A stretch of DNA of 64,000 nucleotides from Actinomycetota bacterium (lineage in GTDB: Bacteria > Actinomycetota > Acidimicrobiia > Acidimicrobiales > Ilumatobacteraceae), in NCBI GenBank assembly GCA_009702045.1, contig WLIV01000015.1, positions 1 through 64,000 on the forward strand, written 5' to 3'. Positions within the stretch are counted from its first letter, which is position 1. Each line of letters starts with the position of its first letter. The notes under the pieces are model-generated. The model saw nothing but the letters and a program-made list of their open reading frames with translations, did not search any database and was not told where the DNA came from. The translations under genes and the position numbers were made by a program. Positions 1-64,000 of the stretch are shown piece by piece.

Positions 1-117
1 CGACGGCGCGCACACGAGCCTGCGCCTTGCCCGCCCCCTGCGCGTTCATCGGCCGCCTGCCGTGCTCACCATGCGCGGAGCATAGTCGCGCCCACACCCC
101 CGCGTTTGAAGCCGAAA

Positions 118-132
118 CCGCACCCGGTGCGG
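118..132 (-). terminator. Possible weak terminator after mshC
   Basis: A 6-bp inverted repeat (CCGCAC/GTGCGG) with a 3-base loop lies about 30 bases past the mshC stop and is followed on the minus strand by a short T run (TTTC). The stem is short and the T run weak. The rest of bases 1-162 shows nothing convincing; a minus-strand ATG at 49..47 could begin a gene running off the left edge, but only 16 codons are visible. Confidence 0.3.
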
Positions 133-162
133 CGCAGCCTTCACACGCGTTGGCAGAGTGAG

Positions 163-1284
163 TCAGAGCAGGACGCCGAGGAGAGCCGCAGCGTCGTGCA
201 CGCTGTGGCCCCTGGCAGCCGCTGCGTCGATGATCGCCAGCGCACCGGGTGTGTCGAGGTCGTCGTCGAGCGCGGCGCGCACATCGTCCACCACATCGTC
301 CTTCACCCGCGGCGCAGCGGCCCATGCCTGCAGACGAGCGGCGTTACGCGGCATCAACGTGTCGTCCCACTCCCACTCCTTGCGGTAGTGGTGCTCGATG
401 ATTGCCAGACGGATCGAGCGCGGATCCCAGACCTTGCGCAGCGCGTCGACGAAGACCAGATTGCCAAGGCTCTTCGACATCTTGCTGCCGTTCATGTACA
501 CCATCGCCACGTGCATCCAGTGCTTCACGAACTGCTGGCCGGTCGCCGCCTCGCTCTGGGCCCGCTCGCACTCGTGGTGCGGGAAGATGAGGTCGCTGCC
601 GCCGCCGTGCAGGTCGATGCTGGGTCCGAGTTCACGTAACGCAAGTGCGCTGCATTCGATGTGCCAGCCCGGACGCCCCGGGCCCCACATGGTGTCCCAA
701 CTGGGCTCGTCGGACAGCGACGGGTGCCACAGCACGAAGTCGAGCGGGTGCCGCTTGTTCGGATCGTCGACGTTGCCGCCACGCTGGCGGGCGAAGTCGA
801 TCATCTGCTCGGCGGAATAGTTGCTGACCGTGCCGAACGACGGGAACTTGGAGACATCGAAGTAGACGCTGCCCCCGGCCTCGTACGCAAAGCCACGTTC
901 CAGGACCAGACCGATGAAGCCGCGGATGTCGGGGATTGCGCTGGACGCGCGAGGCGTGCTGTGCACCGGCAGCGCATGCAGTGCTTCCATGTCGCGCTCG
1001 AAGCGGGCCTCTTCTCCGGCAGCGAGATCGAGGTAATGCACGCCCAGTTCGCGGGCCTTGGCGAACAACGGGTCGTCGACATCGGTGACGTTGCGCACAC
1101 ACTTGACCGTGTGGCCCTTGTCGATCAACCGTCGCTGCAGCACGTCGTAGGCGATGAAGGTTGCCGCGTGACCCAGGTGGGTCGCGTCGTACGGCGTGAT
1201 CCCGCACGTGTACATCAGCACCTGCGGTCCCGGCTCGAACAGCACCACAGCTTGCCGGGCGGTGTCGTACAGGCGCATCGTCAC
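163..1284 (-). CDS. mshC: Mycothiol ligase MshC (cysteine:glucosaminyl-inositol ligase)
   Basis: This enzyme joins cysteine to glucosaminyl-inositol using ATP, the third committed step of mycothiol synthesis in the cytoplasm. It is a cysteinyl-tRNA-synthetase paralogue. The zinc-site cysteine in TCGITPYD (C27), the HIGH-like HLGH (36-39), C211 and H236 as further likely zinc ligands, and KMSKS at 268-272 are all visible. The TCGITPYDATH signature favours MshC over CysS, as does the absence of the anticodon-binding C-terminus. At 373 residues it is shorter than typical MshC (a little over 400), with the loss at the C-terminus. The GTG start at 1284 overlaps the stop of the upstream F420 reductase (GTGA), so the two are probably co-translated; ATG at 1278 is an alternative start. 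Confidence 0.9.
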   Translation of the reverse strand: MTMRLYDTARQAVVLFEPGPQVLMYTCGITPYDATHLGHAATFIAYDVLQRRLIDKGHTVKCVRNVTDVDDPLFAKARELGVHYLDLAAGEEARFERDMEALHALPVHSTPRASSAIPDIRGFIGLVLERGFAYEAGGSVYFDVSKFPSFGTVSNYSAEQMIDFARQRGGNVDDPNKRHPLDFVLWHPSLSDEPSWDTMWGPGRPGWHIECSALALRELGPSIDLHGGGSDLIFPHHECERAQSEAATGQQFVKHWMHVAMVYMNGSKMSKSLGNLVFVDALRKVWDPRSIRLAIIEHHYRKEWEWDDTLMPRNAARLQAWAAAPRVKDDVVDDVRAALDDDLDTPGALAIIDAAAARGHSVHDAAALLGVLL

Positions 1285-2006
1285 GTGGGCGACGCTACCG
1301 CCTCGGCGGCCAGGGCGGCTGCCTTTGCCGCAGCCTTGGCCTCGCGCGGGTCACCTTTGATGCCGGTGAGCTTTGTAGCGACGCGGGTCTTGTAGCGCAC
1401 GTTCAGCTGCAACATCACGGCAGTGAACGCCTCGATGGCCGTTGCATTCGACAGTTCACCGGCATCCAGCGGGCGACAACCAGGGATCAGGGCAATGATG
1501 TCGCTCATCGCCTTCACCGCGGCCGGGTCGTCGCCGCAGATCAGCACATCGCTGTCGATCGGTTCGCCGATGTGCCCAAGTTCGGTTGCCGGCAGGTGGT
1601 GGAATGCCGCAACGACGCGACAGCCTGGCACTGCTGCCTGCACATGGGCAGCCACGCTGCCGCGCGGTGGCACCAGCGGCTGAAATTCCTTACCGACCCG
1701 CACGAGCGCGTTGGCCATGCTGACGACGATCTTGCCGGCCAGGGCGGCTTCATTTTCTTGTGCAGTGGTGGCCGCAGAATCCCACGGGGTGGCGATCACC
1801 ACGATGTCGCAGGCGGCCGCCGCCGCGTTGTCGCCGTACGAGAGCATTGGGGCCAGATCGGGCCACTTCTCCACCTGGCTGTCGCGGGCCTCCATCGCGC
1901 GGTATTTCGACCGCGAGCCGATGACTGCCTCGAACCCGATCGACGCGAGCCGCGCTGCCAGCGCGCTCCCCGCAGGTCCGGTCCCACCCAAGATTCCAAT
2001 ACGCAT
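1281..2006 (-). CDS. npdG: NADPH:F420 oxidoreductase-like protein
   Basis: It probably transfers hydride between NADP(H) and coenzyme F420 in the cytoplasm. The N-terminus MRIGILGGTGPAGSALA is the Rossmann NADP-binding loop of this family, followed by the substrate region with AAFHHLPA. The length of 241 residues fits. An in-frame start six codons further upstream exists (2024), but the ATG at 2006 puts the Rossmann fold at the N-terminus as usual. A -10-like AAAGCT lies 6 bases upstream of it. The end overlaps mshC by four bases, coupling F420 and mycothiol redox genes. An Ala/Lys-rich C-terminal tail follows the domain. Confidence 0.85.
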   Translation of the reverse strand: MRIGILGGTGPAGSALAARLASIGFEAVIGSRSKYRAMEARDSQVEKWPDLAPMLSYGDNAAAAACDIVVIATPWDSAATTAQENEAALAGKIVVSMANALVRVGKEFQPLVPPRGSVAAHVQAAVPGCRVVAAFHHLPATELGHIGEPIDSDVLICGDDPAAVKAMSDIIALIPGCRPLDAGELSNATAIEAFTAVMLQLNVRYKTRVATKLTGIKGDPREAKAAAKAAALAAEAVASPT

Positions 2007-2065
2007 TCGGGGAGCTTTACACAATGGTCAGGCGTGGGAGAAGGCCGTAGTCCGCTCCGTCCGAT

Positions 2066-2071
2066 TACGAT
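2066..2071 (+). promoter_or_regulatory. -10 element TACGAT of fabI (leaderless)
   Basis: TACGAT ends 7 bases before the ATG at 2079, so transcription would begin at or next to the start codon. There is no Shine-Dalgarno sequence and no clear -35 box. The same arrangement recurs before many genes in this window. Confidence 0.5.
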
Positions 2072-2078
2072 GCCGCAC

Positions 2079-2846
2079 ATGGGTCTGCTCGACGGCAAGA
2101 ACATCGTGATCACCGGCGTCCTCACGGATGCCTCGCTTGCCTACGGCGTTGCCGTGCTGGCGCAGCAGGAGGGCGCCAACATCGTGCTCACCGGCGCGGG
2201 CAGAGCCCTCAGCCTCACGGAGCGCACGGCACGCAAGCTGCCCCAGCCCGTCGATGTGTTCGAACTCGACGTCACCAACACCGAACACCTGGTCAACGTG
2301 CGCGAGGCGCTTGCGGCCAAATGGGGTCGGGTGGACGGCGTATTGCACAGCATCGGATTCGCCCCCGAGGCATGCCTCGGTGAGGACTTCCTGGCCCCGC
2401 AGTGGGCCGACGTCAGCGTTGCAATGCACGTCAGTGCCTACTCGCTGAAAGCGCTGGCCGAGGCGTTCGTTCCGCTGATGACCAGCGGAGGTTCGTTCGT
2501 CGGCCTCGACTTCGACAACACCGTTGCCTGGCCCGCCTACAACTGGATGGGCGTCGCCAAATCGGCACTCGAGAGCGTCAGCCGTTACCTCGCCCGCGAC
2601 CTCGGACCACGTGGCATCCGCAGCAACCTGATCGCCGCCGGACCTGTGAAGACCATCGCCGCCAAGAGCATCCCCGGATTCAAGAAGTTCGAGGATGTCT
2701 GGGACGACCGCTCGCCGCTCGGCTGGGACGTCACCGATTCATCTGCCGTTGCCAAGGCATGCGTGGCGCTGCTGAGCGACTGGTTCCCGGCCACCACGGG
2801 CGAGATCATTCACGTCGACGGCGGATACCACGCCGTCGGTGCCTGA
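2079..2846 (+). CDS. fabI: Enoyl-ACP reductase, InhA/FabI type
   Basis: An NADH-dependent trans-2-enoyl-ACP reductase of type II fatty-acid synthesis. It begins MGLLDGKNIVITG, close to mycobacterial InhA, and keeps the FabI active site: Y154 and K161 in PAYNWMGVAKSALES, the HSIGF loop, and the C-terminal HVDGGYH. Its 255 residues fit the family. An ATG three codons upstream (2070) is possible, but 2079 matches InhA and the -10 position. The DFDNTVAWPAYNW region resembles the InhA motif more than Gram-negative FabI, hinting at long-chain acyl substrates; this is inference. It is transcribed alone, divergent from npdG/mshC. Confidence 0.93.
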   Translation: MGLLDGKNIVITGVLTDASLAYGVAVLAQQEGANIVLTGAGRALSLTERTARKLPQPVDVFELDVTNTEHLVNVREALAAKWGRVDGVLHSIGFAPEACLGEDFLAPQWADVSVAMHVSAYSLKALAEAFVPLMTSGGSFVGLDFDNTVAWPAYNWMGVAKSALESVSRYLARDLGPRGIRSNLIAAGPVKTIAAKSIPGFKKFEDVWDDRSPLGWDVTDSSAVAKACVALLSDWFPATTGEIIHVDGGYHAVGA

Positions 2847-2851
2847 CTCGG

Positions 2852-3424
2852 TCAGCGCACCACCTGAATCAGCACGGACGCACTCAACACGTCCACACGC
2901 ACGTCGAACACATCACCCACGCCGTGGAAGCTGCCCAGCAGCGCCGTGGTCACAGAGGTACCCATCGCGAGCATCTGGCTCGTCGCACCCACCGACACCA
3001 CTGAGTCGAAGTGCGCCGCGTTCGTGACCTGCAGCCGCTGGGTCACATGCACACGGACACATGGCGGGGCGACCACTGCGTCGTAGCGCAACGTGTCGTC
3101 GTCGAACGCGATCTCGACGACGCTCGCCGCGGACGGGGCATCACGGCAACCGGTCACGGGCGGCGGCGGCTGCTCAACATCTTTCGCCGCTGATGTCGCT
3201 GTGGTCGCCACCGTGGTACCTGCGGCTCCGCGCACCGTCGTCGAGTCGGCCGACGCGACCGGCGGGTCTGTCTGGCCTGACGATGGAACAACCTGCGGGC
3301 CACGTTCGCCGATGGAACCCGCAGTCGCCGCCGATGGCTCGCTCGTTGCCGCCGGACTCCGGTCGGTACAGCCAGTGGACCACATCGACACGAGGATGAC
3401 GAGGGCAACGGGCCGAAGACGCAC
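2852..3424 (-). CDS. Hypothetical lipoprotein
   Basis: A 190-residue secreted protein of unknown function. It has a short signal peptide and a lipobox ending WSTGC (Cys19), then a Ser/Thr/Pro/Ala-rich linker up to about residue 85. A C-terminal part with two cysteines may form a disulfide and reads like a small beta-rich domain. No family was recognised. It converges tail to tail with fabI (5-base gap) and diverges from the YyaL-like gene. The GTG start is supported by a TAGCCT -10 element 6 bases upstream. Confidence 0.7.
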   Translation of the reverse strand: MRLRPVALVILVSMWSTGCTDRSPAATSEPSAATAGSIGERGPQVVPSSGQTDPPVASADSTTVRGAAGTTVATTATSAAKDVEQPPPPVTGCRDAPSAASVVEIAFDDDTLRYDAVVAPPCVRVHVTQRLQVTNAAHFDSVVSVGATSQMLAMGTSVTTALLGSFHGVGDVFDVRVDVLSASVLIQVVR

Positions 3425-3430
3425 GGCACG

Positions 3431-3436
3431 AGGCTA
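3431..3436 (-). promoter_or_regulatory. -10 element TAGCCT of lipoprotein gene (leaderless)
   Basis: TAGCCT on the minus strand ends 6 bases before the GTG at 3424. There is no Shine-Dalgarno sequence, which is consistent with a leaderless transcript. Confidence 0.45.
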
Positions 3437-3468
3437 TGTCGTGTGTGGCGCCGGGTAGGTTCGCCCGT

Positions 3469-5451
<1,983 letters not shown>

Positions 5452-5514
5452 GTGGCGCGACACTGGGGGTGCGGCCCCGTCGGGCCGAGACACGACAACA
5501 TCCAGGAGGACGTC

Positions 5515-6003
5515 ATGAAACGCCTTCTCAGTGCCGCACTCATGGCCAGCGCCCTGATCGGCGTGGTCGCCTGCAGCGATGGCCCGTCAATCGGCTCGAA
5601 AGTCGGCCGAACCGAGCAGACCACCGCCGACGACGGCCCGGGCGGCAACGCCGGTTCGGTACCGCTGATTCCCGGCCTCAAGCCCGAGTGCCAGGCCATC
5701 TACCGGGCGATGGCGGGGGCCGCCGAGGCGATGTCGGGCGCCAGCGACGCAGAACAGGCCACAGCCATGTTCTCCGCGTTGGTGGACGCGGTACCCGCCG
5801 AGTTGAAGGACGACGCGAAGACGTTCTCCGACGCCTACAGCGCCTATCTCAACATCTTGCTGAAGTACCAGGGCGACCCGACCAAGGCGATGGCCGACCC
5901 GAAGGTGGTGGCAGCACTCACCAAGCTCAGCTCCGCTGAGGTGCAGAAGGCCTCTGACAATCTGTCGAACTACATGAACGTCAGCTGCCAGACCGGCAGC
6001 TGA
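5515..6003 (+). CDS. Hypothetical lipoprotein
   Basis: A 162-residue exported lipoprotein. It starts MKRLLSAALMASALIG with lipobox GVVAC, then a charged/Gly linker and a helical region of about 110 residues rich in Ala, Lys and Asp. A strong Shine-Dalgarno AGGAGGA at 5504-5510 fixes the ATG at 5515. Two cysteines in the mature part (ECQAI near the start of the helical domain and SCQTGS at the C-terminus) could bridge. No family was recognised. It follows the YyaL-like gene by 63 bases. Confidence 0.75.
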   Translation: MKRLLSAALMASALIGVVACSDGPSIGSKVGRTEQTTADDGPGGNAGSVPLIPGLKPECQAIYRAMAGAAEAMSGASDAEQATAMFSALVDAVPAELKDDAKTFSDAYSAYLNILLKYQGDPTKAMADPKVVAALTKLSSAEVQKASDNLSNYMNVSCQTGS

Positions 6004-6015
6004 CGGTTCAGCAGC

Positions 6016-7218
6016 TCAGAGGCCGGAACGCTCGAGCACGTGGATACCACATGCCGAGCCGAGGCCGATGACGTGGGCCAGGCCCACCTTCGCGCCCTCG
6101 ATCTGGCGGGGGCCGGCCTCGCCACGCAGGTGGTGGCAGATCTCCCAGATGTTGGCAATGCCCGTGGCGGCGATCGGGTGGCCCTTGCTCTCCAGGCCGC
6201 CCGACACGTTCACCGGGGTCTTGCCGGTACGCCAGGTGGCGCCCGACTCGAAGAAGTCGACAGCGCCGCCCTCTTCGCACAGCATCAGGTTGTCGTAGTG
6301 CACCAGCTCGGCCGTGGCGAAGCAGTCGTGCAGTTCCACGAGGTCGAGATCCTCCGGGCCGATGCCGGCACGCTCGTAAGCGATCTTGGCCGCGTTACGA
6401 GTGAGAGTGTTCACGTTCGGGAGCACCTGACAGGCCTCTTCGTACGGGTCGGTGGTGAGCACCGAGGCCGACACCTTGATCGCACGACGCTGCTGCTCGA
6501 GGCTGAGGGTCTTCAGCTTCGCATCGCTCACGACCACCGCAGCGGCAGCGCCGTCGCAGTTGGCCGAGCACATCGGGCGGGTGTTCGGGTAGGCGATCAT
6601 GATGTCGTTCTTGATCTCGTCGAGCGACATCGCCTTGGTGTACGCAGCCAGCGGGTTCAGCGTGCTGTGGAAGTGGTTCTTCTCGCTGATCTTGGCGAAC
6701 ACGTCGAAGTTTGTCGCGCCGTAGGTGTGGAGGTACTCCATGCCGATCTGAGCGAACGTGCCGGGCATACCCGAGGTGCCGATACGACCCTCGGTCTCCA
6801 TCACTTCGCCGAAACGACCCTGCGGCGTCCAGCTGTTGCCGGTCTTCGTGCTGCGACCAGCGCCACCGAGCAGGCCAGCGCCAGCCAACTTCTCGACGCC
6901 GACGGCCAGGCCGAAGTCGGCTTCACCGGACTTGACGGTCATGATCGCGGTCTTCAGCGCGGTGGCGCCGGTGGCGCAGGCGTTGGAGACGTTGTAGGCC
7001 GGGATGCCGGTCTGACCGATCTGCTTCTGGATCTGCTGGGCGATACCGGGAGGGCCCATCAGGCAGCCGGCGGCAATCACGCCCATGTCCTTCATCGATA
7101 CGCCGCCGTCCTTGAGGGCAGCGAGCACGGCCTCAGCCGCGAGGTCGACGGTGTCGCGGTCGGGATACTTCCCGAACTTGGTCATGTAGATGCCGAGGAT
7201 CCAAACGTCATCGCTCAT
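6016..7218 (-). CDS. Thiolase-family protein, SCP-X/lipid-transfer type
   Basis: Probably a thiolase or thiolase-like C-C lyase acting on an acyl-CoA in the cytoplasm. The 400 residues carry a nucleophilic cysteine in NACATG (C81), ELHDC (H297), the catalytic histidine in ESKGHPIAATG (H347) and GSAC (C390). These are the marks of the SCP-X branch, which pairs with DUF35 proteins in sterol and fatty-acid side-chain degradation. The gene lies 55 bases downstream of exactly such a DUF35 gene. Because C81 is kept, true thiolysis is as likely as the retro-aldol chemistry of Ltp2-like homologues. An AAAGG about 10 bases upstream of the ATG may be the ribosome site. Confidence 0.88.
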   Translation of the reverse strand: MSDDVWILGIYMTKFGKYPDRDTVDLAAEAVLAALKDGGVSMKDMGVIAAGCLMGPPGIAQQIQKQIGQTGIPAYNVSNACATGATALKTAIMTVKSGEADFGLAVGVEKLAGAGLLGGAGRSTKTGNSWTPQGRFGEVMETEGRIGTSGMPGTFAQIGMEYLHTYGATNFDVFAKISEKNHFHSTLNPLAAYTKAMSLDEIKNDIMIAYPNTRPMCSANCDGAAAAVVVSDAKLKTLSLEQQRRAIKVSASVLTTDPYEEACQVLPNVNTLTRNAAKIAYERAGIGPEDLDLVELHDCFATAELVHYDNLMLCEEGGAVDFFESGATWRTGKTPVNVSGGLESKGHPIAATGIANIWEICHHLRGEAGPRQIEGAKVGLAHVIGLGSACGIHVLERSGL

Positions 7219-7273
7219 TGGATGCTGCCTTTCGAAGTGGGTGCGGTGCTGATGGGTGCGAACAGTGGATGAT

Positions 7274-7666
7274 TCAGGCGGGCCGGAAGCCGAAGCCGAT
7301 GGCCTCGACGCCGTTCTCGTCGGCGCCGAGCGGATACGTGGCGAGCGTGACCTTCTGGCCCATCGTCACGGACTCGGGGCTGGGCTCGACATCGATGATG
7401 TTGCCGCGCACGCTGGTGCCCTGGCAGTTGACGATGGCGGACACGAACGGCACCGGCACGCCAGGGGCGGCGAAGGTAACGATCGTGAACGACATGATCT
7501 CGCCGTCGGTGGCGACGTCGACCTTGCGGAACTCGGTGCCGCTGCAGCCGGCGCACGCATTGCGACGGTCGAAGAAGCGAGCGCCACATGCGGTGCACTC
7601 GTTGGCCACGAGGTGCGGGTGATCGCCGAGCACGAGATAGTCGACGAAAGGAATCTGGTTGGACAT
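7274..7666 (-). CDS. DUF35 OB-fold/zinc-ribbon acyl-CoA-binding partner
   Basis: A 130-residue protein with an N-terminal rubredoxin-like zinc ribbon (CTACG and CAGC pairs) and a C-terminal OB fold, the layout of DUF35 (ChsH2 C-terminal-like) proteins. Such proteins form obligate complexes with SCP-X/Ltp2-type thiolases and help bind acyl-CoA; here the partner is very likely the next gene. The ATG at 7666 is fixed by CAGGAG at about -9. The promoter region upstream holds inverted repeats that may be an operator. Confidence 0.87.
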   Translation of the reverse strand: MSNQIPFVDYLVLGDHPHLVANECTACGARFFDRRNACAGCSGTEFRKVDVATDGEIMSFTIVTFAAPGVPVPFVSAIVNCQGTSVRGNIIDVEPSPESVTMGQKVTLATYPLGADENGVEAIGFGFRPA

Positions 7667-7698
7667 TGCGAACTCTCCTGAACAGGGGTGCTGGCGGC

Positions 7699-7740
7699 AC
7701 TGTAGCCATCTGACATCTCCGTCAAAGAGTCGGCAGATGG
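7699..7740 (-). promoter_or_regulatory. Promoter and possible operator of the DUF35-thiolase pair
   Basis: On the minus strand a -10 candidate TACAGT (7704..7699) follows a -35-like TTGACG (7725..7720) at a short 15-base spacing. Two inverted repeats cover them: CCATCTG/CAGATGG (7706-7712 and 7734-7740) and TGAC-N6-GTCA (7711-7724). Repeats over a promoter of a CoA-catabolic pair suggest a TetR-type repressor site. This is inference; no regulator gene is adjacent. Confidence 0.4.
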
Positions 7741-7750
7741 ACATCGCCCC

Positions 7751-7795
7751 AAGTCGGCGGTGAGGTGGGGTCAGGCCAGGCCTGAACGCCGACTT
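7751..7795 (-). terminator. Compound inverted repeat, likely terminator
   Basis: Outer arms AAGTCGGCG (7751-7759) and CGCCGACTT (7787-7795) enclose a 15-base palindrome, two TCAGGCC/GGCCTGA arms around one base (7771-7785). It lies just beyond the stop of the small gene ending at 7808, so it probably terminates that minus-strand unit. There is no T tract, as is often the case in actinobacteria. Confidence 0.45.
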
Positions 7796-7807
7796 TGCGG
7801 GGTGGGG

Positions 7808-8137
7808 CTACTCGTAGAGGCGGCCGGCGCGCAGGATGTCGGCGATGAACAACCAGTCGGGCGCGGGGACATCGTCGCCTGCGTCGGCGTACGACTGTTG
7901 GAAGGCGACCAAGATCGCCTCCATCGCCCCGAGGAAACTGTCCACCGTCGGGTTCTCCCACTCCTCGGGGTGGCGCCGGTAGTGGCGCTGCAGGTGTTGC
8001 AGCACTGAGATCAATCCACCGACATCGCTGACTTCCGTGTCGAACGACAGCGAGTTCGTGTCGTCCGCTTCGGCTCCGTCGGCTCGCAGCCGACGAGAGA
8101 ACGCCGACTTCGCTGCGCGTCCCTCACCATTGAACAT
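7808..8137 (-). CDS. Small conserved protein, DUF7660-like
   Basis: A 109-residue acidic protein. The C-terminal half (HPEEWENPTVDSFLGAMEA, then PDWLFIADILRAGRLYE) resembles the DUF7660 pattern of WEN, a helix and a closing PxWxxxAxxLxxAxxYE; this is recalled, not searched. Function unknown. The ATG at 8137 has GAGGAG at 8153..8148 and overlaps the end of the nitroreductase gene by 14 bases, so it is probably translated with it. Confidence 0.65.
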   Translation of the reverse strand: MFNGEGRAAKSAFSRRLRADGAEADDTNSLSFDTEVSDVGGLISVLQHLQRHYRRHPEEWENPTVDSFLGAMEAILVAFQQSYADAGDDVPAPDWLFIADILRAGRLYE

Positions 8138-8723
8138 GATGGATGATCTCCTCGATTGGGCGCCGTGGCCGCTTCGTGGGTGAACCGGTGGGTGCGTCAT
8201 CGGGGGCACGTTCCCCCAGCGCGACGGCACCCACTTGTACCACGTGCGGCGGCACACCCAACGCGTCGAGCAGTATGCGGGCGTTGCGGAAGATCCCGAA
8301 GTACAGCGCGCCGAGGCCACGCTCCTCCACCAGCAGCAACAGGTTCTGCACCGCCATCGCTGCATCGGTGAGCCAGAACGGCACATCCCAGTTCGCCGCA
8401 CTGTCGAGGCCGTGCCCCGACTTGTCACCCTCCGCGTAGCGTTCGGTGTAGGCGGTGGGGTCGGCAAGTGGCAGCACGATGATCGGCGCTTGCAGGACTC
8501 CCGGCTGCTTCGCGGCGAACCACTCCCCTGCCCCGGTGACCTCCCAGAAGCGAGCCAACGACTCACCGGTGAGCACCAGGAAGTGCAGCCCTTGGCTGAA
8601 CCCGGCGGACGGAGCGCGACGGGCGAGATCGAGTAGCTGTTCGACGACCAAGGGGTCGATCGAGGTGGGCGCGAACTGGCGGGTCATGCGCCGCCGCCGC
8701 AACAGGCCGGCGAGCGGTGACAC
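8124..8723 (-). CDS. Nitroreductase-family flavoprotein
   Basis: A probable FMN-dependent NAD(P)H oxidoreductase of 199 residues. The N-terminal FMN-binding RRRRMTRQF, then RRAPSAGFSQGLHF, and LTDAAMAVQNLLLLVEERGL in the middle are the standard nitroreductase blocks; GVPPHVVQVGAVALGE near the end closes the fold. The substrate is not predictable. The GTG at 8723 was chosen because a longer reading would overlap the upstream gene; it starts 9 bases after that gene's stop, suggesting an operon. Confidence 0.83.
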   Translation of the reverse strand: MSPLAGLLRRRRMTRQFAPTSIDPLVVEQLLDLARRAPSAGFSQGLHFLVLTGESLARFWEVTGAGEWFAAKQPGVLQAPIIVLPLADPTAYTERYAEGDKSGHGLDSAANWDVPFWLTDAAMAVQNLLLLVEERGLGALYFGIFRNARILLDALGVPPHVVQVGAVALGERAPDDAPTGSPTKRPRRPIEEIIHHVQW

Positions 8724-8731
8724 CGGATCGG

Positions 8732-9388
8732 TCAGCGGGCGCCGATCTTGACGAGATCTTCGGCCATCACCCAACCGTGCACGATGAGTGCACCGGCGTT
8801 CTTGGCGGGCAGGTTGGCGAACATCGCCGCGACTTCCGGCTTGATCTTGTCGGCCTTCAACGACTCATGGTCGAGGAAGCCGGTCTGGCCGTTGTTCTTG
8901 ACGATGAAGCCCTGCTCGTCGTAGTTACTGTCGACCCCGAAGCGCCGAGCCAGGCGGCGACCCCATGCACGCTCTTCGCCGACAGCGCGATGTCCCGGAC
9001 GGGGAATCATCTCGTCGACGTTCTTGAATGACTCAAGTGCATCGGGTACGACGAACCGTGAGCCCACCACGACATCTTCGTCGGGGAATGCCATCAGCGC
9101 ACGGTGGAAGGCCTCGTTCATGAGACCCTTCAGCACCTGGTCGCGCTTGGACGTGCGCTTGACACTGAGGACGCCCACCAGCACACACGGGGTGCCACCG
9201 ATGCGCTCGAGCGTGGCGAACGCGAACCCGTGGAGTCGGTCCTCGACGCGAGCAGTAGTGCTGAGCACCCAGCTCTCCTTGGCCTTCGACAACGCGCCGA
9301 TGTCGAACGCACCCCCCATCGACGCCATCTCGTCGAGATCAGCGTCGTTGAGCGCCGCGCAGTCCCTGGTTTCCACCTGGATTGCCAT
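8732..9388 (-). CDS. Conserved hypothetical protein, possibly GNAT-like
   Basis: A 218-residue cytoplasmic protein of unknown function. Strands such as LHGFAFATLERIGGTPCVLVGVLSV followed by KRDQVLKGLMNEAFHRAL recall the beta4/helix part of a GNAT acyltransferase fold, but no acetyl-CoA loop is certain. The middle holds a basic segment (ERAWGRRLARRFG). The ATG has CTCCT/AGGAG at 9403..9399, ten bases upstream. It heads a minus-strand unit with the nitroreductase and DUF7660-like genes. Confidence 0.55.
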   Translation of the reverse strand: MAIQVETRDCAALNDADLDEMASMGGAFDIGALSKAKESWVLSTTARVEDRLHGFAFATLERIGGTPCVLVGVLSVKRTSKRDQVLKGLMNEAFHRALMAFPDEDVVVGSRFVVPDALESFKNVDEMIPRPGHRAVGEERAWGRRLARRFGVDSNYDEQGFIVKNNGQTGFLDHESLKADKIKPEVAAMFANLPAKNAGALIVHGWVMAEDLVKIGAR

Positions 9389-9453
9389 TGCCCTGATGCT
9401 CCTGTGGGATTCCGAACCCCCCGGACAGACCCGGGGCGTGACCTGAGTTACCT

Positions 9454-9459
9454 ATTCTG
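9454..9459 (-). promoter_or_regulatory. Possible -10 element CAGAAT
   Basis: CAGAAT on the minus strand is the same hexamer as the -10 of the mraZ promoter. It would give a leader of about 60 bases carrying the AGGAG of the gene starting at 9388. There is no clear -35. Confidence 0.3.
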
Positions 9460-9469
9460 CCACCGAATC

Positions 9470-9489
9470 CCGACATTTCCTGTTGTCGG
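9470..9489 (-). terminator. Hairpin after dnaE
   Basis: CCGACA/TGTCGG arms with an 8-base loop lie about 40 bases beyond the dnaE stop on the minus strand. The stem is short and a T tract is lacking, so it may be a weak terminator or an attenuating hairpin. Confidence 0.35.
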
Positions 9490-9526
9490 ACGTAGGGAAT
9501 AGCTGCAAATGGCGGGAGGGCGTCCG

Positions 9527-12500
9527 TTACAGCACGACGGCGTCGTGGCCGAGGGCCATTCGCAGCTCGCCGACCACCCGGTCGAGATCGACGCAGAAGT
9601 CGTCGGCCAGACGCAGCACCTTGCCGTTGCCGATGTGCAGGTACACCGGCGAATCCCCCGGGTGCTCGCGCAGGATCTTGCGGATCTGGTGGATCTTCAG
9701 TTCGTTCAACGAGGTGGCCGGCACCCGCAGTCGCAGCGGCGCCGAGTTGCCAGTGTCGAGGCCTTCCAAGATCTGCACGTCCTGGACCATGAACCCGATA
9801 CGCGATTCGTCGCGCTTATCGATGCGACCCTTGACCGTGACAATCGAGTCATCGATCAGCTTGTGCCCCTGCTCCATCAGCACCCGCGGAAACACTGTCG
9901 CCTCGATCGTCGAGTCGAGGTCTTCCAAGATGAAGACAGCCATCTGGTCGCCCTTCTTGGTGAACTTGCGCGCCAGGTTGGTGACCACACCACCGAGTAC
10001 GACCACCGCACCATCGTCCTTGTCGGCCGCCTCGGCGATGCTGCACTCGACCTTGCGGCGAAGTGCTGCCTCCACACCCAGCAGCGGATGGTCGGAGATG
10101 TACAGACCGAGCATTTCCTTCTCGAAACGCAGGCGGTCGCTCTTCTCGAACTCGTGCGGCGGCACCACCACGCGCTCGTCGAAGCCATGGTTGGACGTGT
10201 CGTCGCCCATGTCGCCGAACAGGCTCATCACACCCTGGTCTCGTTCGCGACGGCGCACCACCGTGCTGTCGATGATCTGCTCGAACACCATCAGCAAACC
10301 CTTGCGCGGGTGACCCATTGAGTCGAACGCCCCGGCCTTGATCAGCGATTCCACTGTGCGTTTGTTGAGCACCGACTCCGGAGCGCGTTCGGCAAACTCG
10401 TGGAAGCTCGCGTAGGGGCCGTTCGCATCGCGCTCGCGCAACAGTTGCTCAACGAGCCCCTCGCCGACATTGCGGATCGCCGACAGGCCGAACGTGATCG
10501 CGCCAGGGCTTCCCGTGGGCAACACGACGTCGATGGGAATCTCGTGCAGTCCGAGCGCGGCGAAGTCGATCACCGAGCGGTTGACATCGGGGGTGAGCAC
10601 CTTCACACCCGTCGCCCGCGCGTCGCTGAGATACACGGCGGCCTTGTCGAGGTTGCTCTTGACGCTCGTGAGCAAACAGGCCATGTACTCGACCGGGTAG
10701 TGCGCCTTCAGGTAGGCGGTCTGGTAGGCCACCAGGCCGTAGCCGAACGCGTGACTCTTGTTGAACGCATAGTCGGCGAAGGGTTCGATGATGTCGAACA
10801 GTTCCTTCCCCAGCGGCCGCCCGTAACCGGTGTTTTCGCACCCATCTTCGAATGCCTGTCGGGCGGCGGCCATGACCTCGCGGCTCTTCTTGCCCATCGC
10901 CTTGCGCAAGTTGTCGGCTTCGGCCAGCGAGTAGCCGGCAAACTTCTGCGCCACGCGCATCACGCTCTCCTGATAGATCATCAGGCCGTACGTGTCGCCC
11001 AGCACCTCCCTGGCATCCTCGTGGAAGTACTCGACTGGCTTGCGCTCGTTCTTACGATCCGCGTAGTCGTAGTGCATGTTCACCGACATCGGACCCGGGC
11101 GGTAGAGGGCCACGAGCGCGGCGACGTCGTCGAACGAGGTGGGTGCCAGCGAGCGCATCAGCGCCCGCATCGGCGGCGATTCCAGCTGGAACACGCCCAT
11201 CGTGTCGCCGCGCTGCAGCAGCTCGAAGACCTTGAGATCCTCCAACGACACCGTGTCGATGTCGAACGTGGGGTCTTTGGTGGCCCGCACCATGGCCATC
11301 GTGTCGGAGATGACGTCGAGGTTGCGCAACCCCAAGAAGTCCATCTTCAGCAGACCGAGTTCCTCGACGCCATGCATCTCGTACTGGGTGACGATCGGGG
11401 CGTCTTCGGGCTTGCCGCCGGCTTCCGGCTTCCGCTGAATGGGCAGGTAGTTGGTGAGCGGCTCTTTGGTGATCACCACTGCTGCGGCGTGAATCCCGTC
11501 GCTTCGCTTGAGACCTTCGAGCCCACGGGCCACCTGCACGACGCGCTTCACATCGGGGTCGGCTTCGACCATTGCGCGCAGTTCGGCGGCAGCCTTGTAC
11601 CCGTCGGCGTATTTCGGGTTTTCCTCAAGGCAGTACTTCAACGGGGTGTCGCGGCCCATCACCAGCGGTGGCATTGCCTTAGCGACCTTGTCGCCCATTC
11701 CGTAGGGGTAGCCCAGCACGCGCGCTGCGTCGCGAACTGCGTTGCGGGCCTTGATGGTGCCGAACGTGATGATCTGCGCGACGTGGTCGCGGCCGTAACG
11801 CTCGGCCGCATAGCGGATCATCTCGTCGCGATAACGAGAGTCGAAGTCCATGTCGATATCGGGCATGGAGACACGGCTGGGGTTGAGGAACCGTTCGAAC
11901 AGCAGGTCGTACTTGATCGGGTCGAGATCGGTGATGCGCAGGCAGTACGCCACCGCGCAACCGGCGGCCGAACCACGTCCGGGGCCGACCCGGATACCGG
12001 CGTCCTTGGCGTGCTTGATGAGATCCCACACGATGAGGAAGTACGAGGCAAACCCCATGTTCTTGATGACCTGTAGCTCGTACGCGAGGCGCTCGACGAC
12101 GCTGTTCGGCAGCGTGTCGCCCCATCGATCAGCGGCACCCTTCCAGGTGAGGTGGTCGAGGTAACCGCCATCGTCGATGAAGCCCTCGGGCAACGGGTAG
12201 TTCGGCAGCAACGGCTTACCGAACTCGATCTCCACGTTCGCACGCTCGGCAATCCAGAGTGTGTTGTCGCACGCCTCAGGCAGGTCGCGGAACAAATAGC
12301 GCATCTCGGCGGCGCTCTTCAGGTAGTGCTCGGTGCCCTCGAACTTGAATCGCTTCGGGTCGTTCAGCATTGCGCCGGTCTGCACACACAGCAGCGCGTC
12401 GTGCGACTCATGGTCGGCCTGGTGCACATAGTGCGAGTCGTTGGTGGCGATGATCGGGGCGCCGATCTTCTTCGCAATCTCAATCAGCTTCGGGTTCGTG

Positions 12501-13096
12501 TCGCGCTGTGCTGCCAGACCATGGTCCTGCACCTCGACGAACAGGTTGTCCTTGCCGAAGATCTCCTGCATCCGCCCGGCCTTCTGCAGGGCGCCCTTCT
12601 CGTCGCCTTGCAGCAACGCCTGCAACACATGCCCACCCAGACAACCCGTGGTCGCGATGAGGCCGTGGTGGTACTTCTCCAGCAACTCCCAGTCCATGCG
12701 CGGCTTGTAGTAGTAGCCCTCGAGGAAGGCCAGGCTGGCCAGCTGGATCAGGTTCTGGTAGCCCTGGTTGGTCTCGGCCAGCAGGGTCATGTGGTAGTAG
12801 AGCTTCTTGCCTCCGTCGGTGTCGCCACCCGAGTCGTCGACCCGGCCGCGGCGGGCGGGACGCTCGTGGCGGCTGTCGTAGGCCAGGTAGGCCTCGGTAC
12901 CGATGATCGGCTTGACGCCCTGCTTCTTGCATTCCTTGAAGAACTCGAGGACGCCGTACATGTTGCCGTGGTCGGTGATTCCCAGCCCAGGCATGCCGTC
13001 CTGCACCGCCTTGGCGACGAGTTCGTCGAGTTTTGCCGCCCCGTCCAACATCGAGAACTCGGTGTGGACATGCAGGTGGGTGAACGAGTCGCCCAC
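9527..13096 (-). CDS. dnaE: DNA polymerase III alpha subunit
   Basis: The catalytic subunit of the chromosomal replicase. An N-terminal PHP domain keeps its metal residues (HLHVHTEFS at 7-15, ITDHGNMYG), so the intrinsic 3'-5' proofreading known for actinobacterial DnaE1 is probably active. The polymerase active site PDIDMDF has D415 and D417. Helix-hairpin-helix, OB-fold and C-terminal clamp/tau-binding regions follow; 1189 residues is full length. The GTG start at 13096 has GGAGG about 8-12 bases upstream. It is the only replisome gene in the window. The length and intact PHP site favour DnaE1 over error-prone DnaE2. Confidence 0.96.
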   Translation of the reverse strand: MGDSFTHLHVHTEFSMLDGAAKLDELVAKAVQDGMPGLGITDHGNMYGVLEFFKECKKQGVKPIIGTEAYLAYDSRHERPARRGRVDDSGGDTDGGKKLYYHMTLLAETNQGYQNLIQLASLAFLEGYYYKPRMDWELLEKYHHGLIATTGCLGGHVLQALLQGDEKGALQKAGRMQEIFGKDNLFVEVQDHGLAAQRDTNPKLIEIAKKIGAPIIATNDSHYVHQADHESHDALLCVQTGAMLNDPKRFKFEGTEHYLKSAAEMRYLFRDLPEACDNTLWIAERANVEIEFGKPLLPNYPLPEGFIDDGGYLDHLTWKGAADRWGDTLPNSVVERLAYELQVIKNMGFASYFLIVWDLIKHAKDAGIRVGPGRGSAAGCAVAYCLRITDLDPIKYDLLFERFLNPSRVSMPDIDMDFDSRYRDEMIRYAAERYGRDHVAQIITFGTIKARNAVRDAARVLGYPYGMGDKVAKAMPPLVMGRDTPLKYCLEENPKYADGYKAAAELRAMVEADPDVKRVVQVARGLEGLKRSDGIHAAAVVITKEPLTNYLPIQRKPEAGGKPEDAPIVTQYEMHGVEELGLLKMDFLGLRNLDVISDTMAMVRATKDPTFDIDTVSLEDLKVFELLQRGDTMGVFQLESPPMRALMRSLAPTSFDDVAALVALYRPGPMSVNMHYDYADRKNERKPVEYFHEDAREVLGDTYGLMIYQESVMRVAQKFAGYSLAEADNLRKAMGKKSREVMAAARQAFEDGCENTGYGRPLGKELFDIIEPFADYAFNKSHAFGYGLVAYQTAYLKAHYPVEYMACLLTSVKSNLDKAAVYLSDARATGVKVLTPDVNRSVIDFAALGLHEIPIDVVLPTGSPGAITFGLSAIRNVGEGLVEQLLRERDANGPYASFHEFAERAPESVLNKRTVESLIKAGAFDSMGHPRKGLLMVFEQIIDSTVVRRRERDQGVMSLFGDMGDDTSNHGFDERVVVPPHEFEKSDRLRFEKEMLGLYISDHPLLGVEAALRRKVECSIAEAADKDDGAVVVLGGVVTNLARKFTKKGDQMAVFILEDLDSTIEATVFPRVLMEQGHKLIDDSIVTVKGRIDKRDESRIGFMVQDVQILEGLDTGNSAPLRLRVPATSLNELKIHQIRKILREHPGDSPVYLHIGNGKVLRLADDFCVDLDRVVGELRMALGHDAVVL

Positions 13097-13195
13097 GGGC
13101 GCGGCCTCCTTCGGCGATGGATGAACAGGGTGCTGGAATCACATTGCTGTGATTCGATTGACGCTAGCCGCGAACCTGGCCGCGCGGAACAGCCG

Positions 13196-13699
13196 TCAGA
13201 GATACGTGCCAGGGCGATCGCGTGGTTCGGGACCCCCGCCCTGGCCAGGCATGCCGCCAACACCGGGAGGAAGCTGGCGCATCTGTTCGAGTTGCTGGCG
13301 GGCGGCAATCTGTTGGGCGAACAGAGTGGCCTGGATGCCGTGGAACAACCCTTCGAGCCAGCCGACGAGCTGTGCCTTGGCGACACGAAGTTCGCTCTCG
13401 GAGGGCACCACATCCTCTTTGAACGGCAGCGCCAGCATGTGCAGTTCGTGCTGCAGATCGGGCGACAGCGCCAGGCTCAGCTCGACGATCGAACGCTCGT
13501 AGATCTCGGCGAGTCGCTCACGGCTCGCTTCGTCGAGCGGTTGGCCGCGTACTTCCTCGAGCAGTTGCTTGACCATTGAACCGATGCGCATCACCTTGGC
13601 CGGCTCCGTCACCGTCTCCATCAGCGTCTGGTCGTCCATGGCCGGTTGGCCACTGGCCACGACCTCGCCGTGTTCGATCTGGGGGGTTTCGTCACTCAT
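13196..13699 (-). CDS. bpa: Bacterial proteasome activator Bpa/PafE
   Basis: An ATP-independent ring activator that opens the 20S proteasome gate in actinobacteria and promotes degradation of damaged or specific proteins. The family signatures MRIGSMVKQLLEEVR, LPFKEDVVPSESELR and QLVGWLEGLFHGIQATLFAQ are all present. The C-terminus ends GTYL, close to the GQYL docking motif of the Mycobacterium protein, which inserts into proteasome alpha-subunit pockets. Its 167 residues fit. A GGAG at about -7 supports the ATG. Its presence implies proteasome genes elsewhere in the genome. Confidence 0.9.
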   Translation of the reverse strand: MSDETPQIEHGEVVASGQPAMDDQTLMETVTEPAKVMRIGSMVKQLLEEVRGQPLDEASRERLAEIYERSIVELSLALSPDLQHELHMLALPFKEDVVPSESELRVAKAQLVGWLEGLFHGIQATLFAQQIAARQQLEQMRQLPPGVGGMPGQGGGPEPRDRPGTYL

Positions 13700-13725
13700 C
13701 GGAACTCCATCTCGGGAACTAGCTG

Positions 13726-14835
13726 CTACTCCCGCACCGTACCCGCTAGCAGCGGTACGAGCATCTCTGCAGAGGTGAGTGACCCGTGACGACAGACAAG
13801 CGGGAACGGGCCACTGTCATCTGGGTCGTGGAAGCTGACCGGCGCATACGGCACCAGTGCCACGTCGCCGTAGCGGGCGGCCACCGGGGGGCTGACCACC
13901 GACCCGAACCAACCGCGTTCGATGAGGTCCGCGCGGGAGTGCACCCACGCAGTGTCGGAGTGGTGTTCGGTGGCTGCAGCCAGCAGATCGGCAGCGGCGC
14001 CGGGTTTCGCGTGCAGCCAACGGAAGCGACCTTCCCCGCTCTGGGCCCGAACCAGCCGCAGCACGTCCGGGTGCGGGTGCACGATGCGTTCGCCGACGTG
14101 CACCTGACCGTGGTCGGCAGTCACCAGCAGCGCAGCACCTGGCGGCAACTCGTCGAGCACGTCGGCCACGATGCGATCAGCGGTGCGCAACTCGGCGTCG
14201 TAGTACGGCCCGAAGCCGCGCTCGTGGGCCACTTTGTCGATGCCGTCGTAGTACGCGTACACGAACCGCTCACCACGACGCAGCTGTTCACCGATGGTGA
14301 CCGCGAGACCCGACGTGGTGCGGTAGCCGACGGGCGACCCTCCACGTAGATGCGCTGCGGTGAACGCGGAGGACTCGAGTTCTGCCTTGCTGACCACCGG
14401 AACCCGCTCGCCGAGAAACGGCTCGAAGGGCTGAGTAGTGGTGGGTTCGATGCGACGACGTGCATCGCCCGCTGCGGTGTGCCAGCGCAACACGTTCAGC
14501 ACCTCGCCCGCAATCTCCATGCGGTAGCCCACCACACCGTGCTCACCTGGCGTGAGACCAGTGGTGATGGAGGTGAGCGCGGTGCCCGTCGTCGACGGAG
14601 CGACGGTGGTGATCGGGCCACCGGACAGGCTCGACAGCGTGGGGGCGATCGCGGCCCGTTCCGTGAGTTGTTCCCAACCCAAACCGTCGAGCACCAGCAG
14701 CACCACCTGCTGCGCCCGCGCCGCTGCGGCTGGAATCCAGGCAGGTTTGGTCGCTCCGCGCGGCGCCAACAGCGCTGGCACGATGCCGCGCACATTGGCG
14801 CCTGAATACTGCGGGACGATCGGAGTGGGAGTCAC
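13726..14835 (-). CDS. Alkaline phosphatase-superfamily phosphodiesterase
   Basis: A metal-dependent nucleotide pyrophosphatase/phosphodiesterase-like enzyme of about 369 residues. Visible motifs are VLLVLDGLGWEQL (first metal site), the probable nucleophile threonine in VAPSTTGTALTS, YYDGIDKVAHERG and TADHGQV (metal-binding Asp/His), and a late histidine in CRHGSLT. No signal peptide is evident. The GTG at 14835 was preferred; an upstream GTG at 14862 would add nine residues. The substrate is unknown. It converges with nothing and diverges from the Rrf2 gene. Confidence 0.82.
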   Translation of the reverse strand: MTPTPIVPQYSGANVRGIVPALLAPRGATKPAWIPAAAARAQQVVLLVLDGLGWEQLTERAAIAPTLSSLSGGPITTVAPSTTGTALTSITTGLTPGEHGVVGYRMEIAGEVLNVLRWHTAAGDARRRIEPTTTQPFEPFLGERVPVVSKAELESSAFTAAHLRGGSPVGYRTTSGLAVTIGEQLRRGERFVYAYYDGIDKVAHERGFGPYYDAELRTADRIVADVLDELPPGAALLVTADHGQVHVGERIVHPHPDVLRLVRAQSGEGRFRWLHAKPGAAADLLAAATEHHSDTAWVHSRADLIERGWFGSVVSPPVAARYGDVALVPYAPVSFHDPDDSGPFPLVCRHGSLTSAEMLVPLLAGTVRE

Positions 14836-14929
14836 GAGGTGGTCAGTCCAGCACCTCCCCACACATCAGCGCCAGCCCTGAACGCGGGCAACGCTGGAAG
14901 TGTGCTCGTCCCGACGGCGGTGAGCGGCC

Positions 14930-14935
14930 TACGAT
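14930..14935 (+). promoter_or_regulatory. -10 element TACGAT of the Rrf2 gene (leaderless)
   Basis: TACGAT ends 6 bases before the GTG at 14942, placing the transcript start on the start codon itself. It is the same hexamer as before fabI. Confidence 0.5.
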
Positions 14936-14941
14936 GACGCC

Positions 14942-15400
14942 GTGCGAGTCTCGAGCAAAGGCGATTATGCGTGTCGGGCGTTGCTGTCATTGGCATTGCA
15001 CGACAAGGCCATAGGGCCGACCTCGGTCCGCGACATCGCCGAGCGCACAGCGATCCCACAGCCCTACCTGGAACAGATCCTGCTCGCGCTGAAGGGCGCC
15101 GGGCTGGTGCGTTCCAAGCGCGGTGTTGGTGGTGGCTACGTCCTCGCCCGCCATCCCGAGGACATCCGTCTCAGCGAAATCCTCAGCGCAGTCGATGGCC
15201 CCATCAGCCTCGGCGACTTCGGCGAACCCCACCAAGACGGTGCCTGCGACCACGAAGGTCAGTGTGTGCTCCTCTCGATCTGGAAGTCGTCGGGAGAACA
15301 GATGCGGCGCATCATGGAGGGCTTCACCCTGCAGGCCGTCGCCGATGCAGCCCGCGGCGAAGCGCCCTATCCAGATGCCAAGTTCGACTGGGTCATCTGA
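14942..15400 (+). CDS. Rrf2-family transcriptional regulator
   Basis: A DNA-binding regulator of 152 residues. The winged helix begins at the N-terminus (MRVSSKGDYACRALLSLA), the recognition helix region is RTAIPQPYLEQILLALK, and the wing is GVGGGYVLAR. The effector region has C102 and C108 (CDHEGQC) in place of the three-cysteine cluster of IscR, so an Fe-S cluster would need another ligand. Redox or iron sensing is possible but unproven. It stands alone, converging with rluD (5-base gap). Confidence 0.88.
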   Translation: MRVSSKGDYACRALLSLALHDKAIGPTSVRDIAERTAIPQPYLEQILLALKGAGLVRSKRGVGGGYVLARHPEDIRLSEILSAVDGPISLGDFGEPHQDGACDHEGQCVLLSIWKSSGEQMRRIMEGFTLQAVADAARGEAPYPDAKFDWVI

Positions 15401-15405
15401 CTCAG

Positions 15406-16332
15406 TCAGGCGATGGGGTCGGAGAGACTCGCCTCGACCGCAGCAAGATCCGCGGGAAGTACTGATTCGAAGCTGAGCATCTCACCGGTCGATGGATGCA
15501 CCAGTTCGAGACCGGCGGCGTGGAGGAACGGGCGCGGGCACGGTACGGCCACACGGATGCCGCCGTACTGACCATCGCCGACCACCGGGTGACCGATTGC
15601 GCTGAGGTGGACACGAATCTGGTGCGTCCGGCCGGTCTCGAGACGGCACTCGAGCACCGAGACATCGGCGGGGGTGCGATAGGCATGCAGCACGCGGTAG
15701 CGGGTACGCGCCGACTTACCGTCGACCACGACCGACATGCGCATGGGGTCGCGATGGTCGCGACCAATCGGGGCGTCGATGACGCCTACCGGGTTGTCGA
15801 GGTGCCCCCACACGACCGCCCGATACACGCGACCGACGTCGCGCGACGACAGCGCGCTCACCAGGAAGTGGTACGCGCGCTCGGTTCGGGCCACGACCAG
15901 AAGCCCAGTCGTGCCGATGTCGAGACGATGCACAATTCCCGGGCGGTGCGTCTCACCGACATCGGCGATCTCGGGATAGCGAGCGAGTAAACCATTCACC
16001 AGCGTGCGGTCGGGGTTCCCAGCGCCGGGGTGCACTACCAGGCCGGCTGGCTTGTCGACCACGATGATCTGCTCGTCCTCATAGACGACGGTGAAGACCA
16101 CCGAGGCATCGGCCTGAGGTGCTTCCGGCACGGGCAGCATCGCCTCGTCGACGAGCACGACCTGGGTCTCTTTGACGCGCAACTTGCCGATGGTCTGCAC
16201 CACGCCGTCGAGTTGTACGCCGCCGACAGCGATCAGCACCGCAGCGTCGGAGCGACTGCATTCGGTCACCAGCGACACGATGCGGTCGAGCCGTTCACCG
16301 GCCAGAGCAGCAGGAATCTGTTCTTCAATCAC
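15406..16332 (-). CDS. rluD: Pseudouridine synthase, RluD family
   Basis: Isomerises uridines in 23S rRNA. The layout is S4-like RNA-binding domain at the N-terminus (ERLDRIVSLV), then the catalytic domain with HRLDIGTTGLLVVA, whose Asp is the catalytic residue, VDKPAGLVVHPGAG upstream and RTHQIRVHLSAIGHPVVGD downstream. The 308 residues match. The GTG start at 16332 overlaps the lspA stop (GTGA), the common lspA-rluD pairing. The exact target uridines cannot be read from sequence. Confidence 0.92.
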   Translation of the reverse strand: MIEEQIPAALAGERLDRIVSLVTECSRSDAAVLIAVGGVQLDGVVQTIGKLRVKETQVVLVDEAMLPVPEAPQADASVVFTVVYEDEQIIVVDKPAGLVVHPGAGNPDRTLVNGLLARYPEIADVGETHRPGIVHRLDIGTTGLLVVARTERAYHFLVSALSSRDVGRVYRAVVWGHLDNPVGVIDAPIGRDHRDPMRMSVVVDGKSARTRYRVLHAYRTPADVSVLECRLETGRTHQIRVHLSAIGHPVVGDGQYGGIRVAVPCPRPFLHAAGLELVHPSTGEMLSFESVLPADLAAVEASLSDPIA

Positions 16333-16853
16333 GAGCGGACTTCTTTCGGGGAGAACAGCGACCACAACAAAAACAATGCCCCGCCGACGTTGACGCCCAT
16401 GTCGGCGACGTTGAAGATCGGGAACCACTGGAAGTCAATGAAATCGATGACTGAGCCGTGCATCCAGCCATCGCCGCGGAACAGCCGGTCGAACAGGTTG
16501 CCCAGCGCACCGCCCATGACGAAACCGGCGGCAATCAACACGGTACGACTTCCTGAGTGGCGCACGGACACGGCGATGAACACCACGACCAGCAGCGCGA
16601 GCAGTCCAATGATCGGCCCGATGCCCTGCCCCTGCGAGAAGGCCATTCCGCTGTTGAACGACAGGTTCCACTGCAGCGTCCAGATGACGTGATGCCCGCT
16701 CCCGTCCGCAAGCGCGTCGACCGCCCATGCCTTGGTGAGTTGGTCGACTAGCACCACGAGCGCGGCGATGGGCAGCATCAGCGGGAAACCGCTGATGGAG
16801 CGTGAGGACCTGGCCGACTCAGCGACCGGCGCCGAGCGGTCATCGTCGGTCAT
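16329..16853 (-). CDS. lspA: Lipoprotein signal peptidase (signal peptidase II)
   Basis: A membrane aspartyl protease that cleaves prolipoprotein signal peptides after lipid attachment. It has four hydrophobic segments in 174 residues. The signatures VDQLTKAWAV, NSGMAFS, GGALGNLFDRL and FNVADM supply the two catalytic aspartates. The ATG at 16853 overlaps the stop of the DksA-like gene (ATGA) and the end overlaps rluD, so all three are co-translated. Its substrates would include the several lipoproteins encoded in this window. Confidence 0.93.
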   Translation of the reverse strand: MTDDDRSAPVAESARSSRSISGFPLMLPIAALVVLVDQLTKAWAVDALADGSGHHVIWTLQWNLSFNSGMAFSQGQGIGPIIGLLALLVVVFIAVSVRHSGSRTVLIAAGFVMGGALGNLFDRLFRGDGWMHGSVIDFIDFQWFPIFNVADMGVNVGGALFLLWSLFSPKEVRS

Positions 16854-17806
16854 CGTCGACCGATCCCTCCGACCTTCTCCTCGACGAGCACAGTGGCCCA
16901 CGGGATGGCCTCAAGACGTTCGCGCGGGATGGGCCGGCCGGACTCGACGGAGTAGCCGTACGCCCCCGTAGCGAGGCGCGCAATGGCTGCATCGATCTCG
17001 GCGATCGTCTGACGAGCCTGCGCGCTGAGCGCAAGGTCGCGCTCGCGTTCGACGACCATCGTGTCGCCCTCGCCACCCTCGTCGTCGAACTGCACATCGC
17101 CCATCTCATGCTCCTCGATGAGCTGGAGCGCTTCGTCCTCGAGTCGCACTGCCTGACCGGTCGCTCTCGCCTTCTCTTCGAACAACGCGGCGCGCATTGT
17201 GGTGAGGAACTTCACATCGAAGTCTTTGGTGTACGCGAGCCCGTCTTTGGTGACGCCCTTCACGACCGGCTTCTCGGGGACGATCACCACGAACGGCTTC
17301 CTCACCGGCTTGCGCTCGGGCACCTTGGGGGTGACCTTCTCAACGACCTTGGGTACTGGCAACAGAGCGACTGCTTTCTTCGGCGGAGCCGGCGCCGGAG
17401 CAGGCGTGGCCTTCTTCGCCGGCGCCGTGACCGGCGTGGCCTTCTTGACAGGAGCGGCAGCGCTCTTCTTCGCCGGCGCCGCGGTCTTCTTCACAGGAGC
17501 TGCAGCCTTCTTCGTTGGCGCAGCAGTCTTCTTCACAGGAGCTGCAACCTTCTTCGTTGGCGCAGCAGTCTTCTTCACAGGAGCTGCAACCTTCTTCGTT
17601 GGCGCAGCAGTCTTCTTCGCCGGAGCAGCAGCCTTCTTCACTGGCGCTGGGGAGGCCTTCTTCGCCGGAGCAGCAGCCTTCTTCACTGCGGGAGCCGCCT
17701 TCTTCGCCGGAGCAGAAGCCTTCTTCACTGCGGGAGCAGCCTTCTTCGCAGGGACCGCCTTCTTGGTGGTTGCCTTCTTCGCGGTTGCCTTCTTGGCCGT
17801 GGCCAT
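16850..17806 (-). CDS. DksA/TraR-like protein with histone-H1-like tail, no zinc cysteines
   Basis: A 318-residue two-part protein. Residues 1-145 are almost only Lys, Ala, Pro and Thr in AKK/VKK/PTKK repeats, like histone H1 C-termini or the tail of mycobacterial HupB. Residues 195-318 form a DksA/TraR domain: a predicted coiled-coil with an acidic tip, then GRPIPRERLEAIPWAT. The four zinc cysteines of the family are replaced by S286, S289, L307 and E310. DNA binding by the tail and RNA-polymerase secondary-channel binding by the coiled coil are inferences. The ATG at 17806 has GGAGG at 17820..17816. It is translated with lspA. Confidence 0.82.
   Translation of the reverse strand: MATAKKATAKKATTKKAVPAKKAAPAVKKASAPAKKAAPAVKKAAAPAKKASPAPVKKAAAPAKKTAAPTKKVAAPVKKTAAPTKKVAAPVKKTAAPTKKAAAPVKKTAAPAKKSAAAPVKKATPVTAPAKKATPAPAPAPPKKAVALLPVPKVVEKVTPKVPERKPVRKPFVVIVPEKPVVKGVTKDGLAYTKDFDVKFLTTMRAALFEEKARATGQAVRLEDEALQLIEEHEMGDVQFDDEGGEGDTMVVERERDLALSAQARQTIAEIDAAIARLATGAYGYSVESGRPIPRERLEAIPWATVLVEEKVGGIGRR
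17483..17608 (-). repeat. Three 42-bp tandem repeats in the DksA-like gene
   Basis: Three near-identical 42-base units encode the 14-residue repeat AAPTKKVAAPVKKT (residues 67-108); the third unit has Ala in place of one Val. Looser versions flank them. Such in-frame arrays expand and contract by slippage, so tail length may differ between strains. Confidence 0.75.
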
Positions 17807-17858
17807 AGCGCTGAACCTCCGTCGTCCGACGCCGTCGCGTCGATGTAAGGCCGGGATG

Positions 17859-18176
17859 TTACCGCTGATCAGGCTCGAGAGGGCTGATCCACCGCTCCAG
17901 CCGCTGGAACGTGGTTTCGACCGACAACGCCACGACCAGCTGTTTGGACCGCGAGGTGTGTCCGGCGACGAGCGTGACATCTCGCGGACGCAGGCCGCAC
18001 GCTGCAGCCAAGACTGCTTCCACTTCAGCATTGGCGCGCCCGTCAAGCGGCGGGCTGCACACCTTGATCTTCAACTCGTCACCGTGCATACCGACCAACT
18101 TGGCCGCGCTCGCACCCGGCAGCACGCGAACGGCGACCACACAGCCGTCCGGATGCGGACGGATGGGTGTGGTCAA
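17859..18176 (-). CDS. DUF167 (YggU) family protein
   Basis: A small 105-residue cytosolic protein of the widely conserved YggU family, whose function is unknown. The signatures [32 protein letters not shown] and [10 protein letters not shown] are present. The start is TTG at 18176, overlapping the ileS stop (TTGA). It sits 52 bases before the DksA-like gene. YggU genes often neighbour division genes, as here. Confidence 0.88.
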
Positions 18177-21100
18177 CCTGCCACCGCAACCGTGATGTGA
18201 ATCGGCTCGCCGTCAAGGTCGGCGTTGGTCTCACCGGTACCCCAGTTCAACGAGGTGGCGAGCGTGGCATCGGTGAGCAGGTGCTGGAACGCAGTGACCT
18301 GACGGCGCACAGACTCGGGCAAGCCGAGCGTGAGCGAAATACGATCGCTGACCTGCAGCCCCGCGTCGCGTCGCGCCTGTTGCACCAGCCGGACCAGGTC
18401 GCGGGTGACACCCTCGGCCTCGAGTTCAGGCGTGAGGGCAGTGTCGAGCAACACGATGCCGGCGCCTGCCGACAACGGCGTGCTGGCTCCGTCGCCTTGC
18501 ACCACGAGCTTCAGCGCATACTCGCCCTCCTCCAGCGCCACCCCCCCGGCCACCACACCACCGGCGGTCTGCTGCCAGTCGCCGGACTTGACTGCCTTGA
18601 TGACCTGCTGCACCTGACCACCCAAACGCGGGCCGAGCTTGGCGGGTACGACCTGCAGGTCGTAGCTCGCCACCGAATCCACGTCGTCGGTGAGCGTCAC
18701 CGACTTCACGTTCACCTCGTCAGCCACCAGATCGGTGAACGGAGCCAGGCGAGCGGACCCGGGAACAGCAACCTGCAGCGCTGCCAGCGGCTGACGCACG
18801 CGCCGACCATGAGCCTTCCGCAGGCGCAGGGTGCTGCTACAGACATCGCGCACGAGGTCCATCGACTCCACGAGCGCCGGGTCAGCGGGCACGTCAGCGG
18901 CCGACGGGTAATCCGTCAGATGCACACTGCGCTCACCGGTGAGCCCCTGGTACACAGATTCGGTGACCAGCGGTAGCAGCGGGGCCAGTGCGCGGCACAG
19001 CAGCGCCAGCACGGTGTGCAACGTGTCGATCGCGTCCTGATCGCCAGCCCAGAAACGGTCACGCGAGCGACGCACATACCAGTTGGTCAGCGCGTCGAGG
19101 AACGAACGCACCGCTCCGCACGCGGCGAACAAGTCGTACTCGTCCAGTTCGACCGTGATCTCTGCGAGCAGATCGTGCGTCTTGGCCAGAATGTAGCGAT
19201 CGAGCACATCCGTGCTGTCCGTACGGAACGTGCCACTCGTGCCAGCAGCGTTCGCGTACAGCGACAGGAAGTACCACGAGTTCCAGATCGGCAGGATGAT
19301 GTGCCGAACCGTGTCGCGGATTCCGTCCTCGGTGACCATCAGGTCGGTGCCACGAAGGATCGGCGAGCTGAGGAGGTACCACCGCATGGCATCGCTGCCG
19401 TACGTGTCGAACACCATCATCGGGTCGGGATAGTTCTGCAGGCTCTTCGACATCTTCTGGCCGTCGTCGCCCAGGACGATGCCGTGGCTGACGCAGGTAT
19501 TGAAGCTCGGCTTGTCGAACAACGCCGTCGCCAACACGTGCAACGTGTAGAACCAGCCCCGGGTCTGACCGATGTACTCGACGATGAAGTCGCCGGGATA
19601 ATGGCTGTCGAACCATTCGCGGTTCTCGAATGGGTAGTGCACCTGGGCGAAGGGCATGCTGCCGCTCTCGAACCAGCAATCGAGCACTTCGGGCACTCGC
19701 CGCATCATCGACTTCCCGGTCGGGTCGTCAGGGTTTGGTCGCACCAGGTCATCGACGTAGGGACGGTGCAGATCGGTGACCGCCACACCGAAATCGCGCT
19801 CCATCTCGGCCAGGCTGCCGTACACGTCGATGCGCGGATACTCCGGGTCGTCGCTGCGCCACACCGGGATCGGCGAACCCCAGAAGCGGTTACGGCTGAT
19901 GGCCCAGTCGCGAGCGTTGGCCAGCCACTTGCCGAACTGGCCATCCTTGATGTGTTCGGGCACCCAGCGGATCTGCTGGTTGAGTTCGACCATACGGTCG
20001 CGGACAGCAGTGACCTGCACGAACCACGAGCTGATCGCTCGGTAGACCAGCGGCTCGGCGCAGCGCCAGCAGTGCGGGTAGCTGTGCAGGTAGCTGTCGT
20101 GACGGACGACGACTCCGCGCGCCTTGAGGTGCTTGATCACCTCGGGGTTGGCATCGAAGACGTGCATGCCGGCCCAGTCGGTGACCTCGGCGGTGTAGCG
20201 GCCGTGTTCGTCCATCGGACACAGCGTCGGGATACCCACGGCGTTGCAGATGTTTTGGTCGTCCTCGCCGAAGCCGGGGGCCATGTGCACCACACCGGTG
20301 CCGTCCTCAGTGGTGACGAAGTCGGCGGCCAGCACGTGGAAGGCGTTGGGCGTGTCGGCGAAGTACGGGAACAATGGGGTGTACTTGCGGCCGACGAGAT
20401 CCGCTCCGGTGAGCGTGCCCACCCGCGTCGCACCGGCGAGTTCCTTCTCGTACGAACCCAGCCGTGCCTCGGCGAGGATGTACCGCGTGGTGTGGCCCTC
20501 GGAGTCGGTCTCCTCCATCACCGCGTACTCGATCTCCGGGCCCACAGCGAGGGCAAGGTTGCTCGGCAGCGTCCAGGGGGTCGTCGTCCACGCAAGGATG
20601 ATCTCGCCGCTCTCAAGGTGGAACTGCACCGTGAGTGCCGGGTCCTGGCGATCGCGATACACATCGTCCATACGTGTCTCGGTGTTGCTGAGTGGCGTCT
20701 CGCACCGCCAGCAGTAGGCGAGCACGCGGAAACCCTCGTAGACCAGTCCTTTGTCCCACAACGTCTTGAAGGCCCACATGACGCTCTCCATGTAGGAGGT
20801 GTCGAGTGTCTTGTAATCGTTGTCGAAGTCGACCCATCGGGCTTGGCGATTGACGTAACGGTGCCAGTCGTCGGTGAATCGCAACACGCTCGTGCGGCAG
20901 GCGTCGTTGAACTTGTCGATGCCGAACTTGGCGATCTCCGGGTGGCCGCTGATACCCAGTTCCTTCTCGGCCACGACTTCCGCGGGCAACCCATGGCAAT
21001 CCCAACCAAAGCGGCGATGCACTTGCTGGCCGCGCATCGTGCGGTAGCGCGGCACAGCGTCCTTCACGAACCCCGTGAGCAGATGGCCGTAGTGCGGCAG

Positions 21101-21259
21101 ACCGTTGGCGAACGGGGGGCCGTCATAGAACACGTACTCGTCGGCCCCGTCCCGGGCGTCGATCGAGGCCTGGAACGTACCGTCGGCGTCCCAGAACGCG
21201 AGGATCTCGCGCTCGACGGTCGGGAACGATGGCTGGGGTTGGACGTTTGGGTAAGTCAC
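18173..21259 (-). CDS. ileS: Isoleucyl-tRNA synthetase, eukaryote-like type
   Basis: Charges tRNA-Ile. The HIGH motif is PHYGHLLTG (from residue 55), KMSKS is at 602-606, and the editing domain includes [17 protein letters not shown]. The HYGH form and the lack of a C-terminal zinc finger mark the second (eukaryote-like) IleRS type found in mycobacteria, which is generally insensitive to mupirocin. It has 1028 residues. The GTG at 21259 is set by AGGAG at 21269..21265; that ribosome site is partly buried in the T-box hairpin immediately upstream. Confidence 0.95.
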
Positions 21260-21261
21260 TG

Positions 21262-21370
21262 GTGCTCCTGTGCGGCTTGCACAGGGACGAACCAGAGGTC
21301 CGCGGTACCACCCTGCTTGCAGCGCCCCGCAGGACCCTGCCACTCGACTTCGCCAGCGATATCGGGCTGG
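21262..21370 (-). promoter_or_regulatory. T-box riboswitch of ileS (translational, ultrashort Stem I)
   Basis: On the minus strand the T-box core AGGGTGGTACCGCGG occupies 21314..21300; its UGGU can pair with the ACCA end of uncharged tRNA-Ile. About 40 bases upstream, CCAGC/GCTGG arms (21370..21366 and 21357..21353) enclose an 8-base loop containing ATC (21360..21358), the isoleucine specifier codon. This is the ultrashort Stem I known from actinobacterial ileS T-boxes. Downstream, CCTGTGC/GCACAGG (21285..21267) forms a hairpin that takes in part of the AGGAG ribosome site. Uncharged tRNA should free it and switch on IleRS translation. No terminator is seen, so control is translational. Confidence 0.93.
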
Positions 21371-21467
21371 ACCCGTCCGGTTCTACTGGGGTATTCGGCG
21401 AACCTCATACCTGTTCTTCCGGAGGCTCAGAGGTGATGGCCTCGTCAACGCCGTGAAGAAAATCCTA

Positions 21468-21481
21468 GCGCCCGAGGGCGC
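21468..21481 (-). terminator. Possible terminator after divIVA
   Basis: GCGCC/GGCGC arms followed on the minus strand by TAGGATTTTC. This could terminate the divIVA message. The adjacent TAGGAT (21467..21462) could alternatively serve as a -10 element for the ileS leader. Confidence 0.35.
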
Positions 21482-21491
21482 AGCGCGTTCG

Positions 21492-22442
21492 TCAGCGGAG
21501 CTCGTCGCCACCGATTCGGAACGGATCATTCTTCGATCCGGGCCTGATGATCGGCACTTCCGCGGTGATGCCGTGGCCAGCGTCCATCGGCATCGACGCG
21601 GTGAGCGGCACCTCGCCGGTGGGCACGTCGTCGGGGGCGAACAGCGACATCGGGTCGTCGTCGGCGTCGAGTTCGAACGCACTTGCGGCAGGAGCGACCG
21701 CTGCGGTGGGCGCTGGTGCGGCAGGCGCCGCTGCGGCAGGCGCCGCCGAGCGCCGCACCACGGGCTCGGCCGAGGCGGACAGCAACGGGCGGCGCATATC
21801 GGCCAGCCCACCCGGCACGCGCTCGACGATCTCGTGCAGTTCGACAGCGGTATCGCGCAGGCGCTCGCGCTGGGCCTGGACGTACTGCTCGAGTTGATCG
21901 ACGTCGGAGAGCAGGAAGTCGCGACGGGCCAACAGTCCCTGCACCTCATTCTCGGCGAGGGTCAACTCGTCCTCCTTCGAGCGACGAGCCTCAGCCTTGG
22001 CCTCATCGATCATCCGCGCTGCCATCGATCGAGCACTGTCGACAACACGACTGGCTTCGTCACGGGCACCACTGGTGACCGATTGCGCTTCGGCCCGAGC
22101 CTCGGCGACGGCCGTGTCGGCCGTGCGCTGAGCGAGCAACAGTGTGCGACTGATGACCTCGGTGTCGCCGACCGGGAGCCCGGCGGGCGGTGTGACACCG
22201 TGCACGGGGGCGTCCTCCCGGTTCGGTGCCGCCGAGCGGGCCGCTGCTGGCGTCTGCTGGGACAACTCCTGCAGACGACCGACCGCTGCACGAGCACGCG
22301 ACTCCATCGCCGTTGCCTGACCGTGCGCAGCCTCTAGCGCCGCAGCAACTTCATCCTTGAAGGCATCGACCTCATTGGGGTCGTAACCCCTTTTCACCGT
22401 CTTGAAGTCGGTGCTGCGGATGGCCTGCGGCGTGAGTTCCAT
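21492..22442 (-). CDS. divIVA: DivIVA/Wag31 polar and septal scaffold
   Basis: A coiled-coil protein that marks negatively curved membrane and organises tip growth or septation. The N-terminal DivIVA domain is clear: STDFKTVKRGYDPNEVDAFK. A linker (about 65-90) and a long coiled coil (about 95-205, including TVADTAVAEARAEA-like heptads) follow, then an Ala/Pro-rich and acidic tail ending KNDPFRIGGDELR. It has 316 residues. In this phylum DivIVA lies beside sepF and ftsZ, as here. The ATG is preceded by a TAACAT -10 at 7 bases, so it has its own leaderless promoter. Confidence 0.92.
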   Translation of the reverse strand: MELTPQAIRSTDFKTVKRGYDPNEVDAFKDEVAAALEAAHGQATAMESRARAAVGRLQELSQQTPAAARSAAPNREDAPVHGVTPPAGLPVGDTEVISRTLLLAQRTADTAVAEARAEAQSVTSGARDEASRVVDSARSMAARMIDEAKAEARRSKEDELTLAENEVQGLLARRDFLLSDVDQLEQYVQAQRERLRDTAVELHEIVERVPGGLADMRRPLLSASAEPVVRRSAAPAAAAPAAPAPTAAVAPAASAFELDADDDPMSLFAPDDVPTGEVPLTASMPMDAGHGITAEVPIIRPGSKNDPFRIGGDELR

Positions 22443-22449
22443 TCCGTAG

Positions 22450-22455
22450 ATGTTA
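22450..22455 (-). promoter_or_regulatory. -10 element TAACAT of divIVA (leaderless)
   Basis: TAACAT on the minus strand ends 7 bases before the divIVA ATG. There is no Shine-Dalgarno sequence. This gives divIVA a promoter separate from sepF. Confidence 0.5.
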
Positions 22456-22493
22456 GGTCGTCAGCACACGCACCGAGAGGATGGACGGGAGAA

Positions 22494-23102
22494 TCAGCCG
22501 CCGTAGCCCTGATCGTCGTAGGACGAGTGCCGTGGCGGCGGCTTCAGCAGGTAGACACCCGTGGCCACCTTCTCCATCGTGCCGGCGAGGCCGTAGCACA
22601 GGCCGCTGGCGAAGTCGATGAGACGACGAGACGCGTCGCGGTCGGCCGCCTCGAGATTCATGATCACCGGCTGACCTTCCTTGAACTTGTCGGCAATCTC
22701 CTGCGCTGAGGTGAAGCGGTGCGGCTTCACCGTGTACGGGTCGCTCCCCGATGACGCAGGGGCAAGACGAGTGACGGGCGGAGCGGGTCGCGGGTTGATC
22801 GGGCGCGGTTGCACGCTGGAGTCGTCCGGCGCAGGGACCGGACGACGGATCGTCGCATCCGGCATGGCCTGCGGGAACGAGGGCCGCGAGGGCACAGTGC
22901 GCACAGGAGGCTGCTCGGGCTCATACTCATGCTGCTGGTAGCCGCCACGCTGCTGGCGGCCGCCTCCACCGCCCATCTCGTCGCGCATTGCAGGGCGACT
23001 CTGACGCATCGGGCGCTCAGGCTCCGGCGCCATGTCATAGTCGTCGTAGGCATCGTCGGGCCCGAGACCCAAGTAATCCATCGCCTTCTTCCACATCGAC
23101 AT
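22494..23102 (-). CDS. sepF: Cell division protein SepF
   Basis: Membrane anchor and bundler of FtsZ, taking the place of FtsA in actinobacteria. An N-terminal amphipathic helix (MSMWKKAMDYLGLG) would bind the membrane. A long disordered Gln/Gly/Pro/Arg-rich linker (about 20-120) leads to the FtsZ-binding SepF domain, with FTSAQEIADKFKEGQPVIMN and DFASGLCYGL. At 202 residues it is typical. AGGAGG lies upstream of the ATG. It follows yggS by 27 bases. Confidence 0.95.
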   Translation of the reverse strand: MSMWKKAMDYLGLGPDDAYDDYDMAPEPERPMRQSRPAMRDEMGGGGGRQQRGGYQQHEYEPEQPPVRTVPSRPSFPQAMPDATIRRPVPAPDDSSVQPRPINPRPAPPVTRLAPASSGSDPYTVKPHRFTSAQEIADKFKEGQPVIMNLEAADRDASRRLIDFASGLCYGLAGTMEKVATGVYLLKPPPRHSSYDDQGYGG

Positions 23103-23129
23103 TCACGACCCTCCTGCAGTGCACCGAGG

Positions 23130-23825
23130 TTACCGCACCGACGCCGCCGAAACGGGACGCTCACCGAACAGGGCGCTCCCGATGCGCACCTGCGTAGACC
23201 CCTCTTGTACTGCAACCTCCAGGTCGTCGGTCATTCCCATCGAGCAAATGTCGAGTTCGAGCGCGTCAACGAGCGCACGCACCACACGGAATCCAGCTCG
23301 TGCTGCCTCGGCGCCCCCTGTCGTGGGACCCACCGTCATCAACCCGCGGACGTCGAGCCCGGCCGCGCGCGCTGCATCCACCAACGCCGGCACTGCCTCG
23401 ATCGGACAGCCTCCCTTGCCCGGCTCATGCAGACATGCTGCTTGGATCAGCACCGCCGCCCCAGGTGCCCGCTTGGACAACTCGCTGACGAGCGACAGGC
23501 GATCGACGGACTCATAGACGTCGATCAGCGACGCCAATTGACGCACCTTGTTCGTCTGCAGTTGTCCGATGAAGTGCACCTCGAATGGCAGAGGAACAGC
23601 TCCCCCATCGCCATCCAGTTGACTGGCGAACTTGGCGACGACCTCCTGCGCATAGTTCTCGCCCACCGCCGCGCATCCCGCACGGTGCGCCGACCAGCAG
23701 TGTTCGATCGAGAACAGTTTCGTGACGGCCAGCACCGACACATCAGCCCCGCCGGCGCGGGCGATACGTTCGCGAACTGCCGCCAACCGTTCGGCCACCA
23801 ACCGATCGAGCGCAGCGGAGTTCAT
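23130..23825 (-). CDS. PLP-binding homeostasis protein, YggS/YlmE family
   Basis: A pyridoxal-phosphate-binding barrel protein that buffers vitamin B6 and amino-acid pools; it has no known catalytic activity. The PLP lysine is in VLAVTKLFS, with VGENYAQE, HFIGQLQTNK and the phosphate-binding STQVRIGSALFG near the C-terminus. The 231 residues fit. The ATG at 23825 overlaps the pgeF stop (ATGA). The yggS-sepF linkage next to ftsZ is conserved in Gram-positive bacteria. Confidence 0.92.
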   Translation of the reverse strand: MNSAALDRLVAERLAAVRERIARAGGADVSVLAVTKLFSIEHCWSAHRAGCAAVGENYAQEVVAKFASQLDGDGGAVPLPFEVHFIGQLQTNKVRQLASLIDVYESVDRLSLVSELSKRAPGAAVLIQAACLHEPGKGGCPIEAVPALVDAARAAGLDVRGLMTVGPTTGGAEAARAGFRVVRALVDALELDICSMGMTDDLEVAVQEGSTQVRIGSALFGERPVSAASVR

Positions 23826-24514
23826 GCTCGCGCCCGTGTGCAGATCGTCATCACCTGTCGGCCCAGTTGTGCGCGCCGACGGTGCGAGAAGTACCGGTCG
23901 GGATGGCACCCGGTGCATTGCGACACATCGGTGAGATGCACGCCCACCTCCGCCAGCGCCAGACGAACCACAGCCGGCATGTCGAGTGCGGGGGTACCCC
24001 ACGACGTGACGCCGGTGACCTCCGGGCCGAACCGTTGCCGAACGACCTCCAGGTCGTCGGCGCCAAACTCGTAACAACAGGGATGGATACACGGGCCGAG
24101 CCACGCCTGCGGCGGGGCGGCCTGGCGCCCCATGGCCGACACGGTGGCAGCAAGCACGCCATCGCGTGCGCCACGCCAACCAGCGTGGGCGGCGCCGATA
24201 CTGCCATCGAGCCCGGCGAACACCACCGGGGCACAGTCGCCCACCCACACCGCGAGCACCGCGCCACGGGCCCGCGTCACGATCGCATCGCCCACTGCGA
24301 AGTCGTGCTCACCGGGTGTGCCGACCACCACGACGTCGGTGCCATGCACCTCGTCGAGTTGGGTCCACACTCCCGGAGCGAACGCCAGCCGCCGGTGCCG
24401 CAGCGCAGCACGAGGTGCCTCGATGTGGAAATCACCGTTGCTCACCGTGCTGCAGCGGATCTCGGCGATGCAATCGGCCAACTCGACCGTGCCGGGCCCG
24501 AGCGGCAGGGTCAC
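23822..24514 (-). CDS. pgeF: PgeF/YfiH-type purine nucleosidase/laccase-domain protein
   Basis: A copper/zinc 'multicopper polyphenol oxidase' fold protein. Family members correct wrong L-Ser insertion in peptidoglycan precursors (PgeF) or cleave purine nucleosides. Metal ligands are visible in [23 protein letters not shown] and PCCYEF. It has 230 residues. The GTG at 24514 overlaps the ftsZ stop (GTGA) and its end overlaps yggS, so it is co-translated with ftsZ. That position fits a peptidoglycan quality-control role. Confidence 0.88.
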
Positions 24515-25656
24515 TTCAAGAAAGAAGGTACGTCGAAGTCGTCGTCGTCGTCGAGCGGATCGGACTTGTCGTCCGCAAAGAGATCCTTGAGCGTGCTGGT
24601 GGGGCGCTGCTCGGGCACCGCTTTGATCGCCGGCCGCGTAGCGGCATGTGTACCACTGGACGTCGCCGACGAACTGGTGGAGCTTGTGTTGCTGGAGCCG
24701 CCACCGTCCCACCGGTCGAAACCGGCGGCGATGACAGTGACCTTGACCTCATCGCCCATCTCGTCGTCGATGACGGTACCGAAGATGATGTTGGCGTCCT
24801 GATGCGCGACGCCATGGATGATCTCGGCAGCAGCGTTCATCTCGAACAGCCCCATGCTGGACGGACCCGTGATGTTCAACAGAATGCCGCGGGCGCCGTC
24901 GATCGCGGCCTCGAGCAACGGACTGCTGATGGCCGACTTGGCGGCAGTGACCGCGCGGTTCTCGCCGCTGGCCTGGCCGATGCCCATCAGTGCCGAACCG
25001 GCGCTGGAGAGGATCATCTTCACATCGGCGAAGTCGGTGTTGATCAGGCCAGGCGTGGTGATCAGGTTGGTGATACCGGAAACACCTTGCAGCAACACCT
25101 CGTCGGCCATCTTGAACGCGTTGAGCACGCTGGTCTTCTCATTCGCCACCGTGAGCAGGCGGTCGTTCGGAATGACGATGAGCGTGTCGACCTTCTCCTT
25201 CAAGCGCTGCACACCGGCGTCGGCCTGTACGGCACGACGGCGTCCCTCGAAGCTGAACGGGCGGGTGACCACACCGATGGTGAGCGCGTTCATGCTGCGC
25301 GCCACCTCGGCGATGATCGGGGCCGCACCGGTGCCGGTGCCGCCACCCTCGCCGGCGGTGATGAACACCATGTCGGCGCCCTTGATCATCTCTTCGATCT
25401 CGTCGCGATGCGTCTCGGCAGCATTGCGACCCACGTCGGGGTCGCTACCGGCACCGAGACCGCGCGTGAGGTCGCGCCCGATGTCGAGTTTGACGTCGGC
25501 ATCACTCATCAACAGCGCCTGGGCATCGGTGTTGACCGCGATGAACTCAACACCCTTCAACCCTGCGTCGATCATGCGGTTAACGGCGTTGACGCCACCA
25601 CCGCCGACGCCGATCACCTTGATGACGGCGAGATAGTTCTGCGGAGCGCCGGCCAT
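24511..25656 (-). CDS. ftsZ: Cell division GTPase FtsZ
   Basis: Tubulin homologue forming the cytokinetic ring. The GTP-binding signature GEGGGTGTG is at about 102-110, the T7-loop region [15 protein letters not shown] is intact, and the N-terminus is standard. A Ser/Thr-rich linker (about 320-345) leads to the C-terminal peptide DFDVPSFLK, the SepF-binding tail of actinobacteria. It has 381 residues. The ATG at 25656 is fixed by CGGAGG 8 bases upstream. A 136-base gap after ftsQ probably holds its own promoter. No ftsA is present. Confidence 0.98.
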
Positions 25657-25719
25657 CAGATGAACCTCCGGGGAGAGTAAGGGTAACAAAGCATGTAAGG
25701 AAGAACCTGCTGGTCGGGG

Positions 25720-25725
25720 ATCGTA
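25720..25725 (-). promoter_or_regulatory. Possible ftsZ promoter -10 (TACGAT)
   Basis: TACGAT on the minus strand in the ftsQ-ftsZ gap would give a leader of about 55 bases that carries the ftsZ ribosome site. There is no consensus -35. Separate ftsZ promoters here are known in Streptomyces; this one is a prediction. Confidence 0.35.
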
Positions 25726-25792
25726 GCGAATCTGCGCCCCTGAAAGGTGGAGGGGCACTCGCGCAAGGTCGGCCGAGCCAGGGATTCCAGGC

Positions 25793-26998
25793 TCAGGAGG
25801 TGCACGGTACCGCGCCCACCTCCTCGGTGGAAACATCCAACTCGCATACCTTCTTGAGTCCTTGACGGATCTGACCCAGCAGACGCGCCAACTTTTCATC
25901 AAGATTGCGCAGATCGCCCAAGCGCACGTTGACGGTCTCGTTGAGCAGCATCGTCAGACCACCGGTGGCCGTGTCGACCCCGACCGATGTGGTGATCGAG
26001 CGGATCTCCGCCGGTAAGCCGACCACCATCTGCGCTGCTGCCGCGTATGGAGCGGGGGCGAAGTCGCCTCGCGGCGTGTCGGGGTTCTGGCCCGTGACCA
26101 GCAGGTACGCGGTGGGTTGTCCGGCGATGACGTCGAGCACTCGACCTTGGATGTCGATCACCCGGAACTGGCCGTCATGCCCTTGGAACGTGACAATCGG
26201 ACGGCGCTCACGAATGTCGATGTACACCGAATGCGGAAAGTCGGTGCGCACGGTCGCCTGTTCGACCCACGGGATCGCCTCCAGGTCTTGTTCGGCCTTG
26301 TGCGTGTCAGCGAGCAGCACCGCATGACCCTTGAGGTCGTTCACTACCTTGTCGAGCAGCTCCTGGTCGGTGTACACCGCTCCTTGGACGTAGACCGTGC
26401 GGACGTCGAACACGGACGAGGCAAACACCGCGACCACCAAGATGATCGCCAGCACGACACCGCCAGCGATACCCAACAGCAGCACGCGACGTCGGCCCTG
26501 CTCGCGACTGACCGCGTTGCGCCGAGCGCGCATCCGCGGGTCGATACCACCTGCGGTGCGCGTGGGAGCGGGCTCAATGACCCCGTAGTCGTCGAGATCG
26601 TCGATGACGATCGTGGAGCGGGTGCTGTCCTCGGCGGCGGCGTCGCGTCGCTCGTGGAAGCCACGCTCCTTTTCCTCATCGAGATACACCAGATCGGGGA
26701 GCTCGTCGTCAGCGATGACAATCGTGCGGCGCTCCGGGGCCGCTGACGGCACCTCGTCTGCCTCGACGGCCTCGACGTCATCTGCGTCGTCGTCATCTGC
26801 GTCGTCGTCGAAGTCGACATCGCCGGTGTCATCGCCGGTGTCGTCGTCGGCCTCATCGGCGTCGTCGATACCGAGCATCCGATCGAGTGCAGGGTCGTCG
26901 AAGTCGTAGTTCGGAGTCGGGTCGGAAAATGCGGTCTGCAGCTCGTCGAGCACATGGTCGGGCACGTGATCAGTGCCGGGCAGGTCGGGTTCCTTCAC
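25793..26998 (-). CDS. ftsQ: Divisome protein FtsQ with acidic cytoplasmic tail
   Basis: A bitopic division protein that links early and late divisome parts. A transmembrane helix (about 171-194) is followed by the POTRA domain ([17 protein letters not shown]) and the FtsQ beta domain ([16 protein letters not shown]). The cytoplasmic tail of 170 residues is unusually long and acidic, with runs of Asp at about 45-75 ([20 protein letters not shown]) and few basic residues until about 150. The total is 401 residues. GTG start, GTGA overlap with murB. Confidence 0.9.
26778..26870 (-). repeat. Short tandem repeats encoding the FtsQ acidic tail
   Basis: Repeated GAC/GAT-rich units are visible on the plus strand as two adjacent copies of a 15-base unit (TCATCTGCGTCGTCG) and two copies of TCATCGCCGGTG. 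They encode the DDADD and GDDT runs. Slippage could vary the tail length. Confidence 0.6.
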
Positions 26999-27954
26999 CA
27001 GGACACCCCCTCAGTGTGTTCTGCAACATCGTCCATCACGTCGGCAAAGCCCACGAGGCGCACCTCGCTGCGCAGATCGAATCCGGTGTGCACCCTGACC
27101 TGTTCGCGCACGAACGTCATCACCGCCCGAACGTCCGCTGCGGTGGCGCCGTGTTCGGCCTGGATGAAGTTCGCGTGTTTGTCGCTGACGCATGCGCCAC
27201 CGACGCGATAGCCGCGCAGGCCCAGCCGGTCGATGAGGACCGCGGCGGGCAGTTCACCGGGAATGGGATTCACGAACACCGAACCTGCATTCTGGCCGCC
27301 CGGTTGATGCTCGCGACGCCACCTCACAATCTCGGTGAGTGCAGCCTCGGACTCCACCGGGTCGCCGTGGGTCAACTGGACACGCGCGTCGAGCACCACC
27401 TGATGATCGGCGAGAGCAGAGCCCCGAAAGCGGAGGCCCAAGCGATCGACGGGAACCCAGGCTCGCTGAGCGCGTTGCAGGTCGTACAGGTGCACGCCGA
27501 TCAGCGAGGCAGCGATGTCGCTGCCATGGCCGCCGGCGTTCATTCGCACCGCACCGCCGAGCGTGCCGGGCACCCCGACCGCCCACTCGAAGCCGATCAA
27601 ACCGGCCGCAGAGCAACGCCGCGCCAGCACCGGGAGCGCCACTGCGGCACCAGCGCGCACGACGGTGTCCTGGAACTCGATCCAGTCCCCCATCGCGGCC
27701 AACGACACCGCGATTCCAGGAAACCCCGAATCAGCCACCAGCATGTTCGAGCCGCGCCCCACCACCAGCACCGCCAGACCCGTGGCTCGCGCGACCTCGC
27801 CGACACGTGCCAGTTCGCGTTCGTCGCGCGGTACGGCAAACACCGCCGCCGGACCGCCGAGCTTGTAGGTGGTGAAGGGCGCCAGGGGTTCGTCGGCGGT
27901 GGCGAACGCCCGCAGTTGATCGAACGCCTGCCGCTGGACAGTCGCGGGGCTCAC
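26995..27954 (-). CDS. murB: UDP-N-acetylenolpyruvoylglucosamine reductase
   Basis: FAD enzyme reducing UDP-GlcNAc-enolpyruvate to UDP-MurNAc with NADPH. Visible motifs are FTTYKLGGPA, VVGRGSNMLVADSGFPG (FAD binding), GFEWAVGVPGTLGGAVRMNAG, and NAGSVFVNP whose Ser is the proton donor; IQAEHGATA follows late in the chain. It has 319 residues. GTG at 27954 overlaps murC and the end overlaps ftsQ. The reading frame stays open far upstream inside murC, but the family begins at this GTG. Confidence 0.95.
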   Translation of the reverse strand: MSPATVQRQAFDQLRAFATADEPLAPFTTYKLGGPAAVFAVPRDERELARVGEVARATGLAVLVVGRGSNMLVADSGFPGIAVSLAAMGDWIEFQDTVVRAGAAVALPVLARRCSAAGLIGFEWAVGVPGTLGGAVRMNAGGHGSDIAASLIGVHLYDLQRAQRAWVPVDRLGLRFRGSALADHQVVLDARVQLTHGDPVESEAALTEIVRWRREHQPGGQNAGSVFVNPIPGELPAAVLIDRLGLRGYRVGGACVSDKHANFIQAEHGATAADVRAVMTFVREQVRVHTGFDLRSEVRLVGFADVMDDVAEHTEGVSW

Positions 27955-29363
27955 GTCGCGCGCAACCTTCGCTCCGAACGCCTCGTCTGCACTTCGTCCG
28001 GCAGGGACGCAATGTCCCCGCACCCCATCGAGATGCACACGTCGCCTTCGCGCAGTTCGCCCGCCAGGAACTCGACCAGCTCGGCCCGTTTCGGCATCCA
28101 CACCACGCGGGCACGCGGATGAGCGTCGAGCACGGCATTCACCAACAACTTGCCGGTGATCCCCGGAATCGGCGCGGTACCAGAGGCATAGATCTCGGTG
28201 AGCACGACGACATCGGCATCCACGAACGCAGAGTGGTAGTCGGGCCACATCGACACGATGCGGTTGAACCGGTTCGGCTGGAACACTGCGACCACACGGT
28301 TCCACCCGTCGCCGCTCTGGCGGGCCGCTGCCAGCACTGCGCCAATCTCGGACGGCAGGTGGGCGTAGTCGTCGACCAGCGTTGCCCCGCCGTCGACACC
28401 GCGCACGTCGAAACGGCGAGCGACTCCACCGAACTTGGCGAGCGCTGCGGCCGCAATCTCGAAGCTCACGCCGATGGTGACCGCCATGGCCAACGCACCG
28501 GTGGCATTGCGCACGTTGTGCACCCCGCGCAACGGCAGCGAGACCGATCCAAGTCGTTCGCCGCGATACAGCACCGAGAACGTGAACGAGCCTTCGCCGG
28601 CCATCACGTCGACCGCGCGGAAATCCGCCTCGGGTGAAGTGCCGTAGGTGATACATGAATGCCTGGCGGCGAGCGCCGCCGTGGTCGGGTCGTCGATACA
28701 CAGCACCTTGGGACCGTCGACCTGATCGAGGTACTGGTCGAAGCCCTCGACGATCGCCTCGAACGTGCCGTAGTGATCGAGGTGGTCGACCTCCACGTTG
28801 GTGAGGATCGTGCCGTAGAGCGGCAGCTGCAGGTGTGTGCCGTCGCTCTCGTCGGCTTCCACCACCAACCACTCGGCCCCGGTCCACTGGGCGCCGGTAC
28901 CCATATCGGTCACGTCACCGCCGATCACGAAGCTGGGACGAACGCCAGCCTCGGACAGCATCAGCATCAGCATCGAAGTCGTCGACGTCTTCCCGTGGGT
29001 GCCGGCGACCGCCAACGACTTCGCCCGCGCGCAAATCGCTGCCAGCATCCCCGAACGGTGCATCGACAACACGCCGACCTTGTCCGCTTCGTCACGCTCG
29101 ACATTACGAGCCGGTATGGCAGTACTCCACGTGATCGCGTCACGATCGTGCACCAGTTCACGCGAATGGCCAACGTGCACGTCGACACCCGCAGCGCGAA
29201 CCCGATCGAGCACACTGCGTTCGCGAATATCGCTACCGCTGACGTCGTGCCCCATTTCCGCCAGCACGATGGCGATCGCGCTCATACCCGGCCCGCCCAC
29301 GCCGACGACGTGCAGCCGACGCGGTTCGGTGAGGTCGATCGGCGGGTTGGGTGCGGTACTCAC
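27951..29363 (-). CDS. murC: UDP-N-acetylmuramate--L-alanine ligase
   Basis: Cytoplasmic ATP-dependent ligase adding the first residue, L-Ala, to UDP-MurNAc. It has an N-terminal UDP-binding Rossmann domain (HVVGVGGPGMSAIA), the ATP loop AGTHGKTSTTSM, then central VEADESDGTHLQL and C-terminal VFQPNRFNR. It has 470 residues. GTG start overlapping murG (GTGA), end overlapping murB (GTGA). Confidence 0.96.
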   Translation of the reverse strand: MSTAPNPPIDLTEPRRLHVVGVGGPGMSAIAIVLAEMGHDVSGSDIRERSVLDRVRAAGVDVHVGHSRELVHDRDAITWSTAIPARNVERDEADKVGVLSMHRSGMLAAICARAKSLAVAGTHGKTSTTSMLMLMLSEAGVRPSFVIGGDVTDMGTGAQWTGAEWLVVEADESDGTHLQLPLYGTILTNVEVDHLDHYGTFEAIVEGFDQYLDQVDGPKVLCIDDPTTAALAARHSCITYGTSPEADFRAVDVMAGEGSFTFSVLYRGERLGSVSLPLRGVHNVRNATGALAMAVTIGVSFEIAAAALAKFGGVARRFDVRGVDGGATLVDDYAHLPSEIGAVLAAARQSGDGWNRVVAVFQPNRFNRIVSMWPDYHSAFVDADVVVLTEIYASGTAPIPGITGKLLVNAVLDAHPRARVVWMPKRAELVEFLAGELREGDVCISMGCGDIASLPDEVQTRRSERRLRAT

Positions 29364-30484
29364 GAGCCCGCTCCGTTGGCAGCTCGCTCGATCGCGCCGA
29401 CCAAACGGCCACTGCGATGCACCGCCCCTGCATCGTGGGCCGCTCGGGCCACCATGTCGAGCTCGTGCGGCTGCGAAGCAAAGCGATCGATCTCCGCAAT
29501 CAAACGATCCACGGTGAACTCAGGCTGCTCGATCAGCACCGCTGCGCCGCGATCGCTGAGCACCTTGGCGTTGTCGAGCTGATGGTTCTCTGCGGCGCCA
29601 GGCCACGGTACGACGATCGCCGGAGCACCGACGGCGGCCAGCTCCGCAATGGTTCCTGCACCCGCACGGGTCACCATCAGGTCGGCAGCTGCATACAGCT
29701 GGACCATGCGCTGCTCGTACCCGATCACGCGGTACAGGATGCCCGATGCGCCATCACGAGCGGGCGCGGCAGCGGTGAGAAATCGATCACCCACTGCATG
29801 GAACACGGCCAGATCGGAGCGACCCGCCAGCCGTTCGACTGCAGCGGCCACCACTTCGTTGACCGCAGCCGCACCCAGCGAGCCGCACACCACGGCAACA
29901 ATGAATCGTTCGCGAGGCAGCGCCAGTTCGTCGCGAGCGCTGTCACGGGCGGCGGAGCGGTCGAGTGCCAGCAACTCGCTACGGATGGGCGCCCCGGTGA
30001 CTTCTGCGTGCGGCAGGGCCGACCCTTCGAACGCCACTGCGCAGACCGCAGCTCGCTTGGCGAGCAGTCGTGACACCAGGCCCGGCCGACGGTCGTAGGA
30101 CACCACGACGTAGGGAATACCGGCCCGACGGGCTGCCCACGTGGCGGGAAAGCTGCCGTATCCGCCGAGGTTGACCACGACCGCTGGTTGCAAGTCGCGC
30201 AGCAGTTGCGTCGCCTCCCGTAACGAACGAACCAGCTTGAACGGGAGCGACACATTGCGCCCCATCGCTCGCCGACCGAAACCGCGCTGCAACCCGACGA
30301 TGTCCAGGAACGTGTGCGGGAACCCGCTGGGTGGCACCAGCGTCGTCTCGACACCCCGTTGGGTGCCGACGTAGTGGATTGTCGCTCGTGCGTGGCCGGC
30401 GGTCACCAAGGACTCCGCCACTGCGAGTGCGGGAAGCACATGACCGGACGTCCCGCCGCCGGTGACGACGGCGAACGTGTTCAT
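29360..30484 (-). CDS. murG: Lipid II synthase MurG (GlcNAc transferase)
   Basis: Peripheral membrane glycosyltransferase (GT28) adding GlcNAc to lipid I. The N-terminal GGTSGHVLPALAVAESL is the lipid-I side loop; the UDP-GlcNAc site includes VTRAGAGTIAELAAVGAPAI and PGAAENHQLDNA. It has 374 residues. ATGA overlap with ftsW and GTGA overlap with murC. Confidence 0.96.
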   Translation of the reverse strand: MNTFAVVTGGGTSGHVLPALAVAESLVTAGHARATIHYVGTQRGVETTLVPPSGFPHTFLDIVGLQRGFGRRAMGRNVSLPFKLVRSLREATQLLRDLQPAVVVNLGGYGSFPATWAARRAGIPYVVVSYDRRPGLVSRLLAKRAAVCAVAFEGSALPHAEVTGAPIRSELLALDRSAARDSARDELALPRERFIVAVVCGSLGAAAVNEVVAAAVERLAGRSDLAVFHAVGDRFLTAAAPARDGASGILYRVIGYEQRMVQLYAAADLMVTRAGAGTIAELAAVGAPAIVVPWPGAAENHQLDNAKVLSDRGAAVLIEQPEFTVDRLIAEIDRFASQPHELDMVARAAHDAGAVHRSGRLVGAIERAANGAGS

Positions 30485-31680
30485 CGGACGTTGCGGGCGA
30501 CGTTGAGCAAGAACCCGCAGGCCGTGAGGGTGACGAACAGTGAGCTACCACCGGCAGAGAAGAACGGGAGCGTGAGCCCGGTGACCGGCATCAGACCGGT
30601 CACGCCACCGACGTTGATGATCGTCTGCACCACGAGCCAGCCAACGATGCCTCCGGCCAGCAGCGAGTGGAATCGGTCGTGTGTGGCCATCGCCACCTGG
30701 ATACCGGCGTAGGCGAGCACCATGAACCCGCCGAGTACTGCGACGACGCCGATCATCCCCAGTTCCTCGGCGATGACAGCGAAGATGAAGTCGGAGTGCG
30801 CGAGCGGCAGGAACTCGCCGAGCTTGTTGTCGCCGCGGCCCACACCAGAGCCCGTGAGCCCACCCTGCGCCATCGCGATCATCGCCTGGTACGTCTGGTA
30901 GCTCAGGTGGTCCTTGTGCGCAGCGATGTCCATGAATGCCGTGAACCGTGCCTGGCGGCGGGGACTGGACGACACGAACCACAGCGCCGCTGCTGCACCG
31001 AGTGTGGATGACGCCGCAACTAACGACAGTGGCGACCCAGCGATGAACAAGGTGGTGAACACGATCGCGGACATCACGATGGCCGACCCGAGATCGCCCT
31101 GAGCAAGACAGAGAGCGGCTCCCAACCCACCAATGATCAGCACCGGCGTCAGCGTGCGCGCCGGATCGTGCATCTCGTCGCGCCGCTTGGCCAACAGGTC
31201 GGCACACGCCATCAACACGACCAGCTTGAGGAACTCACTGGGCTGGAAGCTGAACGAACCGAGCGTGACCCACGATCTGGCACCGTTGACGCTCTCGCCG
31301 ATTCCCGGCATGAACGGCAGGAGCATCGCAGCACTGGAGATCACCATTGCGGGCTTGATCAGGCGGCGCCAGCGCCGCGTCGGCACCCGCATCGCACACC
31401 ACAGGCCGATACACCCGAGCGCAGCCCACAGCAGCTGCCGGTCGAACATGCGCCACGGTGAGTTGCCCTTGTGGAACTGGCTGATCGACGTCGCCGACAG
31501 CACCATCACCAGCCCGAGCATCGTGAACACGGTGATGACAACCGCCATCACGTAGAACGCCGTCGGCGGGGGTGACGCTGGATGGGCGACAGAGCGCTTC
31601 GTGGGATGGCGATGCATCGCCTCCGCACGAGCCAGCGCAGCACGGCGACGATCGCCGAGGAGTGCCGACGACGTACTCAT
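30481..31680 (-). CDS. ftsW: Septal peptidoglycan polymerase FtsW (SEDS)
   Basis: A multi-spanning SEDS glycosyltransferase that polymerises lipid II at the septum together with FtsI. About ten membrane segments are predicted over 399 residues, after a basic N-terminal tail of about 45 residues. SEDS signatures include NGARSWVTLGSFSFQPSEF and, near the end, VNVGGVTGLMPVTGLTLPF. It overlaps murD (ATGA) and murG (ATGA). Confidence 0.95.
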   Translation of the reverse strand: MSTSSALLGDRRRAALARAEAMHRHPTKRSVAHPASPPPTAFYVMAVVITVFTMLGLVMVLSATSISQFHKGNSPWRMFDRQLLWAALGCIGLWCAMRVPTRRWRRLIKPAMVISSAAMLLPFMPGIGESVNGARSWVTLGSFSFQPSEFLKLVVLMACADLLAKRRDEMHDPARTLTPVLIIGGLGAALCLAQGDLGSAIVMSAIVFTTLFIAGSPLSLVAASSTLGAAAALWFVSSSPRRQARFTAFMDIAAHKDHLSYQTYQAMIAMAQGGLTGSGVGRGDNKLGEFLPLAHSDFIFAVIAEELGMIGVVAVLGGFMVLAYAGIQVAMATHDRFHSLLAGGIVGWLVVQTIINVGGVTGLMPVTGLTLPFFSAGGSSLFVTLTACGFLLNVARNVR

Positions 31681-33035
31681 GATGCACCCACCTTTTCACG
31701 CAGTGACGCGACGAGTTGCTTGAAGTCATTTCCCCTCGCGGGGTAGCCGCCATCCGGGTACCAATCGAAACTGGCGCACGCCGGCGACAACAGCACGATG
31801 TCACCGGGCTGGGCCAACGCAGCGGCACGCTGGACAGCGTGGGCCATCGAGGGAGCCGTCTCCACTGGGCAGTACTCGGCGAAGGCGGCTGTGATCTCGG
31901 TGGCCGACTCGCCCAGCCCGATCACTGCCTTCACACGCGCGTGCTCGGTGGCCAGCGACGCGAGATCGAGACCCTTGTTGCGACCTCCGGCCAACAACAC
32001 GACGCGCTCGAAGCCGCGGAGCGCGGTGAGCGCAGCGTGAGGCGATGTCGCCTTGGAGTCGTTGAACCACTGCACGCCAGCGATCTCGCCCAATGGTTCG
32101 ATGCGGTGCGCTGGGTGCCGAAATGTCGCCAAGGCATCGGCCACATCGGCAACCGTTGCCAATCCGGTCTCCAACACCAACGCCGATGCGGCAAGCGCAT
32201 TGGTGATGTCGTGCGGCAACGCTCGCGTCATCCCGGCGATGGGAGCGATGGTGCCCATCGGGCCCACAAGGTTGCCGTCGGCGACGCGGTAGTCGGCGTT
32301 GGCCGCGGCGAATGTGCGCGTGACCCCGCCAGCGGCGCGGAGGTTACGCATCACCACGGCGTCGTCGGCGAACCCGATGGCGACATCGTTCGGACGACGG
32401 TTCGCCCATATCCGCGCTTTAGCTGCTTCGTACGCCTGCACCGACCGGTGCCAGTTCTGGTGGTCGGGGGCCAGGTTGAGCCACACCGAGGCCTCCGCAC
32501 GAAAGCTGTCCAACCAGTTCAGCCGGAAGCTGCTGCACTCGACGACGAACACATCGACATCGTCGTCGAGCGCGGCCACGAGTGGTACTTCGGTGTTCCC
32601 CACTGCAGCGGGTCGGTGGCCGGCCACCTCCAGCATGTGCGCCGCAAGCAACGTGGTGGTGGTCTTCCCGTCGGTACCCGTGATCGCCAGCATCGGTCGC
32701 GGCCCACCGAGGCGCTCTTGCTCCCACTCGTGGGCCAAGTCGATCTCCGTGCGGATCGGCGTACCACTGGTCAGCGCTGCGACGACCACGGGGTGTGTCT
32801 CAGGCACACCGGGTGCCGGGCACACGATGTCGCTCTCCGCCACCAACGCCGTCAGCGTCGCGACATCGGGGCATTCGACGAGCGTGGTTCCCAGACCGGC
32901 GGCGAGTGCCCGCTTGGCGTCGTCCGGCGCGTCGTCGGACACGAGTACGCGCCAACCACGACGCACTAGTCGCGAGGCCAGCGCATCGCCTGCGAGGGCG
33001 ATGCCGTGAATGAGCGCGGTACGGGTCACGGGCAC
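31677..33035 (-). CDS. murD: UDP-MurNAc-L-Ala--D-glutamate ligase
   Basis: Adds D-Glu to UDP-MurNAc-L-Ala in the cytoplasm. The ATP loop is ITGTDGKTTTTLL, the carbamylated-lysine region YEAAKARIW, and the C-terminal part contains FNDSKATSPHAALTAL and LLSPACASFDWY. It has 452 residues. The GTG at 33035 begins 4 bases after the mraY stop; a second GTG two codons in is an alternative. The end overlaps ftsW. Confidence 0.95.
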   Translation of the reverse strand: MPVTRTALIHGIALAGDALASRLVRRGWRVLVSDDAPDDAKRALAAGLGTTLVECPDVATLTALVAESDIVCPAPGVPETHPVVVAALTSGTPIRTEIDLAHEWEQERLGGPRPMLAITGTDGKTTTTLLAAHMLEVAGHRPAAVGNTEVPLVAALDDDVDVFVVECSSFRLNWLDSFRAEASVWLNLAPDHQNWHRSVQAYEAAKARIWANRRPNDVAIGFADDAVVMRNLRAAGGVTRTFAAANADYRVADGNLVGPMGTIAPIAGMTRALPHDITNALAASALVLETGLATVADVADALATFRHPAHRIEPLGEIAGVQWFNDSKATSPHAALTALRGFERVVLLAGGRNKGLDLASLATEHARVKAVIGLGESATEITAAFAEYCPVETAPSMAHAVQRAAALAQPGDIVLLSPACASFDWYPDGGYPARGNDFKQLVASLREKVGAS

Positions 33036-33039
33036 GGCC

Positions 33040-34092
33040 TCAGAGGTTGTCCGTCACGTGGGTGAAGTCGCCGATGAAGATGCCGATGGCCGCGGCGGTG
33101 CAGATCCCGGAGATGATCCAGAAGCGAATGATCACCGTAGTTTCGGGCCAGCCGATGAGCTCGAAGTGATGATGGATGGGCGACATACGGAACAACCGCT
33201 TCTTACGACCGGAGGCCTTGAACACACCCATCTGCACAGCGACCGAGCCGGCCTCCATGACGTTGATGCCGCAGATCAGGATGAGCAGCAACTGTGTGTC
33301 CGTAGTGAGTGCCAGCAGGGCAAGCGCGGTACCGATCGCCAGTGCGCCGACGTCGCCCATGAAGATACGCGCGGGTGCTGCGTTGAACCACAGGAACCCG
33401 GCGCAGGCGCCACCGAACGCGGCGGCGAACACGGCGAGGTCGAGCGGGTTGACGATGGCGCCGTAGACGTCGGGATTGCGGAATGACCAATAGGCGATGA
33501 TCGCGAATGCGACGAAGCCCATCATCGCCGAACCGCCGGCCAGGCCGTCGAGACCATCGGTGACGTTGACCGCGTTGCTCGTGCTCCACACGATCACACC
33601 GGCGAAGACCACGAACACCGGCCACGGAACGTGCCAGCCCGGGAACGACGCCCGGGTGAATGAGATCGTCTCCGCAACGCCGGTGGAGGCCACCAGCCAC
33701 CACGCCAGCAAGATGGACAGGCCGAGCGTGATGTAGCTCTTCTTCTTCCAGAAGATGCCCCGGTTGTGCGCCCTGCGCACCTTGATGAAATCGTCGAGGA
33801 ACCCCATCGCCGCCATCACCAGCACGCCCACCCACATGATCATCGCCTGGTCCGAAATCGCGATGCCCGGACGAAGATGAGCGACCAACCACCCGATGAG
33901 CGCCGCGAAGATGATCGCCAACCCGCCCATGGTGGGGGTGCCGGCCTTGCTCATGTGGTGCTCGGGACCGAGGTCTTCCTTTCCAAGGATCGGCTGACCC
34001 TTCCCACGGTCGCGGAAGAACGTGATCAGGTAACGAGTACCGATGAGCGCGACGATCATGCTGGTCGCTCCAGCGATCATGACGGCGATCAC
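33040..34092 (-). CDS. mraY: Phospho-MurNAc-pentapeptide transferase
   Basis: Ten-helix membrane enzyme making lipid I on undecaprenyl phosphate. Conserved blocks are KAGTPTMGGLAI, the Asp pair in FLDDFIKVRR, NAVNVTDGLDGLAGG, NAAPARIFMGDVGALAIG, and the HHH motif in SPIHHHFELIGWPE. It has 350 residues. The GTG start overlaps murE by four bases: there is no room for murF, which normally lies between murE and mraY. Confidence 0.97.
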   Translation of the reverse strand: MIAVMIAGATSMIVALIGTRYLITFFRDRGKGQPILGKEDLGPEHHMSKAGTPTMGGLAIIFAALIGWLVAHLRPGIAISDQAMIMWVGVLVMAAMGFLDDFIKVRRAHNRGIFWKKKSYITLGLSILLAWWLVASTGVAETISFTRASFPGWHVPWPVFVVFAGVIVWSTSNAVNVTDGLDGLAGGSAMMGFVAFAIIAYWSFRNPDVYGAIVNPLDLAVFAAAFGGACAGFLWFNAAPARIFMGDVGALAIGTALALLALTTDTQLLLILICGINVMEAGSVAVQMGVFKASGRKKRLFRMSPIHHHFELIGWPETTVIIRFWIISGICTAAAIGIFIGDFTHVTDNL

Positions 34093-35507
34093 TTCATGGC
34101 CTCCAGCAGTTCACGCGCCACGGAGCGATCGTCGAACGGCACCACAGTGCCACCGATGGTCTGTGTCGTCTCGTGACCCTTGCCAGCGATCACCACCACA
34201 TCGCCTGCGGTTGCCATGTTGAATGCCTGAGCGAAGGCGCTTCGTCGATCGGGGTCTGTCACAACTCGGGAACGGTAGTCGTCGGGTACCCCTGCGGACA
34301 CGGCATTGATGATCCCGAGTGGGTCCTCGGATCGCGGATTGTCGGAAGTGATCACCACGAGGTCGGCACACTCCGCCGCCACGGCACCCATCAGCGGCCG
34401 CTTCTCGCGGTCACGGTCACCGCCGCAGCCGAAGACTGCGATCAGCCGACCACTGCCGGCGGAGCGAGCCGCCACAAGGGCCGCACGCAGGCCGTCCGGA
34501 GTATGCGCGTAGTCCACGATCACATCAAAGGGTTGCCCGGCGCGGACCGCCTCGAACCGTCCGGGGACCGCCGATGCCTGCATCAATCCGGCAGCGATGG
34601 CCGCCGGAGCGATCCCCAATTCCGCGCACGCAGTCGCCGCTGCCAGGCTGTTCATCACATTGAAGTCGCCGCCGATGCGGACGCTGATGTGCTCCCCCCG
34701 CCACGTGTACGCGTGCGCCGTAGGGGTGATCTCCACATCGCTGACGTCTGCACGTGAGAACGTCACCATCGGGACTGACGCGACGTCGACCAGCAGACGT
34801 CCGTGCGTGTCGTCGAGGTTCGCCACGCCGCGGTCACTGAGACGCGGAGTGAACAGTTCGGCCTTCGCCGCGAAGTAGCGCTCCTCGGTGCCGTGGAGGT
34901 CGAGGTGGTCGCGGCCGAGGTTGGTGAAGACGGACACCGCGAAGCGACAACCGTTCACCCGGTGCAACGCAAGTCCGTGCGACGACACTTCCATCACGAC
35001 GGCCCGCATGCCCTGGGACACGAAGCCGGCCAACTGCTCCTGCAGATCGGGGGACTCGGGTGTCGTGTGCGGTCCGGTCAACGTACCGATCAGTCCGCAG
35101 CTCACACCGGAGTGCGCCACGACCGACGAGATCAGACTTGCAGTGGTGGTCTTACCGTTCGTGCCCGTCACACCAACGAGCACCAGCGATCGCGTCGGGT
35201 GGCCCCAGAACGCGGCAGCCATCAAGCCCATCGCCGCGCGGGTGTCGGGAACCACCACCTGGGCGACCTCGATCGCCAGTGGATGGTCGACCATGAGTGC
35301 AGTGGCGCCTGCTGCGACCGCCGCTGCTGCGAACGTATGCCCGTCCGATTGCAGTCCTCGCACGCAGCAGAACAAGGATCCCGCCGTCACCTTGCGCGAG
35401 TCGTACACCACACCGGTCACTGCGACGCTGGCGTCGCCGCGCACGTATGCGTCGGGGATCGCAGCATCGGCGAACAGTTCACCGAGCAGGTGTTCCATCA
35501 ACGTCAC
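34089..35507 (-). CDS. murE: UDP-MurNAc-L-Ala-D-Glu--meso-diaminopimelate ligase
   Basis: Adds the third stem residue. The ATP loop is VGVTGTNGKTTTASL, the carbamylated lysine lies in YFAAKAELF, and the MurE block VVMEVSSHGLALHRV is present. The DNPRSEDP motif indicates a meso-diaminopimelate-adding enzyme rather than lysine, as expected for actinobacteria. It has 472 residues with no fused extra domain. GTGA overlaps with ftsI and mraY; an ATG three codons inside (35498) is an alternative start. Confidence 0.95.
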   Translation of the reverse strand: MTLMEHLLGELFADAAIPDAYVRGDASVAVTGVVYDSRKVTAGSLFCCVRGLQSDGHTFAAAAVAAGATALMVDHPLAIEVAQVVVPDTRAAMGLMAAAFWGHPTRSLVLVGVTGTNGKTTTASLISSVVAHSGVSCGLIGTLTGPHTTPESPDLQEQLAGFVSQGMRAVVMEVSSHGLALHRVNGCRFAVSVFTNLGRDHLDLHGTEERYFAAKAELFTPRLSDRGVANLDDTHGRLLVDVASVPMVTFSRADVSDVEITPTAHAYTWRGEHISVRIGGDFNVMNSLAAATACAELGIAPAAIAAGLMQASAVPGRFEAVRAGQPFDVIVDYAHTPDGLRAALVAARSAGSGRLIAVFGCGGDRDREKRPLMGAVAAECADLVVITSDNPRSEDPLGIINAVSAGVPDDYRSRVVTDPDRRSAFAQAFNMATAGDVVVIAGKGHETTQTIGGTVVPFDDRSVARELLEAMK

Positions 35508-37585
35508 CCCGCCGTGCAGCCGGTGTCGCCAGGCGTAGGAACGATCTGCAGTTCGTGGATCGCCGACATGGCGACCTTCGTGAACAGCGGTGCCGCAGCC
35601 GTGCCGCCGAAGCGGTCGCGCGAAGTGGGGTCTGGCTCGTCGATGGTGACAAGAATCGTGACCCGAGGCGCCTGCGCCGGGAAGTAGCCGACGAACGTTG
35701 CACGGTACGACCGATTCCCGGCCGCACCGTAATCACCAGCGGACTGCAGCTTGTAGGCAGTACCGGTCTTGCCGGCGACGGAGATCCCCGGAATCTGAGC
35801 CCCGGTCCCCGTGCCGTTGCAGACCACGTCTTGCATCATCGAGGTCATCACCTTCGACGAGTTCACCTGCAGCACGCGATGGGTCTCCGACGGCGGTGTC
35901 TCGACAACCTTGCCGTCAGCGCCGATCGTGGCCTTCAGCAGTTTCGGCGCGATGTACACACCGCCGTTGGCGACGGTGTTCACCGCCGCCACCAGCTGCA
36001 GGGCGGTTGCCGAATAGCCGTAGCCGAAGCTGACGGTGGCCTTTTCCGTACCCTGCAGATCCTTGGCCTTCTTCATCTTGCCGGCGCTCTCGTCGGGAAA
36101 CCCGAGGCCGGTGGTCTTCCCGAATCCGAACGCCTGCATGTAGTCGTGGAGTCGCTGGGTGCCCACCTTCTCGGCGAGCGTCAACGTGCCGATGTTCGAG
36201 GAATGCACGATGATGTCGCGCACCGACATGTCTTCCGTCGGGTGCTGTTCAGCGTCCTGGATCGTGGTCTCCCACTTGGTGCCCTTGTCGAACACGATGC
36301 GATACGGCACCTGCACCGTCGAATCAGGTGAGGCGGTACCGGTGTCGATGACACTGGAGATACTGAACACCTTTGCCACCGAACCGGGTTCGAACGCTTC
36401 CACCGCCGCCAGGTTCGCTGGGGTGACGGCGACGACATCGTCCGTACCTCGTTTGACGTTGGCCACCGCGTAGATCTCGCCGGTAACAGTGTCCATCACT
36501 ACGACTGTGCCACCGGCCGCCTTCAAATCGCTGACGCGGGTTACCAACGCCTGCTCGACCTGAAACTGCAACGAGCGATCGACGGTGAGCACCAGGTCGT
36601 CGCCCGGTACTGCATCGGTGGTCGTGGCTTCCGATCCTGCGATCGAGTGACCGTTCTTGTCGTGTTCGCGAGTCCGCTCGCCGTCCAGACCGGTGAGCAA
36701 CGCGTTGTATTGCAGCTCGAGACCGGCGGTGCCCTTGCCGTCGACATCCGTACGGCCGAGCAGGCTGCGTCCGACGTCACCACTCGGCATGATGCGCTTG
36801 TCCTCGTGCACCGAGTCGATTCCGGGTAGCTGCAGCGCCAGCACCGAGTTGGCCAGTTGGTCGTCGATCTGACGGGCAACGTAGACGAAGCTCTTCGACT
36901 TGTCGCCGAACGCCTGCAGCAGCGCCTTCTGCCTGTCCACGGTGAGGTGCAGCATCGCCGCCAGCAGCGACACTTCGCCGGCCGGATCGTTCACCAGTTT
37001 CGGATTGGCGAAGATCGTGGTCGAGGGCACGCTGGTCGCCAACTCGCCGCCGTCACGAGCGAAGATCGTGCCTCGCTGCGCGTGCAGCACCGACTCTGTT
37101 GTGCGCTGCGCCTTACCTGCTGCCCTCAACGACTCAGAGCCGGTGGTCTGCAGGTAGGCGACGCGTCCAACGACCGCAGCGAACAGCAGCATCGCGACGA
37201 TGAACACCGCGACGAGGCGACGACGCGGGTCGCCCGCACGGAACGTGAGCGTGAAGCCGCCGGGCGGCTGCTTCCCACGCGCCGAGCGATGTGCGTGTGG
37301 CGGAGGCGGAGCCACGATGTCGCGCCCATGGCGCTGCGAACGGGCGACTGGCATATCGCGGCGGGCCTCACGCCCAGCTCCTCCACCCGGTGCGCGCGCA
37401 GGCGCAGGGCGCGACCGGGACGGCGCTACTGCACCCGAACGAGCACGCGGCGGCGCAGCACGGGTAGCCGCAGAACTCGTGCGGGTGCGGGCACCACTCC
37501 CGTGTGCAGACGAAGTCGACGTTGCGGCACGTTGGTGGGGGGTTCCGTGCGAGCGGCCGCGGGTTTGGCGCGGTTCCTTGCTCAC
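35504..37585 (-). CDS. ftsI: Septal transpeptidase FtsI (class B PBP) with basic tail
   Basis: Bitopic penicillin-binding protein cross-linking septal peptidoglycan with FtsW. The active site is complete: S402-VAK405 (SxxK), S462-S-N464 (SxN) and K606-T-G608. A membrane helix is at about 122-144, then the pedestal domain. The cytoplasmic N-terminus of about 120 residues is much longer than usual and very basic, rich in Arg, Ala, Pro and Ser. It has 693 residues. GTGA overlaps with ftsL and murE. Confidence 0.95.
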   Translation of the reverse strand: MSKEPRQTRGRSHGTPHQRAATSTSSAHGSGARTRTSSAATRAAPPRARSGAVAPSRSRPAPARAPGGGAGREARRDMPVARSQRHGRDIVAPPPPHAHRSARGKQPPGGFTLTFRAGDPRRRLVAVFIVAMLLFAAVVGRVAYLQTTGSESLRAAGKAQRTTESVLHAQRGTIFARDGGELATSVPSTTIFANPKLVNDPAGEVSLLAAMLHLTVDRQKALLQAFGDKSKSFVYVARQIDDQLANSVLALQLPGIDSVHEDKRIMPSGDVGRSLLGRTDVDGKGTAGLELQYNALLTGLDGERTREHDKNGHSIAGSEATTTDAVPGDDLVLTVDRSLQFQVEQALVTRVSDLKAAGGTVVVMDTVTGEIYAVANVKRGTDDVVAVTPANLAAVEAFEPGSVAKVFSISSVIDTGTASPDSTVQVPYRIVFDKGTKWETTIQDAEQHPTEDMSVRDIIVHSSNIGTLTLAEKVGTQRLHDYMQAFGFGKTTGLGFPDESAGKMKKAKDLQGTEKATVSFGYGYSATALQLVAAVNTVANGGVYIAPKLLKATIGADGKVVETPPSETHRVLQVNSSKVMTSMMQDVVCNGTGTGAQIPGISVAGKTGTAYKLQSAGDYGAAGNRSYRATFVGYFPAQAPRVTILVTIDEPDPTSRDRFGGTAAAPLFTKVAMSAIHELQIVPTPGDTGCTAG

Positions 37586-38109
37586 GGCGTCACCAATGCC
37601 TGCTGCTTCACCTTCGCGTACTGCTCGAACTCCTGCTGGATCGGCGTCGCCAAGTGCTGCGTGGACGCAGCACCCGTTCGCTGCACGATCGCCACTTCTT
37701 CGGGATCGACGCTGACGAAGTTCGTCTGCTTCGCTGGCCCCATACCGAGCGCAGCTGCCTGCTCGGACAAGCGGCCCGGCGAGCGCAACTCCGCGCGTTC
37801 ACGGCGCAACACGTCGTACTGATCGCGACCCTTGCGAATATCGCGGTCGAGGGTGTCCAGCGTGAGTTGGCGACGAGCGATCTGCGTCTGGAACGCTGCG
37901 GCACCCAACATCAGACCGAACACCACCACGCTGACTGCGGCGATCAGGCGGGCCGTACGTTTGCGTCGCGGCACCACCGCCAACCGCGTACTCGGGGCGG
38001 AGGCCAACGGCGCAGTGCGCTTGACCATCGCGCGGGCATCGGCAGCGCCGCCGCCATGCATCCGCTCACGAACGGCCGCCGCCCGCTCATTGCGGGCTGC
38101 GAGTGCCAT
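37582..38109 (-). CDS. ftsL: Divisome protein FtsL
   Basis: A small bitopic protein of the FtsQ-L-B complex. A basic N-terminal tail leads to a membrane helix at about 53-73 (LIAAVSVVVFGLMLGAAAFQ), a coiled coil with RRQLTLDTLDRDIRKGRDQY, and a C-terminal part ending at residue 175. Identification rests on position between rsmH and ftsI plus topology, since FtsL sequences diverge. The ATG overlaps the rsmH stop by one base (TGATG). Confidence 0.85.
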   Translation of the reverse strand: MALAARNERAAAVRERMHGGGAADARAMVKRTAPLASAPSTRLAVVPRRKRTARLIAAVSVVVFGLMLGAAAFQTQIARRQLTLDTLDRDIRKGRDQYDVLRRERAELRSPGRLSEQAAALGMGPAKQTNFVSVDPEEVAIVQRTGAASTQHLATPIQQEFEQYAKVKQQALVTP

Positions 38110-39068
38110 CAGCGTCGTCCGCGTGTGGGCGAGTCGACGATGCGCTCGACGACGCGCAGTCGGGCGCTGCTGGCCCGACGGTTGGTGAGTTGCTCATCCT
38201 TCGACGGGGTACGCGGGATGCCACGGACGAGACGCACGGTCTGGATCGCGTCGCACACGCAGGGCAGTTCGGGCGGGCACGGGCAGTCGCCCGTTTCCGC
38301 CGAACGCATACGCTCCTTGACGATCCGGTCCTCGCCGGAGTGGTAGGACAGCACCGCCATACGACCGCCGGGCGCGATGCTGCGGATAGCCGAGTCGAGC
38401 GCCACCGGCAGCGACTCGAGCTCGCCGTTGACTTCAATGCGGATCGCCTGGAACGTGCGCTTGGCCGGGTGGCCGCCAGTGCGACGGGCCGCTGCCGGGA
38501 TCGCCGAGGTGACCACCTCGGCCAGCTCGGCAGTGGAATCGATGGGCCGCGCGGCAACGATCGCGTTGGCGATGCGCTTGGCGAAACGCTCGTCGCCGTA
38601 TTGCTGCAGCACGCGGGTGAGCTGTGCCGCGTCGTAGCCGTTCACTACATCCTTGGCCGACCACAGCTGACTCTGGTCCATGCGCATGTCCAGCACCGAG
38701 TCGTTGCGGTAGCTGAAGCCACGGTCCGCACGGTCGAGCTGCGGCGAGCTCACGCCGAGGTCGAAGAGGGCACCGGACAGGGATTCGATGGAGAGTGCTT
38801 CCATGGCTTCGTCGAGGCGATCGAACCGACAGTGGTACACCTTCACCCGATCGCCGAACCGGGCGAGACGCTCCTGCGCTGCGGCAAGTGCGGCTTCGTC
38901 ACGGTCGATCCCGAGAATCCCGATGTGGGGCCAACGCTCCAGCAGTGCTGCAGCATGACCACCACCTCCGAGGGTGGCGTCGAGCACGAATCCGGCAGGC
39001 ACTGCGGCGAACAGTTCGACGATTTCGTCGACCATGACGGGCAGATGATGGAAGGGTTCGGTGCTCAT
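38109..39068 (-). CDS. rsmH: 16S rRNA m4C1402 methyltransferase RsmH (MraW)
   Basis: SAM-dependent N4-methylation of C1402 in 16S rRNA. It has the SAM motif DATLGGGGHAAALL, FDLGVSSPQLDRADRGFSY, and the C-terminal AVLSYHSGEDRIVKE and RVVERIV. It has 319 residues. The ATG at 39068 is family-conserved and has GGGTAGGG upstream; the frame stays open further upstream without homology. A 148-base gap after mraZ contains no other gene. Confidence 0.96.
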   Translation of the reverse strand: MSTEPFHHLPVMVDEIVELFAAVPAGFVLDATLGGGGHAAALLERWPHIGILGIDRDEAALAAAQERLARFGDRVKVYHCRFDRLDEAMEALSIESLSGALFDLGVSSPQLDRADRGFSYRNDSVLDMRMDQSQLWSAKDVVNGYDAAQLTRVLQQYGDERFAKRIANAIVAARPIDSTAELAEVVTSAIPAAARRTGGHPAKRTFQAIRIEVNGELESLPVALDSAIRSIAPGGRMAVLSYHSGEDRIVKERMRSAETGDCPCPPELPCVCDAIQTVRLVRGIPRTPSKDEQLTNRRASSARLRVVERIVDSPTRGRR

Positions 39069-39216
39069 CGCAGCCCTACCCTGATCAGGTGGTGCGGAGC
39101 GGTAGCTCGGTGGTGTGCCGGTGTGCTGCACGGTCGTGCGGCGGCCTCTTCCTCCTCTTCTGCGTGACTGTGTTCCGTGTGGACGTGACGGTGGGTTGGC
39201 GGATGGGACGGGTGGC

Positions 39217-39636
39217 TCACTCGTCGTCACCGGCGAGGTGCCCAGTGCCCTCGTCGTTGACGCGGGCAAAGCGATCGGTGGACCAGATCTCGAGGCGGTC
39301 GAAGTTGCCGGCGACCATCACAGTGCTGGCGGTGGCGAGTTCGGCGTACGCACGCAACTGCTCGTCGACGTTGACCCGACCCTGCTTGTCGAGGCTCACC
39401 AACGTGGCCGACATGGCCAACGCACGGGCCTGGTTGCGAGTGACTTCGCCGGAGCGCACTTGGGCCGCGATGGTCGCAGCCTCGTGCTCGAAGACTGCAG
39501 CAGGAACGACGGTGACGCACTTGTCGAGCCCCTTGGCCAGGTAGCAGTGCTCACCGAGGCGGTCACGGAACGGCGCCGGCAAGGCCAGTCGGCCCTTGTC
39601 GTCGAGATTGCGCTCGTACGCACCGACGAACAACAC
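39217..39636 (-). CDS. mraZ: Transcriptional regulator MraZ
   Basis: AbrB-like double-barrel DNA-binding protein that represses the division/cell-wall operon by binding TGGGG repeats in its own promoter. Two repeats of the DKGR motif are visible: LDDKGRLALPAPFRDRL near the N-terminus and LDKQGRVNVDEQLRAYA in the second half. It has 139 residues. GTG start at 39636. It heads the whole cluster; the operator lies about 70-105 bases upstream. Confidence 0.95.
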   Translation of the reverse strand: MLFVGAYERNLDDKGRLALPAPFRDRLGEHCYLAKGLDKCVTVVPAAVFEHEAATIAAQVRSGEVTRNQARALAMSATLVSLDKQGRVNVDEQLRAYAELATASTVMVAGNFDRLEIWSTDRFARVNDEGTGHLAGDDE

Positions 39637-39704
39637 GTCGCGTTCACCACCTTCCCTGCTCGAGCGGTGCCTGCCTCGGCTGGATACGGGCCTGCACCCT
39701 GAAT

Positions 39705-39748
39705 CCCCACTTCACCCCATTCTGCCCCCCACATCCCCCCAATGTCAA
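39705..39748 (-). promoter_or_regulatory. mraZ operon promoter with MraZ-box operator
   Basis: On the minus strand TTGACA (39748..39743) and CAGAAT (39724..39719) are 18 bases apart, a near-consensus housekeeping-sigma promoter. Four TGGGG boxes lie at 39741..39737, 39731..39727, 39719..39715 and 39709..39705. Boxes within each pair start 10 bases apart and the pairs are 12 apart, so two boxes fill the spacer and two lie over the start point. This matches the known MraZ operator of TGGGN repeats with 5-base spacers. The leader to mraZ is about 75 bases. Confidence 0.85.
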
Positions 39749-39813
39749 CCACCCCGCGCCACTTTCCCCCACCAGCGCCCCGGTTTCTGGGAAGAATCCG
39801 TCCCCAAACTCGA

Positions 39814-39858
39814 TCTGGGAAGGGTTGGTCCCGGAAACCGGAACCAACCCTTCCCAGA
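39814..39858. terminator. Long hairpin between lipoate-ligase-like gene and mraZ
   Basis: Two 21-base arms pair at 20 of 21 positions around an AAA loop (39835-39837). It lies about 20 bases past the stop of the minus-strand gene ending at 39878 and about 65 bases before the mraZ promoter. It probably insulates the division operon from read-through. There is no T tract, and it is symmetrical enough to act in both directions. Confidence 0.6.
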
Positions 39859-39877
39859 CCGGGCGGGAACCTCGACG

Positions 39878-40528
39878 TCAGGCGAGTTGGTCGACCAGCG
39901 CCGCGCGCAGCACCGTCTCAGCGGCGGTCACCACTGCCGCCACCGGCGCCAGGACGGCGGACAGCGGCTTCGGTGCAGCGACCAGCGAGGCCACCATCTC
40001 TGGCCGCCATTGCAGATGACACATCGATTGGAAGCGCACCCAGTCGCGTGTTCGCCGCTGGCTGATGCCGACCAGCTTGGCGTCGGCGCTCATCAACTCG
40101 CCGGTGCCGATACCGGCCCAGCACACTGCCGTCGACCACTCCGAGCGCACCAGCGGACCGCGGTGCACCATCGAGTCGGCACCCTCTCCCAACATGGCCA
40201 GCGCGCGTTGCCAAAGTTCGCCGACCCACACCATCGACGCGCCGACATCGGCCGACCACAGCGAATCGCCGGTCGGGATCACGAGGTCGAGCCACACGAA
40301 CTCGCCGGGCAGCAACAGCACCGCTCCCCCGCCGCTGCGCCGACGCACGACCACGACACCCAGCTCGGTTGCCGCGACGAGGTCGATCGAATCGTCGGGC
40401 TGTGTTGAACCGAGCACCAACGTCGGCCGCTCTACGGTGTGGAACGTGGCAGAACGATCAGCTGCGGGGTCATCTGCGTGAAACGCCCCGGCATCGCCGT
40501 GCGACTGCTCGACGCGCCATGGCTGCAT
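39878..40528 (-). CDS. Lipoate-protein ligase-like (BPL/LplA family) protein
   Basis: A cofactor transferase-fold protein of 216 residues. RRRSGGGAVLLLPGEFVW is the lipoate/octanoate-binding loop of the family, and the lysine in DAKLVGISQRR matches the catalytic Lys of LplA-type enzymes, so lipoyl or octanoyl transfer is plausible. The C-terminal accessory domain of E. coli LplA is absent. Substrate specificity is uncertain. The ATG is preceded by TACGCT at 7 bases (leaderless). Confidence 0.75.
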   Translation of the reverse strand: MQPWRVEQSHGDAGAFHADDPAADRSATFHTVERPTLVLGSTQPDDSIDLVAATELGVVVVRRRSGGGAVLLLPGEFVWLDLVIPTGDSLWSADVGASMVWVGELWQRALAMLGEGADSMVHRGPLVRSEWSTAVCWAGIGTGELMSADAKLVGISQRRTRDWVRFQSMCHLQWRPEMVASLVAAPKPLSAVLAPVAAVVTAAETVLRAALVDQLA

Positions 40529-40535
40529 GACCCCA

Positions 40536-40541
40536 AGCGTA
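40536..40541 (-). promoter_or_regulatory. -10 element TACGCT of lipoate-ligase-like gene (leaderless)
   Basis: TACGCT on the minus strand ends 7 bases before the ATG at 40528; no Shine-Dalgarno sequence is present. Confidence 0.5.
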
Positions 40542-40546
40542 GGCGG

Positions 40547-41044
40547 CTAGCTGGCGCGAGCCAGGAACGGCTTCCACTGGTCGGGCACCGGGTTCATCGC
40601 AACCGTGATCCAGGCCTGCTCTCGCGGCGCTCGCGGCGGACGGGCAAGGTTCATCCCCGCCTCGGCGGGTGTCCGGTCGCGTTTGCGCAGATTGCACGGA
40701 CGGCATGCCGCCGCCAGGTTCTCCCATGTGTGCTGACCGCCCCGCGACCTGGGCACCACATGATCGAGCGAGTCGGCGAAACCGCCGCAGTACTGGCAGC
40801 AATAGTCGTCGCGGGCGAACAGTGCTCGACGCGACATGGCGGTGCGGCGCGAGTACGGCACCTTGACGACGTAGCGAAGGCGGATGACCGACGGGCTGGG
40901 CAGGCTGAGTCGGGCCGAGTGCAGCACATGGCCGTCATCGGCGATCAGATCGGCCTTGTCGGCAATGACCAGGCATGCGGCCCGACGTGCAGGCACCACG
41001 GAGAGCGGCTCGTAGGTGGCGTTCAACACCAAGGCGCTCCGCAT
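40547..41044 (-). CDS. HNH endonuclease-family protein
   Basis: A 165-residue protein with a zinc-stabilised HNH domain: CQYCG, SLDHVVPRSRGGQHTWENL and CRPCNLRK supply the H-N-H residues and the four zinc cysteines. The N-terminal half (VLNATYEPLSVVPARRAA) is typical of a chromosomal HNH family widespread in actinobacteria, cyanobacteria and others. Its role is unknown; it is not tied to a visible mobile element or restriction system. A TAGGGG lies 7 bases before the ATG. Confidence 0.88.
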   Translation of the reverse strand: MRSALVLNATYEPLSVVPARRAACLVIADKADLIADDGHVLHSARLSLPSPSVIRLRYVVKVPYSRRTAMSRRALFARDDYCCQYCGGFADSLDHVVPRSRGGQHTWENLAAACRPCNLRKRDRTPAEAGMNLARPPRAPREQAWITVAMNPVPDQWKPFLARAS

Positions 41045-41125
41045 GCCGCGACCCCTACCGGCCGACGCGCGCGCTGGTGAAGTGGGTGTTCGCAGCAGTG
41101 TGCCGTCTCCGCAACCGGTCGGGCA

Positions 41126-41380
41126 TCAGGCCGCCTGGTCGTGATGCCGGCACCATGCGAGGTAGTTCAGCACATCTGCAGGCTCAACACGAGCGTTCGA
41201 GTCGCCATATTGCGTGACCAGACGGAACTTCAGGTAGCCAGCGCTCGGCAGTGGCATGAACGGCCGATGCTTCCACCAGTCCGATGGTGTGGTTCGCCGC
41301 CACTGGCGCAACGCCGTGAGCCACAGCTGCGGCCGCCGTAGCACTGCACCCACGATGCGGAACGAGGTACCGACGTTCAC
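41126..41380 (-). CDS. Small conserved protein of unknown function
   Basis: An 84-residue basic protein rich in Arg and Trp (RRPQLWLTALRQWRR, DWWKHRPFMPLPSAGYLKF). There is no membrane helix. The GTG start overlaps the stop of the acyl-CoA dehydrogenase gene (GTGA), so it is translated with it. The C-terminal half (RVEPADVLNYLAWCRHH) looks helical. No domain was recognised. Confidence 0.65.
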   Translation of the reverse strand: MNVGTSFRIVGAVLRRPQLWLTALRQWRRTTPSDWWKHRPFMPLPSAGYLKFRLVTQYGDSNARVEPADVLNYLAWCRHHDQAA

Positions 41381-42591
41381 TTCGGCTCTTTGGGCAATCC
41401 GAGGACCATCTCACCGATGATATTGCGCTGAATCTGGCTGGAACCGGCATAGATGGTGCCGGCGCGCGCATTCAAGAACGTTCCCACCCAACTCCAGGTG
41501 CTGTTCGGTGCCCCGGCGTCGTCGCACTGGAACGCTGTGGAGGGTTTGCGACCGGTGGGGGCCATCGCCTCGGCACCGAGGATGTCGACGCCCAGTTCAG
41601 TGATCTCCTTGTGGTATTCGCTCCAGTAGAGCTTGGAGATGGCGCCGTCGGGGCCGGGGTGATGCCCCTGTAAGAACTGGGTGAGCACCCGCATGCCGTT
41701 CCAGCGCATGATCTGTACCTTGCCGTAACACGCTGCGAGACGCTGACGGATGCGCGGGTCGTCAGCGACGCCGCGCTCCTTGGCGAGCAACAGCAGGCGG
41801 TCGATCTCTGCTTGATACCGGATCGGGCCAGTGGCGGCAGCTTCGCCGCGCTCGTAGCCCAGCAGCGTCATCGCCACCGCCCAGCCGTTGTTCACCCCGC
41901 CGACCACGTCGCCTTTGGGAGTGGTGGCATCGGTGTAGAACACCTCGTTGAACTCGCTCTCACCGGAGATCATCCGAATCGGGCGCACCTCGACACCGGG
42001 CTGACGCATGTCAACGAGCAGAAACGAGATGCCCTTGTGGCGCGGTGCATCTGGGTCGGTGCGGGCCAGCGTGAAGATGTGGTCGGCGAGATGCCCTGCC
42101 GACGTCCAGATCTTCTGCCCGTTGAGAATCCACTGGTCGCCGTCGAGTTGCGCCTTCAGACCCAGATTGGAGAGGTCGCTACCGGCATTGGGCTCGCTGT
42201 AGCCCTGGCACCAGGTGTCCTCGCCGGACAGCAGACGCGGCAGATAGTGCCGCTTTTGTTCCTCGGTACCCCATTGCAGGATCGTGTTGCCAAGCATCTG
42301 GATGCCGAACACATCGTTCGGTCCACCCGTGGGCACACCGCCCTTGGCGAACTCCTCGCCGATGATCACCTGTTCGAGAGCCGACAGACCGGCACCGCCG
42401 TACTCGACTGGCCAACCCGGAGCCAGGTAGCCGGCGATGTGCAGTACCTTGCGCCATTCCGTGACGAAGTCGGCGAGTTCCTGCCCTTCCAACTGACCGA
42501 TGCCGCCCCAACTGGCGGGCAACTTCTCAGCGAGGAACGCCTGCACGGTGGCACGGTAGGCCTGAGCTTCAGCGGTGTACGTCGGACGCAT
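41377..42591 (-). CDS. Acyl-CoA dehydrogenase
   Basis: FAD-dependent alpha,beta-dehydrogenation of an acyl-CoA. Family blocks include WCQGYSEPNAGSDLSNL (FAD/substrate), GQKIWTSAGHLADH, VNNGWAVAMTLLGYERG, and the C-terminal ARAGTIYAGSSQIQRNIIGE. It has 404 residues. The layout resembles FadE-type enzymes of actinobacterial sterol and branched-lipid catabolism; the substrate is unknown. TAACCT lies 6 bases before the ATG. It is co-translated with the small gene downstream. Confidence 0.92.
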   Translation of the reverse strand: MRPTYTAEAQAYRATVQAFLAEKLPASWGGIGQLEGQELADFVTEWRKVLHIAGYLAPGWPVEYGGAGLSALEQVIIGEEFAKGGVPTGGPNDVFGIQMLGNTILQWGTEEQKRHYLPRLLSGEDTWCQGYSEPNAGSDLSNLGLKAQLDGDQWILNGQKIWTSAGHLADHIFTLARTDPDAPRHKGISFLLVDMRQPGVEVRPIRMISGESEFNEVFYTDATTPKGDVVGGVNNGWAVAMTLLGYERGEAAATGPIRYQAEIDRLLLLAKERGVADDPRIRQRLAACYGKVQIMRWNGMRVLTQFLQGHHPGPDGAISKLYWSEYHKEITELGVDILGAEAMAPTGRKPSTAFQCDDAGAPNSTWSWVGTFLNARAGTIYAGSSQIQRNIIGEMVLGLPKEPK

Positions 42592-42597
42592 GCGCCG

Positions 42598-42603
42598 AGG
42601 TTA
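42598..42603 (-). promoter_or_regulatory. -10 element TAACCT of acyl-CoA dehydrogenase gene (leaderless)
   Basis: TAACCT on the minus strand ends 6 bases before the ATG at 42591; no Shine-Dalgarno sequence is present. Confidence 0.45.
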
Positions 42604-42654
42604 CCGCCCGGTAGCTGACGCCTCGGCAGCCGGGCGACGAGGTTCGTGAGCGGT

Positions 42655-43500
42655 TCAAATACCGCGAGCGAGGGCCGCAGCGCCCACCAGCGGCGCCAAC
42701 TGCCCGAGACCGGCGGGCATCACCTTGAACCCCTGCGTGAACGTCAACCGGGCGCGGTGGTCGAGTTCGGACTGCACCGCAGCAAAGAACGGTTCGCCGA
42801 AGCCGAGTGCGACCGATCCGCCGATGATGGCCGTGCGGAGGTCGCACACCGCACCCAACGACGCAAGTGCACGACCGACGAAGATGCCGGTGCGCTCGAC
42901 AATCGCCTGAGGTGCCCGCTGCGGAGGCCGACCCGTCTCTTCCTCGATCGCCCGACCGCTGCAGTACGCCTCGAGACAGCCTTTGCCACCGCATGCACAT
43001 GGCCGACCGTCGGGCTCGACCACGATGTGGCCGATGTGGCCGGCGTTGCCGAGGCGACCTTCCAGCAGGCGCCCGCCGCTGACGATGGCACCCCCGACAC
43101 CGGCACCCATTGAGACCGACACGAAATCGCTGAGTCCTACGCCCGCACCGCACCACGCCTCACCCATCGCGACTGTCTTGGCGTTGTTGTCGACCACCGT
43201 CGGCAGGCCGGTGAGCGCCTCCAGTTCGGCCGCCAGCGGGAACGCCAGCATCGACGGGATGTACAGCGGCGAGACGGTGCGCTCGGCCGGATTCATCGGG
43301 CCACCACAGCCGACGCCACACCCCACCGGGGTGGTGGGCGCTGCCGCCAGCACGCGTTTCGCGAGCCGTGCAAGCGCTGGCCACACCTCGCGCGGCGGGG
43401 TGGCGATGCGGTCGCGCACCAGCACTTCGCCGTGTTCGCTGACGATGGCTGCAGCCAACTTCGCGCCGCCGACATCGATGGCGAGATAGCAGGCGGTCAT
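42655..43500 (-). CDS. ROK-family sugar kinase
   Basis: Probable glucokinase or other hexose kinase of 281 residues. The ATP-binding LAIDVGGAKLAAAIV begins the protein; the substrate/ROK region MGAGVGGAIVSGGRLL and the zinc-binding CACGGKGCLEAYCSG follow. No N-terminal DNA-binding domain is present, so it is a kinase rather than a repressor. It is one of two ROK proteins in the window (see 61466-62413); they are diverged. Divergent from moxR, both with leaderless promoters. Confidence 0.88.
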   Translation of the reverse strand: MTACYLAIDVGGAKLAAAIVSEHGEVLVRDRIATPPREVWPALARLAKRVLAAAPTTPVGCGVGCGGPMNPAERTVSPLYIPSMLAFPLAAELEALTGLPTVVDNNAKTVAMGEAWCGAGVGLSDFVSVSMGAGVGGAIVSGGRLLEGRLGNAGHIGHIVVEPDGRPCACGGKGCLEAYCSGRAIEEETGRPPQRAPQAIVERTGIFVGRALASLGAVCDLRTAIIGGSVALGFGEPFFAAVQSELDHRARLTFTQGFKVMPAGLGQLAPLVGAAALARGI

Positions 43501-43507
43501 GCACCCG

Positions 43508-43513
43508 ACGGTA
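43508..43513 (-). promoter_or_regulatory. -10 element TACCGT of ROK kinase gene (leaderless)
   Basis: TACCGT on the minus strand ends 7 bases before the ATG at 43500. It pairs with the opposite-facing TACCCT of moxR in the same 68-base gap. Confidence 0.5.
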
Positions 43514-43555
43514 GCGGGCAAATGACACGCGCACTGTGATGGACGCCTGCCGGTC

Positions 43556-43561
43556 TACCCT
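43556..43561 (+). promoter_or_regulatory. -10 element TACCCT of moxR (leaderless)
   Basis: TACCCT ends 7 bases before GTG at 43569, which decides that start over the ATGs at 43536 and 43572. Confidence 0.5.
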
Positions 43562-43568
43562 TCACCCC

Positions 43569-44537
43569 GTGATGGCTGACCCCCCTGCCCCGCCCGCTCC
43601 GACGTTCGCGCAACTCTTCGACGCAATCACGGGCAACATCGCCTCGGTGGTGCACGGAAAGCGCGACGCGATCGACCTCGCAGTCATCTGCCTCCTGGCC
43701 GAAGGGCACCTCCTGATCGAGGACGTACCGGGTGTTGGCAAAACCAGTCTGGCCAAGGCATTGGCCGCCTCGATCGACTGCACGTGGAAGCGCGTGCAGT
43801 TCACCCCCGATCTGCTGCCCTCCGACCTCGTAGGCGTCAGTGTGTTCCAGCGAGCGACCGAGACGTTCGTGTTCCAGCAGGGGCCGTTGTTCGCCAACAT
43901 CGTGTTGGCCGACGAGATCAACCGTGCATCGCCGAAGACCCAGTCGGCGCTGCTGGAGGCGATGGAGGAGCGTCAGGTCAGTGCTGACGGAGTCAGCCAC
44001 CGTCTCCCCAGCCCGTTCATGGTGGCCGCTACCCAGAACCCGATCGAGCAGGAAGGCACCTACCGGCTGCCCGAAAGCCAACTGGACCGCTTTCTCATGC
44101 GGTTGTCGCTGGGGTACCCGGGCCGCCAGGCCGAGATCGCGATCCTCGACAGCAACGGTGCGGCCGATTCCCTGCACGCACTGCGTCCGGTGGTCACCAC
44201 CGCCGAGATCCTGCGGATGTGCGAGGCCGTTCGCCTCGTGCACATCGCGTCGGTGTTGAAGAGCTACATGGTCGACCTGGCCGAGTCCAGCCGCGCGCAC
44301 CCCGGCTTACTCCTGGGGCTCTCACCTCGCGCCACGCTGCAGTTGGCCCGCGCTACCCGATCTCACGCCGCTGCCAACGGGCGCGACTACGCGATTCCCG
44401 ACGACGTGAAAGCGGTCGCAATCCCGGTGCTCGCGCACCGCGTCATGCTGCGGCCCGACGCCGCTGCGCGCGGGCTCACCGCCGAGATCGCGGTCCACGA
44501 GCTGCTCGCGGCGGTGCCCGTCGCGGCAGGTCGCTGA
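43569..44537 (+). CDS. MoxR-family AAA+ ATPase
   Basis: A chaperone-like AAA+ ATPase of the MoxR branch, thought to remodel protein complexes at the envelope. Walker A is GVGKTS (55-60), Walker B is VLADEINRA, sensor 1 is in ATQNPIEQEGTYRLPE, and the arginine-finger region is QLDRFLMRL. It has 322 residues. It forms an operon with a DUF58 and a transglutaminase gene, a conserved trio. The GTG was chosen from the -10 spacing. Confidence 0.93.
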   Translation: MMADPPAPPAPTFAQLFDAITGNIASVVHGKRDAIDLAVICLLAEGHLLIEDVPGVGKTSLAKALAASIDCTWKRVQFTPDLLPSDLVGVSVFQRATETFVFQQGPLFANIVLADEINRASPKTQSALLEAMEERQVSADGVSHRLPSPFMVAATQNPIEQEGTYRLPESQLDRFLMRLSLGYPGRQAEIAILDSNGAADSLHALRPVVTTAEILRMCEAVRLVHIASVLKSYMVDLAESSRAHPGLLLGLSPRATLQLARATRSHAAANGRDYAIPDDVKAVAIPVLAHRVMLRPDAAARGLTAEIAVHELLAAVPVAAGR

Positions 44538-45676
44538 TGCCCACACGACAGGGCTGGGTGATGCTCGCAGCAGCGGCTGTCGCGGTCATCACCGGGCGCG
44601 TCTTCGGGTTGATCGAGCTCTTCGTCATCGGTGTTGCGCTGGCGGGCGCGTTGCTGTCCGCAATCGTCATTGTCAACCGGCCGTTCCCCCGTCTGGAAGT
44701 GCGGCGCGTCCTGCGCCCGCCAATGGTGTCTGTCGGCGAGCCGGCCCGCGTCGACCTGCAGGTCACCAACCGCGCCGGGTTCCACTCGCCCCGGTTGAAA
44801 CTGTGGGAGCCGGTCGGCCATCGCGGCGGAGCGCCCATGCAACTGGCGCCGCTCGCCTCCGGCGAGTCGTGCACCGCCGCATATCGGGTGCCCACCACGC
44901 ACCGCGGCGTATTGCAAACAGGTCCGCTGCGGGCCGAACGTACCGATCCGCTGGGACTGGTGATGCGATCGCGCTGGATGGCCGGCGCCGACGAAGTGAC
45001 GGTGGTGCCCGAGCGGGTGCCGCTCAGGTTCCCGGCGGTGGGCAGCGGCGGCCGTCTGGGCGAGCACCTGCGGATGAAGGCCTACGGGCAGACCGGCCAT
45101 GAGTTCCACTCGCAGCGCGAGTACGCGCCGGGCGACGACCTGCGGCGCATCAACTGGAAGACCACCGCCCGGGTTGGCACGCTGATCGTGCGCGAGACCG
45201 CCCAGGAGGGTATTCGTCACTGCACCGTCGTGCTCGATGCCGCCGTCGACGCCTACGACGATGCCGACGCGTTCGAGCGGGCCGTCAGTGCCGCCGCCAG
45301 CGCCGTCGCATCGGCAGCGGCGGCGGGCGTCACCACCCGCCTGGTCGCCCCGGGTATCGACCTACGCGGCCCTGAGGTGGCGCCGCAGTCGCTGCGCTGG
45401 CTGGCAACAGTGCAGGCTGGCGGCGACACCGTCGACCACACTGCTGGCGGGCACGGACACGCAGACGGTATCGGCCTCGTCGTCGTCATCACCGGACGCT
45501 CCGGCAGCCGTGCCGCCGTCGCTGCCGCCAGCCGGGTCGGCCCTGATGAAGCGCTGATCATGGTCACCACGTCGCGCTCGCCAGAGAGCGGCAAGGGCTT
45601 CCAGGTGGATTGCACATCGCTGCTCGCGTTCGCCGACGGGTGGAACGAACTGGTGCTCGGTAGGTCGGCAACGTGA
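44537..45676 (+). CDS. DUF58 membrane-associated protein
   Basis: Partner of MoxR ATPases. Two hydrophobic segments near the N-terminus (about 8-45) anchor a domain with the DUF58 signature YAPGDDLRRINWKTTAR and a downstream vWA-like fold. It has 379 residues. The ATG overlaps the moxR stop by one base (TGATG), and the end overlaps the next gene (GTGA), so translation of the trio is coupled. The molecular role is not established for the family. Confidence 0.9.
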   Translation: MPTRQGWVMLAAAAVAVITGRVFGLIELFVIGVALAGALLSAIVIVNRPFPRLEVRRVLRPPMVSVGEPARVDLQVTNRAGFHSPRLKLWEPVGHRGGAPMQLAPLASGESCTAAYRVPTTHRGVLQTGPLRAERTDPLGLVMRSRWMAGADEVTVVPERVPLRFPAVGSGGRLGEHLRMKAYGQTGHEFHSQREYAPGDDLRRINWKTTARVGTLIVRETAQEGIRHCTVVLDAAVDAYDDADAFERAVSAAASAVASAAAAGVTTRLVAPGIDLRGPEVAPQSLRWLATVQAGGDTVDHTAGGHGHADGIGLVVVITGRSGSRAAVAAASRVGPDEALIMVTTSRSPESGKGFQVDCTSLLAFADGWNELVLGRSAT

Positions 45677-47934
45677 GCCAGGCGACCCCCATCGATCAGC
45701 GCCAGGGACGGTTGGCGACGACACAGTTGCTGCCCACCCTGTGCCTCACCCTGCTCACCGCCGCGACCGCCGTCAGCATGTGCCGCGTGTTCCCCGACTG
45801 GCAGTACCTGCGCCCCTTACTCGTCGTCGTTGTCGGGACCCATGTGGTGGCGGCGCTGCTCCGAGGCCTCAGCGCGCGGTTGATCGTCGCGCTCCCCACC
45901 TTGGTGTGCGCCATCGTCGAGTTGCTGACACTCGCCTACTACCGCGACACGATGCACCTCCTGATACCCACCGATCGCACGATCGACCTGATGCGCATCG
46001 ACCTACAACTCGTGATCGATCAGTTCCCGACGGCCGTCGCCCCTGTACCGAGTGTGGGCAACTGGGCCGTCGCCGTCGCTCTCGCGTTGGCGGCGTGCGC
46101 GGCGATGTCCGACACATTCGCCTTCCGGGCCATGGGCCGCACTGAAGCCATCGTGCCCACCGCTGTCGTGTTCATCTTCGCTTCTGCACTCGGCACCGAC
46201 CGGCATCGAGTAGCAGTCGCTGCGCTGTGGATCGGCATGGCGCTGCTGGCGGTCGCCGTGCTGCGATTCCGCGCGGCCGCCGATGAAGCCGCGTGGATGG
46301 GAGCGCGCCGCTGGAGCCTGTTGGCCGCGTTGCCGACGATCGGCGCGATGGTCGCCTTCACCGCCGTGGTCGCCGCCGCTCTGGGCCCGCTGCTCCCTGG
46401 CGCAGGTGACATCGCCCTGGTCGACACGCGGAACCGACACGGCAGCGTCACCGAGGTGCTGAGCCCAATCGTCGACCTGGGCGCTCAGCTCCGCAACCGC
46501 GGCAACCTGGAGTTGTTCACCGTGCGCTCCACCGACGGCGCCCACTACTGGCGCGAGATTGGTCTGCCCGTGTTCGACGGCACCACCTGGCAGCCCGGCA
46601 ACGAAGACCTGTTGCAGATGGGCGACCGCTCAGGCGAAGTTTCGGCACCCGGCACGGCAACCCAGCAGACGATCACCATCCTCGCCCTCGGCGGCCACCT
46701 GGTGCCGGCCGCCTACCGACCCGTGCGTGTCGCTCCCGACGATGTGCGCTGGACGGCCGATTCGCAGAGCCTGGTGCTACCCGACACAGAGTTACAGAAA
46801 GACGATGTGATCGCGGTGCAGACGAAGGTGGTGGCGCTGTCGGCCGAGCAACTTCGCTCCGCTTCGAACAACGGAGTCGACGCGAGCTACTACTCGCTGC
46901 CCGGCAGCGTGCCCCAGACAGCGTTGGACACTGCCAGCGAGGTCACTGCTACCGCGCCGACGGCGTACGACAAGGCGATCGCCTTGCAGAACTGGTTCCG
47001 CAGCCAGTTTCAGTACGACACGAACGTGCAACTCGGGAACAGCAACGACGCGATGGAGAACTTCCTGCGGATCAAACGCGGCTTTTGCCAGCAGTTCGCA
47101 GGCACTTTCGCGGTGATGGCTCGGTCGCTGGGCCTTCCCGCTCGCGTCGCTGTCGGATTCACGTCCGGCCAGTTGGGTGCCGACGGGTTGTTCCATGTCT
47201 TCGGCCGACACGCACACGCCTGGCCCGAAGTCTGGTTCGAGGGTCTCGGGTGGGTGGCCTTCGAGCCGACACCCGGTCGCGGCAACGCCGACACCACCAA
47301 TTACACAGGGGTCGACGCCCAACAGGACCGCGGTGCCACTCAGCCAGGCGACGGCACCGGCGGCCCCAGCGGCACGGGCGCCACCACCACGACGGCTCTC
47401 CCGGGGTCCACCACGACGACCGTCGTCGGATCGCCCAACGTCACCACGACGACACCCGCGCCGTTCGTCAGCGGCAGCTCCGGTGATGGGTCGGGAACCG
47501 GTCTTCCGTGGATTCCGATCCTCGGGTCGCTACTCGCGGCAGCGGTGCTGTGGATTCTGATCGCCCCACGCGCCGTGCGGGCACTCGCCCACCGCCACGA
47601 CGACACCGCCACGGCGCGGGTGGTCAGCGCATGGCAACGAACGCTCGGAGCGCTCTCGCTGGCCGGCGCCCCGGCGATCGGCGGCGCAACGCCGTTGGAA
47701 TACGCCGACATCGCCGAGCAGGCCACGGGAGCGGATCATCGTGCGCTGCGGGACATCGCGGCAGCAGTCACCCAGGCGGTGTACTCGCCGTCGTCTGTCG
47801 ACGCCGACGATGCCGATCGCTGCGATCAACTGGCGCAGCAACTGGACGGCATCTGCCGCGACCGGATTCCCGTTCGTACTCGCCTGCAGATGCTGTTCGA
47901 CGTACGGTTGATGCGTCGCCGCTTCGCCGGCTGA
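45673..47934 (+). CDS. TgpA-like membrane transglutaminase-domain protein
   Basis: A 753-residue membrane protein with about six N-terminal helices (DUF3488 part), an extracytoplasmic transglutaminase-like domain, a Thr/Gly/Pro-rich linker, a last membrane helix at about 615-635 and a DUF4129-like C-terminal region. The catalytic Cys is C472 (KRGFCQQF) and the His H515 (HAHAWPEVW); the third residue is probably in GWVAFEPTPG. With MoxR and DUF58 it forms a conserved envelope system of unclear function. Confidence 0.9.
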   Translation: MSQATPIDQRQGRLATTQLLPTLCLTLLTAATAVSMCRVFPDWQYLRPLLVVVVGTHVVAALLRGLSARLIVALPTLVCAIVELLTLAYYRDTMHLLIPTDRTIDLMRIDLQLVIDQFPTAVAPVPSVGNWAVAVALALAACAAMSDTFAFRAMGRTEAIVPTAVVFIFASALGTDRHRVAVAALWIGMALLAVAVLRFRAAADEAAWMGARRWSLLAALPTIGAMVAFTAVVAAALGPLLPGAGDIALVDTRNRHGSVTEVLSPIVDLGAQLRNRGNLELFTVRSTDGAHYWREIGLPVFDGTTWQPGNEDLLQMGDRSGEVSAPGTATQQTITILALGGHLVPAAYRPVRVAPDDVRWTADSQSLVLPDTELQKDDVIAVQTKVVALSAEQLRSASNNGVDASYYSLPGSVPQTALDTASEVTATAPTAYDKAIALQNWFRSQFQYDTNVQLGNSNDAMENFLRIKRGFCQQFAGTFAVMARSLGLPARVAVGFTSGQLGADGLFHVFGRHAHAWPEVWFEGLGWVAFEPTPGRGNADTTNYTGVDAQQDRGATQPGDGTGGPSGTGATTTTALPGSTTTTVVGSPNVTTTTPAPFVSGSSGDGSGTGLPWIPILGSLLAAAVLWILIAPRAVRALAHRHDDTATARVVSAWQRTLGALSLAGAPAIGGATPLEYADIAEQATGADHRALRDIAAAVTQAVYSPSSVDADDADRCDQLAQQLDGICRDRIPVRTRLQMLFDVRLMRRRFAG

Positions 47935-47938
47935 CCCG

Positions 47939-48295
47939 TCAGTTGCGGCTGTCGTCGCCACCGGGCCGAGCGCCCGGACGTGGCATCGCGCCGAACCGCC
48001 CACGAACCGTCTCCGAGAGGTGGTTGAGGCTGGCCTCACCGATGGAGCGCGCCTGACGCTCGGCGAACAGGGCTCCGACCACCGCACCGATGAATGCCGC
48101 GAACGACAAGTAGGCGCTGATCCCGAGCAGAGCAACGGTGAGTGCCAGGCAGGCGATAGTGAAGATGGCCCACATCGCCAGCGACTGACGGCTGTGGTCG
48201 GCCGGACGATGCAGCGTTCGGCCGAAACCTGGGTCGCGTTGCAGCTGCTCCTCGATCTGGCGAAGTATGCGTTGTTCGTCTTCCGACAGCGGCAT
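47939..48295 (-). CDS. DUF3040 membrane protein
   Basis: A 118-residue protein of a family restricted largely to actinobacteria. The typical start MPLSEDEQRILRQIEEQL is followed by two membrane helices (about 45-85) and a basic, Gly/Pro-rich tail. The ATG at 48295 has AGGAG at 48306..48302. It converges with the transglutaminase gene with a 4-base gap. Function unknown. Confidence 0.88.
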   Translation of the reverse strand: MPLSEDEQRILRQIEEQLQRDPGFGRTLHRPADHSRQSLAMWAIFTIACLALTVALLGISAYLSFAAFIGAVVGALFAERQARSIGEASLNHLSETVRGRFGAMPRPGARPGGDDSRN

Positions 48296-48363
48296 GGCGA
48301 GCTCCTGGACGGCGGCTTGAGGCATCATCGCACGATTCCGCCCCGCAGACAACGCGCCCGCCG

Positions 48364-49659
48364 TCATCCGGTCGGTGAATCGCCCGGATGATCGGGGCCC
48401 CATTGCTGGCCACCCCGTTTGACCAGGCGCAGACCCTTGGCGGTGACGGCACTCGCCGGGCCGATCGCGGCGGTGCCGAACCTCGAGCGGATTGCATCGA
48501 TCGTCTCCTCAGCGGCCTGCCACTCGCGCTCGTCCGCCAGCTTCGTCTGCCCGCCGGGCTGCAGCAACTGGTCCATCGAGAGCTGCTCGGCCACCGGGCC
48601 GAAGTGCGCACTGCTCACTCCGAGCAGGCGCACGCCGGGGCTGGGATCGATGGCCAGCAACAGTGGGTTGACCGCTTTGACGATCGCGTGAGCGGTATCG
48701 ACCGGACCCAGCAACGTGACCGAGCGGGTAATGGTCTGAAACCCGTTGAACCGCACCTTCAAGGTGAGGGTGCGCGCCGCAGTGCCGTTCGCTCGCAGAC
48801 GGCTGGCAACCGCGTCCGACAGACGCACCAACTGCCGATGCAGCTCCTCATGGGTGTAGAGATCGCTCGGGAATGTTTCCTCATGACCGACCGACTTCAC
48901 CCCCCGATCGACCTCCACTGGACGGTCATCGAGCGCCCAGGCCAGCCGGTGCAGGTGCTGTCCGTGTGCGGAACCGACCGCCGCCACGATCGACGCTTCA
49001 TCGAGCGCCGCCAGATCGCGCACCGTGCGCACACCCAATCGATCGAGCCGCTCGAGCGTGGCCGGGCCCACACCCCACAACGCTTTGACGGGCAGCGGGT
49101 GCAAGAACGCGAGCTCTTCGCCCGGCTTCACCTCGATGACCCCAGCACCATCCTGCACGCCTGACGGGGTGGCTCGCGGTTTGGCAGCCACCGAGGCCAG
49201 TTTGGCCAGAAACTTGCTGGGGGCCACGCCGACCGAACAGCGCAGTTGCAGCTGCGCCCATACGTCGTCTCGCAGTCGATGGGCGATCTGCACACCGTCG
49301 CCGAACAGGCGCACGGCACCGCTGACGTCGAGGAACGCCTCATCGAGCGCGAGGGGTTCGATGTACGGGGTGAACGACCGGAAGATCTCGTGCACCTGAG
49401 CGCTGACCTTCGCGTACAACTCGTGGTCGCCGGGAAGGAACACCGCATGCGGACAGATGCGTCGGGCAGTGCGGGACGGCATCGCCGAGTGCACGCCGAA
49501 GCGACGCGCCTCGTACGACGCAGCAGCGATCACCCCGCGCGAACCGGTGCCGCCGACCACCACCGGCTGTCCGTGCAGATCAGGGCGGCGACGCAGTTCG
49601 ACGCTGACGTAGAACGCATCCATGTCGACGTGCAGGATCGTGCGGGAGGCTGCGGCCAT
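48364..49659 (-). CDS. dinB: DNA polymerase IV (Y-family)
   Basis: Error-prone translesion polymerase. Catalytic carboxylates are D12 and D14 (VDMDAFYVSVE) and D106-E107 (LALDEAFLDV). Palm/fingers, thumb (LPVKALWGVGPATLERL) and little-finger domains are complete. It has 431 residues with a C-terminal extension of about 60 beyond a QLSMDQLL segment, which may bind the beta clamp. Stand-alone DinB, not linked to imuAB here. The NUDIX gene lies 6 bases upstream, so co-transcription is likely. Confidence 0.94.
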   Translation of the reverse strand: MAAASRTILHVDMDAFYVSVELRRRPDLHGQPVVVGGTGSRGVIAAASYEARRFGVHSAMPSRTARRICPHAVFLPGDHELYAKVSAQVHEIFRSFTPYIEPLALDEAFLDVSGAVRLFGDGVQIAHRLRDDVWAQLQLRCSVGVAPSKFLAKLASVAAKPRATPSGVQDGAGVIEVKPGEELAFLHPLPVKALWGVGPATLERLDRLGVRTVRDLAALDEASIVAAVGSAHGQHLHRLAWALDDRPVEVDRGVKSVGHEETFPSDLYTHEELHRQLVRLSDAVASRLRANGTAARTLTLKVRFNGFQTITRSVTLLGPVDTAHAIVKAVNPLLLAIDPSPGVRLLGVSSAHFGPVAEQLSMDQLLQPGGQTKLADEREWQAAEETIDAIRSRFGTAAIGPASAVTAKGLRLVKRGGQQWGPDHPGDSPTG

Positions 49660-49665
49660 CGCCGT

Positions 49666-50148
49666 CTACTCCACGCGCTCGATACGACCGACGGAACGTT
49701 CTGCACCATGCAAGATGAACTGGTAGGCGGTCTGCGCCGACCCCGCCAACCAGTCGTTCACAGGGACATGCACCCACGGAGGACTGTGCTGCAGCAGGCC
49801 GGGGGCTTCCGCCATGCTCACGTGGCGCACTTCTTCGACGATGCCATCGGGATCCGCGATGACGACGTCGCCGCTGACACCGTCGGCCTCCCAGACTTCG
49901 ACAGCCATACGCCAACCCATGTCCGGTGCGTCCACGGCCACCGTGTAGCGACGGCCATGCCAGGAGGCGACGACCAGTCCGGTCTCCTCCAACACCTCCC
50001 GGGCCAGACCAACCAGCAACGTCTCGCCGTGGTCGATGACTCCACCTGGTGGCGTCCACTCCATCGAACGATCGCGCCGACGGTTGCCCACCAGCACCAA
50101 CCCGTCGCCATGACGGATGAGAGCACCACCCACCATCCAGCGTCGCAT
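49666..50148 (-). CDS. NUDIX hydrolase
   Basis: A 160-residue pyrophosphohydrolase. The NUDIX box is exact: GGVIDHGETLLVGLAREV followed by LEETGL, with the metal-binding REVLEE. The adjacent WTPPG and RDRSMEW upstream suggest an RppH/MutT-like or ADP-ribose-type enzyme; substrate unknown. It lies 6 bases before dinB, so a pool-sanitising role with a low-fidelity polymerase is a reasonable guess. A CACACT sits 6 bases before the ATG. Confidence 0.9.
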   Translation of the reverse strand: MRRWMVGGALIRHGDGLVLVGNRRRDRSMEWTPPGGVIDHGETLLVGLAREVLEETGLVVASWHGRRYTVAVDAPDMGWRMAVEVWEADGVSGDVVIADPDGIVEEVRHVSMAEAPGLLQHSPPWVHVPVNDWLAGSAQTAYQFILHGAERSVGRIERVE

Positions 50149-50178
50149 CAGTTCAGTGTGCCATCCGCGAGCGGTATG

Positions 50179-50916
50179 TCACGCACCTTCGGAGCGGCGG
50201 CGGTGACGACCCTTGAAGTCGCTGACCCAGAGCTTGATCACCAGGAACAGCGCTTCTTTGATGATGCCGCCCGACATCTTCGACACGCCGTCGATGCGGT
50301 CGTGAAACGTGATCGGAAACTCGACGATCTTCCCGTCCACGCGCAGCAAGCGATACGTCATCTCCACCTGGAAGCCATACCCCTCGGCCTTCACCGATTC
50401 GAACTGCATTCGTTCGAGCGCAGCCGAGCTGTAGGCGCGGTATCCAGCAGTCGCGTCGTTGATCGCCAGGCCCAGCACACCCGCCGCATAACGGTTTCCC
50501 CATCGCGACAGCTGACGCCGACGTGTCGGCCAGTTGACCGTGCGCCCACCCGGCACATAGCGACTGCCGATGGCGAGGTCGGCGCCGTGCTCGACGTTGG
50601 CGATGAGTGCTGGCAGCACCGCCGGATCGTGCGACAGGTCGGCGTCCATCTGCACGCAGATCTCCGCACCATCGTCGATCGCCCGACGCAGGCCGGCCCG
50701 GTAGGCCCTCCCGAGACCGTTCTTCTCGGTGCGCCGCAGCACCGTGATGTGTCCGAGCTCATGACCGAGCGCTTCGGCCTTCTCGGCGGTGCCGTCGGGG
50801 CTTCCGTCGTCGACGACGAGGATCTGCACGTCAGGTGCTGCAGTCAGCACCTCGCGGCACAGCCGCTCGATGTTGTCGATCTCGTTATAGGTGGGGACGA
50901 CCACAGTGGTGCGCAC
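50179..50916 (-). CDS. Polyprenol monophosphomannose synthase (GT2)
   Basis: Transfers mannose from GDP-mannose to polyprenyl phosphate at the membrane, giving the donor for lipomannan and protein mannosylation. The GT2 nucleotide site VVVPTYNEIDNIERL starts the protein; the metal/substrate motif is QMDADLSHDPAVLP and the acceptor region DATAGYRAYSSAALE. At 245 residues it is the catalytic (Ppm1 D2/DPMS) domain without the fused acyltransferase. GTG at 50916 preceded by TAGGCT. Confidence 0.92.
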   Translation of the reverse strand: MRTTVVVPTYNEIDNIERLCREVLTAAPDVQILVVDDGSPDGTAEKAEALGHELGHITVLRRTEKNGLGRAYRAGLRRAIDDGAEICVQMDADLSHDPAVLPALIANVEHGADLAIGSRYVPGGRTVNWPTRRRQLSRWGNRYAAGVLGLAINDATAGYRAYSSAALERMQFESVKAEGYGFQVEMTYRLLRVDGKIVEFPITFHDRIDGVSKMSGGIIKEALFLVIKLWVSDFKGRHRRRSEGA

Positions 50917-50924
50917 GGCGCAAG

Positions 50925-50930
50925 AGCCTA
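50925..50930 (-). promoter_or_regulatory. -10 element TAGGCT of the mannose synthase gene (leaderless)
   Basis: TAGGCT on the minus strand ends 8 bases before the GTG at 50916. The opposite-facing gene at 51031 has its own element in the same gap. Confidence 0.45.
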
Positions 50931-51017
50931 GGTCGTCGGAGGGGCGCGACACCCGGCGGGGCGAAACAGTGATGGCCTGCCCAGCCCGCGGACGGTCGCG
51001 GATGTCTCGCAGATCGT

Positions 51018-51023
51018 TACGCT
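51018..51023 (+). promoter_or_regulatory. -10 element TACGCT of membrane protein gene (leaderless)
   Basis: TACGCT ends 7 bases before the GTG at 51031; no Shine-Dalgarno sequence is present. Confidence 0.5.
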
Positions 51024-51030
51024 GACAGCC

Positions 51031-51312
51031 GTGACCGAACCGGAACGGCCCCTCTCCGCGCTGCCCTCGTCCGCCGCTCGCGCGGCTGCCTTCGTCGCGA
51101 TCCTGCTCGGCGGAAGTGCCGGCGGGCTCATCGGCTACACGTTGGTGAAGCTGCAATGCCACGGGGAGTGCGCCGCGCCGAAGGGTATCGGCACGCTCAC
51201 CGGCGCGCTGCTGGCGGCCGGCGGCATGAGCATCGTCGCCGTCCTGGTGCTGCGAGCCGTGGGCGAGTGGCGCCAGATCGAGCAGCGCGAGCGAGCGAAC
51301 CGCAACTCGTGA
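51031..51312 (+). CDS. Small two-helix membrane protein
   Basis: A 93-residue protein with two membrane helices (about 18-40 and 54-76) joined by a short loop with CHGEC, which could bind metal or form a disulfide. The C-terminus is charged (EWRQIEQRERANR). Function unknown. Its stop overlaps the next start (GTGA), so it is co-translated with the inositol-phosphatase-like gene. Confidence 0.75.
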   Translation: MTEPERPLSALPSSAARAAAFVAILLGGSAGGLIGYTLVKLQCHGECAAPKGIGTLTGALLAAGGMSIVAVLVLRAVGEWRQIEQRERANRNS

Positions 51313-52118
51313 ACGCGGACGACGGCGAGCTGCTGGCACTCGCCACCCGCCTCGCGTTGGCCGCGGGCAAGATGGTCCGCGACGGACGCCGCGAGCGTGG
51401 TGTCGCCACGGTCTCCACCAAGAGCGCGGCCACCGACATGGTCACCGAGTTCGACAAGGCGAGCGAAGATCTCATCGTCGGAGGCATCCTCGAGGCGCGT
51501 GCGCACGACGGAATCGTCGGCGAAGAGGGCACCGACACTCTCGGTACCAGTGGCGTCGACTGGCTGATCGATCCGATCGACGGCACCACCAACTTCCTGT
51601 ACGGTCTGCCCGGCTGGGCAGTGTCCATCGCCGCCCGCACTGCCGAAGGCACCCGCGTCGGGGTCGTCTATGTGCCGTCGAACGACGAGCTGTTCACTGC
51701 CCGCGCCGGGCATGGCGCGTTCCTCAACGGAGAGCCGATCCACTGCAGCGACACTGACGACCTCGCGCTTGCACTGGTTGCCACCGGCTTCGCCTACACC
51801 GTCGAGCGCCGCGCTGAACAGGCCAGACGGGTGGCCGAACTGCTGCCACGGATCCGCGATGTGCGCCGCTTGGGCGCAGCCGCGCCCGACCTGTGCAACC
51901 TCGCTGCCGGGCGCGTCGATGTGTACTTCGAGCAGTGGCTCGGACCGTGGGACCTCGCCGCCGGCGAACTGATCGCTCGCGAGGCGGGTTGCCTGCTCGG
52001 CAGCCTCGATGGGGGGCCGTTGCACCACTCGTCCGTACTCGCCGCCACCCCATCGCTGTTCGCCCCGATGCGCGACCTACTCGCGGCAATCGACCGCGAC
52101 CCCGCAGCACGCGCCTGA
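51309..52118 (+). CDS. Inositol monophosphatase-family phosphatase
   Basis: Mg2+-dependent, Li+-sensitive-type phosphatase of 269 residues. Metal-site motifs are IVGEEG, DWLIDPIDGTTNF and WDLAAGELIAREAG, all intact. Substrates could be inositol-1-phosphate (mycothiol and phosphatidylinositol synthesis), histidinol phosphate or fructose-1,6-bisphosphate; sequence alone does not decide. The GTG start was chosen because the family begins there and it overlaps the previous stop. Confidence 0.9.
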   Translation: MNADDGELLALATRLALAAGKMVRDGRRERGVATVSTKSAATDMVTEFDKASEDLIVGGILEARAHDGIVGEEGTDTLGTSGVDWLIDPIDGTTNFLYGLPGWAVSIAARTAEGTRVGVVYVPSNDELFTARAGHGAFLNGEPIHCSDTDDLALALVATGFAYTVERRAEQARRVAELLPRIRDVRRLGAAAPDLCNLAAGRVDVYFEQWLGPWDLAAGELIAREAGCLLGSLDGGPLHHSSVLAATPSLFAPMRDLLAAIDRDPAARA

Positions 52119-52135
52119 TCTCGTCCCCGGCCTGG

Positions 52136-52141
52136 CAAGAT
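52136..52141 (+). promoter_or_regulatory. -10-like element CAAGAT of response regulator gene (leaderless)
   Basis: CAAGAT ends 7 bases before GTG at 52149. It supports GTG 52149 rather than ATG 52140 as the start. The match to TAnnnT is imperfect in the first base. Confidence 0.35.
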
Positions 52142-52148
52142 GGGAGAC

Positions 52149-52829
52149 GTGGGAACCCGCATCCTCTCGGTCGAAGACGACGAACGTATCCGCACGGCGG
52201 TGAAGCTCGCGCTCGAGGACGAGGGCTGGACCGTCGACGAGGCCGGCAGCGGTGAGGAAGCCGTCGAACTGTTCGCCCGCGCGGCCCCCGACGTGGTGCT
52301 CATCGACATCATGCTGCCGGGGATGGACGGTTTCGAGCTGTGCCGTACTCTGCGCCGTCATTCCGATGTGCCGATCGTGATGGTCACGGCCCGCAACGAC
52401 ACCCACGATGTGGTGGCAGGTCTCGAGGCTGGCGCCGACGACTATCTCACCAAGCCGTTCGCTCCCAAGGAGTTATCGGCCCGCATTCGTGCCCTGCTGC
52501 GTCGCATCCGGCCGATCAGCGCAGCGCACGCCAGGCTCGTGTTCGGTGATCTGGAGATCATCCCGGACGAGGGCAAGGTGCTCCGCTTGGGAACCGAACT
52601 GCACCTCACCAAGACCGAGTTCCGCCTCCTGTGCGAGCTTGCCCAGAACCCTGGCCGAGTGTTCAGCCGCGAGAGCCTGCTCGACAAGGTGTGGGGCTAC
52701 GACTACTTCGGAGATGGTCGGCTGGTCGATGTGCATGTGCGGCGTCTGCGCACCAAGGTCGAACAGGATCCGGCCAACCCGCGTCACGTGGTCACGGTCC
52801 GAGGCCTCGGCTACCGCTTGCAGTCGTGA
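52149..52829 (+). CDS. OmpR/PhoB-family response regulator, MtrA-like
   Basis: A two-component response regulator of 226 residues. The receiver domain has the acidic pair D10-D11, phospho-acceptor D53 (VVLIDIMLPGMDG) and the lysine in YLTKPF. The C-terminal winged helix includes HLTKTEFRLLCELAQNPGRVFSR and VDVHVRRLRTKVE. GTG 52149 gives the usual start TRILSVEDD; an ATG at 52140 would add three residues. It is coupled to the kinase by GTGA. Order regulator-kinase-GerMN lipoprotein matches MtrA-MtrB-LpqB. Confidence 0.93.
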   Translation: MGTRILSVEDDERIRTAVKLALEDEGWTVDEAGSGEEAVELFARAAPDVVLIDIMLPGMDGFELCRTLRRHSDVPIVMVTARNDTHDVVAGLEAGADDYLTKPFAPKELSARIRALLRRIRPISAAHARLVFGDLEIIPDEGKVLRLGTELHLTKTEFRLLCELAQNPGRVFSRESLLDKVWGYDYFGDGRLVDVHVRRLRTKVEQDPANPRHVVTVRGLGYRLQS

Positions 52830-54325
52830 CCGCTGCCGACGCCGCTGCCGAGCCGGGCGCGCTGACATCGCCGACAGCGCCGAGTCGCTGGCAAGGACTT
52901 CGCGATCGGCTGGCGGGTATGCAGCCCCGGCGGCTCAGCCTGCGCACACGCATCATGCTGATGTTCAGCATCGGTGCACTGGTTCTGTCGAGCTTCCTCG
53001 CCGCAGTGGCTTACACGTTCACGCGCACCAGCGTCGTGAACCAGCGCGACAAAGCCGGCACCGACCAGGCCTACGGTCATGCACAGGTGGCCCAGAACGA
53101 ACTCAGCACCAACAACCCTTCGGCACAGCCCGCAATGGACCGCCTCCGCTCGCTGGGAGTCGGCCCGTTCGCAATCAACTTCCGCGGCAAGTGGAGCACC
53201 AGTTCGCCCCTCTTCACCTCGAACGCGATACCGACGGCGTTGCAAAGCCGCGTGCTCACCGACCTCACCCCATCACGGATGATCACCGTCATCGACGGCG
53301 ATGCCGTGCTGGTCATCGGGATTCCACTCACCGATCTCAAGGCCAGCTACTTCGAGTTCGTACCACTCAGTGATGCGTCGTCCACGTTGAACAGTGTGAT
53401 GCTCAGCCTGCTGTTCGCCGGGTTCATCACCACCCTCGCCGGCGCCTTGCTCGGTACCTTGGCAGCGAGCAGAGCGGTACGGCCGTTGGCGGATGCCGCC
53501 CAGGCCGCCAAGGCGATCGCTGGTGGTCGTCTGGACACGCGCCTCGAACCCACGGTCGACCCAGATCTGCGGGTGTTGGCCAACTCGTTCAACGACATGG
53601 CGTCGGCGCTACAAGCGCGCGTCGAACGAGACACCCGGTTCACCAGCGATGTCAGCCATGAACTCCGATCACCGCTGATGACGTTGGCGGCCAGCGTGGA
53701 AGTGATGCAAGCCCGCCGCGACGACATGCCCGAGCGTGCGCAGGCAGCGCTCGACCTGCTCGTTGCTGACGTGGCCCGCTTCAGCGGTCTCGTGGAGGAT
53801 CTGCTGGAGATCTCCCGTTTCGACGCAGGGGCCATTCGCCTCAACCTGGAAGATCTCCTGGTTGCCGAGTTCGTCCGCCAAGCCGTGGCGGTCAGCAGTA
53901 TGCGCCACACAAAGGTGACGGTCACCGAACGCGCCGAAGGGGTGGTCATCCGCGGCGACCGACGGCGACTGGCCCGCGTGGTGGCCAACCTGATCGACAA
54001 CGCCCGTTTGCACGGCGGGGGCGATGCCACTATCGCCGTCACCGAGCCTGAGGGTGAAGGCGAGCCGTTGGCCCACATCTGGATCACCATCGAAGACCAT
54101 GGCCTCGGCGTGCCCACCGAGGAGCGCACCCTGATCTTCGAACGTTTCGCCCGCGGCGCGGTGGCCGGCCGGCGGAGCAGCAGCGACGGCGCCGGTCTCG
54201 GCCTCAGCCTGGTCGACGAACATGTGCGGTTGCACGGTGGCCGAGTCTGGATGGAAGACCGGCTCGACGGCGAGCCCGGCGCCCGGTTCGTACTCGAACT
54301 TGCGGCCGACGAGGTCGGCGTATGA
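52826..54325 (+). CDS. Membrane sensor histidine kinase, MtrB-like
   Basis: A 499-residue kinase. Two membrane helices (about 41-65 and 190-214) flank an extracytoplasmic sensor domain of about 125 residues. HAMP (about 215-265), HisKA with phospho-acceptor H278 (DVSHELRSPLM) and HATPase with ARVVANLIDNARLHGG and GAGLGLSLVDEHV follow. The basic/Pro-rich N-terminus of 40 residues is cytoplasmic. GTGA with the regulator, ATGA with the lipoprotein. The signal is unknown; relatives monitor the cell wall. Confidence 0.93.
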   Translation: MTAADAAAEPGALTSPTAPSRWQGLRDRLAGMQPRRLSLRTRIMLMFSIGALVLSSFLAAVAYTFTRTSVVNQRDKAGTDQAYGHAQVAQNELSTNNPSAQPAMDRLRSLGVGPFAINFRGKWSTSSPLFTSNAIPTALQSRVLTDLTPSRMITVIDGDAVLVIGIPLTDLKASYFEFVPLSDASSTLNSVMLSLLFAGFITTLAGALLGTLAASRAVRPLADAAQAAKAIAGGRLDTRLEPTVDPDLRVLANSFNDMASALQARVERDTRFTSDVSHELRSPLMTLAASVEVMQARRDDMPERAQAALDLLVADVARFSGLVEDLLEISRFDAGAIRLNLEDLLVAEFVRQAVAVSSMRHTKVTVTERAEGVVIRGDRRRLARVVANLIDNARLHGGGDATIAVTEPEGEGEPLAHIWITIEDHGLGVPTEERTLIFERFARGAVAGRRSSSDGAGLGLSLVDEHVRLHGGRVWMEDRLDGEPGARFVLELAADEVGV

Positions 54326-54942
54326 ACCGCATCATGCGCTCAGTGGCCGCAGCCGTTGCCGGGCTCGTCGTCCTCAGCGCGTGCGGTATCAGCGCCGACG
54401 CCGACCCGCGCGACATCGCCGCTGTCAACCAGTTGCCGCTCGGCATCGACTCGGACAGCAATGCCGGCGCAGCCACGGGTGCTGCCAAGATCTACCTGCT
54501 GGCACCCGAGGTCGTTGGCGAGTCCACGACCCTGCAGGCTGTCGCCCGCGATGTCGACGAAACGCCGACCGATCTGCTGAACTCACTGTTTGCCGGACCC
54601 AATGCAGGCGAGAACGATCAACAACTCCGCACCGACCTCCCGCAGGGGCTGGCGCTGCTCTCAGCCCAGATCCGGGCCGGCGTCCTGGTGATCGACGTGA
54701 GCAAGGAACTGCAGCAACTGTCCGGTCAAGTACTCATCTCAGCGGTGGCACAACTGGTCTTCACCGGATCCGAGCTCAGCGGCGTGCGCTCGGTCAAGAT
54801 CCTTGTCGAGGGCGCCGACCAGCAATGGCCGAGTGGAAACGGTGAGGCGCAGAGCGATGCACTCACGATCTACGACTATCCGGGGTTGGTGCAATCGGCG
54901 CAGCCGGCCTACCCCGCGATTCCCACGCCGGCGCAGCCCTGA
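54322..54942 (+). CDS. GerMN-domain lipoprotein (short LpqB-like)
   Basis: A 206-residue lipoprotein. The lipobox is in AGLVVLSACG; a GerMN domain spans about 65-190, with TDLLNSLFAGP and the closing VKILVEGADQQWPSG. LpqB of mycobacteria has GerMN plus a large beta-propeller; the propeller is absent here. As LpqB modulates MtrB, this protein probably touches the kinase sensor domain; that is inference from gene order. Confidence 0.85.
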   Translation: MNRIMRSVAAAVAGLVVLSACGISADADPRDIAAVNQLPLGIDSDSNAGAATGAAKIYLLAPEVVGESTTLQAVARDVDETPTDLLNSLFAGPNAGENDQQLRTDLPQGLALLSAQIRAGVLVIDVSKELQQLSGQVLISAVAQLVFTGSELSGVRSVKILVEGADQQWPSGNGEAQSDALTIYDYPGLVQSAQPAYPAIPTPAQP

Positions 54943-55007
54943 CTCCTCAGTCCGCGCGCCTCGGCTTCTGTGGCTGATGCCTGGCATCTGTCAGAATGCC
55001 GACGTCG

Positions 55008-55379
55008 ATGGCGGGGCAATTCGCCGGAAGGGTGACACCAGCAATGGCGTGGGATTCGGCGAGGCCGGTTCTGTGGAAGCGGTTCGCGAAAGAGGGAGTG
55101 GTCTTCGCGGTCGGCATGACCGCGATCATGTACCTGCTCGCCGGACAACGCGATCCGGGCAGCTACATCGGCGTACTGCTCGGTGCCTTCATGTACGTGG
55201 GTGTCGTGGGTGCGATGGCCAAGTTCGGCTACGTGCGCAAGACGTTTGCCCAACTGCGCACCGAGACCGCAGCACGACCGCCACGTCAGGTGGGGCGCAC
55301 CGCCGCCGCACCCAGCACGCGTGCCCGCCCACGGCCCACCAGCCGCACCGGTGGTGTCTCGAAGGGGAAGCGGCGGTGA
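55008..55379 (+). CDS. Small membrane protein of unknown function
   Basis: About 123 residues with two hydrophobic segments (about 27-45 and 49-70) and a basic tail ending GVSKGKRR. Starts at 54996, 55008 and 55044 are all possible; 55008 is preferred because CAGAAT lies 10 bases upstream. Its end overlaps glpK (GTGA). Topology resembles small DUF proteins with basic tails common in this phylum. No family assigned. Confidence 0.6.
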   Translation: MAGQFAGRVTPAMAWDSARPVLWKRFAKEGVVFAVGMTAIMYLLAGQRDPGSYIGVLLGAFMYVGVVGAMAKFGYVRKTFAQLRTETAARPPRQVGRTAAAPSTRARPRPTSRTGGVSKGKRR

Positions 55380-56893
55380 ACCCGCCGGCAAGCGATGGTG
55401 GCCGCTGTGTGGTGGCGATCGATGCCGGCACCACCGGTGTACGCAGCCGAGCGATCTTTCCCGGTGCCAGTTCACCTGGAGCTGGTGACGTGATCGCTTC
55501 GTACCGCGAGTTCACGCAGCACTATCCGGACAACGGCTGGGTGGAGCACGACGCCGAGGAGATCTGGCACGCGGTGGTCGCCACCCTCAACGATGTCATC
55601 CGTTCCGTTGGTGCCGACCGCGTGGCGGCCATCGGGATCGCCAACCAGCGCGAGACAGTGCTGGCCTGGAACCGCGACACCGGAATTCCTTACGGCACCG
55701 CCATCGTGTGGCAGGACCGCCGCACGGCCGAACGCTGCGATCAATTGTTCGCCGAGGGCGCCCTCCCACTCGTGCGCGAGGTCACCGGGCTGGTGCTCGA
55801 CCCCTACTTCTCCGGCTCGAAGATGGAGTGGCTGCTCACTCATCGCGACATCCCCAGAGACGCGACGCTCGCCTTGGGCACGATCGACTCGTGGCTGGTG
55901 TGGAAGCTCACCGGCGGTGCTGAGCACGTCACGGATCCGTCGAACGCGAGCCGCACGATGCTGTTCGACATTCGTTCGCTGCGGTGGTCCCAACCGTTGT
56001 GCGATCTGTTCGACATTCCGATGGCCGCACTGCCGGACGTGCGCCCATCCAGTGGTCGCTTCGGTGTCACCGCCGCCGGATTCGGCGTCCCAGCCGGCAT
56101 CCCCATCTCCGGGATCGCCGGCGACCAACAGGCTGCGTTGTTCGGCCAAGCCTGCTTCTCACCGGGTATGGCCAAGAACACGTACGGCACCGGCAGCTTC
56201 GTGCTGCTCAACGTCGGCGACACGTGCCCGCAACCGGCCGAAGGGATGCTCACGACCGTGGCCTGGACGCTGGCCGACGGCACCGTGGCCTACGCGCTCG
56301 AGGGTGCCATCTTCGTCACCGGCGCTGCGGTGCAATGGCTACGCGACGGGCTGCAGGTGATCGAGTCCGCGGCCGAAGTAGGGCCGTTAGCAGCCACCGT
56401 CACCGACAGCGGCGGCGTCTACATCGTTCCCGCGTTCACCGGCCTCGGCAGCCCGTGGTGGGACCCATACGCGCGCGGCACCATCGTGGGCATTACCCGC
56501 GGCACGACAAAGGCGCACCTTGCCCGAGCCGTGGTGGAAGCCATGACGTACCAGACCCGCGATGCCGTCGACGCCATGTCGGCTGCCGCAGGAGTGCAGA
56601 TCGCCGATCTCCGCGTCGACGGCGGCGCCTCGGCGATGGACTCGATGCTGCAGATGCAGGCCGACCAGCTCGGTGTCACCGTACGGCGCCCCACCGATCA
56701 GGAGACCACCGCGCTCGGAGCCGCGTACCTGGCGGGCCTGGCTGAGGGCGTGTGGCCCTCGCTCGCCGCGATCGCCGCCGAGTGGGCGGTTGACGCCGTC
56801 TTCGAACCCGAACCCGACCGCACGTTCACCGATCTCGCGCACGCCACGTGGCAGCGTGCGGTGGCGTGCTCACGAGATTGGATCCAGCACTGA
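55376..56893 (+). CDS. glpK: Glycerol kinase
   Basis: FGGY-family kinase making glycerol-3-phosphate from glycerol and ATP. It has the N-terminal phosphate loop VVAIDAGTTGVRSR, the substrate region GIANQRETVLAWNRDTG and IVWQDRRTA, and the C-terminal GLGSPWWDPYARG and DGGASAMDSMLQMQAD. At 505 residues it is full length. No glpF or glpD is adjacent. GTG start with GAAGGGGAAG as ribosome site, overlapping the membrane protein gene by four bases. Confidence 0.93.
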   Translation: MNPPASDGGRCVVAIDAGTTGVRSRAIFPGASSPGAGDVIASYREFTQHYPDNGWVEHDAEEIWHAVVATLNDVIRSVGADRVAAIGIANQRETVLAWNRDTGIPYGTAIVWQDRRTAERCDQLFAEGALPLVREVTGLVLDPYFSGSKMEWLLTHRDIPRDATLALGTIDSWLVWKLTGGAEHVTDPSNASRTMLFDIRSLRWSQPLCDLFDIPMAALPDVRPSSGRFGVTAAGFGVPAGIPISGIAGDQQAALFGQACFSPGMAKNTYGTGSFVLLNVGDTCPQPAEGMLTTVAWTLADGTVAYALEGAIFVTGAAVQWLRDGLQVIESAAEVGPLAATVTDSGGVYIVPAFTGLGSPWWDPYARGTIVGITRGTTKAHLARAVVEAMTYQTRDAVDAMSAAAGVQIADLRVDGGASAMDSMLQMQADQLGVTVRRPTDQETTALGAAYLAGLAEGVWPSLAAIAAEWAVDAVFEPEPDRTFTDLAHATWQRAVACSRDWIQH

Positions 56894-58182
56894 ACCACTC
56901 CCCCATCCCCAACTGCTCAGCCTCGGCCGATGCTGTGCTCGAGCACATCCGCCCGCACAGCGACATCGTCGTCCCGCTGGGGGCCGGCGAGCCGGTGGCG
57001 CTGATGGATGCCATCGAGGCCGCTGCCGCTCGCGGCGACATCGAAGGTATTGCCGTGCACCAGATGCACGCACTTCACGACCGTCCGTACTTGCACGGCG
57101 CATACCCCGATCGCCTGCGGCACATCGCCTACTTCCTCTCGCAGGTCACCCGCCCGTGCTATGTGGCCGGCACCGTGGAACTGGTGCCGAACCATTTCAG
57201 CGAGGTCTACGGCCACATCGCGCGCCGCACCAATGACCCACTGGTGATCGCCTCAGCGTCGCCGCCCGACCGCCACGGATACTTCAGCCTTGGCGTCACC
57301 GCCGACTACACCAGCAGCTTCATCGGGCGCGGCCGGTTCTTCCTCGAGGTCAACTCGCGCATGCCGCGAACGTTCGGCCGCAACCAGATCCACATCAGCC
57401 AGGTCGAAGGCTGGATCAGTAACGAACGTGAACTCGACGAGGTGCAGCCACCGGCGTTGGACGCCCTCGATCACACGATCGCCGGCTACGTTGCCGATCG
57501 GATCGCCGACGGAGCGTGCCTGCAAACGGGTATCGGAGCGATTCCGAACGCAATCATGAGCGCGCTGTCGCATCACCGCGACCTCGGAGTGCACACCGAA
57601 CTCCTCAGCAACGGCCTCGTCGATCTCGTGGAACAGGGTGTCGTGAACGGCGTGCGCAAACTGCACAACCGCACCAAGGTGGTCGGCACGTTCGCCCTCG
57701 GCACCCGCCGCCTGTACGACTTCCTGCACGAGAACACTGCTGTCGAGTTGTGGAGCGCGCGCTACGTCAACGACCCGCGCCTCCTCAGCCGCGAACGAAA
57801 CTTCGTGTCCATCAACGCCACGCTCTCCGTCGACTTCCTCGGGCAGTGTGCATCCGAGACGTTGAACGGTTCGTACTACTCATCGTCCGGCGGGCAGGTG
57901 GATTTCGCCCGCGGCGCGATGTACTCCGAGGGCGGCCAGGGTTTCATTGTCCTGCATTCCACTGCCAAGCACGGCAGCGTCAGCCGCATCGTGCCGCAGT
58001 TCGCTCCGGGCGAGGTCGTCACGCTGTCGAAGAACACCGTCGACAAGGTGGTCACCGAGTACGGCGTCGCTGAGTTGCGGGCCAAGACCGTGCGCGAGCG
58101 GGCCAGCGCGCTGATCGCCATCGCCCATCCCGACCACCGCGATCATCTGACCCACGAAGCACGCCGCCTCGGTTACGTGTAA
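56866..58182 (+). CDS. Acetyl-CoA hydrolase/CoA-transferase family protein
   Basis: A class I CoA-transferase-like enzyme, nearest in pattern to 4-hydroxybutyrate or butyryl-CoA:acetate transferases. The catalytic glutamate is in GVHTELLSNG (E245), the oxyanion/CoA loops in GTVELVPNHFS and QTGIGAIPNAI, and the C-terminal half has GSYYSSSGGQVDFARGA. About 438 residues. The start is uncertain (GTG 56848 or 56866, or TTG 56878), all inside the end of glpK, so it overlaps and is probably co-transcribed. Confidence 0.87.
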   Translation: MLTRLDPALNHSPIPNCSASADAVLEHIRPHSDIVVPLGAGEPVALMDAIEAAAARGDIEGIAVHQMHALHDRPYLHGAYPDRLRHIAYFLSQVTRPCYVAGTVELVPNHFSEVYGHIARRTNDPLVIASASPPDRHGYFSLGVTADYTSSFIGRGRFFLEVNSRMPRTFGRNQIHISQVEGWISNERELDEVQPPALDALDHTIAGYVADRIADGACLQTGIGAIPNAIMSALSHHRDLGVHTELLSNGLVDLVEQGVVNGVRKLHNRTKVVGTFALGTRRLYDFLHENTAVELWSARYVNDPRLLSRERNFVSINATLSVDFLGQCASETLNGSYYSSSGGQVDFARGAMYSEGGQGFIVLHSTAKHGSVSRIVPQFAPGEVVTLSKNTVDKVVTEYGVAELRAKTVRERASALIAIAHPDHRDHLTHEARRLGYV

Positions 58183-58192
58183 CCGACGCTGG

Positions 58193-59419
58193 TCAGGTGC
58201 CGGAGCGTTTGCGGTAGTTGCCCAGGAACCGCTCGATGCGCATCAAGGCCTCGGTGAGGTCATCCGTGTTCGGCAGGAACACCAGTCGGAAGTGGTCGGG
58301 TGTGGGCCAGTTGAAGCCGGTGCCCTGCACGATCAGCAACTTCTCCTCGGCGAGCAGTTCGTAGGCGAACTGCTGATCATCGGTGATCGGGTACACCTTC
58401 GGATCGAGCCGCGGGAACATGTAGAGCGCAGCCTTCGGCTTCACCACCGAGACACCGGGGATCTGGCTCAGCGCCTCGTAGGCGATGTCGCGTTGACGCA
58501 GCAGACGCCCACCCGGGCCGACGAGATCATCGATGCTCTGGTACCCGCCGAGCGCGGTCTGGATCGCCAGCTGCCCCGGCGTGTTCGAGCACAAACGGGT
58601 GGAGGCCAGCATGTCGAGGCCCTCGATGTAGTCCTTGGCGTGCCGCTTCTCACCCGACACGATCATCCAACCGGCGCGGTAGCCGCACGCTCGGTAGTTC
58701 TTCGACAGGCCGTTGAACGTCACGAACAGCAGGTCGTCGGCGAGCGAGGCGATGCTCGTGTGCGTGTTGCCGTCGTACAGGGTCTTGTCGTAGATCTCGT
58801 CGGCGAACACGATCAACTCGTGCTCGCGGGCGATCTGCACGATCTCCCGCAACACATCGTCCGGGTACAGCGCACCGGTGGGGTTGTTGGGGTTGATGAT
58901 CACGATCGCCCTAGTGCGGTCGGTGATCTTCTTGCGGATGTCGTCGAGGTCGGGGTTCCAGTCGGCTTGTTCGTCGCACATGTAGTGCACCGGTCGGCCA
59001 CCGGACAGGGAAACAGCGGCGGTCCACAGCGGGTAGTCGGGTGCCGGTACCAAGACTTCGTCACCGTCGTCGAGCAACGCATTCAGCGACATCATGATCA
59101 GCTCGGAGGCACCGTTGCCGAGGTACACGTCGTCGACGGCGACGCCGGCGATCTTCTTCTCCTGCGTGTAATGCACGACCGACTTGCGCGGTGCGAACAG
59201 GCCCTTGCTGTCCGTGTAGCCGGCGGCGTTCGGCAGGTTACGGATCATGTCCTGGACGATCTCGTCCGGAGGATTGAAGCCGAACGCGGCGAGGTTGCCG
59301 ATGTTCAACTTGATGATCTGCTGCCCCTCCTCCTCCATCTCGCGTGCACGGTCGAGCACCGGACCACGGATGTCGTAACAGACGTTGGCGAGCTTGCTGG
59401 ACTTCGCGACGGGCTTCAC
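58193..59419 (-). CDS. alaA: Aminotransferase, AlaA type
   Basis: PLP-dependent class I/II aminotransferase that probably makes alanine from pyruvate and glutamate. The start SSKLANVCYDIRGPVLDRA and KLNIGNLAAFGF are characteristic of AlaA; the PLP lysine is K240 in NGLSKNYRACGYRAG, with INPNNPTGALYP and the final arginine in FRLVFLP. It has 408 residues. The GTG start has GAGGAG at a good distance. Converges with the CoA-transferase gene (10-base gap). Confidence 0.92.
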   Translation of the reverse strand: MKPVAKSSKLANVCYDIRGPVLDRAREMEEEGQQIIKLNIGNLAAFGFNPPDEIVQDMIRNLPNAAGYTDSKGLFAPRKSVVHYTQEKKIAGVAVDDVYLGNGASELIMMSLNALLDDGDEVLVPAPDYPLWTAAVSLSGGRPVHYMCDEQADWNPDLDDIRKKITDRTRAIVIINPNNPTGALYPDDVLREIVQIAREHELIVFADEIYDKTLYDGNTHTSIASLADDLLFVTFNGLSKNYRACGYRAGWMIVSGEKRHAKDYIEGLDMLASTRLCSNTPGQLAIQTALGGYQSIDDLVGPGGRLLRQRDIAYEALSQIPGVSVVKPKAALYMFPRLDPKVYPITDDQQFAYELLAEEKLLIVQGTGFNWPTPDHFRLVFLPNTDDLTEALMRIERFLGNYRKRSGT

Positions 59420-59481
59420 TGGTCTCCTCGGATCTCAGGACCAGGTCAGGATATGAGCGCGCCGCCCGCTGCGTCGATTCA

Positions 59482-60120
59482 TTATCCGGGCAGTGAGTCG
59501 ACGATGCCGCCCAACACCCGGAATTCCTCACGTTCCCGGGCATGGAAAACGCGCCCAGCGCGGCCGCATGCCAAGGCCAGCCCGTGCGCCGGAACCCTGG
59601 CCCACACGAGGTCGCCGGGGGTGTGGTGCGCCTCGGCAGTCAGTGCATCCTCACCGAGGTGGCTGCTCCCAGCGAGGAACGCCGCCAGCCAATCCAGTTC
59701 CGGAGCAGCCCCATCGCGGGCGAGGGCCACCGGGCCGTCGAGGCACATCGCCACCGACCAGTCAGCGTCGAGCAGCACGCGCAACTCTCGGCACGCAACC
59801 TGCAATCGCTCACCGATGGGCGCCGCGACCACCGCAGCCGCCGTGGCCAACGCCGCCATCCCGCCATCTGGCCGATCGCTGGGCACCGGTCGAACATGTT
59901 CCACCGCCACGCCATCGACCTGGCGGATTTCGTTCACCAGGAGGTCGACGAGCGAGGCATCGGGCAGCGACACGGTGAGGTCGTCGATCGCGCTTCCGCC
60001 GCCGCGCTCCAGGATCTCGATGCCCACGACGTCGCCGTGAACTGAGCCGATACGGCTGGCAACCTGACCAAGAACGCCCGGCCGATCCGGCAGCCACAGA
60101 CGTACGACGAAAGTCTCCAC
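59482..60120 (-). CDS. ACT-domain protein of unknown function
   Basis: A 212-residue protein. The first 75 residues are an ACT domain (VRLWLPDRPGVLGQVASRIG, VSLPDASLVDLLVNEI), which usually binds an amino acid. The C-terminal 110 residues are not recognised; they have VAMCLDGPVALARDG and an aromatic-poor alpha/beta pattern, perhaps GAF-like. It may be an amino-acid sensor; upstream of alaA by 62 bases on the same strand, it could be in the same unit. TAGCGT lies 8 bases before the GTG. Confidence 0.75.
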   Translation of the reverse strand: METFVVRLWLPDRPGVLGQVASRIGSVHGDVVGIEILERGGGSAIDDLTVSLPDASLVDLLVNEIRQVDGVAVEHVRPVPSDRPDGGMAALATAAAVVAAPIGERLQVACRELRVLLDADWSVAMCLDGPVALARDGAAPELDWLAAFLAGSSHLGEDALTAEAHHTPGDLVWARVPAHGLALACGRAGRVFHAREREEFRVLGGIVDSLPG

Positions 60121-60128
60121 GGGTCACG

Positions 60129-60134
60129 ACGCTA
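60129..60134 (-). promoter_or_regulatory. -10 element TAGCGT of ACT-domain gene (leaderless)
   Basis: TAGCGT on the minus strand ends 8 bases before the GTG at 60120. The divergent ppa gene has only a weak GAGCAT (60202-60207) in the matching position. Confidence 0.4.
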
Positions 60135-60213
60135 CCGACCCAGCGCGAACCCGATATCTCGGCCGTGTAACGCCTGTGTGAACTGGCGACCCCGACTGTG
60201 CGAGCATCACGGT

Positions 60214-60729
60214 ATGTCGACCGAACTCCCCCCCGATTGCATTCATGTCGTCATCGAGATCCCCCGAGGCAGCCGCAACAAGTACGAGATCGATCACGAG
60301 ACCGGACGAGTGTTCCTCGACCGGCGCCTGTTCACAGCCACCACCTACCCAGCGGACTATGGCTTCGTTCCTGAAACCCTCAGCGGCGACGGCGATCCGC
60401 TCGATGCGCTCGTCCTGCTCGAAGACCCGGTGTATCCGGGTGTCTGGGTGCAGGCCCGCCCGGTGGGCGTGCTCTACATGCACGATGAGGCCGGTGAGGA
60501 CGCAAAACTGATCTGCGTTCCCCCCAAGGAGCCGCGCTGGCAGGATGTGAAAGACCTCGCCGACCTCACCCCGCAACTGGTGCAGGAGATCCAGCACTTC
60601 TTCGAGGTCTACAAGGCGCTCGAACCGGGGAAGACCTCCAGCACCGCGGGCCTCGCTGGGCGCGACGCCGCATGGGAGGAAATCCGCCAGAGCAGGGCGA
60701 ACTACCACCCGCACCACGATCCGAGCTAG
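60214..60729 (+). CDS. ppa: Inorganic pyrophosphatase
   Basis: Family I soluble pyrophosphatase, hydrolysing PPi to drive biosynthesis. Active-site motifs are NKYEIDHETG, YPADYGFVPETL and DGDPLDALVL, the last supplying metal-binding aspartates. It has 171 residues. The ATG at 60214 is the family start; the frame is open 12 codons further. The secreted protease follows 8 bases later. Confidence 0.96.
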   Translation: MSTELPPDCIHVVIEIPRGSRNKYEIDHETGRVFLDRRLFTATTYPADYGFVPETLSGDGDPLDALVLLEDPVYPGVWVQARPVGVLYMHDEAGEDAKLICVPPKEPRWQDVKDLADLTPQLVQEIQHFFEVYKALEPGKTSSTAGLAGRDAAWEEIRQSRANYHPHHDPS

Positions 60730-60737
60730 CGCCGCAC

Positions 60738-61469
60738 ATGTCCAGAGGGCGCCGAATCGGGACCTGCCGTGCCGAGTCGATCGACGGGCTCCGGATGCTC
60801 GCGGGAACACTCGTGGCTCTGGCACTCGTGGCTGGCTGTTCGGCATCCTCCGACAACGACCCCGACAAGTCTGTCCCGACACAGGCCGATCCCCTGGCCG
60901 CCGCTGTGCGTGTGGAGGCGCTCGGGTGTCATGACACCGCCACCATCGGCGCCGGGTCGTTCGTCGCCAACGAACGGGTACTCACTGCCGCCCATGTCGT
61001 GGCCGGCGCCACCAAGATCGAGGTGCGGCTCGCCGACGGGCGCCGCGCCGAGGCGAAGGTGACCGCGATCGACCGCTCTTTGGACCTTGCGCTGCTCGAT
61101 GTCGAGCAGCCGATCGCTCCACTCGCGCTCGGCAGCATGGCCGTGGGAGCCACCGGCCAATACGTCGTCTACCGGAACGACGCGCAGGTCGCGCTGCAGT
61201 TCCGCGTCCTCGCACGCAACCCCATCGAGGTACCCGACCTCGACCTGCTCGGCTCCTCGACCCGCGACGGGTACGAGATCAGTGCAACCATCGAGCCGGG
61301 CGACTCAGGGGCGGTACTGGTCAGCCGCGGTGTGGCGACCGCCATGGTGTTCGCCCGCAGCGCACAGGATGCCGACCGAGCATGGGCGGTCGACATCGAC
61401 GAGATCCGGCAGTTGTTACAGGGTGACCGCGATGTCGCCGTGGACACCGGGGCGTGCGTTCCCGGCTAG
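60738..61469 (+). CDS. Trypsin-like (S1C/DegP-like) serine protease lipoprotein
   Basis: An exported protease-fold protein of 243 residues. The lipobox is ALVAGC (Cys34), and the catalytic triad is complete: H86 (LTAAHVVAG), D116 (DRSLDLALLD) and S190 (EPGDSGAVLV). No PDZ domain is present. An ATG at 60795 would give a shorter signal peptide; 60738 was kept as the first start after ppa. Its stop shares the palindromic CTAG with the stop of the opposite gene. Confidence 0.85.
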   Translation: MSRGRRIGTCRAESIDGLRMLAGTLVALALVAGCSASSDNDPDKSVPTQADPLAAAVRVEALGCHDTATIGAGSFVANERVLTAAHVVAGATKIEVRLADGRRAEAKVTAIDRSLDLALLDVEQPIAPLALGSMAVGATGQYVVYRNDAQVALQFRVLARNPIEVPDLDLLGSSTRDGYEISATIEPGDSGAVLVSRGVATAMVFARSAQDADRAWAVDIDEIRQLLQGDRDVAVDTGACVPG

Positions 61470-62413
61470 TGCACCTCGGGCAGCAACGCTGCCCCGACAG
61501 CGCCCGCACGGTCTCCCAGCAGCGCAAACCGCACGATCGGGTGTGGCCGCAGATGCGGTGCGTAGAGCAACAGGGTGAACCAGCGCTGGATCGGGGCGAG
61601 GTACAGATCGGCCGACGCAGCCAGGCCACCGCCGAGCACGAACAGCTCCGGATCCAGCACGTTGGTGAGGTTCACCAGACCCAGCGCCACCCAGCGACCA
61701 AAGTCGTCGATGACCTGCAGTGCCTCGGTATCACCCTCGCGAGCGGCGGCCTGCACATCTTCACCGCGCACCAGCTCGGCATCGCCGCCGGCCAGTTCGA
61801 CGACCCTCCGCAGCCGCCCGCCAACGGCCGACTCGCGAGCCAGGCGGCCGAGACCTGCGCCAGACGCGTAGCGCTCCCAGCATCCGCGCCGGCCACACGG
61901 GCACGGGGGGCCTTCGGGGTCGACCACCATGTGGCCGATCTCGCCGGTGAAACCATTGGCCCCACGGATCAGCCGCCCACCAGCGATCACTCCACCCCCG
62001 ACGCCGGTGCCGAGCGTGACCATCACACAGTCGACAGCGCCTTTCGCGGCGCCGACCTTCCACTCGGCCACTGCCGCGGCGGTGGCGTCGTTGTCGACAT
62101 GCACGTCGGCTCCCAGCCGTTCACTCAGCAACGCTCCGACCTGGAAGTCGTTGATGTCGACAAGATTCGGAGCAGCACGCAACACTCCATCGCGAGTGAC
62201 GAGACCGGGAACACCGATACCGATCGACTGGTACGGCGCGAGCGAACCGGCCAACTCGACCAACGTGTCGATGATCGAGTCTGGCCCCTTCGGGGTGGCG
62301 CGGCGCTGTTCGGCGACAACGTCGCCGTGCTCGTCGAGTACCACGCCAAGGCACTTCGTGCCCCCGACGTCGATGCCGAGCCGCCGCCGTGCAGGGCGAC
62401 GACTGGGGGTCAT
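61466..62413 (-). CDS. glk: Glucokinase, ROK family
   Basis: ATP-dependent glucokinase resembling actinobacterial GlkA. It has LGIDVGGTKCLGVVLDE (ATP site), GIGVPGLV, the catalytic DNDATAAAVAE, TLGTGVGGGVIAGGRL, and the zinc site CPCGRRGCWERYASG. It has 315 residues. ATGA overlap with the SRPBCC gene. Order glucokinase, SRPBCC, membrane protein, PimB-like glycosyltransferase recalls the pimB' region of mycobacteria and streptomycetes. Confidence 0.92.
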   Translation of the reverse strand: MTPSRRPARRRLGIDVGGTKCLGVVLDEHGDVVAEQRRATPKGPDSIIDTLVELAGSLAPYQSIGIGVPGLVTRDGVLRAAPNLVDINDFQVGALLSERLGADVHVDNDATAAAVAEWKVGAAKGAVDCVMVTLGTGVGGGVIAGGRLIRGANGFTGEIGHMVVDPEGPPCPCGRRGCWERYASGAGLGRLARESAVGGRLRRVVELAGGDAELVRGEDVQAAAREGDTEALQVIDDFGRWVALGLVNLTNVLDPELFVLGGGLAASADLYLAPIQRWFTLLLYAPHLRPHPIVRFALLGDRAGAVGAALLPEVH

Positions 62414-62844
62414 GCCTCGGCGCGGGTCTTGAGTTCGCGGACCGTGTTGAGGATGCGCACCTCTGCACGACGCTTGACGAACCCCGGCAGCGGCACCACG
62501 AGTTCGATGGCCAGGTCGTAGCGCACTTCGGTACCGCCGTCGGCAGCCAAGGAGAAGTTGTAGGCACCGTCGATGGTGCGCATGATGTCGCCACGCACGA
62601 TGCTCCACTTCAGGACGCTGGGCGCCTGGGAGTAGTCGTAGCCAAGCGTGTAATGCGTGCTGCGACCGAGTGCCGATGCACGGAACTCCACTTCGGTGGG
62701 ACGCCCCTGCTCGTCGCGAGTGCGAACGATGACGTCCTTGACGTCCTTGGCCCATTCCGGGTAGCGATCGAAGTCGGTGGCGATCGCCCACACTCGGTCG
62801 GGTGCAGCGGCGATGGTGATGGTCTGGGACGCCGATTCAGCCAT
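62410..62844 (-). CDS. SRPBCC (polyketide cyclase/START-like) family protein
   Basis: A 144-residue helix-grip protein with a hydrophobic pocket. Visible are the N-terminal ITIAAAPDRVWAIATDFDRYPEWAKDVKDV and the C-terminal long helix FVKRRAEVRILNTVRELKTRAE. It is likely to bind a lipid or isoprenoid ligand. A close relative lies near pimB' in Mycobacterium, so a role in glycolipid handling is plausible but unproven. It overlaps the glucokinase start (ATGA). Confidence 0.87.
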   Translation of the reverse strand: MAESASQTITIAAAPDRVWAIATDFDRYPEWAKDVKDVIVRTRDEQGRPTEVEFRASALGRSTHYTLGYDYSQAPSVLKWSIVRGDIMRTIDGAYNFSLAADGGTEVRYDLAIELVVPLPGFVKRRAEVRILNTVRELKTRAEA

Positions 62845-62853
62845 GGAGGTGTT

Positions 62854-63330
62854 CTACCTAATCTTCCCGTTGGACGGTGGGGATCCCGGATCCACCCGAG
62901 GCCCGAATGCACCGTACAGCGCGGCCCATGCCCCATTCATGCCAATGCCGAACATCGGTACTAGAACTCCGAACGCCAACGGGTTGAGTTGACTCTTCTG
63001 CAGCCCCGACATGCCGATGCTGGCCCCGATGATCGCGGCGATGATCTGTGCAGCCCACGCAACCGACATCAGCCGTTTCAGCGGTGTGGGGGCCGTGGCA
63101 CCGGTGAGCAGGAACAGGTTCGCCACGCCCACCTCCCGCACTCGTGAGAGATCCAGTGCCCGCGCATACGCCCACAACGTGCCGGCGACCCCGGCGGCGA
63201 ACAACACGAGTGACACCACGACCACCAGCACCTGCGCCCAGCGATGCGCCTTGAACGGCACGGCCACGGCGAGCGCGACGACGAATACGAGAGTGCCGAA
63301 CAGATCGGCACGCACCAGACGGGAATTCAC
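62854..63330 (-). CDS. Small integral membrane protein
   Basis: A 158-residue protein with four hydrophobic segments (about 9-28, 33-55, 85-105 and 112-135) and a Gly/Pro C-terminus. Function unknown. The GTG at 63330 is preceded by CAGAAT 6 bases away. It lies 4 bases after the PimB-like gene and 9 before the SRPBCC gene, so it belongs to the same unit. Confidence 0.7.
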   Translation of the reverse strand: MNSRLVRADLFGTLVFVVALAVAVPFKAHRWAQVLVVVVSLVLFAAGVAGTLWAYARALDLSRVREVGVANLFLLTGATAPTPLKRLMSVAWAAQIIAAIIGASIGMSGLQKSQLNPLAFGVLVPMFGIGMNGAWAALYGAFGPRVDPGSPPSNGKIR

Positions 63331-63334
63331 CGGG

Positions 63335-64000
63335 TCATTCTGCCAGTGCGCCGAGCGAGACACCTAGGCGATGGGCCAACACGTCGTAGGAGAACTCGCG
63401 CACGGCGCGCTCGCGCCCGGCGCTGCCCATCCTCGCCCGCAGATCGGGATCATCGAGCAGACGCTCGATTGCAGCAGCGACCTCGCGAGGGTCGTCGGGC
63501 TCGCGCACCACAAGGCCGGTCTCGCCATCGGCGACCGCCTCGGCAGCACCCCCCGAGTCGCCAGCCACCTGGGGCACACCACAGGCGGCCGCTTCCAGGA
63601 ACACGATGCCGAACCCCTCCTGCTCGAGGCCGCCCCATCGGTTGCGACACAGCATCGTGTACACATCGGCACAGCCGTACAAGCGTGGGAGATCGTCGTT
63701 GCTGACGCGGCCGAGGAACTTCACCGGCGCGTTCAACGACGTGGCCAGATCCTGCAGTCGCTCGGCATCGCGGCCACCGCCAGCGATCGCCAGCACCAGG
63801 TTCGGGCGGCTCTTGTGTAACAGCGCCGCTGCCCGCACTGCCGTGTCGAAGCCCTTGCGTGGCACCAGGCGACTGATACCCACCAGCAGTTCGGCGTCCG
63901 CAGCAATGCCGAAGTGCTCGCGAGCGCGCAGTCGTTCATCAGCGGTGAGCGGCACGAACCGTTCGGTGTCGACCCCCGGGGGCACCACCGTGATCGGCAA
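63335..64000 (-). CDS. Glycosyltransferase family 4, PimB-like (5' part outside window)
   Basis: The C-terminal 221 residues of a GT-B glycosyltransferase; the N-terminal acceptor domain lies beyond the right edge. The nucleotide-sugar domain has LLVGISRLVPRKGFDTAV, AIAGGGRDAERL and the E-x7-E signature in EGFGIVFLEAAACG, preceded by RNRWGGLEQ. This pattern is close to PimB', the second mannosyltransferase of phosphatidyl-myo-inositol mannoside synthesis; the assignment is by recall and by neighbours. Confidence 0.82.
   Translation of the reverse strand: MPITVVPPGVDTERFVPLTADERLRAREHFGIAADAELLVGISRLVPRKGFDTAVRAAALLHKSRPNLVLAIAGGGRDAERLQDLATSLNAPVKFLGRVSNDDLPRLYGCADVYTMLCRNRWGGLEQEGFGIVFLEAAACGVPQVAGDSGGAAEAVADGETGLVVREPDDPREVAAAIERLLDDPDLRARMGSAGRERAVREFSYDVLAHRLGVSLGALAE
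63337..63342 (-). promoter_or_regulatory. -10 element CAGAAT of membrane protein gene (leaderless)
   Basis: CAGAAT on the minus strand, the same hexamer as the mraZ -10, ends 6 bases before the GTG at 63330. It overlaps the stop of the upstream gene, so it would be an internal promoter. Confidence 0.35.

Follow-up and report, generated by a model that had tools for sequence, protein, structure and literature searches.

Positions 21452-21257 on the minus strand of the window, the whole 64,000-nt stretch of DNA that was analysed, almost certainly hold a complete class II (translational) T-box with an ultrashort Stem I, which, judging from its sequence, would form the 5' leader of ileS and sense uncharged tRNA-Ile. 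When the window was scanned with Rfam at the gathering scores, no match was obtained. Using cmscan, the Rfam T-box model RF00230 was found to match 21457-21280 over its full length (model positions 1-219; 48.2 bits, E 6.6e-9), with the K-turn, the S-turn, IIA/B and the T-box all taken into the alignment. This match was the sole T-box in an Rfam scan of the whole 3.65 Mb genome. The score is below the RF00230 gathering score of 93, a cut-off that is the curator's setting for the family model and not a biological feature. As a control, the ileS loci of two Mycobacterium, one Saccharothrix and one Pseudonocardia were put through the same scan and gave no T-box match at E 0.001; these four Actinomycetes leaders are of the known type and carry the same element by sequence. 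Since leaders of the known type also fail, the sub-cut-off score says nothing against membership, and the Rfam gathering cut-off does not cover class II T-boxes. The initial annotation had proposed a translational T-box with an ultrashort Stem I, directed at isoleucine and controlling ileS, and had named a covariance-model scan as a check. The full-length match, though under the gathering score, together with the AUC specifier and the hairpin over the Shine-Dalgarno (SD) sequence, bore out this class. The anatomy did not survive: the element begins at 21452, ~80 nt upstream of where it had been placed, the specifier hairpin had been misplaced into the IIA/B pseudoknot, and the true Stem I and the Stem II with its S-turn had been overlooked.

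Our own evidence comes from the sequence and its conservation, from covariation, from a tRNA gene that matches the leader, and from two balanced folds that exclude each other (Table 1). Stem I reads, 5' to 3', GGC-GUU-GA-C-GAGG-CCAUCA-CCUC-U-GA-GCC. Four pairs close the CCAUCA loop, 2 nt separate the 5' arm from the specifier, and this short stem has no distal tRNA-elbow motif (IDTM). Its inner pairs are exchanged on both sides, being GAGG/CCUC in Acidimicrobiia compared to CCGG/CCGG in Actinomycetes, and the pair beside the K-turn (leader positions 10/25), which is U-G in most Actinomycetes leaders, is C-C or C-U here. Covariation was assessed in an alignment of 17 leaders of the window's family (A3) and in one of 36 leaders that includes Actinomycetes (A2). 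In A3, 97.5% of the structure cells were paired (90.5% in shuffles) and the covariation score was 0.222 compared to 0.090, with 0/500 shuffles as high. In A2, 96.8% were paired and 18/35 pairs were altered on both sides, giving 178 such cells compared to 64 in shuffles (0/500). The covariation signal was abolished when the pairing partners were shifted one to three columns, a control that preserves the relatedness. Besides the inner pairs of Stem I, both-side exchanges were seen in the lower part of Stem II (C-G to U-A and C-G to G-C), in Stem III, in three IIB pairs (one of them, for example, G-C in 20 and A-U in 16 of 36) and in helix A1 of the antisequestrator, whose outer pair is A-U in 19 and G-C in 17 of 36 leaders; in the upper part of Stem II, four pairs were altered on both sides. 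The leader has both the Stem II with S-turn and the IIA/B pseudoknot that characterise class II, with covariation in Stem II and IIB.

Table 1. Positions of the predicted leader elements and of ileS in the window, with the evidence for each.
Feature	Position	Strand	Evidence
Putative -10 promoter element TAGGAT	21462..21467	-	TANNNT upstream of Stem I in relatives
Ultrashort Stem I: GGC/GCC, K-turn (tandem G-A), GAGG/CCUC, hexaloop CCAUCA	21424..21452	-	predicted fold as drawn; both-side changes in inner pairs
Specifier AUC, complement of tRNA-Ile anticodon GAU	21435..21437	-	AUCA invariant in 36/36 aligned leaders; tRNA-Ile(GAU) gene present
Stem II with S-turn strands AAGAA / AGUAGAA	21377..21422	-	Rfam alignment; pair exchanges
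Stem IIA/B pseudoknot: IIA CGGG/CCCG, IIB CCAG/CUGG; holds the hairpin initially annotated as Stem I	21353..21375	-	IIB covariation
Stem III	21319..21340	-	4/4 tested pairs altered on both sides
T-box core AGGGUGGUACCGCG	21314-21301	-	sequence; UGGU at 21310-21307
Antisequestrator: A1 CAGGG/CCCUG, bulge UGGUACC, A2 GCGGACC/GGUUCGU	21282..21315	-	-13.5 kcal/mol; A1 covariation
SD sequestrator hairpin CCUGUGC-AAGCC-GCACAGG	21267..21285	-	-13.8 kcal/mol, z -2.9
Shine-Dalgarno AGGAG, 5 nt ahead of GTG	21265..21269	-	sequence
ileS, isoleucine--tRNA ligase, 1028 aa, GTG start (21259-21257)	18173..21259	-	TIGR00392, 852 bits

The predicted antisequestrator and sequestrator are nearly equal in stability, and the CCU at 21285-21283 is common to helix A1 and the sequestrator. 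As in class II elements, the sequestrator excludes the antisequestrator and there is no terminator. The T-box core named in the initial annotation was recovered on the minus strand, and the hairpin that it had drawn over part of the ileS ribosome site corresponds to CCUGUGC/GCACAGG, which covers most of the SD. Within the family, the SD arm of a leader pairs better with its own partner than with a swapped one (mean -10.9 compared to -9.1 kcal/mol; 0/2000 shuffles as good), and the same test on Actinomycetes gave -12.5 for own and -10.2 kcal/mol for swapped arms. In families f44 and f49 the swapped-arm test was not significant (334 of 2000), and no sequestrator covariation is claimed there. The sequestrator is weak in two leaders, L028 and L013. 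The genome has a tRNA-Ile(GAU) gene with discriminator A73 and with the CCA not encoded; the AUC specifier fits the GAU anticodon and the UGGU of the bulge fits the ACCA end of this tRNA. The T-box bulge is UGGCACC in leader L002 and UGGGAUC in L003, and in G034, the genome of L002, tRNA-Ile still ends in A73, so that the fourth pair of the bulge would be lost.

A TANNNT motif starts 14-17 nt upstream of Stem I in 17/18 family leaders, against 1.0 expected from shuffles; the distance is 14-21 nt in 55/59 Actinomycetes leaders (3.3 expected) and 13-19 nt in 51/58 classified Acidimicrobiia leaders. From this placement, the transcript would start a few nt ahead of Stem I. Characterised relatives are the basis for assuming that the leader binds tRNA, senses whether it is charged and switches in the direction given here. 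The anticodon arm of tRNA-Ile(GAU) would be received, through the AUC specifier, in a groove formed by Stem I, Stem II and the IIA/B pseudoknot. An uncharged tRNA would pair its 3' ACCA with the UGGU of the bulge and the antisequestrator would keep the CCCU strand, leaving the SD free for IleRS to be made. If the tRNA is charged with isoleucine, the CCU strand would pair with the AGG of the SD and translation would be blocked.

In the initial annotation, Stem I had been identified as CCAGC[CCGATATC]GCTGG at 21370-21353, an 8-base loop closed by five pairs, with its ATC as the specifier. These letters are present and the ATC is found there in 13/17 family members, but it occurs in just 14/36 leaders, compared to 36/36 for the upstream AUC, and is absent in the family members L002, L006, L009 and L016. 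The pairs at 21370-21353 belong to helix IIB, part of the known pseudoknot, and their covariation is that of this helix, while the fifth pair of the proposed hairpin (C88-G97 in leader numbering) competes with stem IIA. The hairpin also has no K-turn, and a separate Stem I with the invariant AUCA lies upstream of it. We consider this placement of Stem I exceedingly improbable. A comparison of leaders from relatives, which had been suggested as a further check, found the element conserved but the specifier in the upstream stem.

The mode of control and the integrity of the element were weighed in the same way. Most T-boxes act by termination (PMC7583486), but here the hairpin is not followed by a U run, the SD itself, only 5 nt ahead of the GTG, makes up its 3' strand, and its arms covary with the SD side. 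There is next to no chance that this T-box controls transcription termination instead of translation. It is also very unlikely that the T-box is degenerate and no longer works, as might be supposed since three congeneric genomes and many others within the family lack the element and two relatives have altered bulges, UGGC and UGGGAUC: all conserved positions are intact in the window, and the covariation extends to its close relatives. A working translational T-box is the reading that we retain.

The IleRS encoded in the window shares 60-67% identity with its mycobacterial and pseudonocardial counterparts (Actinomycetes), whose genes have the same ultrashort T-box leader, and mostly 42-45% with the IleRS encoded downstream of the T-boxes in other Acidimicrobiia families. 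In a tree of IleRS, the Actinomycetes-like group, including the IleRS of the window, and the group of the other Acidimicrobiia families are separate. Four rows from wrong reading frames (L011, L039, L047 and L059), which gave a false outgroup in this tree, were excluded from later trees. The ultrashort form in this family therefore accompanies an IleRS lineage that Actinomycetes have too. The lineage and its leader could have been inherited vertically, or ileS could have been transferred together with the leader. The nearest IleRS genes are from Acidimicrobiaceae/Ilumatobacteraceae records, in agreement with the extension to an Acidimicrobiia-like lineage that had been suggested at the outset. 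The accompanying description of a eukaryote-type IleRS adds nothing unusual, given the identity to mycobacterial and pseudonocardial enzymes behind the same leader. The ileS product also scored high on the MupA and MupB models, under their cut-offs. Elsewhere, L149 (G083) has an intermediate T-box ahead of a far more divergent IleRS-like gene (30% identity to that of the window). The IleRS fragment of L009 (G032) groups with Pseudonocardiaceae and L127, from the same genus, does not; the placement of L009 possibly reflects transfer or a short-fragment effect. The gene order on the minus strand of the window (15406-29363) is murC, murB, ftsQ-like, ftsZ, a laccase-domain gene, YggS-like, a SepF-like ORF (22494-23102), DivIVA-like, the T-box and ileS, followed by a lysine/alanine-rich ORF with a DksA-like end, lspA and rluD-like; these neighbours were read from translations, and just ileS and DivIVA were compared with a profile library.

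The RF00230 search found the element in 16/61 genomes, namely that of the window, 11 others of its genus and 4 from other genera of the family. An IleRS protein scan of named genomes yielded 80 ileS loci (from Acidimicrobiaceae/Ilumatobacteraceae records and Actinomycetes). With model R2, 64/395 Acidimicrobiia genomes were matched, with one match each. Every T-box locus that was read stands ahead of an IleRS gene. Automatic classification of 58 fetched loci gave 46 with a long, 9 with an intermediate and 3 with an ultrashort Stem I; a tenth intermediate stem, L150, was assigned by eye and with an earlier script. Not counting the window's family, there are 46 loci with a long, 10 with an intermediate and 2 with an ultrashort Stem I. 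The distal AGNGA..RGTG motif, taken as a sign of the elbow-binding arm, was present in 46/46 long stems and in 0/12 shorter ones, and the spacing from the 5' arm to the specifier falls into three sets of about 2, 16-22 and 70-75 nt. Of the ultrashort loci, L127 belongs to the window's family, and L128 (G295) and L135 (G412) lie inside f49, which has mostly long Stems I and a different IleRS lineage. On the IleRS tree, a quick tree of mostly metagenome assemblies, the class of Stem I changes at least 6 times outside the window's family. Counting changes alone gives no direction, but with a single conserved motif in the long arm, shortening is the more economical interpretation.

Many relatives in the window's family have the same IleRS without a T-box, including G001, G003 and G011 of the window's genus. 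On the tree of the window's IleRS group, the presence of the T-box changes at least 5 times, and the three T-box-free cases of the same genus form one clade inside the carriers. In T-box-free loci, with start codons chosen by rule, a TANNNT lies 10-17 nt ahead of the start codon in 14/18 (1.3 expected), with 1/3 among the same-genus cases, and a search for an SD in the 18 loci found none (0/18). L195, L197, L198, L018-L026, L029 and L030 have the TANNNT 12-17 nt before the ileS start and no SD. The position of these motifs suggests that a T-box-free ileS likely gives a leaderless mRNA that starts where carriers start the T-box leader. Taking both sets of changes together, we lean towards the view that in Acidimicrobiia the ileS T-box has had its Stem I shortened in repeated, independent events, from long to intermediate and ultrashort, and that in the window's family the whole element has been gained or lost as a unit between promoter and gene, leaving a leaderless, SD-less ileS mRNA.

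Translational T-boxes ahead of actinobacterial ileS were first proposed in 2005 (PMC1262725), the structures of the M. tuberculosis and N. farcinica ileS T-boxes have been described (PMC7583486, PMC10651847), and translational T-boxes may carry a long, intermediate or ultrashort Stem I (reviewed in PMC7583486). The class II ileS T-boxes of Mycobacterium and Nocardia (M. tuberculosis, M. smegmatis, N. farcinica) have the same order and kind of all parts as the window, from the Stem I with K-turn and AUC through the Stem II S-turn, IIA/B, Stem III and the antisequestrator to the SD sequestrator, and their ileS genes belong to the same IleRS lineage. The window differs in its GAGG/CCUC Stem I, in having no U-G beside the K-turn and in its short A2 helix. 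Like the class I T-boxes of RF00230, whose long form stands before ileS in other Acidimicrobiia families, the leader aligns with the whole model; unlike them, it lacks ~70 nt of Stem I, among them the distal AG-bulge/loop motif, and control would be by SD sequestration. The class II search of the T-box database is stated to have used taxid 1760, which now denotes the class Actinomycetes, and so seems not to have covered Acidimicrobiia, a class of its own. A search of the available literature found no paper naming T-box riboswitches with Acidimicrobiia, or T-box with Ilumatobacter. The class II ileS T-box is known and ordinary in kind, and its members in Acidimicrobiia are new. They place translational T-boxes, missed by the Rfam cut-off, in this class. 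Two points deserve following: Stem I has repeatedly changed in length, and the T-box alternates with genes that are apparently leaderless. If the repeated shortening is true, the ultrashort Stem I would be a convergent end state and not a single actinobacterial invention. How a tRNA sensor copes without the elbow-binding arm is a standing question, for which these relatives are a natural series: with long, intermediate and ultrashort Stems I before the same gene in related genera, and genomes of the same genus without the element, direct comparison is possible.

Follow-up and report, generated by a model that had tools for sequence, protein, structure and literature searches.

A repeat array interlocked with the mraZ core promoter as a probable variant of the MraZ operator in Ilumatobacteraceae

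Few regulators of bacterial division genes are as widespread as MraZ, and to our knowledge it is not settled how the ring-shaped MraZ oligomer reads a row of repeats. The locus described here lies in a window of 64,000 nucleotides (the whole stretch of DNA that was analysed) from an actinomycetotal bacterium of the family Ilumatobacteraceae. It raises the question of what a row of TGGGG boxes means when it lies on the hexamers of the mraZ promoter and when one of its steps is 12 nt instead of 10 nt.

The mraZ gene is located at 39217..39636 on the minus strand, where an ORF with a GTG start encodes 139 aa and heads the division and cell wall (dcw) cluster. Its product matched PF02381 in two stretches (E 1.8e-22, 79.5 bits against a curated cut-off of 23). 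A motif of the D-x-x-x-R type is expected in both halves of MraZ, and the product has D-x-K-G-R and D-x-Q-G-R, one per half, in alignment with other MraZ proteins; D12, K14, G15, and R16 as well as D83, Q85, G86, and R87 were invariant among the seven MraZ aligned. The rsmH (mraW) gene of the same cluster lies downstream of mraZ at 38109..39068 on the minus strand, its start being placed, as an inferred choice, at the ATG of MSTEPFHH, and PF01795 matched the stretch 38112-39167 with an E value of 2.1e-106. After mraZ, the same strand carries rsmH, a 175-aa ORF without a Pfam match, and a penicillin-binding transpeptidase. The gene is the first of the dcw cluster, ahead of rsmH, as is characteristic of the MraZ family, for which solved chains are available in the structure archive (9qlr, 9sx6, 9qlg, and 1n0e).

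Both the sequence and a promoter scan indicated a -35 hexamer TTGACA (39743..39748), a spacer of 18 nt, and a -10 hexamer CAGAAT (39719..39724) on the minus strand, 83-112 nt upstream of mraZ, in agreement with the promoter named in the first-pass annotation. This was the sole promoter found in the scan of 39600-39900, with 10 of 12 matches, whereas shuffled sequences gave a mean of 0.1; CAGAAT is not a strong consensus -10. The last T of this hexamer (39719) is at the same time the T of the next TGGGG box.

Around the hexamers the minus strand reads TGGGG GAAAG TGGCG CGGGG TGGTT GACAT TGGGG GGATG TGGGG GGCAGAA TGGGG TGAAG TGGGG, in which seven repeats were recognized, all on that strand. Repeat 1 (TGGGG, 39767..39771) lies at a lattice position at offset -23 from the -35, the degenerate repeat 2 (TGGCG, 39757..39761) at offset -13, where the family consensus is TGGGG, and repeat 3 (TGGTT, 39747..39751) at offset -3, where it overlaps the first two bases of the -35. 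Repeats 4 and 5 (TGGGG, 39737..39741 and 39727..39731) are situated in the spacer at offsets +7 and +17. Repeat 6 (TGGGG, 39715..39719) is fused to the -10 and comes 12 nt after repeat 5, and repeat 7 (TGGGG, 39705..39709) follows 10 nt after repeat 6. Judging from the sequence, transcription would be expected to start near 39712, between repeats 6 and 7.

The TGG of the first five repeats begin at exact 10-nt steps (39771, 39761, 39751, 39741, and 39731), three of the five being TGGGG. This run (39771-39731) was the only one in the window with at least four TGG at 10-nt steps when both strands were checked, and three TGG at 10 nt were present in 1 of 638 pieces of 200 nt (both strands). TGGGG alone was counted 108 times in the window against 139 expected and hence was not enriched; the striking feature is the regular spacing of the boxes and not their number. 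The locus thus contains at least three TGGG-like repeats at a 10-nt period, by which an MraZ operator is recognized. The step is not uniformly 10 nt, since a single one, that at the -10, measures 12 nt (and 11 or 12 nt in many relatives), and a uniform step is a description of the printed examples of MraZ operators rather than a demonstrated requirement.

The first-pass annotation had read this locus as an MraZ operator of four TGGGG boxes, two pairs set 12 nt apart, built into the mraZ promoter. The four boxes were confirmed, with starts at 39741, 39731, 39719, and 39709 and steps of 10, 12, and 10 nt, and the 12-nt step is real and lies at the -10. The three repeats further upstream had been missed, however, and because these also follow at 10 nt, the layout is more exactly described as five repeats at 10 nt, a 12-nt step, and two repeats at 10 nt. 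Accordingly, the idea of boxes within the mraZ promoter region was retained, and their conservation is described below, but the array is larger than had been supposed, with seven repeats running through the -35.

Next to this layout, the frequency of related patterns in whole genomes was examined. The pattern TGGGG-N5-TGGGG-N3..12-TGGGG-N5-TGGGG had one match in the 3.65-Mb genome, at the present locus, and the backwards-read control had 0. Chance in G-rich DNA as the source of the array was rejected on the pattern counts, the shuffles, and the rarity of the run. The exact four-box pattern was also tried as an order-wide signature and was rejected as such, with matches in 3 of 298 genomes against 11 control matches in 6 genomes. 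A search for second MraZ targets in the same genome with TGGGG-N4..8-TGGGG yielded 51 sites against 54 in the control, i.e., no excess for this pattern.

The pattern TTGACNNTGGGGN5TGGGG was found at one site each in 57 of 200 family genomes, with 0 in the backwards-read control, and 55 of these 57 sites were directly upstream of mraZ: 28 of the 30 loci that were fetched encode MraZ, and the remaining 27 sites are located 49-135 nt from an MraZ match according to their coordinates. The two exceptions, L311 (G118:C158:7828-7849) and L321 (G467:C96:11087-11108), showed the pattern without MraZ in the fetched stretch; these sites are possibly second MraZ targets or chance occurrences.

Conservation of the array was examined using 70 mraZ upstreams from the family (12 of the same genus and 58 others, 23 genera), drawn from the 184 of 200 family genomes with a match. 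TTGAC was present within 190 nt in 56 of the 70 upstreams and absent in 14. Relative to TTGAC, the 56 upstreams had TGG at -23 in 31, at -13 in 38, at -3 in 43, at +7 in 36, and at +17 in 34. Further downstream, 12 upstreams had TGG at 28 and 18 had it at 29; likewise, 12 had it at 38 and 15 at 39. These peaks were one base wide except for the 28/29 and 38/39 pairs; 6 upstreams had TGG at -12. When the 22 genera were each counted once, the consensus was GTGGgGngAAgTGGGGggAAATGGTTGACAgtGGGGggaagtGGGG, in which offset -3 had frequencies of T 0.97, G 0.88, and G 0.91, and offset -13, where one of the family's most strongly conserved boxes lies, had T 0.82 and four G of 0.84-0.95. Two badly placed upstreams were kept in the counts, namely L101 (match from residue 11) and L035 (last TTGAC not that of the promoter). 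L180, L185, and L186 are further family members outside the counts, the other four of L180-L186 being duplicate genomes.

Within the genus (n = 12), TGG was present at -23 in 10 and at -13 in 9 upstreams, whereas the shuffles gave 0.05 and 0.01. Sequence identity was 0.67 around the -35, a value that includes the alignment anchor, 0.48-0.57 over the rest of the array, and 0.30-0.39 outside. The nearest relative (L034), the MraZ of which is 96% identical, has the +17 box without its T. The alignment of relatives that the first-pass annotation had called for thus turned out in its favor, the boxes and their position in the promoter being conserved in many of them.

These data bear on a narrower reading, in which the operator would consist of only the four boxes of repeats 4-7, forming a pair of MraZ sites that each comprise two repeats at 10 nt and are separated by the 12-nt step, and the upstream TGG would be incidental. 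The window itself speaks for it insofar as repeats 2 and 3 are degenerate (TGGCG and TGGTT) and repeats 4-7 are perfect TGGGG. Nevertheless, -13 is strongly conserved over the 22 genera, and the TGG at -23 and -13 are far above the shuffles in the genus. Because of the conservation at -23 and -13, we judge the restriction to four boxes to be unlikely and prefer the array of seven repeats.

To place the 12-nt step, five sets of mraZ upstreams were compared: genus (12), family (58), rest of the order (57), rest of the phylum (50), and Bacillota (59). The phylum set includes four families of the same class (L215, L228, L296, and L297). L190, L193, L194, and L206 were left out (contig edge, or match away from the gene start), as were L132 (contig edge), L143 (Nocardioides), and L174 (Planctomycetes) from the Bacillota set, and also L179 (Metamycoplasma), L103-L105 (pattern hits), and L106-L116 (duplicate loci). 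Among TGG[GA] pairs of the phylum set, 54 had the 10-nt step (2.1 expected from shuffles), and 11 and 12 nt occurred once each, which is background. Steps of 11 and 12 nt were counted 5 and 4 times in the genus (shuffles 1.5 and 1.1), 20 and 10 times in the family (6.1 and 4.9), and 8 and 11 times in the order (3.5 and 3.8). Other odd steps also exceeded the shuffles, namely 8 and 13 nt in the order set and 7, 11, and 13 nt in Bacillota, indicating that odd steps are not confined to the layout of the window.

Subsequently, a sigma70-type promoter was called for each upstream using fixed weights blind to the boxes. The last T of the -10 fell on TGG in 11 of 12 calls in the genus, 30 of 57 in the family, 44 of 56 in the order, and 33 of 44 in the phylum. 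In 40 dinucleotide shuffles the corresponding mean fractions were 0.23, 0.16, 0.17, and 0.11, and the highest single values 0.80, 0.27, 0.32, and 0.26; since one genus shuffle reached 0.80, the small genus set alone is not decisive for the fused T. A box fused to the -10 is therefore common in these Actinomycetota. In this respect the first-pass annotation, which had regarded the arrangement as unusual, was right about the non-uniform step, whereas the fusion to the -10 is not special to this genome. For Bacillota the fused T was found in 11 of 58 calls against 0.08 in shuffles, but promoter calls there are unreliable, so no promoter layout is claimed for Bacillota.

In most of the family, the boxes at -23, -13, -3, +7, and +17 keep to a register set by the -35. 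Outside the family, the row of boxes tends to follow the -10. When T-20, T-10, T, and T+10 were counted from this last T, three or more of them were TGG in 37 of 56 order and 24 of 44 phylum calls; TGG at -23, -13, and -3 was found in 5, 9, and 9 of the 56 order calls and in 4, 5, and 3 of the 44 phylum calls. Both +7 and +17 were TGG in 23 of the 57 family calls. Among calls with both boxes, a 12-nt step accompanied an 18-nt spacer in 4 genus and 5 family members, and an 11-nt step accompanied a 17-nt spacer in 2 genus and 6 family members; the four phylum calls with both boxes had the 16-nt spacer that a 10-nt step requires. That the step equals the spacer minus 6 is simple arithmetic once both fusions hold and hence is no independent proof; the finding proper is the conservation of both fusions, to the -35 and to the -10.

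The family is mixed in this respect. In genus g11 (L048-L057 and L080), all 10 of 10 calls had boxes at +8 and +18 and the -10 at 28, so that the step of the row is 10 nt throughout. Because g11 keeps such a uniform row set by the -10, both layouts coexist in the family. In another family of the same order, L103 (G663:C306) has TGG at -3, a box at +8, and a 10-nt step across the -10; it is the mirror image of the case in the window, with the slack at the -35.

The same promoter regions were used to weigh whether the G runs act as a promoter G-quadruplex (G4), with the TGG periodicity as a by-product. A four-run G motif fits the window by eye, and 10 of the 12 genus promoter regions contained it as well. 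For Staphylococcus aureus, one report describes a folded G4 downstream of the mraZ promoter that affects expression, and such motifs are said there to be conserved across several bacteria (PMC11796246). On the other hand, among the promoter regions of the wider sets the motif occurred in 12 of 57 from the family, 12 of 56 from the order, 0 of 44 from the phylum, and 0 of 58 from Bacillota, whereas three TGG at exactly 10 nt were found in 39, 12, 29, and 14 of these same regions, respectively; the two counts are equal in the order set (12 and 12) and do not separate the readings there. Furthermore, a G4 requires neither a T before the G runs nor a 10-nt period. The four G runs by which a promoter G4 would be recognized were not conserved in these relatives, and a G4 was rejected as the main conserved element, as its motif becomes scarce beyond the genus, whereas the TGG lattice persists in the family and phylum sets. 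We consider this explanation very unlikely.

A further alternative is that the boxes are used not by MraZ but by some other dcw regulator, for example MtrA. MtrA of Dietzia binds the mraZ promoter region in a gel shift (PMC9602371). However, three TGG at 10 nt were also found in 57 of 59 Bacillota mraZ upstreams (last 200 nt), and the E. coli mraZ upstream has TGGGA, TGGGG, and TGGGA at 10 nt; in both cases MraZ is the reported regulator. We regard assignment of the boxes to another regulator as extremely improbable.

Taken together, these findings point to an MraZ operator of the dcw cluster that is interlocked with the core promoter, consists of two 10-nt lattices, and mediates autorepression by exclusion of RNA polymerase, an explanation that we consider likely. 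In this operator, the seven TGG(GG) repeats would begin some 23 nt ahead of the -35 and reach as far as the transcription start. The first lattice, with a 10-nt period fixed by the -35, would comprise repeats 1-5: TGG stands directly before TTGACA and the next box one base past it, so that TGG-TTGACA-N fills exactly 10 nt. The second lattice, again with a 10-nt period, would comprise repeats 6 and 7 and be fixed by the -10, since this hexamer ends in the T with which repeat 6 begins. A good sigma70-type promoter needs a spacer of 17 or 18 nt, and the two lattices would therefore meet at the spacer length minus 6, that is, at 11 or 12 nt. The 12-nt step is thus best read as a register slip between the boxes set by the -35 and those set by the -10, which the constraint on the spacer may have caused.

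If MraZ oligomers bind this array, as work on MraZ in other bacteria suggests, they would cover the -35, the spacer, the -10, and the start, and RNA polymerase would be excluded; MraZ would then be expected to repress its own gene together with those that follow it. Since the repeats cover all of these elements, bound MraZ should compete with the sigma factor for the same bases.

Comparison with known MraZ operators is consistent with this explanation and indicates where the present one differs. E. coli MraZ has been reported to bind the repeats of its own promoter and to repress it (Eraso 2014, as cited in PMC8475190). As in the window, the E. coli operator has TGGG(A/G) repeats at exact 10-nt steps just upstream of mraZ; unlike in the window, its boxes number three and all come after the -10 (TTGACA-17-GTAAAC, by eye), leaving the spacer and the hexamers free of boxes. 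In Burkholderia cenocepacia, MraZ shifts a fragment with its promoter repeats (PMC7761207, section 2.1.3), and the dcw operator described there resembles the present one in having four repeats with a 10-nt period that overlap the start site, but its repeats are located downstream of the -10 with a uniform step. The Mollicutes MraZ site likewise consists of direct repeats in the mraZ promoter region, although their sequence, AAAGTG[T/G], is a different one (PMC8475190). Other Actinomycetota (order and phylum sets) share the fusion of a box to the final T of the -10 and often have boxes in the spacer, but tend to use a single 10-nt register set by the -10. Among open PMC papers, we found none on mraZ boxes fused to the hexamers or on an 11- or 12-nt step, which does not prove their absence from the literature.

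The array represents a variant, particular to this lineage, of the known MraZ/dcw operator, marked by boxes on the -35 and the -10 and by two registers. By analogy with the known cases, this variant is probably autorepressive by occlusion. Whether the proposal can be generalized, such that the MraZ operator and the core promoter of Actinomycetota form one composite element with bases used by both the sigma factor and MraZ, with a two-register array in much of the family and the spacer dictating the step, appears to us evenly balanced. If so, MraZ must tolerate a slip of 1-2 bp, by bending or opening of the ring or by use of two oligomers, and the strength of the promoter could not evolve independently of the affinity of the operator. 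Promoters with register shifts of 1-2 bp tied to the spacer length would also offer ready tests of the ring geometry and of direct competition with the sigma factor, and the layout of the array would be an easy guide by which to recognize the dcw promoter of uncultured Actinomycetota.

A natural comparison was available in genomes without mraZ. Of 15 genomes searched, 5 yielded no rsmH, and two (L337 and L338) had rsmH at the contig start. In a further one (G759:C12, L330), no match to the Nocardioides MraZ query was obtained, yet PF02381 revealed a divergent mraZ before rsmH. The remaining 7 mraZ-less genomes, of 7-10 Mb, belong to one genus, which represents one event at most; PF02381 had no match in them, and rsmH was present. 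Upstream of rsmH, TTGACC-16-TAAAGT was found in 6 of the 7. The box on the -10 was lost in all 7 (TGA in 6 and TAA in 1), TGG was kept at T-10 in 7 and at T+10 in 2, and three TGG at 10 nt were found in 0 of 7 (300 nt), in contrast to 37 of 50 phylum upstreams with mraZ (200 nt). Judged by sequence, this pattern would fit partial decay of the operator after loss of MraZ, among other possible causes.

Two further features were observed near these promoters. In the window, a hairpin on the minus strand (39800..39870; -58.1 kcal/mol, z -8.9) lies between an lplA-like gene and the mraZ promoter. Its inner stem has 24 pairs, with no U tail and no terminator-like site; it is perhaps a terminator or a mobile inverted repeat and was not counted into the operator. 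In L201, L202, and L204, an extra TGGGG follows the called -10 at a distance of about 20 nt and forms part of a short inverted repeat in the leader (GGCTCCGTGGGGAGCC).
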